From positions 1-38,243 of the forward strand of contig JAAZKM010000073.1 in assembly GCA_012799835.1 (NCBI GenBank): a DNA stretch of 38,243 bases, written 5' to 3'. Every line of letters starts with the position of its first letter. Positions within the stretch are counted from its first letter, which is position 1. This document shows positions 1-38,243 of this stretch, in pieces. A program made the position numbers and the translations under genes. Source of the stretch: Candidatus Methanofastidiosia archaeon (GTDB lineage Archaea; Methanobacteriota_B; Thermococci; Methanofastidiosales; Methanofastidiosaceae). The notes under the pieces were generated by a model. The model was given only the letters and a program-made list of their open reading frames with translations, did no database searches and was not told the DNA's origin.

Positions 1-57
1 CTAAGATAAATAAATTAAAAATTTATTTTTTTTAATTTTTAAATTTTATAAAAAAGT
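1..57 (-). terminator. AT-only tail after aIF5A, probable transcription terminator
   Basis: Read on the minus strand, the bases just past the aIF5A stop include a run of six T and further T-rich stretches. Archaeal RNA polymerase commonly stops at such T tracts without a hairpin. The plus strand is also T-rich here, so it could serve a convergent gene lying outside the window. Confidence 0.35.
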
Positions 58-453
58 TTATCCTTTGATTCTGGCTATTTTTATCCTGCCCATCGTTTCA
101 TGGTATTCAACTTCTTTGCCTTCAAGCTGCTCAGCTGTAAACTCGCTAGGAAGTGGAATCTCAAAAGTTTCATAACTTTCCATATCCATAAGCTGTAACT
201 TTTCCCCCATTACTGCGTTTACAAGGCCGCTTTTTTTGTCGATTATAGGCACAAATACCTTGTCAGAAGTAGGCTTTACCACAGTTCTTCTCTTGTCATC
301 ATATACTCCAAAACCCTCGATTCTGGCCTTAGCAGATCCATGTTTTCCCGGCGAAGAAGTTTGTATCTTAATAATTTTACAAGGCTCGTCATCGATTATA
401 ATGAATCCGCCTTCACGTAGTGTTCTCACTTCAACTTGCTTTTTGTCACCCAT
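58..453 (-). CDS. eif5A: Translation factor aIF5A (hypusine-containing)
   Basis: This is the archaeal homologue of eIF5A/EF-P, which binds the ribosome and relieves stalling at difficult peptide bonds such as polyproline. The 131-residue length is normal. The N-terminal SH3-like domain carries the loop [10 protein letters not shown], where Lys37 is the residue converted to deoxyhypusine or hypusine. The C-terminal half (from about residue 75) is the OB fold. A run GGGGGA lies 6 nt before the ATG as a ribosome binding site, and a TTTAAAA box sits about 45 nt upstream. It is transcribed away from the secreted-protein gene next door. No deoxyhypusine synthase gene is in the window. Identification is firm. 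Confidence 0.97.
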
Positions 454-572
454 CTAATTCCCCCTTTTTTAAATAGGTATTAATCAATGTTTTTAAAGCT
501 TTCTTAGCTAACTTATAATAATTAGACACAAACTTTAAAAATAGCCTCCCGTTTCTAACAATAGGGATAAAT

Positions 573-1196
573 ATGAAGAAAAAGCTTTTAGTTTTTAGTG
601 CACTGTTTTTGATATGCACTATGGCAATGTGTGTAAATCAGGCTAAATTACCCGATACTTTCACACAGACTTATGAAAAAATTGAGACAACACAAAAAGA
701 AATTGAAACAATATATTCTGCCTACGAAGCGCAGGTAGAAAAGAGAATAGAATATGTTGAAAAGAATAGATCTATAGAAAATGTCGATCATAAATATGTG
801 TTATCGCTCCTAGAATCTGAACTTCTAACGATTAATGAACTAGAACAAAAAAATTCAACTTATTCTAATCTAATCAATGACTTATTCAATGCATCAAAAG
901 ACATTAAAAATGGGGAAATTAAAACTAAGGCAAATGAAATTATTTTAAAACTTAGAAACTCCCAGCAGTACCTAGCTAGAGGTGCCCTTAATCTTAAAGA
1001 GGGAACTCAATCCGCTGGACAAGCTTTATACTACTATGCAACTGGTGCTGATTTAAATGATCCTCAAATAATGAAGGAAATACAAAGTCTCAATATAAAT
1101 TCTAAAACTTCCTTTGATTCTGCCATCATTGATCTAAACAACTACTATAATCTAGTTATCGAATCAAACACAATATATCGAGAACTATTAAAATAA
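573..1196 (+). CDS. Secreted or membrane-tethered coiled-coil protein of unknown function
   Basis: I do not recognise the family. The 207-residue product starts with a Lys-rich n-region and a hydrophobic stretch (residues 5-19) followed by Cys20, so it is exported. Cys20 could be lipid-modified, but the residues before it (Met-Ala-Met) do not form a standard lipobox. The rest is highly charged and helical, rich in Glu, Lys, Ile and Asn, with likely coiled coils at about 30-130. There is no other membrane segment. AGGGAT before the ATG is a plausible ribosome binding site, and a TTTAAAAATA box lies about 35 nt upstream. It precedes the H+-PPase gene, but that gene has its own promoter, so no functional link is implied. 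Confidence 0.75.
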   Translation: MKKKLLVFSALFLICTMAMCVNQAKLPDTFTQTYEKIETTQKEIETIYSAYEAQVEKRIEYVEKNRSIENVDHKYVLSLLESELLTINELEQKNSTYSNLINDLFNASKDIKNGEIKTKANEIILKLRNSQQYLARGALNLKEGTQSAGQALYYYATGADLNDPQIMKEIQSLNINSKTSFDSAIIDLNNYYNLVIESNTIYRELLK

Positions 1197-1282
1197 ATAT
1201 ATTTTAATTTTTTCTTATCCAGAAAACCACAATACTTAAATATAAATCTCCTTTGAGACGAAATAAAAAGGAGGTTAGAAAA

Positions 1283-3268
1283 ATGGACTTTACTTTAATA
1301 ACTATTCTAATCGGGATAGTTGGTATTATCTATGGTCTTTTATTGGCAAAAGTTGTTCTGTCATATAAAGTCACAGATAAAAAAATGCTAAAAATTTCAA
1401 ATGCCGTCTATAAGGGAGCCATGGCATTTTTGAAAAGAGAGTATACAACTATTGCTATAATTGCAGCAATTCTCGCAGTTGTTTTTGGAATCTTCATTAA
1501 TATAGAGACTACCATTACATTTATTGCCGGTGCAGTTTTTAGCGCTCTTGCCGGATTTATAGGTATGAGCATCTCTACAAGGGCAAATGTCAGAGTTGCA
1601 TCTATTGCAAAAGAAGGTGTTTCAAAAGCTTTGAGGCTTTCTTTCCAAGGTGGGGCTGTAACTGGGATGACAGTTGCGGGGCTTGCACTACTGGGTGTTA
1701 GTGGGTTTTATTACTTCTATAGGGATCCTGCCCTTACTATAGGATTTGGATTTGGGGGATGTCTGATATCCTTATTTGCAAGAATTGGCGGCGGCATATA
1801 TACAAAAGCTGCAGATGTCGGTGCTGACCTAATTGGAAAAGTTGAGCAGGGCATACCTGAAGATGATCCGAGGAATCCTGCTGTCATTGCAGACAACGTA
1901 GGTGACAATGTCGGGGATTGTGCCGGAATGGGTGCAGATCTGTTTGAAACATATGCGGTCACAGCAATTGGTGCAATGCTTTTGGGCGTTGCGCTTGGAA
2001 GAAATGACTTATATGTCATCTATCCATTGATCCTCGGTGCGATAGGTATAATCGGTTCTATTCTAGGGTCATTCTTTGTAAGGGGAAAAGACAACATCAT
2101 GAAAACATTATACAAAGGCGTCATTGCATCTGCAATATTTTCTCTAATTGGATTTTACTTTGTAACAGTGACTTATCTTAAGCTTGATATTGCCTTGTTT
2201 TTTACAACTGTTGTAGGCATAGTGATTGCACTTCTTATGTTCTTCATCACAGAATACTACACAGCAAAATCATATCGGCCAGTTAGGAGTATTGCCCATG
2301 CTTCACAGTCAGGTGCGGCTGTAAACATCATCACAGGACTTGCAGTTGGGATGGAATCAACACTTTTGCCAGCACTAGTCATCTGTGCCGGGATTTTGAT
2401 ATCCCATTCTCTAGCGGGGCTTTATGGAATTGCAATTGCTGCTATGTCAATGATATCCTTAACAGCAATAGTGGTAGCTCTTGATAGCTACGGCCCAATT
2501 ACAGATAACGCCGGAGGAATTGCCGAAATGGCTCACCTTCCTGATAACATTAGAAAAACAACAGATGCCTTAGACTCAGTTGGGAACACAACAAAAGCAG
2601 TAACAAAGGCATTTGCCATAGGTTCTGCAGCTTTGGCATCACTTACATTATTTGCAGCATATGTTGATGAAATTGCAAGATTCTCTTTAGGTAAGGAAAT
2701 CATTTTCAGCCTTTCAGATGAGAGGGTCATTGTGGGCCTGTTCCTTGGTGCATTGATACCCTTCCTTTTCTCCTCTCTTTGTATGAAGGCTGTTGGGAAG
2801 GCAGCATTTTCCATAGTCGAAGAGGTAAGGAGACAGTTCAAAGAGATTAAAGGCATTATGGAAGGAAAGACCGAACCTGATTATGCAAGATGCGTTGATA
2901 TTGTAACAAAGGCATCCCTAAAGGAACTAATAATTCCAGGAATAATAGCAGTTTTATCTCCCCTACTTGTAGGTTTTATTTTGGGTAAAATTGCGCTTGG
3001 CGGGATGCTAATTGGTAGCATCTTATCCGGATTCCTATTGGCTTTAATGCTTGCAACAGGTGGTGGTGCATGGGACAACGCCAAGAAATACATTGAAGAT
3101 GGAAATCTTGGTGGTAAAGGAAGCCCAGCACATGCTGCAGCAGTCGTGGGCGACACAGTAGGTGACCCATCAAAGGACACAGCAGGACCTGCAATCAATC
3201 CACTAATTAAGGTCATGAACACACTTGCTATAATCTTTGCAGCACTATTTGGATCAGGGATAATTTAA
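1283..3268 (+). CDS. hppA: Membrane-bound proton-pumping pyrophosphatase, K+-independent type
   Basis: The enzyme hydrolyses pyrophosphate and pumps H+ across the cytoplasmic membrane. It saves energy from PPi made in biosynthesis. The 661-residue protein has the many hydrophobic helices of the family (about 16 expected) and the Asp-rich catalytic motifs [19 protein letters not shown] and [15 protein letters not shown]. The motif [16 protein letters not shown] carries Lys438 and Thr441, the pair that marks K+-independent H+-PPases; K+-dependent and Na+-pumping forms usually have Ala at the first position. An ATG ten codons upstream (1253) is in frame. I chose 1283 because AAGGAGG lies 8 nt before it, after a TTAAATATAAA promoter box near 1236. 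Confidence 0.96.
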
Positions 3269-3298
3269 TTTTTTTTATTTTATTTTATTTAAATTTTT
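3269..3298 (+). terminator. T-rich terminator after H+-PPase
   Basis: Eight T in a row follow the stop codon directly, then repeated ATTTT units. No hairpin is needed for archaeal termination at such a tract. The next gene has its own TATA-like box just downstream. Confidence 0.5.
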
Positions 3299-3308
3299 AA
3301 AACAGAAT

Positions 3309-3319
3309 GCTTATATAAC
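3309..3319 (+). promoter_or_regulatory. TATA box of the MarC-type gene
   Basis: GCTTATATAAC is centred 25 nt before the ATG at 3339. No ribosome binding site lies between them, so the transcript is probably leaderless. This box-to-start spacing recurs through the window. Confidence 0.6.
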
Positions 3320-3338
3320 AATCCTTTTACTTTCATTT

Positions 3339-3971
3339 ATGGCAGCTTTAGCCTTCTTTATTTATGCTTTGACCTCAATATTTGTCATTGTAAATCCAGT
3401 AGGTGCAATGTTCACGTTTATGTCCTTGACTGCAGACAAGGATACAGATGAAAGAATAAGGCTGGGCAGAAGGTCTGTTCTGATAGGGTGTTTACTTGCA
3501 ATAATTTTTGCTATCAGTGGGGAAATAATATTACGATTTTTTGGTGTGACTGTTGATAGTTTACGGGTTGCTGGAGGTATTATACTTTTTAAAGTCGCTC
3601 TCGACATGGTCTATGCTAAGACCTCAAGAGAAAGTTTCACAGAAGAAGAGAGAAAAGACGCAAAGGATAGGGGCGACATATCGGTTTTCCCTGTTGCAAT
3701 GCCTCTTTTAACAGGGCCTGGAACAATAACTACAGTGATTGTCATAATCAGATCTGTTCATACAATAGAGCTTAAGATGATTGCAATTCTTGCAATACTA
3801 GTTACGTACACAATTACTCTTTTAATGTTTAGATTTTCAACACCTTTAAGTAAAACGCTTGGCGTCACAGTGACTCTCGTATTTACAAGAATAATGGGAT
3901 TGCTTTTAGGTGCAATTGCAATTAATTTCCTATCAACAGGAGTTAAGAATATTTTTCTCTCAATGCTTTAG
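3339..3971 (+). CDS. MarC/UPF0056 family integral membrane protein
   Basis: The 210-residue protein has six predicted membrane segments, matching the MarC (UPF0056) family. It shows the family's N-terminal NPVGAMFTF motif and the mid-protein PVAMPLLTGPGTITT motif, with a charged cytoplasmic loop between them (about residues 90-115). The family was named for multiple antibiotic resistance, but that role was not upheld for the bacterial proteins; some members affect amino acid export. No substrate can be assigned. It starts at a leaderless ATG. A T-run and separate promoter divide it from hppA, so the two need not be co-transcribed. Confidence 0.92.
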   Translation: MAALAFFIYALTSIFVIVNPVGAMFTFMSLTADKDTDERIRLGRRSVLIGCLLAIIFAISGEIILRFFGVTVDSLRVAGGIILFKVALDMVYAKTSRESFTEEERKDAKDRGDISVFPVAMPLLTGPGTITTVIVIIRSVHTIELKMIAILAILVTYTITLLMFRFSTPLSKTLGVTVTLVFTRIMGLLLGAIAINFLSTGVKNIFLSML

Positions 3972-4422
3972 TAGAAACAGTTTGTCGCCTCGCTTATGTT
4001 TTGACTTAAGTATTTCTGAATGTCTCGACGTCTCGAAACGGTCTCTACAAGGTTTCAAAAGAAGCAAGAACTGCCCCCTTACGAAGTCCTCCAAACTAAC
4101 ATTTGATTAAGTATTTCGACCATACTCAGATCGTCTCTTAAAGCAAAGGCACTTTTGTGTACAAAAGTAATAAGGTATTACCCTTTCAACTACTGTACGT
4201 TCAGCACCCATACTTTCAGAGTACTTTTGACATCACACAAGCGAAGTTTCGACCTATGGTGATGTTAGTTGGATCATGGATATACTTAAATTTTACTGTT
4301 ATCGATTATTCAATAACAAGAAAAATATTTTTAAAGTATGCTTTATCGTTTCAAATAATCGTGACTTTACCCCTATTAAGCTATATTGGATATTCCATTA
4401 AGAATAAAAAACATACCATTTT
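3972..4422. other. 450-base gene-free stretch, GC-raised, probably a decayed element
   Basis: No convincing gene is present. By my count 4021-4260 is about 41% GC and 4021-4080 about 48%, clearly above other intergenic DNA here and above many neighbouring genes. Short open frames on both strands are interrupted by stops. One, 4157-4426 plus, encodes a hydrophobic stretch near its C-terminus but resembles nothing I know. A palindrome CTTTTGT-GT-ACAAAAG occupies 4152-4167. It may be a dead gene or transposon, or an unrecognised structured RNA. I could find no terminal inverted repeats or target-site duplication. Confidence 0.5.
4006..4256 (+). repeat. Imperfect repeats of AAGTATTTCGACCAT type
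   Basis: TTAAGTATTTC is found exactly at 4006-4016 and again at 4107-4117, each followed 12-14 bases later by CGTCTC. A shorter variant, AAGTTTCGACCTAT, lies at 4243-4256. The roughly 100-base spacing of the first two copies suggests an old duplication in the gene-free stretch. Copies are too diverged to define a unit length. Confidence 0.35.
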
Positions 4423-5667
4423 ATGATTGACATGCATACCCCAAAAACTACTCTTTGTACAGTTTGCAGAGGTCATAAAAAACTGTGCGGCAGGGAAGTA
4501 TGTCCAATACTAGAAAAGAAGCGGATTAGGGAATCCATCACTCCCTTAATCAATAAAGATATCTTCGGCGCCTCCCCGTCCGCCTTTTTTGTAGGCGATT
4601 GGAACTATCCAAAAGTTTTAGTTGGACCACTGGTTCCTCCAGTCCATGAAGGCACTGAAATATTTGATCTGCCTGAAAGTTGGCACGGAAAAGAGCTAGA
4701 TGAGATCATCAAATTTAGATCGCTCCTTGTAAGGTCAAAAGAATTCTTAAATGTCACAGATGCCAAAAATCCCAAAGGATACTTAGAAAAAAGTCAAGAA
4801 ATAGTGATGTCTAGGAAACCAGTTGATGTTGAGTTAATTTTAAAAAAAATACCACATTTTAATCTGGAGTTTTCCCAATTTTCCCCGCCAACTGGCCCAT
4901 CAGGCTTTGTTCAAAGCTTTGAGATAACTGAAAATCCTAAAGTTCCAAGGGTAGTTGATAAAATAAATTCTGATGATATCAAAGCTTCCAAAGGAATATC
5001 CATTCTTTATGATAAAGACATACCTGTAACTCATATCTCTAAATTACTGTCTGCAGGCCTTTTAGGGGAACAAAAAAATAGGAAACTTGTTCCAACAAGA
5101 TGGAGTATTACGGCAACTGATGACTCTCTTTCCAAGTTTCATCTGAAGAGGGTAAAATCTTTTCCAGAGGTTAATAAATATGAAGTATACTCTGATGAGA
5201 GCATTGGTAATACCTTGGTAGTTATCCTGTTTCCCTCTATGTGGTGCTATGAGTTCTTTGAATGCTGGCTGCCTGGATCTTTGTTTTTGGAAAGCTCTCT
5301 TTCTCCTAACGTTATATCTGATTATGAGCTGTTTGATGGCAGAAAAGAGTACGCATCACTTACTGCAGGTGCCTATTATGCAGCTAGATTCTCAGTTACA
5401 GAACATCTTCTCGAAAACAGAAGACAAGCAGGGGCGCTAGTGTTCCTTGAAGTGCACTCATCATATCATACGCCTGTTGGTGTTTGGAGAGTTAGGGAAA
5501 TAACAAGAAATGCACTTCTGAAACGGCCAGATTCTTTTGACACTGAAGAGGAGGCTATTAAGAAAGTTTCAGAAATTTTGTCAACGCCATTTGATAAGTA
5601 CAGGGAAAAGAGTAAAATAATGGGATTTAAACACAGGCAAAAGACATTATCTGAATGGATGAATTGA
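4423..5667 (+). CDS. nreA: NreA-type DNA repair protein with zinc finger and PCNA-binding tail
   Basis: Nre proteins are archaeal DNA-damage tolerance factors that act with PCNA. The 414-residue protein begins with a four-cysteine zinc knuckle (Cys12, Cys15, Cys22, Cys27: CTVCRGHKKLCGREVC). The family core motif FVGDWNYPKVLVGPL follows at about residue 56. The C-terminus, residues 406-413 (QKTLSEWM), fits a PIP box (Q-x-x-L-x-x-W-M) for PCNA docking. ATG at 4423 and ATG at 4432 are both possible starts; neither has a clear ribosome binding site. The upstream gene-free stretch separates it from the MarC-type gene. UbiD follows with a short gap. Confidence 0.93.
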   Translation: MIDMHTPKTTLCTVCRGHKKLCGREVCPILEKKRIRESITPLINKDIFGASPSAFFVGDWNYPKVLVGPLVPPVHEGTEIFDLPESWHGKELDEIIKFRSLLVRSKEFLNVTDAKNPKGYLEKSQEIVMSRKPVDVELILKKIPHFNLEFSQFSPPTGPSGFVQSFEITENPKVPRVVDKINSDDIKASKGISILYDKDIPVTHISKLLSAGLLGEQKNRKLVPTRWSITATDDSLSKFHLKRVKSFPEVNKYEVYSDESIGNTLVVILFPSMWCYEFFECWLPGSLFLESSLSPNVISDYELFDGRKEYASLTAGAYYAARFSVTEHLLENRRQAGALVFLEVHSSYHTPVGVWRVREITRNALLKRPDSFDTEEEAIKKVSEILSTPFDKYREKSKIMGFKHRQKTLSEWMN

Positions 5668-5714
5668 TTAGAAAGGCTTTTATTTATTTTGTCCTTGGTA
5701 TTGTTGGTGCTTTT

Positions 5715-6995
5715 ATGGATATTAGGGATTTTATTGCTCATGAAGATGATGTTATTAAATTTGATAGAGATTTAGAGAAATACGAGATGGCAAAAATTGT
5801 TCATGAGAATCCAACTAAAATTATACTGTTTAAAGATAAGGGATATGATGTTTTTTGCAACATATGGTCGACTAGGGATCGTGTGGCAAAGTATCTTAAA
5901 TTAGACAAATCTACCCTCCTTCATTCTCTAAAAGAGTCAATGGATAAACCAACTCCTTACAAAATAGTTGATAATAGTCCATTCATTGAAAATGAAATCA
6001 AAAACTTTGATCTTAGAAAAATTCCGATTCAATATCACTATCCACAAGATGGGGGTGCTTATGTCACCTCTGGAGTCATTTTTGTAAAAGATGAGAAGGG
6101 CAACAAAAACATGTCTTTTCACAGGATGATGGTCACAGGAAAAGACACCTTTACTATAAGGATTGTTCCAAGACATCTATTTGCCATGTACAATGAAGCC
6201 AAGGCAAAAGGCAAAGAATTGGAAATAGTTCTTGTAATAGGGCTACCCCCTTACATATTACTGCCTGCTGCAATGTCTATATCATATGGCATAAATGAAC
6301 TTGAAATAGCTAATTCTTTAAAGAAAATGGGTTTGGGTAGTGAGCTTACCGCTTATAGATTTAAAAACGGAATAGATGTGCCAACATCTTCGCAACTTGT
6401 TTTTTGTGGCAGGATTACTTTAGAGGAGGGAGATGAAGGGCCATTTGTAGATATTACTGGAACTTATGATTTTGTTAGAAAACAACCTGTAGTAAAGATA
6501 GATAAGGTCTACCAAGCTAAAAATGCATTTTTCCATGCACTTATGCCGGGGGGTTACGAACACTTTCTTTTGATGGGCATGCCAAGAGAGCCAATTATAT
6601 TTGAAGGTGTATCAAAGGTCATACCAAAAGTTAATGGTGTCAGATTAACTGAAGGTGGCAGTTGCTGGCTTCATGGCGTTGTATCAATTAAAAAACAAAA
6701 AGAGGGCGATGGGAAGAATGCTATAATGGCAGCTCTTGGGTCACATGCTTCAATGAAAAGGGTCGTCATTGTCGATGAGGACATTGACATATATTCAGAT
6801 ACAGATGTAGAATGGGCTATTGCAACAAGATTTCAGGCGGATAAAGATATTGTGATTATTCAAAATGCAGCTGGATCCAGTCTTGATCCATCTGTAAAAG
6901 GAGATGGCACTACAACAAAAATAGGAATCGATGCAACAATGCCATTAAAGAATAATGACATATATAAACGGGCCATCAACTTCATTAAAAAATAA
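5715..6995 (+). CDS. UbiD-family prenyl-FMN-dependent decarboxylase
   Basis: UbiD enzymes use prenylated FMN to remove or add CO2 on unsaturated acids. The 426-residue length is usual. Aligned by spacing to fungal Fdc, the metal and cofactor ligands fall on Asn132, His154 and Glu197. The catalytic Glu/Asp-Arg-Glu network is Arg137, Glu241 and Asp246 (EGPFVD where most members have EGPFGE). Candidate roles are the UbiD homologue of the archaeal mevalonate route (anhydromevalonate-phosphate decarboxylase) or an aromatic acid decarboxylase; the sequence alone does not decide. An in-frame ATG at 5655 overlaps nreA and would add 20 hydrophobic residues. MDIRDF at 5715 is the normal UbiD beginning, so I chose it. 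No UbiX gene is in view. Confidence 0.9.
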   Translation: MDIRDFIAHEDDVIKFDRDLEKYEMAKIVHENPTKIILFKDKGYDVFCNIWSTRDRVAKYLKLDKSTLLHSLKESMDKPTPYKIVDNSPFIENEIKNFDLRKIPIQYHYPQDGGAYVTSGVIFVKDEKGNKNMSFHRMMVTGKDTFTIRIVPRHLFAMYNEAKAKGKELEIVLVIGLPPYILLPAAMSISYGINELEIANSLKKMGLGSELTAYRFKNGIDVPTSSQLVFCGRITLEEGDEGPFVDITGTYDFVRKQPVVKIDKVYQAKNAFFHALMPGGYEHFLLMGMPREPIIFEGVSKVIPKVNGVRLTEGGSCWLHGVVSIKKQKEGDGKNAIMAALGSHASMKRVVIVDEDIDIYSDTDVEWAIATRFQADKDIVIIQNAAGSSLDPSVKGDGTTTKIGIDATMPLKNNDIYKRAINFIKK

Positions 6996-6999
6996 AATA

Positions 7000-7866
7000 T
7001 TATTTTTCTTTTAAAATTATTAAAACTGCAGCTAGAATTAACGCTCCGCCTATTATGGTGCCTTGAGTTACTGTTTCCCCTAAAACAATATATGCCAGGA
7101 TGCCTGCTAGGATGCCCTCAGTAAGTATAATTACAGAGGCCTTAGTTGCCATTATATGTTTTAATGCAATGCTATAGAGGAGGAATGAGCCGGCAGTACA
7201 TAAAAATCCAAGAATGAATAATACAGACAATGAAAATGGAGTTAGTATATTGGAGCCAGAAAAAAAGGGGGACATTATAATTGTTGCAAAGACAAACATC
7301 CATAAGGTTGTTGTGAGTCCATCAAATTTCTTACTAAGCGCTCTTATGTTTATGGTATATAAGGCCCAGCCAAACCCAGAAAACATTGACATTACGTTTC
7401 CATAGAAGTTTGTTGTGACGTTTATTGAAGAGATGTCATAATAAAAAATAATAAATCCGCCCAATATTCCAATTATCACTGCAATTGCAGTATTCTTTGA
7501 AGTTTTTTCTTTTAACAGCAAAGCAGATATCAAGAGAACATATAAGGGCGCCATCTGCTGTAAAAAAATAGTGTTTGCGATAGTTGTGTTTTTAAGGCCA
7601 ATTGTGTATGTGTATGTTGTAAATGACAAAATAACTGCAGGCAATACTAAGTAGGGCACATCATTTAACTTTATTTTGATGTTTGATGATTTTTTTGTGA
7701 CTATTCCATATACCAACAACACAATAGTTGCAAAGATGAATCTATAGGCAACTATCATCCCAGAACTAACTTCCGGTATCCATCTTACAAATATGCCCAT
7801 GATGCTCCACAAAATAACAGCAAAAAAGGTGTATGACGCCCCAATAGAGTCTTCTTTATATTCCAT
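7000..7866 (-). CDS. EamA/DMT-family transporter
   Basis: The 288-residue protein is almost entirely membrane-embedded, with about ten helices in two EamA repeats (roughly 10-140 and 155-287). It starts with the family-like AVILWSIMGIFVRW and has a second-repeat counterpart, FSGFGWALYTINIRALSKK. DMT-family members export or import amino acids, nucleotide sugars or other metabolites; the substrate cannot be read here. It starts 4 nt after the stop of the DUF4350-like gene upstream, so the two form an operon. The 3' end meets the UbiD gene tail to tail with 4 nt between them. Confidence 0.93.
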   Translation of the reverse strand: MEYKEDSIGASYTFFAVILWSIMGIFVRWIPEVSSGMIVAYRFIFATIVLLVYGIVTKKSSNIKIKLNDVPYLVLPAVILSFTTYTYTIGLKNTTIANTIFLQQMAPLYVLLISALLLKEKTSKNTAIAVIIGILGGFIIFYYDISSINVTTNFYGNVMSMFSGFGWALYTINIRALSKKFDGLTTTLWMFVFATIIMSPFFSGSNILTPFSLSVLFILGFLCTAGSFLLYSIALKHIMATKASVIILTEGILAGILAYIVLGETVTQGTIIGGALILAAVLIILKEK

Positions 7867-7870
7867 TATA

Positions 7871-8728
7871 TCAAATCTTGTTTTTTATGCCGATTTTTTT
7901 TAAATAAAGGATATACACTATAAAGATTGCAATCACTATCCCTAAATATAGTAGCCATGATGGGAGCGCCAGGCTGGAATCATTACCAAGCCAAGCAAAT
8001 AGATTTCTAGCAAATTGTTTGTTGTCCATATCTCCAATTTTTCCATTATCAAAAATAAAGGAGCTGCCAATCACCGCAACTTTCCCTTTTCCTTCCTCAT
8101 AAACTGCAACTATTATGACGTTCTCTCCGCCAATAGGTTCACTGCCAATGGAGAATGTGTCGTTATCCCCCCTTGCTATTGCGATAGCATTCCCTTTGAT
8201 CTCAAGAGAGGCTGGTTTGTAGAGGATAATTGAATTGACCCCCTCATTAATTGGGTGTTTTAACAGATTATGAATTATAGGGGTGCAGCTGCATCCTTTT
8301 CTGTTGGTGGGATCATCAGTTCCATTTTTCATCATTCTAATGCCAAAATTTTTTAGAACTAGATTAATAGAGTCTCTAGTTGGGTCTATCATGTCCATGT
8401 CATTGGATCCAAGTATGAGGAGGCTACCTCCATTATTCACATACCTTACAAGTACATCTATCTCGCTTTGCTCCAAGGGATTGTTTGGATTCCATAAGAC
8501 GACTATGTCAATACCCTTAAGAGATTCCTCAGAGAATGGCACTGTACTGACTCTACTCCTAAAACCCATCGAATAAAGTTCCTGAAAAAGAACCCTTCCA
8601 GTGCCCTCTGGATCCCCCCACCAATTATCTGTATCATGATACTTATCGATTAAAACTGTTTTTTCAGCCAAAGAAAAGTTTAAAGTCGATAACAATAAAA
8701 AAATTAAGATAAATGCTATCTTTTTCAT
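7871..8728 (-). CDS. Membrane-anchored extracytoplasmic DUF4350/GATase-like protein
   Basis: The 285-residue protein has an N-terminal signal peptide (residues 1-21, LNFSLA before the cut) and one C-terminal membrane helix (about 259-277) ending in a Lys-rich tail. The exported domain between them has a class I amidotransferase-like Rossmann fold of the DUF4350 kind, with KGIDIVVLWNP, YVNNGGSLLILGSND and GKGKVAVIGSSFIF. I see no nucleophilic Cys in the expected elbow; CSC at about 147-149 is elsewhere. It is probably a binding or structural domain, not an amidotransferase. A GCTTATAAG box at about 8748-8756 gives a short or leaderless transcript. EamA follows in the same operon. A second protein with a similar domain starts at 13029. 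Confidence 0.75.
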   Translation of the reverse strand: MKKIAFILIFLLLSTLNFSLAEKTVLIDKYHDTDNWWGDPEGTGRVLFQELYSMGFRSRVSTVPFSEESLKGIDIVVLWNPNNPLEQSEIDVLVRYVNNGGSLLILGSNDMDMIDPTRDSINLVLKNFGIRMMKNGTDDPTNRKGCSCTPIIHNLLKHPINEGVNSIILYKPASLEIKGNAIAIARGDNDTFSIGSEPIGGENVIIVAVYEEGKGKVAVIGSSFIFDNGKIGDMDNKQFARNLFAWLGNDSSLALPSWLLYLGIVIAIFIVYILYLKKIGIKNKI

Positions 8729-8762
8729 AAAGATTAATTGAGAGATGGACTTATAAGCATTT

Positions 8763-9176
8763 TTAGATAGTTTTTTTTCCTTGTTTAATCTCTAGTAATC
8801 TCCTTTTTGTCATAATGCAGTTTTCATAGATGACATCTATACCATTTTCTTTACAGAAAGTTATTGCATTTTCTGACTCTGATCCCGGTTGCATCCATAC
8901 TTTGTCGATTCCAAGTTCTTTACATTCTTTTACAATTTGTTCAGTTACAAACGGAGGAACGACAGTATTAACAACATTTACTTTAAATGGTATTTCAGAA
9001 AGAGTATAGTAACATTTATCTCCTTCTACTATCTCAACTTTTGGATTAACTGGAAATACTTTGTAATTGGATGATCTTAGGTCCCTATAAATGATATTCC
9101 CATATTTTTCTCTGTTGTCAGATGCACCTACAACAGCTATAATGTTTTTTTTGTCAAGGAATGATTCAAAATTCAA
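8763..9176 (-). CDS. CoA-binding domain protein (YccU-like)
   Basis: The 137-residue protein is a single CoA-binding Rossmann domain. It has the glycine-rich VVGASDNREKYGN near the N-terminus, then FPVNPK and the late VWMQPGSES and ENCIM motifs that bind the CoA phosphates. Stand-alone members of this family bind CoA; the reaction is generally unknown, and the domain resembles that of succinyl-CoA synthetase alpha. It lies 4 nt after the aminotransferase stop and is co-transcribed with it. The two proteins have no known shared pathway. Confidence 0.9.
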   Translation of the reverse strand: MNFESFLDKKNIIAVVGASDNREKYGNIIYRDLRSSNYKVFPVNPKVEIVEGDKCYYTLSEIPFKVNVVNTVVPPFVTEQIVKECKELGIDKVWMQPGSESENAITFCKENGIDVIYENCIMTKRRLLEIKQGKKTI

Positions 9177-9180
9177 AGTG

Positions 9181-10332
9181 TCACACCCTTTTTAATACTT
9201 TTTCAATTCTATCCATCGCTTCAGAGAGATCGCCTTGTGGGACGTCAGCAAATGAAAATCTTACATATCCGTCCCAATCCTTTCCAAATGAGATTCCTGG
9301 CACACACAACACTTTAGCGACCTTTAATAAAAATTTTGCAAATCCCAATGAATCCATTCTAAAAGGAGAGATATCTGAAAATGCATAATATGCGCCCTCT
9401 GGAAAATTTGAATGAAGCCCAATCTCATTTAATCTTTTGACAACGAAGTCCCTTCTCTTTTTGTATTCTTCAGTTGTGGCCCTAACAAAATTTAAAGATG
9501 TTTCATCACTTACTGCCTTTAGTGCAGCAACTTGAATGAATTCAGGTGCACTTACAACTAGGCTGTTATGCACAGGTAAAATACTATTGATTATGTCCTC
9601 AGTTGAGTGCATGTATCCTATCCTCCAACCTGTCATTGAATAAGACTTTGAAAATCCAGACAACGTAATGATATTCTCTTTTCCATATTTTGCAATACTT
9701 TCATGCTTTTTTTCAAAAACTATGTAATCGTATATCTCATCTGATATCACAAGAAAATCTTGATTTGCAGCCATCCGTTGAAGTTTCCTTAGCTGTCTTC
9801 CATCATAGACTTTACCTGTCGGATTGTTTGGCACGTTAATCATTATAGCTTTTGTTTTATCATCCGTCAAATCCTCAATTGCTTCAATGTCAAGAGAGAA
9901 ATCCCCCTGCCTACAAGGGATTTCAATAACTTCTGCCCCCACAAACTCCCCCATTATTCTGAAAAAAGGGTGCGAGGGGGTAGGTATAATGACCTTGTCC
10001 CCTTTTTCTGCATAACTAAGGAGAGATATTGATATACCTTCACTCACTCCAACAGTAACTAGTATCTCTTCAGGCGTTGCATCAATTTTGTTGTAATCTG
10101 CCATCTTTCTTGCTAAAGCGACCCTTAACTCTTCAATACCTCGTGAAAGGGTGTATTTAGTGTGCCCTTCATCAAGGGCTCTTTTTGCAGCATTAATTAC
10201 TGGAAGCGGCGTCTTAAAAACAGGTTTTCCTTGGCCCATATTGATTAGGCCTTCAACTTTTTTAGCCAGCTCATTCATTTCTTCTATACCAGATAATCTG
10301 ATTTTAGAAACTCCTGAAGCAACTTTTACCAT
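9181..10332 (-). CDS. PLP-dependent aminotransferase, class I/II (aspartate type)
   Basis: The 383-residue enzyme is a fold-type I aminotransferase. The PLP-binding lysine is Lys229 in SGFSKSYSMTGWRIGY. Asn170 in NVPNNPTG and Asp198 with Tyr201 in SDEIYDY are the usual cofactor contacts, and a C-terminal Arg in GYVRFSF is the expected carboxylate binder. Archaeal relatives are annotated as aspartate or aromatic aminotransferases; exact specificity is not clear. It diverges from argC, and a TTAAATATG box about 27 nt before the ATG indicates a leaderless transcript. The pairing with argC-argB hints at amino acid metabolism, but it is not the class III ArgD type. Confidence 0.93.
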   Translation of the reverse strand: MVKVASGVSKIRLSGIEEMNELAKKVEGLINMGQGKPVFKTPLPVINAAKRALDEGHTKYTLSRGIEELRVALARKMADYNKIDATPEEILVTVGVSEGISISLLSYAEKGDKVIIPTPSHPFFRIMGEFVGAEVIEIPCRQGDFSLDIEAIEDLTDDKTKAIMINVPNNPTGKVYDGRQLRKLQRMAANQDFLVISDEIYDYIVFEKKHESIAKYGKENIITLSGFSKSYSMTGWRIGYMHSTEDIINSILPVHNSLVVSAPEFIQVAALKAVSDETSLNFVRATTEEYKKRRDFVVKRLNEIGLHSNFPEGAYYAFSDISPFRMDSLGFAKFLLKVAKVLCVPGISFGKDWDGYVRFSFADVPQGDLSEAMDRIEKVLKRV

Positions 10333-10406
10333 ACTTTTTAATTGGTAAAAATCATATTTAATAATTTCGGTATAACCTTAAAAATGGATTGAGCTTAGTT
10401 TTAATC

Positions 10407-11447
10407 ATGATAGCAAGTGTTATTGGAGCTACAGGATATACTGGCGGGGAATTATTGAGATTGCTCATAAATCACAATAAAATTGAAATTGGAACACTCA
10501 CTTCAGAAAGTTATGCCGGCAAAATAGTTTCGGAACTGCACCCCAATCTTAATGGATTGATTGACAAAAACTTTGTAGATTTAAACATAAACGAGGTAAT
10601 AGAAACATCTGATGTAATCTTTGCCGCGTTGCCACATGGTGCATCAAATGAAATCATATCAAAAATTTATTCTATAAATGATGATGTTAAATTGATAGAT
10701 CTAAGCGGCGACTTTAGATTCGATGATTTAACAGTTTATGAGGAATGGTATAAAATTAAACATGCAAATCCTGAATTAAATAAAAAAGCCGTCTTTGGGC
10801 TTCCGGAATTATACAAAGATAGGATAAAAAAGGCAAAGTTAATTGCCAATCCAGGATGCTATCCAACAAGTGCTATTTTAGGAACAGCTCCACTCTTAAA
10901 AAATAAGCTCGTAAAACATGACATAATTGTGGATTCAAAGTCAGGTGTTTCAGGTGCCGGAAAAAAGTTGACCAACAACACACACTTTCCTGAAGCCAAT
11001 GAGAATTTTTCAGCATATGGCATAGCTAATCATAGACATTCGCCTGAGATACAGCAAGAGATGGAAAAACTATATGGGAACAAGGTAAATCTATCGTTTA
11101 CTCCCCATCTTGTGCCAATTAACAGGGGAATCCTCACTACAATCTATATGACTTATAACAAATTTGTTGAAACAAATGAAGTAATTTCACTCTACCGTGA
11201 ATTCTTCAAAGACTGCCCCTTTGTTAGAGTCTTGGATGAAGGCAAATTCCCTCAAACCAAAGCTGTTTTAGGTTCCAATTACTGTGATATCGGTATTAAA
11301 TCTGACAAAAGGACCGGCAGGGTAATAGTAATTTCAGCAATTGATAATCTTGTAAAAGGGGCTTCAGGCCAAGCTATACAGAATATGAATCTTATGATGG
11401 GTTTTGATGAGAAAGAAGGGCTTAAAGTTGTTCCACTATATCCGTGA
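10407..11447 (+). CDS. argC: N-acetyl-gamma-glutamyl-phosphate reductase
   Basis: ArgC reduces N-acetylglutamyl phosphate to the semialdehyde with NADPH in arginine synthesis. The 346-residue protein starts with the Rossmann motif VIGATGYTGGELLRLL. The catalytic Cys151 is in IANPGCYPTSA, with SGVSGAGKK after it and the C-terminal NLVKGASGQAIQNMN. A TTG at 10389 would add six residues; I chose the ATG that puts the glycine motif at the normal distance. The LysY enzyme of the LysW route is very similar. With an ArgB-like partner and no LysW or LysX in view, arginine is favoured. Confidence 0.93.
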   Translation: MIASVIGATGYTGGELLRLLINHNKIEIGTLTSESYAGKIVSELHPNLNGLIDKNFVDLNINEVIETSDVIFAALPHGASNEIISKIYSINDDVKLIDLSGDFRFDDLTVYEEWYKIKHANPELNKKAVFGLPELYKDRIKKAKLIANPGCYPTSAILGTAPLLKNKLVKHDIIVDSKSGVSGAGKKLTNNTHFPEANENFSAYGIANHRHSPEIQQEMEKLYGNKVNLSFTPHLVPINRGILTTIYMTYNKFVETNEVISLYREFFKDCPFVRVLDEGKFPQTKAVLGSNYCDIGIKSDKRTGRVIVISAIDNLVKGASGQAIQNMNLMMGFDEKEGLKVVPLYP

Positions 11448-11456
11448 GGTGTGATG

Positions 11457-12296
11457 ATGTTTGATGATCTTTACAATAATTTAAGCGATATAAAAGAACT
11501 GAAGAATAAACTTGTCGTAATCAAATACGGCGGTCATGCAATGAAGAATGAAGAACTAAAAAAGGCATTTGCCAAAGACATATCGTTAATCAAATCACTT
11601 GGCGCAACACCAGTAATCGTCCATGGCGGTGGCCCTGAAATAACTTCAATGCTTGATAAACTTGGGATTAAATCTGAATTCTATAAAGGGCTTAGAATAA
11701 CTGAAAAGGATACAATGAAAGTTGTTGAAATGGTTCTTCATGGCGTAGTCAATAGAGAGCTTGTCACATTAATAAACAATGAAGGGGAATATGCAGTTGG
11801 CATTTCAGGAAGGGACGGCAGTTTGGTAAAGGCATCTAAAAAGATTATTGATGATGTTGATCTTGGTTTTGTTGGAGATATTAATTGTGTCAATACTTGG
11901 CTACTATGGACTTTAATTGATGAAGGATACATACCGATTGTTTCCCCGATAGGTGAAGGAGAAAATGGAGCATATAACGTAAATGCTGATGAATTTGCTT
12001 ATTCTATTGCGGCGGCAATGGGCGCTGAAAAATTACTACTAATTACTGACGTTGATGGCATTTACCTTGATCCAAATGACCCCTCAACTAGGATACCACT
12101 TTTAAATGAAATAGATGCCAATGAGATGTTACAAACTGGGAAAATATCTGGTGGAATGATTCCAAAAGTACTTTCATCTATTTTGGCGTTAAAAGAGGGT
12201 GTCGGGGAAGTGCATGTAATCAACGGTAAATCAAAACACGTCATTCTTCAAGCTTTAATTAATCCTCAGAGCTGTGGCACAAGAATCGTCTTATGA
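11457..12296 (+). CDS. argB: Acetylglutamate kinase
   Basis: ArgB phosphorylates N-acetylglutamate, the step before ArgC. The amino acid kinase fold shows LVVIKYGGHAM, the substrate loop VIVHGGGPEI, YKGLRITEKDTMKVVEM, AVGISGRDG, and the ATP-site LLLITDVDG followed by GGMIPK. Stacked GTG, ATG, ATG codons occur at 11451-11459. The perfect ribosome binding site GAGGTG (11446-11451) is best spaced for the last, giving 279 residues. The gap after argC is 9 nt, so they form one operon. The last 6 bases overlap the end of dph6 on the other strand. Confidence 0.94.
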   Translation: MFDDLYNNLSDIKELKNKLVVIKYGGHAMKNEELKKAFAKDISLIKSLGATPVIVHGGGPEITSMLDKLGIKSEFYKGLRITEKDTMKVVEMVLHGVVNRELVTLINNEGEYAVGISGRDGSLVKASKKIIDDVDLGFVGDINCVNTWLLWTLIDEGYIPIVSPIGEGENGAYNVNADEFAYSIAAAMGAEKLLLITDVDGIYLDPNDPSTRIPLLNEIDANEMLQTGKISGGMIPKVLSSILALKEGVGEVHVINGKSKHVILQALINPQSCGTRIVL

Positions 12297-12977
12297 TTTG
12301 CTTTCAAAAACAATTGAGTCTATCAAGAGGACTCCATTTAAATTTTTTATTATTTTCTTGGACTTTTCTATTATCAACTTCTTTTTGAATGTTGGCGCAT
12401 CAATAACAAAAGTTTCATACTCGCCACCTTCACCCGCTATATGGACCCCATATTTTTTATTCTGAACTACTAATTTTTCTAGTATGTCCCTGTCAATAAT
12501 TTTTCCAAGAAAAGACTCATCAAGTCCGAGTGCGGAAGTAGAAACTATAACTACCTTAAACCCTTCCTCAATAAGTGACTCCATGTGTTTTTTAGAATCT
12601 GTTTTCCAAAGCGGCGTGAGATGTAATAATCCATTGCGGTCTGCAATTTTTTGTATTCGTTCTCTTTGATAATTTGATTCGATTACACCTGTTACTATCC
12701 CATCAATTTCCTTATTTTTTACCAACTCACTAATAATACTCTCTAACTCTGAAACTTCCTTTTCCTTTTCACCCTTCACTTTTTTTCTTATGAGTGGGAT
12801 CCCCATGGCTTCAGCTTGAAAAGAAGTAAATGATATATTGGGAACATGAAACATATAGGAATCCTCTCTTTCTGGCTCTAAGGACAACAATAAAACAACT
12901 TCATGGCCTTCTTTTATTGCAAGATAAGCTGCATAAACGGAATCCTTCCCACCAGAAAATAAGGATAATAATCTCAT
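12291..12977 (-). CDS. dph6: Diphthine--ammonia ligase
   Basis: Dph6 performs the last step of diphthamide formation on EF2, an ATP-driven amidation of diphthine. The 228-residue protein is an N-type ATP pyrophosphatase, with the PP-loop LFSGGKDSVYAAYLA at the N-terminus, the family motif EDSYMFHVPN, and the late AGEGGEYETFVIDAPTF. An in-frame ATG six codons upstream (12995) exists. The ATG used here sits 26 nt from a TATA-like box and has no ribosome binding site, as other leaderless genes do. Dph2, which starts diphthamide synthesis, is about 7 kb away at 19865. No Dph5 is seen. Confidence 0.94.
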   Translation of the reverse strand: MRLLSLFSGGKDSVYAAYLAIKEGHEVVLLLSLEPEREDSYMFHVPNISFTSFQAEAMGIPLIRKKVKGEKEKEVSELESIISELVKNKEIDGIVTGVIESNYQRERIQKIADRNGLLHLTPLWKTDSKKHMESLIEEGFKVVIVSTSALGLDESFLGKIIDRDILEKLVVQNKKYGVHIAGEGGEYETFVIDAPTFKKKLIIEKSKKIIKNLNGVLLIDSIVFESKS

Positions 12978-12999
12978 AAATCCAAATAACTTCAAAAAA

Positions 13000-13009
13000 C
13001 TTAAATACT
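13000..13009. promoter_or_regulatory. Shared back-to-back TATA box of dph6 and the DUF4350/helical gene
   Basis: CTTAAATACT reads TATTTAAG on the other strand. Its centre is about 26 nt from the dph6 ATG on one side and about 25 nt from the 13029 ATG on the other. Only 51 bases separate the two start codons, neither has a ribosome binding site, and no second TATA-like box is visible. Confidence 0.6.
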
Positions 13010-13028
13010 TTCTGTCGAATTAAAATTC

Positions 13029-14501
13029 ATGAAGAAGATTATTAGTTTTTCAGTATTTAGTATTATTGTTTTTTCTTTATTCTCTCCCTTTATGCTTGCA
13101 GAAACTCAAAATATTTTGATTTATGGAGAAAGCCTTGGAAAGATAGAAAATTCGATTAAAACTAATTACAATATCTCTAAAATGCAAAAGATACCACAGG
13201 ATCTTTCAAATTATGGTGCTGTTGTGATAGTTATCCCAAAGACCGGGATATCAACTGAAGAAATACCTAAACTAATTAGTTTTGTAGATTCAGGAGGGTC
13301 CTTGGTTATAGTTGCTGAAGATTTCACTGAAGCAGCTTCAATCTCCCACATTAATAGATTACTATCTTCATTTAAAGTTGAGATAAATATAGATAGGGTA
13401 TATGATGATACAAGCTTTTCTAGTTTCAACACACGTGTTCTAATCAAGGGCGATGATAATTATCCTCCATCAAAAGGCGTTTCTAATATCCTCTATGTCA
13501 GCGGCTCTAGCCTCAAAGGAAGATTTGACGGTGAATTAAAGAGTAATAATACCTCTTATTCAAAAAATTATGATGAATTTGAAACTTACAAAAAAGGCAG
13601 TAAGCCTCCTGTTTCAGGCTATATCAAACATGGAAATGGAATGATTATACTCGTAGGGGACAAATCCCTTTTTGAGGATGCATATGTAGTTCATGAAGAC
13701 AATGCCCTTTTTGCAATGAATCTATTTGATTTTTCAATGGGGCGATATAATCTTATTGAGAATAGACTCCGATACAAAGAGAACTATGATGAAGAAATTA
13801 AATCATTTTTACCATATTTTGATTCCATGAAGAGTAATGGGTTTTCTGTAATCAAACCCACTGAAACTAACAGGATTAATTCATTAATAGAGCAATCACA
13901 GAACAGCTATTCTTTTGGACTCTACAGGGAAGCCTTTACAACTCTTTCCCAAGCCGCAACTCTTTTCAAATCTCAACTTGACGCTTTGAACAAGGGATTC
14001 AATGACAAACTAGAGAAAGGGAAAAATTTAGAAGATCAGGCAAGGATTAAGGGTATTCCTGTTCCTGATGAGGCTATATTCAATGAAGGAGTCTATTATC
14101 TAACACAAGCTGAAAAAGAATCCAATCTTATTAAAAGAGTTGAATTAATCGATAAAGCAATAGATATACTTGAAAAATTTGGCCAAGGGGACATGCAAAG
14201 AGTCAAGATTGAAATTGATACAGCAGATAGCAAACTAAAGGAAGCAAAGAAAACCTTATTTTATGAAAATGATGTTCGGAAAGCAGATGAGCTTTTAACT
14301 GAAGCTAGAAAACTTTACAATAGAGAGGAGTATTCGGATGCATTTTCAAAAGCCCAAGAATCTCAAAAATATTCTAACAGGGCTATCGAAAAATACAATA
14401 TATTTAAAATCATAATCGGTCTTGGACTATTATTAGGTGCATTACTACTTATGATTATATCAAAGAGGATTTTGTCATGGAAAGCAAAAAAGAAAGGATA
14501 G
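13029..14501 (+). CDS. Exported DUF4350-like and helical-repeat protein with C-terminal membrane anchor
   Basis: I do not know a named family for the whole protein. Its 490 residues show a signal peptide (1-25). A Rossmann-like DUF4350/GATase-like domain follows to about residue 235, with YGAVVIVIPKTG, LISFVDSGGSLVIVAEDF and HGNGMIILVGD. A charged helical region (about 275-460), rich in Ala, Glu and Lys, looks like TPR-type or coiled-coil helices. One membrane helix (about 463-480) is followed by a basic tail, so most of the protein lies outside the membrane. Its last 25 bases overlap the SpoIIM-type gene, so the two are translated together. It resembles the 7871-8728 protein in architecture but has the extra helical domain. 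Confidence 0.75.
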   Translation: MKKIISFSVFSIIVFSLFSPFMLAETQNILIYGESLGKIENSIKTNYNISKMQKIPQDLSNYGAVVIVIPKTGISTEEIPKLISFVDSGGSLVIVAEDFTEAASISHINRLLSSFKVEINIDRVYDDTSFSSFNTRVLIKGDDNYPPSKGVSNILYVSGSSLKGRFDGELKSNNTSYSKNYDEFETYKKGSKPPVSGYIKHGNGMIILVGDKSLFEDAYVVHEDNALFAMNLFDFSMGRYNLIENRLRYKENYDEEIKSFLPYFDSMKSNGFSVIKPTETNRINSLIEQSQNSYSFGLYREAFTTLSQAATLFKSQLDALNKGFNDKLEKGKNLEDQARIKGIPVPDEAIFNEGVYYLTQAEKESNLIKRVELIDKAIDILEKFGQGDMQRVKIEIDTADSKLKEAKKTLFYENDVRKADELLTEARKLYNREEYSDAFSKAQESQKYSNRAIEKYNIFKIIIGLGLLLGALLLMIISKRILSWKAKKKG

Positions 14502-15115
14502 CTTCATACTATAAAAACGAAGTGTTTTCGACAATTAAAGAAAATAAAAACTTGATCTTATTTTCTATAGTGCTATTTCTTTTATCGTCCATATCTGGTT
14601 TTTATATATTCAAAGTTTTTTTTAGTAGCAATCCAGAAGTATTTGATTCAATTATACAAGGATTTGCTGACATGCTTGGACCTTTGAAGGAAAGAACCTC
14701 ATTTGAATTATTTCTCACTATTTTTTATGTAAACAGTAGAACTTCATTTTTGATAATGATACTCGGTATTTTTATTGGATTGTTTCCCTTCTTGTCGTTA
14801 TGGCTAAACGGCACTATACTAGGACTTCTTTATGGTAAATTTATGGTAGAGGGGGAGTCCCCTATTGTTTTTTTAATTGGCATTCTTCCACATGGAATAA
14901 TTGAGGTTCCAGCTATAGCAATTGCAGCTTCGCAGGGATTTAGGATAGGAAAGGAAGTCATATTTCCCCCTCAAGGCAAGTCTAGGTCTGAATCTTTAAG
15001 AATTAATCTTAAGAAAGGAATTAAACTTTTTGCAATAATACTCCCACTATTATTAATTGCGGCATTTATCGAAGTATATGTATCGGCACAACTTTTCAAT
15101 GTTAGCAGAATTTAA
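14477..15115 (+). CDS. SpoIIM/DUF95 family integral membrane protein
   Basis: The 212-residue protein has about five membrane helices and the family's hallmark LPHGIIEVPAIAIAASQGFRIG at about residue 137. In spore-forming bacteria SpoIIM helps peptidoglycan degradation during engulfment. Archaea lack spores and this wall, so here the role must be a broader membrane one. The gene overlaps the end of the exported DUF4350-like gene by 25 bases, suggesting the two products work together in the membrane. The ATG used starts with a short charged cytoplasmic segment (MESKKERIA). Confidence 0.88.
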   Translation: MESKKERIASYYKNEVFSTIKENKNLILFSIVLFLLSSISGFYIFKVFFSSNPEVFDSIIQGFADMLGPLKERTSFELFLTIFYVNSRTSFLIMILGIFIGLFPFLSLWLNGTILGLLYGKFMVEGESPIVFLIGILPHGIIEVPAIAIAASQGFRIGKEVIFPPQGKSRSESLRINLKKGIKLFAIILPLLLIAAFIEVYVSAQLFNVSRI

Positions 15116-15175
15116 TGATTTTATTATTAAAATTATAAAGGAAATTCTTTTAAAGGACATGATTAAATTCTCTTT

Positions 15176-15454
15176 ATGGACAACAAAGATGAATTCTTTG
15201 AAAAAGACGAGAAATACGAGAGTGCAGGGGCTGAAAAACCTTTTGATTTAATCCACAATAACATTGGCGAGCCTGTCAGCATAGTCCTAAAAGATGGAAG
15301 AAAAATTGAGGGCATCCTAGCAGGTTACGATTTAGAGTTAAACTTAGTTATGGAAAATGTCAAGATCCTTAGAGGGGAAGATATGAAGGGAATGCCCCTA
15401 ATAATAGTCAGGAGAAACAATATTCTTGCAATCGGGGATCATGTTTTGACCTGA
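15176..15454 (+). CDS. Sm-like archaeal protein, divergent paralogue
   Basis: The 92-residue protein has an Sm fold (about 22-92) with Sm1 (VSIVLKDGRKIEGILAGYDLELNLVMENV) and Sm2 (VRRNNILAIGD). Sm-like proteins form rings that bind U-rich RNA. It has an acidic, probably flexible N-terminal extension of about 20 residues that the canonical SmAP at 24796 lacks. A CTTTTAAAGG box lies about 25 nt before the ATG, so it is probably leaderless. The preceding SpoIIM-type gene ends 60 bases upstream. The 3' end abuts the dUTPase gene on the other strand. Confidence 0.92.
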   Translation: MDNKDEFFEKDEKYESAGAEKPFDLIHNNIGEPVSIVLKDGRKIEGILAGYDLELNLVMENVKILRGEDMKGMPLIIVRRNNILAIGDHVLT

Positions 15455-15964
15455 TTATATATTTTCTTTTTGGAATATCCCTTTATATAAAGAGTCATCT
15501 GTCGCTGTTCGCATAAAAACCAATTGAAGCACCCTGGCATCCTTGAAAATTTTTATGCCTTTTTCATTATGGACTAAAAGCAATGATTCACTTCTTCCAC
15601 TATAGCCCCTATCCCACACTGCTGTTCCAACATTTGCCCCACACCTCAATAGAGTTGAACGGGGCCTACCTAGGGCAATGATATTTGGCGGGATATTAAC
15701 TATTTCATTGTATACTATCTTATATGGGCCTTTTTTTAGAAAAATAGAATCATTGACATAATCTATTTTTTTTGTTTCAGAAATAATTCTTTTTTGATTG
15801 CTAAAGTCAACAGCACCATCAGAAGCAATAAGATGGATCTCTTTTACACTCATATCAAAACCGTTAGGAGTGATTTGAGTATCTAGATCAATATAGTTCT
15901 GAACAAGATTATTCTTTAATATAAGTTCCCTAATCTCATTTCCAGTAAGAACACAACTTTCCAT
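15455..15964 (-). CDS. dut: Archaeal dUTPase (dCTP deaminase-fold family)
   Basis: The enzyme belongs to the dCTP deaminase/dUTPase superfamily. The 169-residue chain has QITPNGFDMSV near the N-terminus, GRPRSTLLRCGANV, and AVWDRGYSGRSESLL. The Asp in VWDRGY is the dUTPase catalytic residue. The Glu that deaminases carry ten residues after this Asp (TLE) is replaced by Leu here. I infer dUTP hydrolysis to dUMP, not deamination. The role is to keep uracil out of DNA. It diverges from taw2 with only 25 bases between the ATGs. Confidence 0.85.
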   Translation of the reverse strand: MESCVLTGNEIRELILKNNLVQNYIDLDTQITPNGFDMSVKEIHLIASDGAVDFSNQKRIISETKKIDYVNDSIFLKKGPYKIVYNEIVNIPPNIIALGRPRSTLLRCGANVGTAVWDRGYSGRSESLLLVHNEKGIKIFKDARVLQLVFMRTATDDSLYKGIFQKENI

Positions 15965-15989
15965 ACCTACTCTTAATTGAAAACCTTTT

Positions 15990-16838
15990 ATGTATTTTGG
16001 CCATAAGCATTTTGTGGAAGATAAAAGGATAAAAAAACTAAGAGAACAATTAAAATCTAAGATATCCAGCGAAGACGTACAAAAGATAATGAAAAGCTAT
16101 GAGCGACTTGGGGACATCATAATTGTGTCCATACCAAAGGAGTATGAAATACTGAAAGAGTTCATTGGAAATTGCTTCTTTGAAAGCTTTGAATGTCAGA
16201 CTGTTTTAGAAAAGGGATTTGTCTCTGGGGAATTTAGAGTTCCGTATTATGCCAAATTAGCAGGGGATGGATTTGTAACAATCCATAAGGAAAACGGAAT
16301 TTATTATAAAATAGATCTTTCCAAAGTAATGTTTTCCTCAGGAAACATCGCTGAAAGAATAAGAATGGCTCATGTTTCTTCCCCAGATGAAGTCATAATT
16401 GACATGTTTTCAGGGATCGGATACTTTACATTACCCCTTGCAAAATACGGGAAGGCAATTGTTTGGGCTTTAGAAAAAAATCCCAACAGCTATAATCTAC
16501 TCCTAGAAAATATTAATCTAAATTTGTTAGGCGGCAGAGTTGTTCCAATCAACACCGATTGTCTTGACTTTAATCCTGACTTTAAAGCAGATAGAATTAT
16601 TATGGGATATTTCTCCCATGAAGAGAAATTTCTTTTAAAGGCCTTAGATATGATTAAAGATGGAGGAGTAATTCACTACCACAATACTATTACAGAAAAA
16701 TTGGAGCCACATTTCAAAAAAGATATAGAAAAAGTCATAGCAAAAAAAGGAAAAAAATTGGAATCAATTTATTATAAAAAAATTAAAAAATATTCTCCCG
16801 GGATATGGCATGTGGTTTTTGATTTTAAAGTAATTTAA
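15990..16838 (+). CDS. taw2: tRNA(Phe) wyosine aminocarboxypropyl transferase (Taw2)
   Basis: Taw2/TYW2 moves the aminocarboxypropyl group of S-adenosylmethionine to 4-demethylwyosine at position 37 of tRNA-Phe. The 282-residue protein is of Trm5/TYW2 class, with SAM motif IIDMFSGIGYFTLPLA at about residue 132. The later DRIIMGYFSHEEKFL followed by GGVIHYHNT is the Taw2 form; Trm5 methyltransferases have an Asn-Leu-Pro motif in place of MGY. The N-terminal RNA-binding part is present but short. The ATG is 25 bases from the divergent dut start. Taw1 and Trm5 are not in the window. Confidence 0.88.
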   Translation: MYFGHKHFVEDKRIKKLREQLKSKISSEDVQKIMKSYERLGDIIIVSIPKEYEILKEFIGNCFFESFECQTVLEKGFVSGEFRVPYYAKLAGDGFVTIHKENGIYYKIDLSKVMFSSGNIAERIRMAHVSSPDEVIIDMFSGIGYFTLPLAKYGKAIVWALEKNPNSYNLLLENINLNLLGGRVVPINTDCLDFNPDFKADRIIMGYFSHEEKFLLKALDMIKDGGVIHYHNTITEKLEPHFKKDIEKVIAKKGKKLESIYYKKIKKYSPGIWHVVFDFKVI

Positions 16839-17128
16839 TAGATTTTTCCCCTCATTAGGTCATCAGGCGGCTTAGGATAAATTTGCCTTTCTTGTGCAAC
16901 TCTAGCCTTTTTGATCATTTCAAGGATTATTTTCTTCTCTTTTTTTAATTTTCGTTCTTTTCTATCCAACAATAATATCAATAATCCAAAGATAAAAAGA
17001 ACAATAGTAACGCCTGAAAGTGTTAGAAGCATCATTTGATTGCCAATTAAACTAAAGTATATAGAAAAATAACTACCCATTATAAGGCTTAAACCCATTA
17101 TTGATAATCCAATTATTCTTTTGATCAT
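16835..17128 (-). CDS. Small two-helix membrane protein, unknown
   Basis: I do not recognise this 97-residue protein. It has two hydrophobic segments (about 4-28 and 33-54) and a strongly basic tail (RKERKLKKEKK) that should lie in the cytoplasm. A GGAG 6 nt before the ATG supports translation. Its last 4 bases overlap the end of taw2. It diverges from the zinc-finger gene, with a 146-base promoter region between them. Confidence 0.65.
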   Translation of the reverse strand: MIKRIIGLSIMGLSLIMGSYFSIYFSLIGNQMMLLTLSGVTIVLFIFGLLILLLDRKERKLKKEKKIILEMIKKARVAQERQIYPKPPDDLMRGKIY

Positions 17129-17246
17129 TGGGCGTCTCCAATCATGCCATATTTATTTAAAAGTTTTTATAATTTATGGTAAAAACGAATATGTTCTTTT
17201 AAAATAAAAAGCATGATTTTTGAACTTTCTATTATTCCGAAAACTA

Positions 17247-17259
17247 TTTTAAATATAAA
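17247..17259 (+). promoter_or_regulatory. TATA box deciding the GTG start of the zinc-finger gene
   Basis: TTTTAAATATAAA is centred about 22-25 nt before GTG 17275, with no ribosome binding site between. This argues for a leaderless GTG start. It begins the four-gene run ending with dph2. Confidence 0.5.
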
Positions 17260-17274
17260 GTTTTCATAAAAAAT

Positions 17275-17832
17275 GTGTGTAAGCATACAGAATTTGAAGT
17301 ACTTAAAAAAAGGGGAAGACAGGAACTAAGAAAATGCAATACCTGCGGGGAAGTTTTTCAAACAGTCGTTGATAAAGAGGTACCTATTAGGATAACTGCT
17401 GTTATTTCTTATTTTGAAAATTCTAAAAAAATAATGCTTGATACTGTGGAAAATAAAACATTTCGAGTTGGAGAATTAGTGGATGTCAACAAGAAAAAAT
17501 ACTTTGTGAATCATATTGATGCCAAGAGAAAAGGGGATTTGGCCATGGCCAAAGATATACATACCCTTTACTTAATACCGGAGGATATTCCAACGGTACT
17601 TAAAATTACCTTAAAGATGGAAAATGGCCATCTTTCGTTTAGAGCATTTTCTGATAGGGAAGAAATTTTTTCTAAAGGGGACAATATTACTTTAGAAGGA
17701 TATGACATGACTGTAGAAAAGATACTGGCTTCAAATGGATATAAACCATCTGCTCAAGCATCTGAAATAAGAAGGATTTATTGCTCATTGTCTACTAAAC
17801 GTGGAAGGAGTCTTAATGTCGATAAAAGATGA
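17275..17832 (+). CDS. HVO_0476-type zinc finger protein
   Basis: The 185-residue protein matches the archaeal HVO_0476 zinc-finger family, whose function is unknown. The zinc site is Cys2 with His4 and the pair Cys21-x-x-Cys24 (KCNTCGEVF); the usual first CPxC pair is reduced. The rest is beta-rich with two similar halves (for example FRVGELVDVNKKKYFVNHID). It starts with GTG. The gene overlaps the next by 17 bases. The conserved neighbours are protein repair, radical SAM and diphthamide genes. Confidence 0.8.
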   Translation: MCKHTEFEVLKKRGRQELRKCNTCGEVFQTVVDKEVPIRITAVISYFENSKKIMLDTVENKTFRVGELVDVNKKKYFVNHIDAKRKGDLAMAKDIHTLYLIPEDIPTVLKITLKMENGHLSFRAFSDREEIFSKGDNITLEGYDMTVEKILASNGYKPSAQASEIRRIYCSLSTKRGRSLNVDKR

Positions 17833-18469
17833 ATCTAGGCTTAGGATGGTTTCTTATCTTGAAAAAATTGGATACATTAAAAATGAGTCCATTAAGAATG
17901 CGTTCTTGAAAGTTGATAGAAGCATGTTTGTTCCCAATGTCTCAAAAGACGATGCTTACAAAGATGCCCCATTAGCAATTGGCTGGGGCCAAACTATATC
18001 TGCGCCTTCAATGATCGCATTGATGCTAGAAGTTTCTGACCTAAAATTTGGCACTAAAACACTAGAAATAGGGGCAGGGTCTTGTTACAATGCGGCCCTA
18101 ATCGCTGAAATATGTGGGGAAGAAAATATTGTCACAATAGAACGAATTCCAGAAGTCTATCAATTTGGCATCAATAATCTAAAAAATGCAGGATACACTA
18201 TAAAAGTTGTTCTTGGTGATGGTACAAAAGGGTACCAAGAAGGTGCACCATATGATAGAATAATTGCAACTGCCGCTGCCCCCAAAATACCCCAGAGCTG
18301 GAAGGATCAATTGAAGGAAGATGGAATGATAATCGCGCCAGTTGGCAAAGAAAGACACTATCAGGAGCTATTGGTACTAAAAAAGAGAAAAGATGGGACA
18401 TTTGAAACAAAAAAATATGGTGGCTGTGTTTTTGTTCCATTAGTCGGGGAAGATGGGTGGAAGGAATAA
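17816..18469 (+). CDS. pcm: Protein-L-isoaspartate O-methyltransferase
   Basis: The enzyme methylates damaged L-isoaspartyl residues, starting their repair. The 217-residue chain has the family motif GWGQTISAPSMIALMLE and the SAM motif LEIGAGSCYNAALIAEI, then PYDRIIATAAAP. In the SAM motif GSGY is GSCY, a small change. A GTG 15 bases upstream is in frame; GGAAGGAG before ATG 17816 decides the start. It overlaps the zinc-finger gene by 17 bases, and its TAATG links it to the radical SAM gene. Confidence 0.94.
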   Translation: MSIKDESRLRMVSYLEKIGYIKNESIKNAFLKVDRSMFVPNVSKDDAYKDAPLAIGWGQTISAPSMIALMLEVSDLKFGTKTLEIGAGSCYNAALIAEICGEENIVTIERIPEVYQFGINNLKNAGYTIKVVLGDGTKGYQEGAPYDRIIATAAAPKIPQSWKDQLKEDGMIIAPVGKERHYQELLVLKKRKDGTFETKKYGGCVFVPLVGEDGWKE

Positions 18470-19881
18470 TGAGATTCATCGAATACGGTACTATAAAAAA
18501 AAGAGCCGCCAACAGATTTGCATTGATATATCCAGATGTATATCGTGCAGGGAATTCAAATCTTGGTATTCACTACGTCTATAACATTGTAAATGAGGCC
18601 GTAGACTTTTCAATAGAACGATTTTTTTTAGATTTTGAGAGGTCAATTGAAACAAAAGATATGTTGAAAAATTTCAAAGCATTATTGTTTTCCTTAAATT
18701 ACGAATATGGAATCATAAATCTATTAAAAATTTTAAAAAATAATAATATTCCCTTGCTAAGAGATGAAAGAAAAGATCATCTGGTGATTACTGGTGGTCC
18801 CCTTAATGTAAATCCTTTTCTTTTAAAGGATGTTCTTGACATTGCATTTATTGGTGACGCTGAAAAATCACTTGTCGAATTTTTAGATATTTATTCCTCC
18901 CTTGAAGATCCAAAAAAGCAGATAGAGGAGTTTTCAAAGATAGAAGGTATCTACATTCCTAAAATCCACAGAGAAAATAAGATCAAAAGAAGGATAGAAG
19001 AACTTACATACCATCCTCTTTATGAGCCAATCCAATGGGGGGATTTTGAAGAGTCTTTCAACAGAACATTTCTTTTGGAGGTATCAAGGGGATGCAGGAG
19101 CAGATGTGAATTTTGTTTAACTGGAAATGCTTTGGGGCCATATCGGGAGAGGAGTATAGAAGAATTGATTCGTATAGTAAAGGAAGGACAAAAAAGAACT
19201 AAGTTTGAGAAAATTGCATTGATAGGATCAGATATGCCTTCATCCATAGATGAAATTATTAATGGCATAGGTGAGCTAGGATTTCAAATTTCTTTGCCTT
19301 CATTAAAACTAAAAGACATAAATTTGGGCACAATACCTTTTCTTGGACAAGATACTATAACTTTAGCTCCCGAATCTTCCGAATCACTAAGGCACGATAT
19401 AGGAAAATATTACAGTGATGAAGAGTTTTTTGAAAAGATCAATCTCATAAAAAAATACTCTAAATCTGTAAAACTTTATTTTATTTTTGGGCTTCCTGAA
19501 GAAGAGGTAAAAGATCTTGATGAGATTATAGAATTTATAAAAAAATCAAGAAGGATAATTAGGACTAAATCCTCTTTTAATCCGTTTGTTCCAAAACCCC
19601 ACACCCCACTTGAAGATTACATTTTTGATTTTTCTAAACTTAAAGAAAAGATGAAATACATTACCTCAAACATAAAAGATGTTAGGATTGAAGATTTGAA
19701 GGGCGCATTTATACAGTATGTTATCTCTGTTGGGGGAAGTGATGTTGGTAAGTTTCTTATCGAAGGTGTAGAGAATAATTCAAATCTAACTTATTCCTCT
19801 TTTAGTAAAGCCATCGAAAGAGAAGAAATAACAGTTCCATCAGAAGAAAAGGAGTGGAAAAGGATTGAAGTATCGATTTGA
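18469..19881 (+). CDS. B12-binding-like radical SAM protein, function unknown
   Basis: The 470-residue protein has an N-terminal B12-binding-like region (about 15-140, with FALIYPDVYRAGNSNLGIHY and VITGGPLNVNP). A radical SAM core follows, with its [4Fe-4S] cluster cysteines at 209, 213 and 216 (RGCRSRCEFC). The core continues with KLYFIFGLPEEE and FVPKPHTPLED. Similar archaeal proteins are annotated as MiaB-like or of unknown reaction; no TRAM domain is visible, so tRNA methylthiolation is not supported. ATG 18469 is chosen over a GTG 12 bases upstream because GGAAGGA precedes it. It overlaps pcm by 1 base and dph2 by 17. Confidence 0.87.
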   Translation: MRFIEYGTIKKRAANRFALIYPDVYRAGNSNLGIHYVYNIVNEAVDFSIERFFLDFERSIETKDMLKNFKALLFSLNYEYGIINLLKILKNNNIPLLRDERKDHLVITGGPLNVNPFLLKDVLDIAFIGDAEKSLVEFLDIYSSLEDPKKQIEEFSKIEGIYIPKIHRENKIKRRIEELTYHPLYEPIQWGDFEESFNRTFLLEVSRGCRSRCEFCLTGNALGPYRERSIEELIRIVKEGQKRTKFEKIALIGSDMPSSIDEIINGIGELGFQISLPSLKLKDINLGTIPFLGQDTITLAPESSESLRHDIGKYYSDEEFFEKINLIKKYSKSVKLYFIFGLPEEEVKDLDEIIEFIKKSRRIIRTKSSFNPFVPKPHTPLEDYIFDFSKLKEKMKYITSNIKDVRIEDLKGAFIQYVISVGGSDVGKFLIEGVENNSNLTYSSFSKAIEREEITVPSEEKEWKRIEVSI

Positions 19882-20857
19882 TTTGGATGTTTTATTTGGT
19901 AAACTTAAGGAATTGAAGATTAAAAGAGTTGGTTTGGTGTTGCCTGAGGGATTAAAAATCTATGCCGACTACATTTCCAGTGAACTTAAAAAACAAGGGT
20001 ATGATGTAATTGTTTCTGGAAACTTTAATTATGGCGCTTGTGATGTTCCTAGCTTTGATCTTGATATGGAATGTGATTGTTTAGTTAATTTTGGTCATGC
20101 ATCGCTACCAGTTGAAAGCAACATTCCATTAATATTTATTGAAGTTGACTTTATTTTTCCTTATATGGAGGTATTAAAAAATAATATCAATTCTTTAAAA
20201 AAGGAAGGGAAGATAGTCGGACTAGTAGCAACTGTAAATTACGTGAGAGAACTCCCAAAAGTAAAAGAATATCTAGAAAGTGAGGAATTTGAGGTATTAA
20301 TTGGCAGAGGGGATGTGAGAGTTAAATATCCTGGACAGGTGTTAGGATGCGATTTTTCTTCTGCTTTGAATATTTCAGATAATGTTGACTTTTTTATCTT
20401 TGTTGGAGAGGGCAGATTTCATCCTTTAGGAGTTGCAATATCTACAGAAAAGAAAGTATTTGCTTTTGATTGTGATGGCATATATTCATTGAATGACTAT
20501 AAGGACAAGATTTTAAAAGAACGCTTTGGGGCGATTTTTAGGGCCAAAGATTCGAAGAAATTTGGAATAATAGTTTCATCAAAAAAAGGACAAAAGAGAA
20601 TGGCTTTGGCAAAAACAATAAAGAGACGGATAGAAAAATCTAATTTTTCTGCCGATATAATCCTTATTGATGAGGTTTCACCAGACAAGCTCTATGGATT
20701 TGATTATGATAGCTATGTTGTTTGTGCGTGTCCAAGAATTGGGATTGATGATGCAAAAAGATACAAAAAACCACTTTTGACCCCAAAGGAACTTGAAATA
20801 CTGTTGGATGGGAAGGAAGAGTATGTTATGGATCAGATATATCAAAGTGATTTTTAG
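19865..20857 (+). CDS. dph2: Diphthamide synthase Dph2
   Basis: Archaeal Dph2 forms a homodimer that uses an unusual [4Fe-4S] cluster to cleave SAM and attach the aminocarboxypropyl group to the EF2 histidine. The 330-residue chain keeps the three cluster cysteines at 59, 162 and 287 (YGACD, LGCDF, VVCACPRIG), almost identical in spacing to the studied archaeal enzyme. The start is TTG, after AAAGGAG. It overlaps the end of the radical SAM gene by 17 bases, so it is translationally coupled. Dph6 is upstream at 12291. Confidence 0.96.
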   Translation: MKYRFDLDVLFGKLKELKIKRVGLVLPEGLKIYADYISSELKKQGYDVIVSGNFNYGACDVPSFDLDMECDCLVNFGHASLPVESNIPLIFIEVDFIFPYMEVLKNNINSLKKEGKIVGLVATVNYVRELPKVKEYLESEEFEVLIGRGDVRVKYPGQVLGCDFSSALNISDNVDFFIFVGEGRFHPLGVAISTEKKVFAFDCDGIYSLNDYKDKILKERFGAIFRAKDSKKFGIIVSSKKGQKRMALAKTIKRRIEKSNFSADIILIDEVSPDKLYGFDYDSYVVCACPRIGIDDAKRYKKPLLTPKELEILLDGKEEYVMDQIYQSDF

Positions 20858-20935
20858 GACGTATTACAATATCTAAATTTGGCAATTGTAGAAAAATTTA
20901 TATAGCATCTGTTTACTTTTTGCTAAGGTGCACAT

Positions 20936-21820
20936 ATGAGTAAGAAATATATTTCTTTAAGTATTGTATTGTTATTAGCTATTGGTACATTGCCAGCTAT
21001 TTTTGGTCAAACTAACGAGGAAATTGAAAATATTGAAATTCCAATTTTTGATTGCTATCAAATGAAAATATTACAATTTGATAGTGCAATTTTGAATGGT
21101 GGCGCTCCCCCTAAGATATATTATCCACCAACAGTGCTTAATGACTGTTGGTATCTTTTAGAAATACAAGGCGCCACAGAATGTGGAACGTGTGTCCCTA
21201 GCTGGGAAATAGGTATAGGATTCAAAGATTTACCTGAAGACTTTGATTTTATTCAATTAGATGAAAATGATGAATACGTTATGAGATTTTTAGATTGTGG
21301 GTCGGTAAAGAAAGAATTACGTTTTCCAAGCATCTTATTAAATTACGTAACCCATGTTAGAGTCAAAAATCATTCTGGAGGTGATTTTCCTGCATGTCCA
21401 CTTGAATTTTCTTGGAAGCTATACTCAATTTGCTCTTGTGAGAGGGGAAAACAAGCACTTTATCCAAAAGTCGACATAGAACAATTCTCAGTCACAGGTG
21501 GATCTACAGTAATAAAAGATGGAAAAGTTCTATCCAGATTTAATGTCGCTCCTGGTGTACAACAGACAATGATTCAGGTAGAAAACAGAGGATTCTTTAC
21601 GCAAAATGATGTCAAAGTAAAATTCTTGGGATTACCTCAAGGTGTAACTGTTGAAATCACTCCAAGCTCCCAGAAGATTAAAGCACACAATCTAGGCACA
21701 TATCAAGCAACATTCACAGTCGGCACAGAGGTTCCTTCAGGCACCTATAAGGTAACTATGATGGCATATTCTGACAATGGCGTATTTGATAAAATCCAGA
21801 TTGATCTTGTAGTACCTTAA
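20936..21820 (+). CDS. Exported Cys-rich protein with NEW3-like domain
   Basis: I cannot name the protein. Its 294 residues begin with a signal peptide (1-24, ending LPAIFG). A region with eight Cys follows (about 40-170, pairs such as ECGTC and CSC), suggesting disulfides or metal sites outside the cell. The C-terminal part (about 195-294) resembles a NEW3/NPCBM-associated beta-sandwich: RFNVAPGVQQTMIQVENRG, LPQGVTVEITPS and VPSGTYKVTMMAYSD. There is no C-terminal anchor, so it is secreted or bound by partners. AAGGTG precedes the ATG, and TTTATATAGC lies about 35 nt upstream. Confidence 0.75.
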   Translation: MSKKYISLSIVLLLAIGTLPAIFGQTNEEIENIEIPIFDCYQMKILQFDSAILNGGAPPKIYYPPTVLNDCWYLLEIQGATECGTCVPSWEIGIGFKDLPEDFDFIQLDENDEYVMRFLDCGSVKKELRFPSILLNYVTHVRVKNHSGGDFPACPLEFSWKLYSICSCERGKQALYPKVDIEQFSVTGGSTVIKDGKVLSRFNVAPGVQQTMIQVENRGFFTQNDVKVKFLGLPQGVTVEITPSSQKIKAHNLGTYQATFTVGTEVPSGTYKVTMMAYSDNGVFDKIQIDLVVP

Positions 21821-21860
21821 ATTATTATTTTTTAAATTCTTAATTTTTTCTTTCAGAAAC

Positions 21861-21984
21861 ACTTATAAATGAACTCTTAATTCTTAAGTTTAGTAGCATT
21901 ACTATTTTTGAGAGGGCACTTGCTCAACTTTGAACATTTCGCTTTTTCTATGGGCAATGCTGGATTTAACAAGAGGTAAATATA
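21861..21984 (+). promoter_or_regulatory. TATA box and long leader of the DEAD-box helicase gene
   Basis: ACTTATAAAT at 21861-21870 would start transcription near 21892, giving a leader of about 90 bases before ATG 21985. Most genes in this window have almost none. The leader contains a short stem (TTGAG/CTCAA) and ends in AAGAGGTAA as ribosome binding site. A long, cold-responsive leader on an archaeal DEAD-box gene is known in Methanococcoides. Confidence 0.45.
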
Positions 21985-23214
21985 ATGAGTTTTGAAAACT
22001 TAAGTTTAAGTAGAGAGCTACTTATCGCCATAAAAAAATTAGGATTTGACACTCCAACAGAAATACAAAAAATATCCATTCCTGAAATCATGGAAGGTAA
22101 AGATATAATCGGGGAATCATCAACAGGCTCAGGTAAAACATTGGCGTTTGGTTGTGGAATAGTTGGACAAGTAATTCCAAAAGGGGGGCTACAAGCATTA
22201 GTTCTCACACCAACTAGAGAACTTGCAGAGCAAGTGAAAGAATCATTAAGGCAAATTTCAAGCCAAAAAAATTTAAAAATAATTCCAGTTTACGGAGGGG
22301 TTTCTATTAATCAACAGATTAAAGATATACCAAAAGCCCAGGTAGTAATAGCCACACCAGGCAGATTAATGGATCATCTACAAAGAGGAACTATTGATCT
22401 TTCTAATATCAAAATCCTAGTCCTAGATGAAGCTGATAGGATGCTTGATATGGGATTCTTGGAGGATGTTGAAAGAATAATAATGGAATGTCCAACAAAC
22501 AGACAAACACTTTTCTTCTCTGCAACAATCTCTCGTGACATCAAAAGATTAGCAAATAAATATATGATTAAACCAATAAGTGTGGCTGCAGAGAAGATGG
22601 TGGATCCGAATAAACTAAAGCAAGTCTATTATGACATACCGCGAAACATGAAATTGTCACTTCTTATACACCTATTACAAACTGAAAATTCAGATCTTGC
22701 TATGGTTTTCTGCAACACAAGGAACACTACTGATTATGTTGTCAAAAATCTTAGAGCAAATAATATACGGGCAATTGCAATTCATGGCGGGCTCACACAA
22801 AACAAACGTCTAAAAAACATTAAACAATTTAATGACGCCAAAGCAGGAATATTGGTATGCACAGATGTTGCAGCAAGAGGGCTCCACATAGATAATGTAT
22901 CCCATATATACAACTATGACATTTCAAATGATTCTAATGACTATGTTCACAGGATAGGCAGGACTGCAAGAGCAGGGGAATCTGGAAAAGTAATTAATCT
23001 ATTGACGGAAAGGGATTACAACAACTTCACAAAAATCCTTGATACATACCCATCATTTACAATTGAAAATGTCAAAAAGCCATATTTGAAAAAAATAATA
23101 GCCATTACAACTGACAATGAAAAAAATTCACATGACAGAAAAAAATATCCCACAAAGAGCAAAAACAATTCCCAGAGAAGAAACAGTTCACGCAACTACT
23201 ACAAAAATAATTAA
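21985..23214 (+). CDS. DEAD-box RNA helicase
   Basis: The 409-residue ATP-dependent helicase has the full DEAD motif set: the Q motif (FDTPTEIQ), STGSGKT, PTRELAEQ, TPGRLMD, DEAD in VLDEADRML, SAT, and HRIGRTARAGESG in domain two. Its C-terminal tail is Lys/Asn/Ser-rich and basic (DRKKYPTKSKNN), suited to RNA binding. Relatives remodel RNA and are often cold-induced. The long leader here fits a regulated gene. T-run 23225-23232 follows as terminator. Confidence 0.96.
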   Translation: MSFENLSLSRELLIAIKKLGFDTPTEIQKISIPEIMEGKDIIGESSTGSGKTLAFGCGIVGQVIPKGGLQALVLTPTRELAEQVKESLRQISSQKNLKIIPVYGGVSINQQIKDIPKAQVVIATPGRLMDHLQRGTIDLSNIKILVLDEADRMLDMGFLEDVERIIMECPTNRQTLFFSATISRDIKRLANKYMIKPISVAAEKMVDPNKLKQVYYDIPRNMKLSLLIHLLQTENSDLAMVFCNTRNTTDYVVKNLRANNIRAIAIHGGLTQNKRLKNIKQFNDAKAGILVCTDVAARGLHIDNVSHIYNYDISNDSNDYVHRIGRTARAGESGKVINLLTERDYNNFTKILDTYPSFTIENVKKPYLKKIIAITTDNEKNSHDRKKYPTKSKNNSQRRNSSRNYYKNN

Positions 23215-23224
23215 TATTTAATTC

Positions 23225-23233
23225 TTTTTTTTA
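23225..23233 (+). terminator. T-tract terminator of the helicase gene
   Basis: Eight T follow the helicase stop by about 10 bases. The opposing MJ1316-type gene ends nearby at 23281, so the tract separates two converging transcripts. Confidence 0.5.
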
Positions 23234-23280
23234 ATAGTTTAGTTCAATTATTCTTAAATTTTATAAAAAGGAATAAAAAT

Positions 23281-23559
23281 CTAAATAAATAGATTTTGTG
23301 GTAATGAGATAACAAGTCCTTCTACATCTTTTTTGAATATAATTTCTCCATTTCTGTTGAAGATTAGTTTGATTCTATGGAAGGGTATAGTGGTAATCTC
23401 AAAGTGAATACCAGCACTATCGAAACGTGAAATATCGCTACACTTAATATACTTTAAAGTCGGTCTTTTTTCCACCCAATGTAGATACCCAATTCCAAAG
23501 TTGTTTGGATCCTCACCACCATAGAATATTTTAGATAAGATGTTTTTTGTCTGATTCAC
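23281..23559 (-). CDS. MJ1316-domain (DUF504/UPF0248) protein
   Basis: The 92-residue protein matches the MJ1316 family, proposed from sequence analysis to recognise cyclic RNA ends. It shows ILSKIFYGGEDP, the FGIGYLHWVE segment, and the hallmark IPFHRIKLIFNRNGEIIF near the C-terminus. The start is GTG, apparently leaderless. Its neighbours are an RNA helicase and tRNA-Ala, consistent with an RNA role, though this is only context. Confidence 0.8.
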   Translation of the reverse strand: MNQTKNILSKIFYGGEDPNNFGIGYLHWVEKRPTLKYIKCSDISRFDSAGIHFEITTIPFHRIKLIFNRNGEIIFKKDVEGLVISLPQNLFI

Positions 23560-23625
23560 AATAGACAGATGAGCGTCTTATTTTTATCTTTAATTGAATT
23601 CTTCAAAATAAAATCAGAATAATGC

Positions 23626-23700
23626 TGGTGGACTGGGTGGGATTTGAACCCACGGCCTCTCCCATGCCAAGGGAGTGCGCTTCCACTGCGCTACCAGCCC
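23626..23700 (-). tRNA. tRNA-Ala (GGC)
   Basis: Full cloverleaf: acceptor GGGCTGG/CCAGTCC, anticodon stem CTCCC/GGGAG with loop TTGGCAT (anticodon GGC), and T arm GTGGG-TTCAAAT-CCCAC. The G3-U70 wobble pair that marks tRNA-Ala is present. CCA is encoded. A TTTATAAAT box lies about 28 nt upstream. Confidence 0.97.
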
Positions 23701-23767
23701 TAGAGTTAATCATTATTGATTAATTTATAAAATTAATGGACTATAACTATTAAAATTGTTTGAAAAA

Positions 23768-24631
23768 TCAATAGTTCTTATTGAGCTCTCTGCCCATTTT
23801 TATTAATCTCAATATCTTGTATACGCTTTCTTCAGAGGGAGATACAATAAATTCATCAGAAGCTTCGACTCTGTCAAGTCCCAATATCTCAATAGCTTTC
23901 TTTACCTCAGAAGCTGTAGGTGGATTGTCATTAGATATTTTTGACCAATAGTTTCTAAGATCGAATATATTCAAAATCTTAGCTTCAAGGTCTTTATACC
24001 TCGCTTCTAATTCAAGGATTTTATCTTCTTTTGCCATAAGCTCTTTTTTAATTTCAGAATTGTCAAGCTCAATTTCATTTTTTTCAACATTTAATCTGTC
24101 TATATCTTCTTCAAGCTTGTTAATTAATTCCTTTTCACTTTCAATAGATTCAAAAGATTCTTCAAAAGTTTTTATTTTATTTTTTAAATCCTCATTCTCA
24201 ACCTTAAATGCGTACATGTCTTTTTCAAGAGAGCGTATAAATTTCTCTTTTTCAATTAGTATGTCAATTGATTTTAGCGATTTTAATCCAATTCTAACAA
24301 GGCTATTTTTAATTTCTTTTGATATTAAAAAAAGGTCAGTACTTTCAAGATCCCTGCCTTTTGGAAACTTTACTCGCTCAACAATAACTACTTTTCCTTT
24401 AAGCTCTTCAAAAAGTCTTTCGGCAAGTTCCCTACCTGATCTATCCGCATCTGTTGCAATTAAAACAATATCTGCACCAACTATTGACTTTTTAGCTATA
24501 TCAATGTTGGTAGTAGGAATTATAGAAGAAATAGTAACTCCAAACTCAGAACCCAAAGCTAAATCTTGAATAGCCTTTGATAAGGTCTCAACATCTGAAA
24601 CCCCTTCAACTATAATTCTTGTGTCAATCAT
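23768..24631 (-). CDS. TOPRIM domain protein with long coiled coil
   Basis: The 287-residue protein has a TOPRIM fold at its N-terminus, with Glu9 ([10 protein letters not shown]) and the Asp61-x-Asp63 pair ([13 protein letters not shown]), the metal-binding set of primases, topoisomerases and OLD nucleases. A long coiled coil follows (about 130-225). A small C-terminal part ([24 protein letters not shown]) has no clear match. It is too short for DnaG or topoisomerase. The ATG overlaps the L37e stop (ATGA), so it is co-translated with L37e and SmAP. I infer a role on nucleic acids, possibly RNA; the reaction is unknown. Confidence 0.85.
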
Positions 24632-24792
24632 TTCCTTTTACACCAGTTGTAGCTTCTCATCTTTGTAGATTTACCAAAGCCACATGATGCACAGACGCCA
24701 TGAGAAGCATGATATGAATGATTTCCACACCTTCTGCATCTCACATGTGTTTTATTGTTCCTCTTACCGTAGGAAGGTGTTCCTTTACTCAT
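24628..24792 (-). CDS. rpl37e: Ribosomal protein L37e
   Basis: This 54-residue gene encodes the small zinc-binding large-subunit protein L37e. It starts [20 protein letters not shown] and has the four zinc cysteines in RCRRCG and CASCGFG, with the basic end [14 protein letters not shown] sits 9 nt before the ATG. It lies between SmAP and the TOPRIM gene; SmAP-L37e is a common archaeal gene pair. Confidence 0.96.
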
Positions 24793-24795
24793 GTA

Positions 24796-25026
24796 TTAAT
24801 CCTCCAAACTTGGTGAAATCAAAACAACGTTGTCTCCTCTTACAACTACATGTCCCAACTTTCTTACAGATTCTCCATTCTGAAGCTCTTCCGCAGCTTC
24901 CATTACAAGATTCATATGAATATCATAACCTTTAAGAGTTCCTCTGAACTCTCTACCGCCTTTAAGCTCTACTAGGACATTGGAATCCAAAGCTCTGTGT
25001 ATGATGTCGAGTGGTCTCTGAGCCAA
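24796..25026 (-). CDS. Canonical Sm-like archaeal protein (SmAP)
   Basis: The 76-residue Sm protein has Sm1 ([26 protein letters not shown]) and Sm2 ([11 protein letters not shown]), the normal archaeal SmAP1 length. It forms RNA-binding heptameric rings. The start is TTG (TTGGCTCAG), with AGGTGAT just upstream as a perfect ribosome binding site. L37e follows after 3 bases. It is distinct from the longer paralogue at 15176. Confidence 0.95.
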
Positions 25027-25136
25027 TATATCACCTATTATGAAATCAACATTGAATAGTATTTAAAGTTAACGGCGAAATCCACTAAAAATTTTCCTAT
25101 AAACTTAAATATAAACTAAAATTATATAATACTTAT

Positions 25137-25634
25137 ATGAAGAAAAAACCAGTTCACGATTTGAAAAAAGGGGAAATTAAGATTGTTTTAAACTCCATTC
25201 AAAATATTTTTGGCGAAAATATTCTGCAGTTCATTGATAATAAGTCGTCTTTTAAGATATCAAACTTGGATGAAAATATAGATATCATATATGTGAATAA
25301 TACGCCTTCATTTCTTAAACTTAAAAATAATTTTATTCCATCTTTAAAACTCTTAGTCTCTCTTAAAAAAGAAGAGATCCCTAGAAAAATAGTTATAGAT
25401 ATGGGTGCAGTACCCTTCATATCTAACGGTGCTGATGTTATGAGACCCGGGATAAAAGAGATAGACAGCAATATAGAAAAAGATGGCCCTGTAATAATTA
25501 TAGATGAAAAACATGGAAAGCCGATTGCAGTAGGCATTGCAATGTATTCCTTTGATGAGATCTCTTCAATGAAAGAGGGCAAAGTTATCAAGACCCTCCA
25601 CTATATAGGGGATAAGATTTGGCAAGGTCTTTGA
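25137..25634 (+). CDS. MCT-1-like PUA-domain RNA-binding protein
   Basis: The 165-residue protein has an N-terminal DUF1947-type domain (1-80) and a C-terminal PUA domain. The PUA part shows VIDMGAVPFISNGADVMRPGI and IIDEKHGKPIAVGIA. Eukaryotic relatives MCTS1 and the N-terminal half of eIF2D act in translation re-initiation and ribosome recycling; the archaeal role is likely related. A TTAAATATAAA box about 25 nt upstream of the ATG suggests a leaderless transcript. The stop abuts the glmS end on the other strand. Confidence 0.88.
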   Translation: MKKKPVHDLKKGEIKIVLNSIQNIFGENILQFIDNKSSFKISNLDENIDIIYVNNTPSFLKLKNNFIPSLKLLVSLKKEEIPRKIVIDMGAVPFISNGADVMRPGIKEIDSNIEKDGPVIIIDEKHGKPIAVGIAMYSFDEISSMKEGKVIKTLHYIGDKIWQGL

Positions 25635-27374
25635 TCACTTTACTGTAACAGATTTTGCAAGATTTCTAGGCTTATCAATAGGCAGTCCTTTTTTTCTTGC
25701 AATGTAGTATGTTAAAAGCTGACCAATAACAACAGAAAGGATAGCAAATTTACCATCATTTATAGTTACATTGATTTTAAAATCAGATTCCATCATGTTG
25801 GCTATCTTTATGACGCGTGCTCCCCGTGCCTCAACTTCCTTTGCATTTGAGTGCATATCGAAATCTTTTCCAGGGATTAAAGCAATTACGGGTGTGCCCG
25901 GCTCTATCAATGCAATAGTTCCATGTTTTAGCTCTCCACCCATCATACCTTCTGCGTGTATGTAGGATATTTCCTTTAATTTCAATGCCATTTCTCTTGA
26001 AGGAGGATATGAAAGACCTCTTCCGATTATATATATGTCTTTTTTATCGTAGAGCTCATTTGCTAAATGTTTAATACTCTCTTCATTTTCATTGATTACA
26101 AAATCAATTTTCTCAGGTATAGTTTTCATATTTATGGAGAATCCTAATATATAGGAGAGATATAAAAGTGCCACTACTTGATTTGTGAAAGTTTTTGTGG
26201 CGGCTACAGATATTTCAGGCCCTGCATGAATTTCAAGCGATATATCAGATATTCGTTGTAGCGTTGAGTGTGGAACATTTACTAGAGATACTATTTTAGC
26301 GCCTCTTTCTCGTGCCCATTTTGTGGCTGTCACCACATCCATTGTCTCTCCACTTTGAGATATGGCTATTAAAAGGGTGTCTTTGTCGACCAACATAAAA
26401 TTCTGAAACTCACTTGCAATTAATGTGTGGGCATTAATGCCAATCCTGTTAAGGAAATATACCCCTAAAAGTGAAGCATAATATGAACTTCCGGCAGCAG
26501 TAAAAACTACTCTTTTTGAATTTTTTATTAGATTTGCAATCTTTGTTACTTTCTCATGTTGTTCACCATCAAGAGAATTTAATAATCTCTGAGAAGATAT
26601 CGGCTGCTCATGTATTTCCTTTATCATGTAATGTGGATAGTCTTTGACAGATTCTTCTTGTGTTATTGCCCAAGTGAATTCATAAATGCTCTTTTTCAAC
26701 TCATTTCCATTCAAATCATAAAATGTGTATTTATCTGGGTCAACAACTGCAAACTCCTCATCTTCGAAGAATATCGCCTTATTTGTGTTATCAGAGAATG
26801 CATAGATATCAGAAGCAAGATAGAATCTATCCTTTGCAAGCCCTAAAACAAGAGGAGAATCTTTTTTTATTGCATAGATCCTGTTCTTTCCTTTTTCAAT
26901 GATAAGTATGGCGTAAGTGCCTTTGATTCTTCTGATGAAGGATTTAATCGCTTCAATCATGTTTTTTGATTTGAGCTCTTCATCAAAAAAATGTGAAATG
27001 ATTTCAGAATCAGTTTCAGTAATAAATTTATAGCCTTTAGAAACAAGCTCTTTTTTTAACTCTTCATAATTTTCAATAATGCCATTATGAACGGTGAATA
27101 TACTTTTTTTTGAGTTCCAGTGAGGGTGGGAATTGGTTTTTGTAACGCCACCGTGGGTTGCCCATCTTGTGTGGGAAATCGCGCATGATGTTTTGTAGTC
27201 ATTTATGGAATCCATGAATTTGGATATTTCCCCTACATCTTTTTCCACATTCCCTTGGACATCCGCAAAGCCAACTGAATCATAACCCCTATATTCTAGT
27301 CTTTTCAACGACTTTAAGAGATCATTTTTTACTGAAATATTACCTTCATTGATAATGCCAACGATTCCACACAT
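25635..27374 (-). CDS. glmS: Glucosamine-6-phosphate synthase (isomerizing)
   Basis: GlmS makes glucosamine-6-phosphate from fructose-6-phosphate and glutamine, the entry to amino sugars. The 579-residue chain has an Ntn glutaminase domain with the nucleophile Cys at position 2 (MCGIVGI), then THTRWATHG-like SHTRWATHG and DSEIISH. Two SIS sugar-isomerase domains follow, with AAGSSYYASL, SQSGETMD and the C-terminal DKPRNLAKSVTVK. Length is slightly below the usual 600. No glmS ribozyme is seen in the short leader. A TTTATAATATAT box with an inverted repeat next to it lies upstream. Confidence 0.97.
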   Translation of the reverse strand: MCGIVGIINEGNISVKNDLLKSLKRLEYRGYDSVGFADVQGNVEKDVGEISKFMDSINDYKTSCAISHTRWATHGGVTKTNSHPHWNSKKSIFTVHNGIIENYEELKKELVSKGYKFITETDSEIISHFFDEELKSKNMIEAIKSFIRRIKGTYAILIIEKGKNRIYAIKKDSPLVLGLAKDRFYLASDIYAFSDNTNKAIFFEDEEFAVVDPDKYTFYDLNGNELKKSIYEFTWAITQEESVKDYPHYMIKEIHEQPISSQRLLNSLDGEQHEKVTKIANLIKNSKRVVFTAAGSSYYASLLGVYFLNRIGINAHTLIASEFQNFMLVDKDTLLIAISQSGETMDVVTATKWARERGAKIVSLVNVPHSTLQRISDISLEIHAGPEISVAATKTFTNQVVALLYLSYILGFSINMKTIPEKIDFVINENEESIKHLANELYDKKDIYIIGRGLSYPPSREMALKLKEISYIHAEGMMGGELKHGTIALIEPGTPVIALIPGKDFDMHSNAKEVEARGARVIKIANMMESDFKINVTINDGKFAILSVVIGQLLTYYIARKKGLPIDKPRNLAKSVTVK

Positions 27375-27400
27375 TAGACCACATAAATAGTGTTTTTACT

Positions 27401-27426
27401 ATATATTATAAAGTTTCGGGTGAAAC
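27401..27426 (-). promoter_or_regulatory. glmS promoter with adjacent inverted repeat
   Basis: The TATA box TTTATAATATAT is at 27401-27412 on the minus strand, about 32 nt before the glmS ATG. Directly upstream, where the BRE should lie, is GTTTC-ACCC-GAAAC (27413-27426). Its position could let a repressor block the transcription factors. A 5-base arm is short and may be chance. Confidence 0.35.
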
Positions 27427-27558
27427 ACTTTTTTTCTAATATAAATATAATGATATTATTCCCAATAAATCAAAATAGGCCTCACTACAGGCTTCTTTCA
27501 ATTTCTAACACCGTATAAGGCCATAAAACCTTTTAAATACAGGTATTATTTAATTTTA

Positions 27559-28533
27559 ATGAACGAACATCTAAGATCAATGATTTCGGACAAAACATTT
27601 GGTGAAAAGATCCAGGAAGTTAAGGAAACACATATTTCTTATGTTTTTTTAACGAAGAAACGTGCGTACAAAATCAAAAAAGACGTTAAATTTACTTTTC
27701 TTGACTATTCAACTTTAGAAACAAGAGAATTCTACTGTAAGGAAGAGTTTAGAATAAATAAACTACTAAGTCATGACTTATACATCAATGTTTCGCCATT
27801 GGTAAAAGAAGGCGATACATTGGTACTTTCTGATTCTGGATTCCCACTTGATTATGCCATAGTTATGAATAGGGTGCCTGAAAAATACATTATGAGAAAT
27901 CTAATTGAAAAAAATAAAATTACCGTCGATACTATCGAAGATATTGCCCTAAAAGTGCTCTTATTTCATAAGATGGCAAAGATTGATTCTAAAGGAAAGT
28001 ATGGATCGTTGGCCAATATCAAAAGAAATGTCTTTGATAATTTTAAAGACCTTGAATGTTTTATCGGGGATCTTTATTCAAACGACGAGTTCAATATACT
28101 AATTGGAAAAAATATTGAGTTTATGGATAGTAACGCCTCACTATTTGAGAAAAGGATTAAAAAAAGCAAGATAATTGAAACTCATGGAGATCTTCATTCT
28201 GGCAACATCTTTGTTACTCCAAAAGATACATTTATATTTGATGCCATTGAATTTAATCCTGGAATTAATACTACTGATGTTGCAGCTGAAATTGCATTTT
28301 TATGCATGGATTTAGAATTTTTAGGAAGGGATGATCTCTCAGAGGCTTTTTCAAGTAAGTATATACTTGAGAGCAACGATAAAGAAATTCTAAAACTACT
28401 TTCCTTTTATAAAGGATATAGGGCATGCGTCAGGGCGAAAGTTAATGGATATAAAGCGGCTGTTGATAATGCTGCTAAAGAATTAACGAAGAAATATTTT
28501 TATCTGGCTTTGAAATATGCGGAGGAGTTGTAG
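27559..28533 (+). CDS. COG2187-type aminoglycoside-phosphotransferase-like kinase
   Basis: The 324-residue protein has a protein-kinase/APH fold. The ATP lysine region is RAYKIKKDVKFTFLDYSTLE (about 35-54). The catalytic HGDLHSGN (209-216, Asp211) and the metal-binding Asp228 (FIFDAIEFN) are intact, so it should be an active kinase. Bacterial members are often fused to a P-loop ATPase domain; this one stands alone. The substrate is not known. The ATG is leaderless (TTTTAAATAC about 25 nt upstream). The M20 peptidase gene starts on the last base of its stop. Confidence 0.85.
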   Translation: MNEHLRSMISDKTFGEKIQEVKETHISYVFLTKKRAYKIKKDVKFTFLDYSTLETREFYCKEEFRINKLLSHDLYINVSPLVKEGDTLVLSDSGFPLDYAIVMNRVPEKYIMRNLIEKNKITVDTIEDIALKVLLFHKMAKIDSKGKYGSLANIKRNVFDNFKDLECFIGDLYSNDEFNILIGKNIEFMDSNASLFEKRIKKSKIIETHGDLHSGNIFVTPKDTFIFDAIEFNPGINTTDVAAEIAFLCMDLEFLGRDDLSEAFSSKYILESNDKEILKLLSFYKGYRACVRAKVNGYKAAVDNAAKELTKKYFYLALKYAEEL

Positions 28534-29705
28534 TGGAGATAAATGAAGTAGCATCAAAAATTAAATCAAATCTCGATAAAGAGGAAATGATTGACTTTTT
28601 ATTTAAATTAATTGAAACTGAAACTGTAAATCCTCCTGGGGATGAGTACCTGTTGCATGATACCATAATGAAATGTATGGAAGAAATCGGTGCCGAAGTG
28701 GAAATAATCTCAAAAGATGAGAAGAGGCCAAACTATATTGGTAGAATAGGGAAAGGAAAACCTTCCGTTGCCATAATATCCCATACAGATGTGGTGCCGG
28801 CCGGAGAGGGCTGGACTCGCCACCCTTTCCAACCTTATGAGAAAGATGGCAAAATTTATGGAAGAGGTGCTCTTGATAACAAAGGCTGTCTTGCGGCTTC
28901 ATGGGCGGGGATTAAAGCTTTAGTAAAAAGTGGATTAAAGTTTAACGGCACAATTTACCTATGTGCAGTTTCTGATGAGGAGATGGGTTCACATTTTGGC
29001 GTTGAATATATGGTTGAGAAGGGTTTTAAGCCCGATTATGCAATCGTCCCTGATAACGGTTCAATAGATACTGCCGTAATTGGAGAAAAAGGTGCGGTAT
29101 GGTTCGACCTTGAAAGTTACGGAAAACAGTCGCATGGATCAACACCAGAGCTTGGGGTCAATGCCATCATCAAACTATCTAAACTAATTTCAGATTTTGA
29201 AAAATTTAACTTTAATTTAAAATATGATTCTAGATTTACCCCACCAACAATTAATGTGGGAACTATATCAGGGGGCAACGCACCAAATATTGTCGCCTCT
29301 AGGTGCAAAGTTACTTTAGACGTGAGATATCCAGTTGGCATAACTGAAAATATGATTCTAGAGAAGATGTCTAGCCATATCGGGCTATTGAAAAATAAAG
29401 ATAAAGATGTAGATATAAGGCTGGGAGAAATATCTACAAGACACTACCCTCATATAATTGAACAGAATAGCAAACTAATTGATGCATTTAAAAAAACTGC
29501 TCATGAAATTGGCATGCCCCTAAAGTTTGAAACCTCAGCAGGGATAACAGTTGCAAAAATATTGAATTTGAATGGAGTACCAACAATTACACATTCGCCA
29601 GATGCTGATAAAACTTGGCACATCGCTGATGAATTTGTTAAAATAGAAAATTTAGAAAAATGTGCAGTTTTGTGGACATCAGTAATTTATGAACTTGTTA
29701 AATAG
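28533..29705 (+). CDS. M20 family metallopeptidase (ArgE/DapE-like)
   Basis: The 390-residue zinc enzyme has the M20 metal ligands: His in SHTDVVPAG, Asp in YGRGALDNKG, the Glu pair in SDEEMGS and the late His in THSPDADKTWH. A dimerisation domain lies between (about 180-290, SYGKQSHGSTPE). Members remove acyl groups from ornithine or diaminopimelate, or cut dipeptides. argC-argB are far away, so an arginine role is only possible. The start is GTG, overlapping the kinase-like stop by one base after GGAGGAG. Confidence 0.9.
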   Translation: MEINEVASKIKSNLDKEEMIDFLFKLIETETVNPPGDEYLLHDTIMKCMEEIGAEVEIISKDEKRPNYIGRIGKGKPSVAIISHTDVVPAGEGWTRHPFQPYEKDGKIYGRGALDNKGCLAASWAGIKALVKSGLKFNGTIYLCAVSDEEMGSHFGVEYMVEKGFKPDYAIVPDNGSIDTAVIGEKGAVWFDLESYGKQSHGSTPELGVNAIIKLSKLISDFEKFNFNLKYDSRFTPPTINVGTISGGNAPNIVASRCKVTLDVRYPVGITENMILEKMSSHIGLLKNKDKDVDIRLGEISTRHYPHIIEQNSKLIDAFKKTAHEIGMPLKFETSAGITVAKILNLNGVPTITHSPDADKTWHIADEFVKIENLEKCAVLWTSVIYELVK

Positions 29706-29930
29706 CTACCTTCCGGCATAATATTTATCCAGATAATATCCATAATTCTGTTCAATTTCTCTTTGAATTTCATTTTTAAATTCTTCAGCTTTTAAAATTC
29801 CTTTTTCTTCCAGTTTTTTTAATAGTAGATCAAGAAATACTTCCTGATATGATAATTCAAAAATAACTCTTGACATAACCTCACTAGGAGGGGCCATTGG
29901 TATATTAAAATCGTCACCCATCTCTTCCAT
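29706..29930 (-). CDS. Small conserved-looking hypothetical protein
   Basis: I do not recognise this protein. It is short, charged and helical, with EVFLDLLLKKLEEKGILKAEEFKNE and an aromatic-rich end (NYGYYLDKYYAGR). A longer reading from TTG 29990 would give 94 residues, but would start 5 bases from the signal peptidase ATG. The ATG at 29930 has GGTGAT just before it and leaves room for the TTTTAAAA box at 29960, so I prefer it (74 residues). It ends next to the M20 gene, converging. Confidence 0.6.
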   Translation of the reverse strand: MEEMGDDFNIPMAPPSEVMSRVIFELSYQEVFLDLLLKKLEEKGILKAEEFKNEIQREIEQNYGYYLDKYYAGR

Positions 29931-29994
29931 TAAATCACCAATTGAATCAAACAATAAACTTTTAAAAGGCTTTTTATATTCCTTATACAACAGA

Positions 29995-30480
29995 ATGCTT
30001 GTTTTTGGTCGTGAAATATTGGATTATAAGAAAGAGGGAAAAGAAATACTAGAAGGTATTGTAATAGCCGTAGTACTTTACTTAGTGATTAGTCTGACTC
30101 TTTCGTATGCTTTAAAAGTTGAGAATCCCGTTGCAGTTGTTATATCTGGTAGCATGGAACCAGTTTATTACAGGGGAGACATTATTGTAATTAAAGGGGC
30201 CGATCCAAAAAACATTGAAGTTGGGGACATAGTTGTATACAAGAGGCCTTACCAAGACATACCCATAGTCCATAGAACAATTAATATTGTTGAAGAAGAT
30301 GGAACTCTCTACTTCGTTACTAAAGGTGACAATAATCCATTTGAAGATTCATATTTTGAAAATGGTAAAAAACTTCCAGGCGTCCCTGATTATGCAATTC
30401 TTGGGAGAAGTATATTGAAAATCCCAAAACTAGGATATGTGACCATTTTCTTTAAGCGCCTTATTGGAGTTAGGATATGA
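29995..30480 (+). CDS. Signal peptidase I, archaeal Ser/His type
   Basis: The enzyme cuts signal peptides at the outer face of the membrane. The 161-residue chain has one N-terminal helix (about 20-41). The catalytic Ser53 (VISGSMEPVYYRGD) and His93 (PIVHRT) replace the bacterial Ser/Lys pair, and Asp112 is in TKGDNNPFED. A C-terminal hydrophobic stretch is short. The NUDIX gene starts inside its stop (ATGA). Its targets may include the exported proteins elsewhere in the window. Confidence 0.95.
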   Translation: MLVFGREILDYKKEGKEILEGIVIAVVLYLVISLTLSYALKVENPVAVVISGSMEPVYYRGDIIVIKGADPKNIEVGDIVVYKRPYQDIPIVHRTINIVEEDGTLYFVTKGDNNPFEDSYFENGKKLPGVPDYAILGRSILKIPKLGYVTIFFKRLIGVRI

Positions 30481-30881
30481 GAATGTCCCCCTCACTGGCA
30501 GTTGACATACTTATTTTATTTAACAATAAACTAGTTTTAATTAAAAGAGGAAAAGAACCGTTTAAAGATAGTTTCGCAATCCCCGGGGGTTTTGTCGAGT
30601 ATGGGGAAGCAGTTGAGAGTGCTGCAATCAGAGAGGCCAAGGAAGAAACAGATCTTGAAGTTGCTGAATTATCTTTACTTGGGATCTATTCCGATCCCAA
30701 TAGAGATCCAAGAGGCCACACAATAAGCATAGTCTTTCATGGTAAGGGAATAGGAATCCCAAAAGCTGGCAGTGATGCCAAAGAATTATTTTTATTTGAA
30801 TTAGATAAGGTGCCAGACAATTTGGCTTTTGATCATAATAAAATAATTCAAGATTTCATGAAACTTTTTAGGAGGGGGTAA
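30477..30881 (+). CDS. NUDIX hydrolase (ADP-ribose pyrophosphatase-like)
   Basis: The 134-residue protein is one NUDIX domain. The box runs from Gly38 to about Val62: G-x5-E44-x7-R52-E53-x2-E56-E57, with Asp59 where Gly is usual. PSLAVDILILFNNKLVLIKRG precedes it. Relatives hydrolyse ADP-ribose or damaged nucleotides; the substrate is not known. The ATG overlaps the signal peptidase stop by 4 bases; a second ATG at 30483 is also possible. Its stop TAA (30879-30881) lies directly before the endonuclease III gene. Confidence 0.92.
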   Translation: MRMSPSLAVDILILFNNKLVLIKRGKEPFKDSFAIPGGFVEYGEAVESAAIREAKEETDLEVAELSLLGIYSDPNRDPRGHTISIVFHGKGIGIPKAGSDAKELFLFELDKVPDNLAFDHNKIIQDFMKLFRRG

Positions 30882-30883
30882 CT

Positions 30884-31540
30884 ATAATTGACAATTCCAA
30901 CATATCATCCATTTTACTAACTCTAAAAGAAGAGATCAAGAAGTTTTCTCTTCCCATTGTTTCAGAAGTTGCAGCAGACAGGGACCCATACAAAGTCTTA
31001 ATATCATGCATCTTAAGCCTTAGGACTAAAGATGAGGTGACAAAAAAAGCTTCAATTAAGCTTTTTGAACATGCAAGCACTCCAAATGAGATGATTAATC
31101 TAACTGAGGACGATATTAAAACTTTGATTTATCCTGTCGGATTCTATAAAACTAAAGCAAAAAGAATCATTGAGATGTCCCACAAGATTTTGGAGGATTA
31201 TAACGGGGTAGTCCCTGACACAATTGATGAACTTTTAAAATTGAAGGGGGTAGGGAGAAAAACTGCAAATATTGTCATTACCTTAGGATATGCAAAGCTT
31301 GGAATTTGTGTTGACACACATGTCCATAGAATTTCAAATAGATGGGGTTATGTTAAAACAAAAAATCCAACCCAAACTGAATTTGCATTGAGAGAAAAAC
31401 TTCCTAAAGAGTACTGGATTGAGTATAATGATATTCTCGTGACATATGGACAAAATGTTTGCGTACCTATAAGCCCAAAATGTAGCATATGTCCTATAGA
31501 AAAATACTGTCCAAAAATAGATGTGATAAAACACAGATAA
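30884..31540 (+). CDS. nth: Endonuclease III, with no ATG/GTG/TTG at its real start
   Basis: This DNA glycosylase/AP lyase removes oxidised pyrimidines. With start at 30884 it has 218 residues. The helix-hairpin-helix LLKLKGVGRKTANIV holds catalytic Lys126, Asp144 is in CVDTHVHR, and the [4Fe-4S] cysteines are 193, 200, 203 and 209. The first normal start codon in frame is GTG 31037, which would remove the N-terminal helices, including the conserved PYKVLISCILSLRTKDE. The frame is open up from there to a stop at 30869, with no ATG, GTG or TTG. AGGAGGGGG (30870-30878) precedes ATA 30884 and ATT 30887, so one of these probably starts translation. Confidence 0.85.
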   Translation: MIDNSNISSILLTLKEEIKKFSLPIVSEVAADRDPYKVLISCILSLRTKDEVTKKASIKLFEHASTPNEMINLTEDDIKTLIYPVGFYKTKAKRIIEMSHKILEDYNGVVPDTIDELLKLKGVGRKTANIVITLGYAKLGICVDTHVHRISNRWGYVKTKNPTQTEFALREKLPKEYWIEYNDILVTYGQNVCVPISPKCSICPIEKYCPKIDVIKHR

Positions 31541-31547
31541 GCAGTAG

Positions 31548-31622
31548 TGGGCCCGCTGAGATTTGAACTCAGGACCTCCCGGTTATCAGCCGGACGCTAT
31601 AACCAGTCTAAGCCACGGGCCC
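31548..31622 (-). tRNA. tRNA-Ile (GAT)
   Basis: Acceptor GGGCCCG/CGGGCCC, anticodon loop CTGATAA with GAT anticodon, anticodon stem TCCGG/CCGGG and T arm CTGAG-TTCAAAT-CTCAG. CCA is not encoded (CTA follows), unlike tRNA-Ala. It lies on the minus strand in the gap between nth and the Fap7 gene. Confidence 0.96.
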
Positions 31623-31648
31623 ATATATATCATGGAAATATTAACAAC

Positions 31649-31658
31649 ATATTTAAGA
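31649..31658. promoter_or_regulatory. Shared TATA box of tRNA-Ile and the Fap7 gene
   Basis: ATATTTAAGA reads TCTTAAATAT in reverse. Its centre is about 26 nt from the Fap7 ATG on the plus strand and about 32 nt from the tRNA-Ile 5' end on the minus strand. No other box is seen in the 57-base gap. Confidence 0.5.
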
Positions 31659-31679
31659 TTTTCGTTCATATACGTAGTT

Positions 31680-32198
31680 ATGAAGCTTTTGGTCACTGGG
31701 GTGCCTGGAACAGGCAAGACCACAATATCAAAAAAACTGGCAGAGATACTAAATTTGACTCATATAAACGTTGGCCACTATGCAAAAAATCACTTTGATT
31801 TTCCAATTGAAGAAGGTGAAATAGTGGTAGATGAAATTTTAATGGAAGAAGAATTAGAAAAATTGGAAAATATCATAATAGATTCTCATATCCCTTTTAA
31901 GGCAGACAAAGCCATTATATTAAGATGCAGCCCTACCGTTCTTTTTGATAGATTAAGTAAGCGGAATTACAATATGGAAAAGATAAAAGATAATCTATTG
32001 TCAGAGATCCTTGATTATGTGGTGTGTGAAGCTAAGGATATATTTGACGAAAAGGATATCTATGAAGTCTTGAGTGAAAACATGGATGATGCCATAAAAG
32101 AAATATTGGAAATAGTTAAGGGGAAAGGCATATCCCTTAAAAACGGAAATCATCATAATTTTCTTACTGAAGATAATATACTATTAATAGAAAAATGA
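31680..32198 (+). CDS. Fap7/AK6-type adenylate kinase
   Basis: The 172-residue protein is a small P-loop kinase, with Walker A VTGVPGTGKTT at residues 5-15 and SKRNYNMEKIKDNLLSEIL, typical of AK6/Fap7. In eukaryotes and archaea this family helps 40S/30S subunit maturation with uS11. An open frame reaches back to 31563 but would run through the tRNA gene; the leaderless ATG 31680 has a TATA box 26 nt upstream. The C-terminal about 20 residues (from KNGNHHNFL) extend past the usual end. Confidence 0.88.
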   Translation: MKLLVTGVPGTGKTTISKKLAEILNLTHINVGHYAKNHFDFPIEEGEIVVDEILMEEELEKLENIIIDSHIPFKADKAIILRCSPTVLFDRLSKRNYNMEKIKDNLLSEILDYVVCEAKDIFDEKDIYEVLSENMDDAIKEILEIVKGKGISLKNGNHHNFLTEDNILLIEK

Positions 32199-32271
32199 AA
32201 TATTACTTTATATTCTTAAAGTAACAAGTTTTATAAGTTTAAAAAAGTTGAAGTACAAGGGAGTTATTTTT

Positions 32272-33651
32272 ATGGACCTCATCATTAAAAATGGAACTAT
32301 AGTCACTCCAACAGATACATATGAAGCAGATATTGGTATTAAAGGTGAAAAAATTGTGGCCATTGGAAAAGAACTTTCCGGCTCTAAAGTAATTGATGCA
32401 AAAGGCATGATGGTTTTTTCTGGTTTCATAGATGTACATACGCACATTGAAATGCCATTTATGGGAACATACTCATCTGATACATGGGAGACAGGAACAA
32501 AGGCTGCTGCTTTTGGTGGAACAACTTGCATTGTTGACTTTGTTATCCAATCAAAAGGAGGCACTCTAAAGGAAGCGCTTGGTGAATGGAACAAAAGGGC
32601 AACTGGAAATGCTTACATTGATTATGGATTTCACATGGCTATGACCGACGTAAACGATGATGCATTAAATGAAATGGAAACAATGATAATGGAAGAGGGA
32701 ATTTCTAGCTTCAAATTATTTTTTGCATACAAGGGAGAACTTATGGTAGATGATGATGCGTTCTACAAGGCACTTGAAAAAGCAGAAGAACTTGGGGGAT
32801 TAATTATGATCCATGCTGAAAATGGCCATATTGTTGATCTTTATACAAAAAGCCTGTTAGCTGAAAATAAAAATGAACCGATGTACCATGCCGTTTCAAG
32901 ACCCTCGATAATTGAGGGGGAAGCCTGCCAAAGAGCTATCACTTTAGCAGAGCTTGCCGAGGCACCACTTTACATAGTCCACAACTCATGTCTTGAGGCA
33001 GTTGAAGCAATTCATGAAGGAAGGGAACGTGGACTTCCAATTTATGGTGAAACGTGCCCACAATATCTCACTCTTGACGAAGAAAGATACACTGACCCTG
33101 GATTTGAGGGTGCGAAGTATGTCATATCCCCTCCATTGAGATCAGATTTTGACCAAGATGCGCTTTGGTTTGCAATTGAGAGAGGGGATCTTCAAGTAAT
33201 TTCAACAAATCACTGCCCTTTCTTTTTTAGAAAACAGAAAGAAATGGGGAAGAATAACTTTGCAAAAATACCAAACGGAATGCCTGGAATTGAAACTAGA
33301 ATGGCAGTAATGTACACTGCAGGGGTGCTTGAAGATTGGATCACAATAAATAAATTTGTGGAACTTAATTCAACAAATCCTGCAAAGCTATTTGGAATGT
33401 TTCCACAAAAAGGAACAATAGCTATCGGTTCAGATGCAGACATAGTTATATTTGATCCGGAAAAAGAGGTAACTATTACTTCTAAAAATCTTCATCAAAA
33501 TACAGATTACACCCCGTGGGAGGGCATGATAGTAAAAGGCTACCCTGTAACAGTCCTCTCAAGAGGAAAAGTAATCGTGGATAAAGGCAGTCTAAAAGGC
33601 GAAAAAGGATGGGGTAAATTTATAAAAAGAGATAGATTCTATCCACTGTAA
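32272..33651 (+). CDS. Dihydropyrimidinase/D-hydantoinase-like protein with Asn at a metal-ligand site
   Basis: The 459-residue protein is a cyclic amidohydrolase of the dihydropyrimidinase group. Five of the six di-metal ligands of studied D-hydantoinases match with a constant offset of two: His56, His58 (DVHTH), carboxylated Lys148 (SFKLFFAYKG), His181 and His237. The sixth, normally Asp in a GSDHC or GTDNC motif, is Asn313 here (ISTNHCPF). This Asp also takes part in catalysis, so hydrolysis may be lost or altered. The usual IPNGMPGIETR follows. AAGGGAG before ATG 32272 decides the start over TTG 32248. A class III aminotransferase follows. Confidence 0.9.
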   Translation: MDLIIKNGTIVTPTDTYEADIGIKGEKIVAIGKELSGSKVIDAKGMMVFSGFIDVHTHIEMPFMGTYSSDTWETGTKAAAFGGTTCIVDFVIQSKGGTLKEALGEWNKRATGNAYIDYGFHMAMTDVNDDALNEMETMIMEEGISSFKLFFAYKGELMVDDDAFYKALEKAEELGGLIMIHAENGHIVDLYTKSLLAENKNEPMYHAVSRPSIIEGEACQRAITLAELAEAPLYIVHNSCLEAVEAIHEGRERGLPIYGETCPQYLTLDEERYTDPGFEGAKYVISPPLRSDFDQDALWFAIERGDLQVISTNHCPFFFRKQKEMGKNNFAKIPNGMPGIETRMAVMYTAGVLEDWITINKFVELNSTNPAKLFGMFPQKGTIAIGSDADIVIFDPEKEVTITSKNLHQNTDYTPWEGMIVKGYPVTVLSRGKVIVDKGSLKGEKGWGKFIKRDRFYPL

Positions 33652-33749
33652 AATAATGAATTTTTGTTATATTTTTAAAATACCAAATTTTCATTGGATA
33701 TTGGATAATTAACTAATTAATACTAAAATATTTTTAGGATATTCCATGA

Positions 33750-33817
33750 TATAATCGAAAATTATATATATTCAGATATATTATGCGACTATGCCTTTAA
33801 AATATTGGAGGCTTTAG
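33750..33817 (+). promoter_or_regulatory. Promoter region of the class III aminotransferase gene
   Basis: ATTATATATATTC (about 33761-33773) is the most TATA-like stretch in this very AT-rich 166-base gap. TTGGAGGC lies 6 nt before ATG 33818. The separate promoter shows that the aminotransferase need not be in the hydantoinase operon. Confidence 0.45.
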
Positions 33818-35149
33818 ATGGAAGATTATGCGCTGATGGAAAAAGAGTATGTCATGAGGCCTTGGATGTGCCAAGCTGATGTCAGAGTTAACATTGTAGA
33901 TAGGGCTGAAGGTATATACTTTTGGGATAAAGCGGGTAAAAAATATACTGATTTTTCCTCCCAACTTATGAGTTCAAGTTGCGGGCATAATGTAAAGGAA
34001 ATAAATGACGGTATAATCGAACAGCTTAATAAATATGCCTATGTTAGTTCTGGACTTGGAAGCGAAGCAAGAGCAAAGCTTGGAAAAATGATGGCCGATA
34101 TTACAGGGCCAAACTATAAGAAAACATTCTTTTCTTCAAGTGGCACTGAAGCAAACGAAGCGGCAGTCAAAGCAGCTAAATGGTACACGGGAAAATACAA
34201 ACTTATTTCCCGCTATCAATCATTTCACGGTGCAACCGGCATAGCAATGATGTTAACAGGAGATCCAAGGAGATACCCAAATGAACCTGGATATCCAGGG
34301 GTATTGCACGGACCTGATTGTTACTGCTATAGGTGCCCATTTAAGCTCGAATATCCAGAATGTGACATTTTATGTGCTAGGTATATTGGTGACATGATTA
34401 GATATGAGTCAAAAGATTCAGTTGCCGCCGTAATAACTGAGCCAATAGTGGGTTCAAATGGCATCATCCCCCCAGTAAAGGAATATTTTCCCATGTTACG
34501 GGAAATTTGTGATAAGTACAATGTGGTATTAATTGCAGATGAAGTCATGACAGGATTTGGAAGAACAGGAAAATGGTTTGCTTTTGAGCATTATAATTAT
34601 AAACCTGATATAATCACTTCAGCAAAAAACATATCTGCAACTTACGTCCCTCTTGCCGGAACTACCTATTCTAAAAAAATATCTGACTATTTTGAAGACC
34701 ATTGGTTTGTTGAAGGCCATACATTTGCAGGCCACCCGCTTGGCTGTGCAGCCGGAGTTGCAACAATAGACTACATGAAGAAGAATAAGCTAGTGGAAAA
34801 TGCAGCAAAGATGGAAAAGATAATGGAAAAAAGATTAAATGAGATCAAGGCTTGCCATAAATCAGTAGGGGATGTCAGGGGAAAAGGATTGTTTTGGGGA
34901 ATTGAATTAATAAAAAACACAAAGACAAAAGAGCAAATGGGAACAAGAGAAGATAGGTTCATTAGAGGTCATGTATCAATACCCGCTAAAGTGGCAGGGG
35001 AATGTATGAGAAATGGAGTATTTTTCTTACAGATGATATCTACACTTCTGTTTGCACCCCCTCTATCAATAAATGAAAAACAGATAAATGAGTCTCTTGA
35101 TGTTGTTGACAAAGCTCTTGAAATATCTGACAGAGAAGTTGTGGCATAA
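33818..35149 (+). CDS. Class III (omega-amino acid type) aminotransferase
   Basis: The 443-residue PLP enzyme is of the beta-alanine/taurine/4-aminobutyrate transaminase class. The PLP lysine is Lys270 (DIITSAKNISATYVPLAG), where Asn follows in place of the usual Gly. SSSGTEANEAA and ADEVMTGFGRTG are the cofactor loops. A Cys cluster at 168, 170, 173, 182 and 186 (CYCYRC, PECDILC) is found in related omega-aminotransferases of anaerobes. Next to a hydantoinase-like gene, beta-alanine is a reasonable substrate guess for pyrimidine breakdown; no beta-ureidopropionase is in view. Confidence 0.9.
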   Translation: MEDYALMEKEYVMRPWMCQADVRVNIVDRAEGIYFWDKAGKKYTDFSSQLMSSSCGHNVKEINDGIIEQLNKYAYVSSGLGSEARAKLGKMMADITGPNYKKTFFSSSGTEANEAAVKAAKWYTGKYKLISRYQSFHGATGIAMMLTGDPRRYPNEPGYPGVLHGPDCYCYRCPFKLEYPECDILCARYIGDMIRYESKDSVAAVITEPIVGSNGIIPPVKEYFPMLREICDKYNVVLIADEVMTGFGRTGKWFAFEHYNYKPDIITSAKNISATYVPLAGTTYSKKISDYFEDHWFVEGHTFAGHPLGCAAGVATIDYMKKNKLVENAAKMEKIMEKRLNEIKACHKSVGDVRGKGLFWGIELIKNTKTKEQMGTREDRFIRGHVSIPAKVAGECMRNGVFFLQMISTLLFAPPLSINEKQINESLDVVDKALEISDREVVA

Positions 35150-35186
35150 TTATCATTTTTTATCACATATTTTTTTAAGACAAATT

Positions 35187-35290
35187 TTATATAGGCTCCA
35201 TATAGATTAACATATATGGGTAGTTATGTTCTTCTCAATCATTTGCATTACTTATCTTTTGTTTTCTCTGGCTTAAAAGGAGGAAATTAA
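35187..35290 (+). promoter_or_regulatory. Promoter and leader of the YchF-type GTPase gene
   Basis: TTTTATATAGG near 35188-35198 predicts a start of transcription near 35220 and a leader of about 70 bases. AAAAGGAGGAAA ends it, 6 nt before the ATG, the strongest ribosome binding site in the window. No clear riboswitch fold is seen. Confidence 0.45.
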
Positions 35291-36478
35291 ATGGATGTAG
35301 GAGTTATTGGAAAACCTAATGTGGGGAAATCAACTTTTTTTAATGCAGTCACTCTTGGCGGGGCAGAAATTGCAAATTACCCTTTCACCACAATTGACTC
35401 AAACATAGGGGCAACTTATGTAACATATAATTGCCCTTGCAAGGAGCTTCATGTAACGTGTTCCCCTCAAAATTCAAAATGTATAGAGGGGGTAAGACTT
35501 GTTCCTTTAAAGATAATAGATGTAGCAGGTCTTGTAAAAGGCGCACACACTGGGAGGGGTCTCGGAAACAAGTTCTTAAATGACCTCTCAAGAGCTGAAA
35601 CATTGATACATATAGTTGATGCGTCAGGGTCAACAGATATTGAGGGGAATCCAGTTCCTGTAGGAACTCATAATCCACTTGAGGATATAGAATTCCTAGA
35701 AGAGGAAATTAATCTTTGGTTTTTTGGAATACTAAATGATAATTGGTTTAGATTCGCAAGAAAAGTGTGCTCAGGGCATCATGACTTTTGTAAAATAGTC
35801 GCTGAACAATTTACAGGAATAGGCATCACTGAGGGAACTGTAATTGCTTCAATTAGAGAAACAGGACTAAATCCAGAGCAATGTATACATTGGAAGGATG
35901 AGGAGTTATTGGTATTTGCAAGATCACTTAGAAAAATTTCTAAACCAATAACAATAGTTCTAAACAAAGTGGACATAGCCCCACCAGAGAATATTAAAGC
36001 TATAAAAGAAAAAATTGGTGAAGTGTTCACAATTAGTGCTGAAGCTGAACTTGTTTTAAGAAAGGCGGCAAATGCAGGTCTTGTAAAATACATTCCTTCT
36101 CAAAAAACATTTGAAATATCTGGGACTCTAACTGACATGCAAAAAAGTGCTTTAAACAAAATCAAGAACTTTATGGAAAAAAACGAAGGTACAGGCGTCC
36201 AGAACGTTATTAATCAAGTAGTATTCAATATTTTAGGAAAAATAGTGGTATATCCCGTAGAGGATGAGTCGCACATGAAGGATGGAAAAGGCAACGTGCT
36301 ACCTGATGCATACCTAATGGAAAAAGGTTCAACGCCAAGGGACTTGGCATTTAGAATACACACAGATATTGGAAAGAGTTTTCTTTATGCGGTCAATGCA
36401 AGAACTAAGATGAGAATAAAGGATGATTACGAACTTCAAAATGGTGATATCATAAAGATAGTTTCTGCTGCAAGATAG
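35291..36478 (+). CDS. YchF/Obg-type GTPase with TGS domain
   Basis: The 395-residue protein belongs to the archaeal YchF/OLA1 branch of Obg-type P-loop GTPases, which bind ribosomes. G1 GKPNVGKST, the G2 region YPFTTID, G3 DVAGL and G4 NKVD are all present. An insert with several Cys (NCPCKELHVTCSPQNSKC, about 48-65) follows G2 and is typical of archaeal members. The C-terminal TGS domain starts near residue 320 and ends with QNGDIIKIVSA. NKVD favours GTP, unlike bacterial YchF, which prefers ATP. It ends 1 base from the SerK-like gene on the other strand. Confidence 0.94.
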   Translation: MDVGVIGKPNVGKSTFFNAVTLGGAEIANYPFTTIDSNIGATYVTYNCPCKELHVTCSPQNSKCIEGVRLVPLKIIDVAGLVKGAHTGRGLGNKFLNDLSRAETLIHIVDASGSTDIEGNPVPVGTHNPLEDIEFLEEEINLWFFGILNDNWFRFARKVCSGHHDFCKIVAEQFTGIGITEGTVIASIRETGLNPEQCIHWKDEELLVFARSLRKISKPITIVLNKVDIAPPENIKAIKEKIGEVFTISAEAELVLRKAANAGLVKYIPSQKTFEISGTLTDMQKSALNKIKNFMEKNEGTGVQNVINQVVFNILGKIVVYPVEDESHMKDGKGNVLPDAYLMEKGSTPRDLAFRIHTDIGKSFLYAVNARTKMRIKDDYELQNGDIIKIVSAAR

Positions 36479-36994
36479 TTACATGAGTTCGTCAAGAGGT
36501 ACATCAATAAATTTGTTCAACTTAGGAAGCATATGTCTTGTAGTTTTTGGTGGGAAAAGTTTTCCCCTCCGTGCGGTCTTCACAACTTCCTCTTTTGTCA
36601 CTTTTTTAGGAACTAATATTGCATCAGCCTTTTCAGAATAAAGTAACCAATAGGCTTTCTTCAAAGTCTTTTCATACCTTACAGTCATACCATTTTTTTC
36701 TAGTATCTCTACCATCTTGCCCAAATCCCCGTAAATAACTGGAAACCATTGTCCTAATTTTATCTCAGGATCGCTATAATTTACAAGCAAACAAGGGACT
36801 TTTTTACACCCAAGTCTTTTAGCAGCTTCAAATCTATGATGACCATCGAGAATTGTCATGGTATCTCCATCAACAATGATGGCAACTGAGAACTTCTTTT
36901 CTCTTTCCATCTTAATCATTAATCGATTAAGGACACTAGGAACTATACGCTCATGAGTATTTAGCCTTTCAATCTCGATGTACTCTATATCCAT
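36479..36994 (-). CDS. ParB/SerK-like protein
   Basis: The 171-residue protein has a ParB/sulfiredoxin fold. Its motif TMTILDGHHRFEAAKRLG (about 46-63) is the nucleotide-binding GHHR loop, and GKLFPPKTTRH lies at 144-154. These resemble the ADP-dependent free-serine kinase SerK of Thermococcus. I infer serine phosphorylation but have not confirmed its catalytic residues; a DNA-binding ParB role is less likely without a HTH domain. The ATG is leaderless, with a TATA box inside the last codons of hypF (37018-37030). Confidence 0.75.
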   Translation of the reverse strand: MDIEYIEIERLNTHERIVPSVLNRLMIKMEREKKFSVAIIVDGDTMTILDGHHRFEAAKRLGCKKVPCLLVNYSDPEIKLGQWFPVIYGDLGKMVEILEKNGMTVRYEKTLKKAYWLLYSEKADAILVPKKVTKEEVVKTARRGKLFPPKTTRHMLPKLNKFIDVPLDELM

Positions 36995-37013
36995 AAACAG
37001 ACACTTGAGTTAA

Positions 37014-37028
37014 AATCTTATATATTTT
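37014..37028 (-). promoter_or_regulatory. TATA box of the SerK-like gene inside the end of hypF
   Basis: AAATATATAAGATT on the minus strand overlaps the hypF stop TAA and lies about 26 nt before the SerK-like ATG at 36994. This fits the leaderless pattern seen elsewhere in the window. Confidence 0.45.
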
Positions 37029-38243
37029 TGTATGCAAAAAGAGATTGTCCAAACGAAACACCACCATCCCCACATGGAATGAGTTTATGCTCAACATACC
37101 TTAAGCCACTTGATTTAACTTTTTTCCTAATAGCATCTGAGAATATCCTGTTATAGGCCACACCGCCTGAAAAACCAATCGGGAGGTGGTCAACCCTAGC
37201 AGTTTCAATGGCAATTTCAGAAAATGCATTGGCAAGAGAAATGTGGACAGTTTTTGCCAGATCTTCCCTTCTATGTTTATGCCTTAGATTAAAGACTTCC
37301 TTTGCAAAATCTTCTATTTGAAGTATATTATTTTCAACGTCAATTGGTATTTTAAGGTCATTCCCGTTCCACGCTAGAGATTCCAATTTCATTGCAGGCT
37401 CACCCTCATATGTTCTTTCCGAACAAGAAAATAACATAGTAGAGAACATATCAAGTATCCTGCCGCACGAAGTTGAGAAAATCTTCTCTTCAGAAACTAG
37501 TCTCTTTAGTACTTCGATACCCTCGGAGCCATATTTATAGGAGGCCGAGTATTCACTTAGATCTTCATCATTTAAAATAGAAACTAACACCCTTATGGGT
37601 TCTTTTGCTGCTTTATCTCCACCAACAAGGGCATATTTTTTTAGGTGACCTATGCGCTCTTCACCATTTCCTGTAACATGAAATACTTCCCCTCCCCACG
37701 AAGTTCCGTCAAGACCATATCCAGTTCCGTCACAGACAACTGCAATACCCTCTTCAATTTTATTTTCAGTAAATACTGCCCTCGCGTGGGAGATATGATG
37801 CTGTATTTTTAAAAGAGGTATCCCAGTTTCTTTAGAGTATCTTTCAGCTAGCTTTGTAGTTTCATAATGCGGGTGAAGATCTGATACTAATAACTCTATT
37901 TCTTCCATTTTCATATTTAGGAGAGCCAGCATTTTTTTTATTGCATCTTCAAAAAACAACAAAGTATCATATCGGCTGGTGTTTCCAATATGCTGAGAGA
38001 TAAATGCTTTCTTTTCTTTTGTTAGCGTAAAAACATTATTAAGCTCGGCACCAAAAGCCAAAACTTTTTTTGAATGGGGTATATCTATCCCCTGAGGTAC
38101 AAAGCCTCTTGATCTTCTAATGAACTTGCCATCACGGACAACTGAGTCGTCACATCTATTGTAAATTTTTAAATTATTGCACATGAAATAGTCCACATTA
38201 AGAGAATCAAATGCAGAACTGTTATCAATTATCATCGGATCTC
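37018..38243 (-). CDS. hypF: Carbamoyltransferase HypF, C-terminal part, cut by window end
   Basis: HypF makes the carbamoyl group that becomes the CN ligands of [NiFe]-hydrogenase. About 408 residues are visible. They begin in the last part of the YrdC-like domain (IYNRCDDSVV, then IRRSRGFVPQGI). The Kae1-like carbamoyltransferase domain follows with FGAELNNVFTL, FISQHIGNT, the metal-binding QHHISHARAV, VVCDGTGYGLDGTSWGGE and FSGGVAYNRIF. An ATG at 38235 is not the real start, since the frame stays open and the acylphosphatase, zinc-finger and most of the YrdC part must lie beyond 38243. The presence of HypF implies a [NiFe]-hydrogenase in the organism. Confidence 0.93.
   Translation of the reverse strand, partial: DPMIIDNSSAFDSLNVDYFMCNNLKIYNRCDDSVVRDGKFIRRSRGFVPQGIDIPHSKKVLAFGAELNNVFTLTKEKKAFISQHIGNTSRYDTLLFFEDAIKKMLALLNMKMEEIELLVSDLHPHYETTKLAERYSKETGIPLLKIQHHISHARAVFTENKIEEGIAVVCDGTGYGLDGTSWGGEVFHVTGNGEERIGHLKKYALVGGDKAAKEPIRVLVSILNDEDLSEYSASYKYGSEGIEVLKRLVSEEKIFSTSCGRILDMFSTMLFSCSERTYEGEPAMKLESLAWNGNDLKIPIDVENNILQIEDFAKEVFNLRHKHRREDLAKTVHISLANAFSEIAIETARVDHLPIGFSGGVAYNRIFSDAIRKKVKSSGLRYVEHKLIPCGDGGVSFGQSLFAYKNI

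Follow-up and report, generated by a model that had tools for sequence, protein, structure and literature searches.

The window analyzed here is a stretch of 38,243 nucleotides from the genome of a methane-producing archaeon, Candidatus Methanofastidiosum (genome G000). Its positions 32272..33651 (+ strand) code for a protein of 459 residues, which family profile, solved relatives and predicted fold all identify as a dihydropyrimidinase/D-hydantoinase, with Asn at the sixth metal-ligand site. In the family profile search the product matched TIGR02033 with 621.3 bits, above the curated cut-off (393.25), and its best solved relatives found by phmmer are bacterial dihydropyrimidinases/D-hydantoinases (3sfw, 1yny and 4kir), with 52% identity to 3sfw. 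The AlphaFold2 model (mean pLDDT 83.1, pTM 0.87; residues 315-336 are poorly defined, with pLDDT <50) likewise has 3sfw as its best structural match (TM 0.95/0.94). Both score and fold place the protein in this family; it departs from the family definition in a single feature, the sixth ligand. A second, intact dihydropyrimidinase was looked for in the window's genome, and none was found.

Several neighboring genes have features of their own. The start of the kinase open reading frame called at 31563-32198 is underlain by a tRNA-Ile (GAT) gene (31547-31622, - strand). The kinase probably starts at Met40 of this frame. In-frame stops seen in G005 and G006 may be due to the part ahead of that Met, which would be non-coding. 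The endonuclease III reading frame (31037-31540, + strand) lacks an N-terminus as called. Since the frame is open upstream and no ATG, GTG or TTG was called there, the gene probably begins with a less common start codon. The 324-residue product of 27559-28533 (+ strand) has no NCBIfam or Pfam match. At the other end of the window, the match of a 171-residue protein (36479-36994, - strand) to the model of the ADP-dependent serine kinase SerK is confined to the N-terminal half (positions 17-124 of 244), although the genus keeps the protein at this length. The reading frame at the contig edge (37018-38235, - strand) aligns with HypF over the C-terminal half alone (positions 327-740).

Members of this family bind their metals through four His, a carboxylated Lys and an Asp. 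The Asp binds one metal and also acts as the proton shuttle between the bridging water and the leaving nitrogen. Five of the six ligands are present in the window protein: the alignments put His56 and His58 of the His-Thr-His stretch (32437..32445), Lys148, the equivalent of the carboxylated bridging lysine (32713..32715), His181 (32812..32814) and His237 (32980..32982), all on the + strand, on the remaining metal-ligand positions. The first-pass annotation had given this mapping, with a constant offset of 2 relative to D-hydantoinase, and both the mapping and its coordinates proved right against the solved relatives. It had also placed catalytic Asp315 of D-hydantoinase on Asn313 (codon AAT, 33208..33210, + strand). 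Translation gives ISTNHCPF for residues 310-317, and in the phmmer alignments Asn313 falls on the Asp of ‘SDHCPF’ in 3sfw, 1yny and 4kir with no gap nearby, which confirms the assignment. The substrate-binding residues, whose roles (Tyr155, Ser288/289 and Asn337) are as given in PMC4437985, coincide with Tyr153, Ser286 and Asn335 of the window protein. According to the same paper, the D316A mutation at the equivalent site inactivates Pseudomonas aeruginosa dihydropyrimidinase, as do Ala mutations of the other five ligands (PMC4437985).

The closest relatives (85-93% identity) come from Candidatus Methanofastidiosum and from one archaeon labelled only Euryarchaeota. Eight of the ten genus genomes contain the gene. 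Asn313 is present in two of these eight orthologues, that of the window and that of G007 (LNJB01000010.1), while the other six (G001, G002, G003, G005, G006 and G008) have Asp, as do all four copies from outgroups of the same order (G012, G013, G015 and G016). A read error is thereby ruled out, and so is fixation of Asn throughout the genus. The two Asn genes both use the codon AAT, and their products are 93% identical at a dS of 0.47. More broadly, the site is covered by 32 of the 33 loci from named genomes, with Asp in 31 and Asn in one (LNJB), and in the phylum set of 115 genomes the Asn pattern (NHCPF...PNG) matched two genomes and the Asp pattern nine. Distant paralogs (L013, L014 and L019) were left out of further residue comparison. 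The concatenated DNA tree unites the two Asn species (100% support), and the protein tree rooted with outgroups also places them in one clade. Asn313 is thus a single derived change on one branch, that of a two-species clade. As to whether Asn is fixed in close homologs, a genus-wide feature can be ruled out; nevertheless, the residue is common to two species in separate assemblies. In the first-pass annotation, finding Asp in close relatives was to be the sign of a point mutation or a read error; this is borne out only as far as the Asp itself goes.

Gene order is kept around all eight genus orthologues, as far as the contigs reach. The next gene is in every case a class-III aminotransferase (33818..35149, + strand), the best PDB relative of which is taurine:2-oxoglutarate aminotransferase (6jix). 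G004 (99% complete) retains the aminotransferase gene, but there it comes immediately after the kinase gene, with no dihydropyrimidinase gene at the locus. The corresponding site in G009 is unreadable because the contig begins inside the aminotransferase.

The expected next step is catalyzed by a Zn-dependent N-carbamoyl amidohydrolase (TIGR01879, 398 bits). This carbamoylase is present in five of the six Asp genomes (G001, G002, G003, G005 and G008) and also in G009. The G008 copy (L121, G008:C240) is split over two frames, reflecting a frameshift or perhaps an assembly error. Neither Asn genome (G000, G007) has a TIGR01879 match, so that, as judged by this family, they lack the downstream N-carbamoyl hydrolase of reductive pyrimidine or hydantoin degradation. 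There is also no match in G004, which has no dihydropyrimidinase at the locus, or in G006 (Asp; 68% complete). In G001, G002 and G003 the carbamoylase has an MFS transporter on one side and, on the other, a Mem_trans gene with UvrC after it. The two Asn genomes have about 110 bases between the MFS transporter and UvrC; the carbamoylase and Mem_trans genes are gone from an otherwise complete locus. At the syntenic locus of G004 the carbamoylase alone is missing. Where both loci can be read, Asp occurs together with the carbamoylase (5/5), Asn without it (2/2), and one genome has neither gene (1/1). This association rests on few independent events, at most two or three, because the Asn clade represents one event in two genomes. 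Alternatively, the Asp clade may have acquired the carbamoylase. The four Asp outgroups (G012, G013, G015 and G016) have no TIGR01879 match above the cut-off, so Asp at this site does not require a carbamoylase of this family. G007 codes for a CN_hydrolase that most resembles N-carbamoylputrescine amidase (214 bits, under the cut-off of 410) and might act on carbamoyl products in place of the carbamoylase. No CN_hydrolase of this kind was detected in the window's genome.

Codon models (GY94 with F3x4 on a fixed topology that includes two nodes of 60-78% support) were run on the dihydropyrimidinase gene and 12 neighbors; the kinase gene (31563) was analyzed with its probably spurious N-terminal extension, with G005 and G006 dropped for stops. 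For the dihydropyrimidinase gene, omega is 0.0245 in the Asp clade (background), 0.045 on the stem between the clades (stem values are rough, since the two clades are separated by many synonymous changes) and 0.062 on the tips of the two Asn species, a 2.5-fold rise over the Asp clade. The difference between branches (2dlnL 16.3, p 2.8e-4) has the smallest p value of the 13 genes. At the same time, a model with omega=1 on the Asn tips fits worse by 101 log units (lnL -5519.24 versus -5418.27) and is rejected, and in both species all 459 codons form an open frame that starts at the same position and has no indels. The Asn protein is thus conserved under moderately weaker constraint, and the gene is probably not decaying. 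The controls are mixed: the neighbor at 27559-28533 shows a 2.54-fold rise of omega on the Asn tips (p 0.0012), and the omega of the aminotransferase is raised on the stem (0.068 versus 0.031, a rough 2.2-fold; p 0.0075).

Among the 81 columns of the alignment that are invariant in the 15 other sequences, 313 alone is changed in both Asn rows; otherwise-invariant sites 45, 50 and 201 are changed in one or the other. Polarization with two outgroups assigned 11 changes, shared by the two Asn species, to the stem of the Asn clade. Six of them (275, 285, 313, 320, 321 and 337) lie in the beta7-beta8 catalytic segment (residues 275-338; 33094..33285, + strand), whereas among the 26 changes found in the Asp clade alone three do so (Fisher p 0.011; p 0.035 for the narrower segment 284-338), the region having been picked with the data in view. 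Met285Ile adjoins Ser286, and Ala337Met/Ile lies two residues past Asn335, both substrate residues.

What could these observations mean for the protein? An Asn in place of the Asp, a missing next enzyme and a conserved gene together indicate that the original job has probably been lost or changed. In the explanation that we favor, at a probability of roughly one half, hydrolysis was silenced or strongly weakened as the pathway broke, and a protein with a metal site was kept for another role. The ancestor of the two Methanofastidiosum species would have had a working dihydropyrimidinase and would have exchanged the catalytic metal-ligand Asp for Asn in a lineage without the downstream N-carbamoyl-amino-acid hydrolase. 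An amide keeps the shape of the carboxylate but provides no base. Most likely the Asn protein still adopts its fold, has a carboxylated lysine, and accommodates one or more metals as well as a ring-shaped ligand. Residue 313, however, would no longer take the proton of the bridging water or pass it to the leaving nitrogen, so that hydrolysis of dihydrouracil and hydantoins would be abolished or strongly reduced. The protein may have been retained for binding of a ligand or metal, for a structural partnership or for turning over another ring slowly. Orthology, Asn313, the remaining ligands, the purifying selection and the missing carbamoylase are observed; that activity is lost, that metal is bound and that there is a new role we infer. 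Several points speak against this explanation: the inactive mutant carries Ala rather than Asn (D316A; PMC4437985), the Asn clade is one event, the four Asp outgroups have no TIGR01879 match above the cut-off, the CN_hydrolase of G007 might stand in for the carbamoylase, the carbamoylase may be a gain of the Asp clade, and omega on the Asn tips is raised to a similar degree in the neighbor at 27559-28533. The first-pass annotation took a new activity or a non-catalytic role to follow from a conserved Asn. The missing carbamoylase strengthens this, as it supports lost or changed hydrolysis, although Asn is shared by two species and not by the genus.

The alternative that survives best, with a distinctly smaller though appreciable chance of being correct, is that the protein is still an enzyme with shifted chemistry. 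Asn313 would act as a neutral metal ligand, and proton transfer would fall to a different residue or to bulk water; the result would be a cyclic amidohydrolase that is slower or of different specificity and that has adapted to another ring. The retention of all remaining ligands together with Tyr153, Ser286 and Asn335, the strong purifying selection on the Asn gene, the clustering of changes next to substrate residues (Met285Ile, Ala337Met/Ile) and the raised omega of the adjacent aminotransferase on the same stem would all suit such an enzyme. However, Ala at the equivalent site abolishes activity in a relative (PMC4437985), no replacement acid was identified, and the expected next enzyme is missing. 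Less probable is a gene on its way out, in which Asn was an early inactivating step after loss of the pathway and no function is left. The missing carbamoylase, the absence of the gene from the G004 locus, the raised omega on the Asn tips and the changes at 45, 50 and 201 are all compatible with decay. The firm rejection of omega=1 and the intact frame with a shared start in both species argue against it, and the codon model disfavors a simple pseudogene. Somewhat less probable still is post-translational deamidation, in which Asn313 would become Asp, perhaps through attack by the hydroxide bound to the protein's own metals, and an ordinary dihydropyrimidinase would be restored. Asn313 is placed where an activated water could attack the amide, with the five other ligands intact, and conversion of Asn to a succinimide has reportedly been seen in a hyperthermophilic glutamine amidotransferase (PMC13234242). 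Yet Asn-His is not known as a fast deamidation motif, and neither the raised omega nor the missing carbamoylase fits an unchanged function. Finally, a sequencing or assembly error is very improbable: the relatives are metagenome-assembled genomes, but the same Asn and the other stem changes recur in the assemblies of two different species (LNJB01000010.1 being the second), on a branch followed by strong purifying selection, which refutes a read error and likewise excludes a private mutation.

The favored explanation, a metal-site protein kept after hydrolysis was silenced or weakened, can be set against known systems. Bacterial D-hydantoinases and dihydropyrimidinases (3sfw, 1yny, 1k1d and 1gkp; TIGR02033) share with the window protein the fold, five ligands and the Tyr, Ser and Asn substrate residues, but have Asp at the position of the sixth ligand and proton shuttle. 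The Asp orthologues within Methanofastidiosum are closer, being 85-89% identical and set in the same gene order; they differ in keeping Asp313 and, in five of six genomes, in having the TIGR01879 carbamoylase. Laboratory Asp-to-Asn mutants made for studying or trapping bound substrate exist in isoaspartyl dipeptidase (D285N) and dihydroorotase (D250N), at what we take to be the same superfamily position as Asn313; those changes were engineered, whereas Asn313 is natural and common to two species. A search of titles and abstracts, with subscription literature thinly covered, returned no report of a natural Asp-to-Asn dihydropyrimidinase. The vertebrate pseudo-dihydropyrimidinases (CRMP/DPYSL), which the first-pass annotation had offered as a parallel, have the same fold (35-37% identity to the window protein) and are likewise family members kept without a full catalytic site. 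The parallel is a loose one. In CRMP-4 just two of the six metal ligands are retained, and Leu replaces the lysine (PMC4051505). The window protein has thus not undergone the CRMP-like loss of the lysine and most ligands: it is changed in one position and keeps Lys148 and all four His.

A clear dihydropyrimidinase annotation (621 bits) can therefore sit on a protein that probably does not carry out that reaction. We further suggest, tentatively and with less confidence than for the explanation above, that this is a natural metal-loaded archaeal pseudo-dihydropyrimidinase, in which one Asp-to-Asn change, fixed in two species without the downstream enzyme in their genomes, left a former hydrolase as a conserved protein that binds a ring or serves a structural purpose. 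If true, this would parallel the CRMP transition in a prokaryote, at a stage where the first step has just been taken, and Asp-keeping sister orthologues are available for comparison. Pseudoenzymes are usually recognized long after divergence. Here the changed residue, the missing next enzyme and the intact orthologues are found together in one genus with conserved gene order, so that the order of events, and the function that remains once catalysis is gone, would be directly testable.
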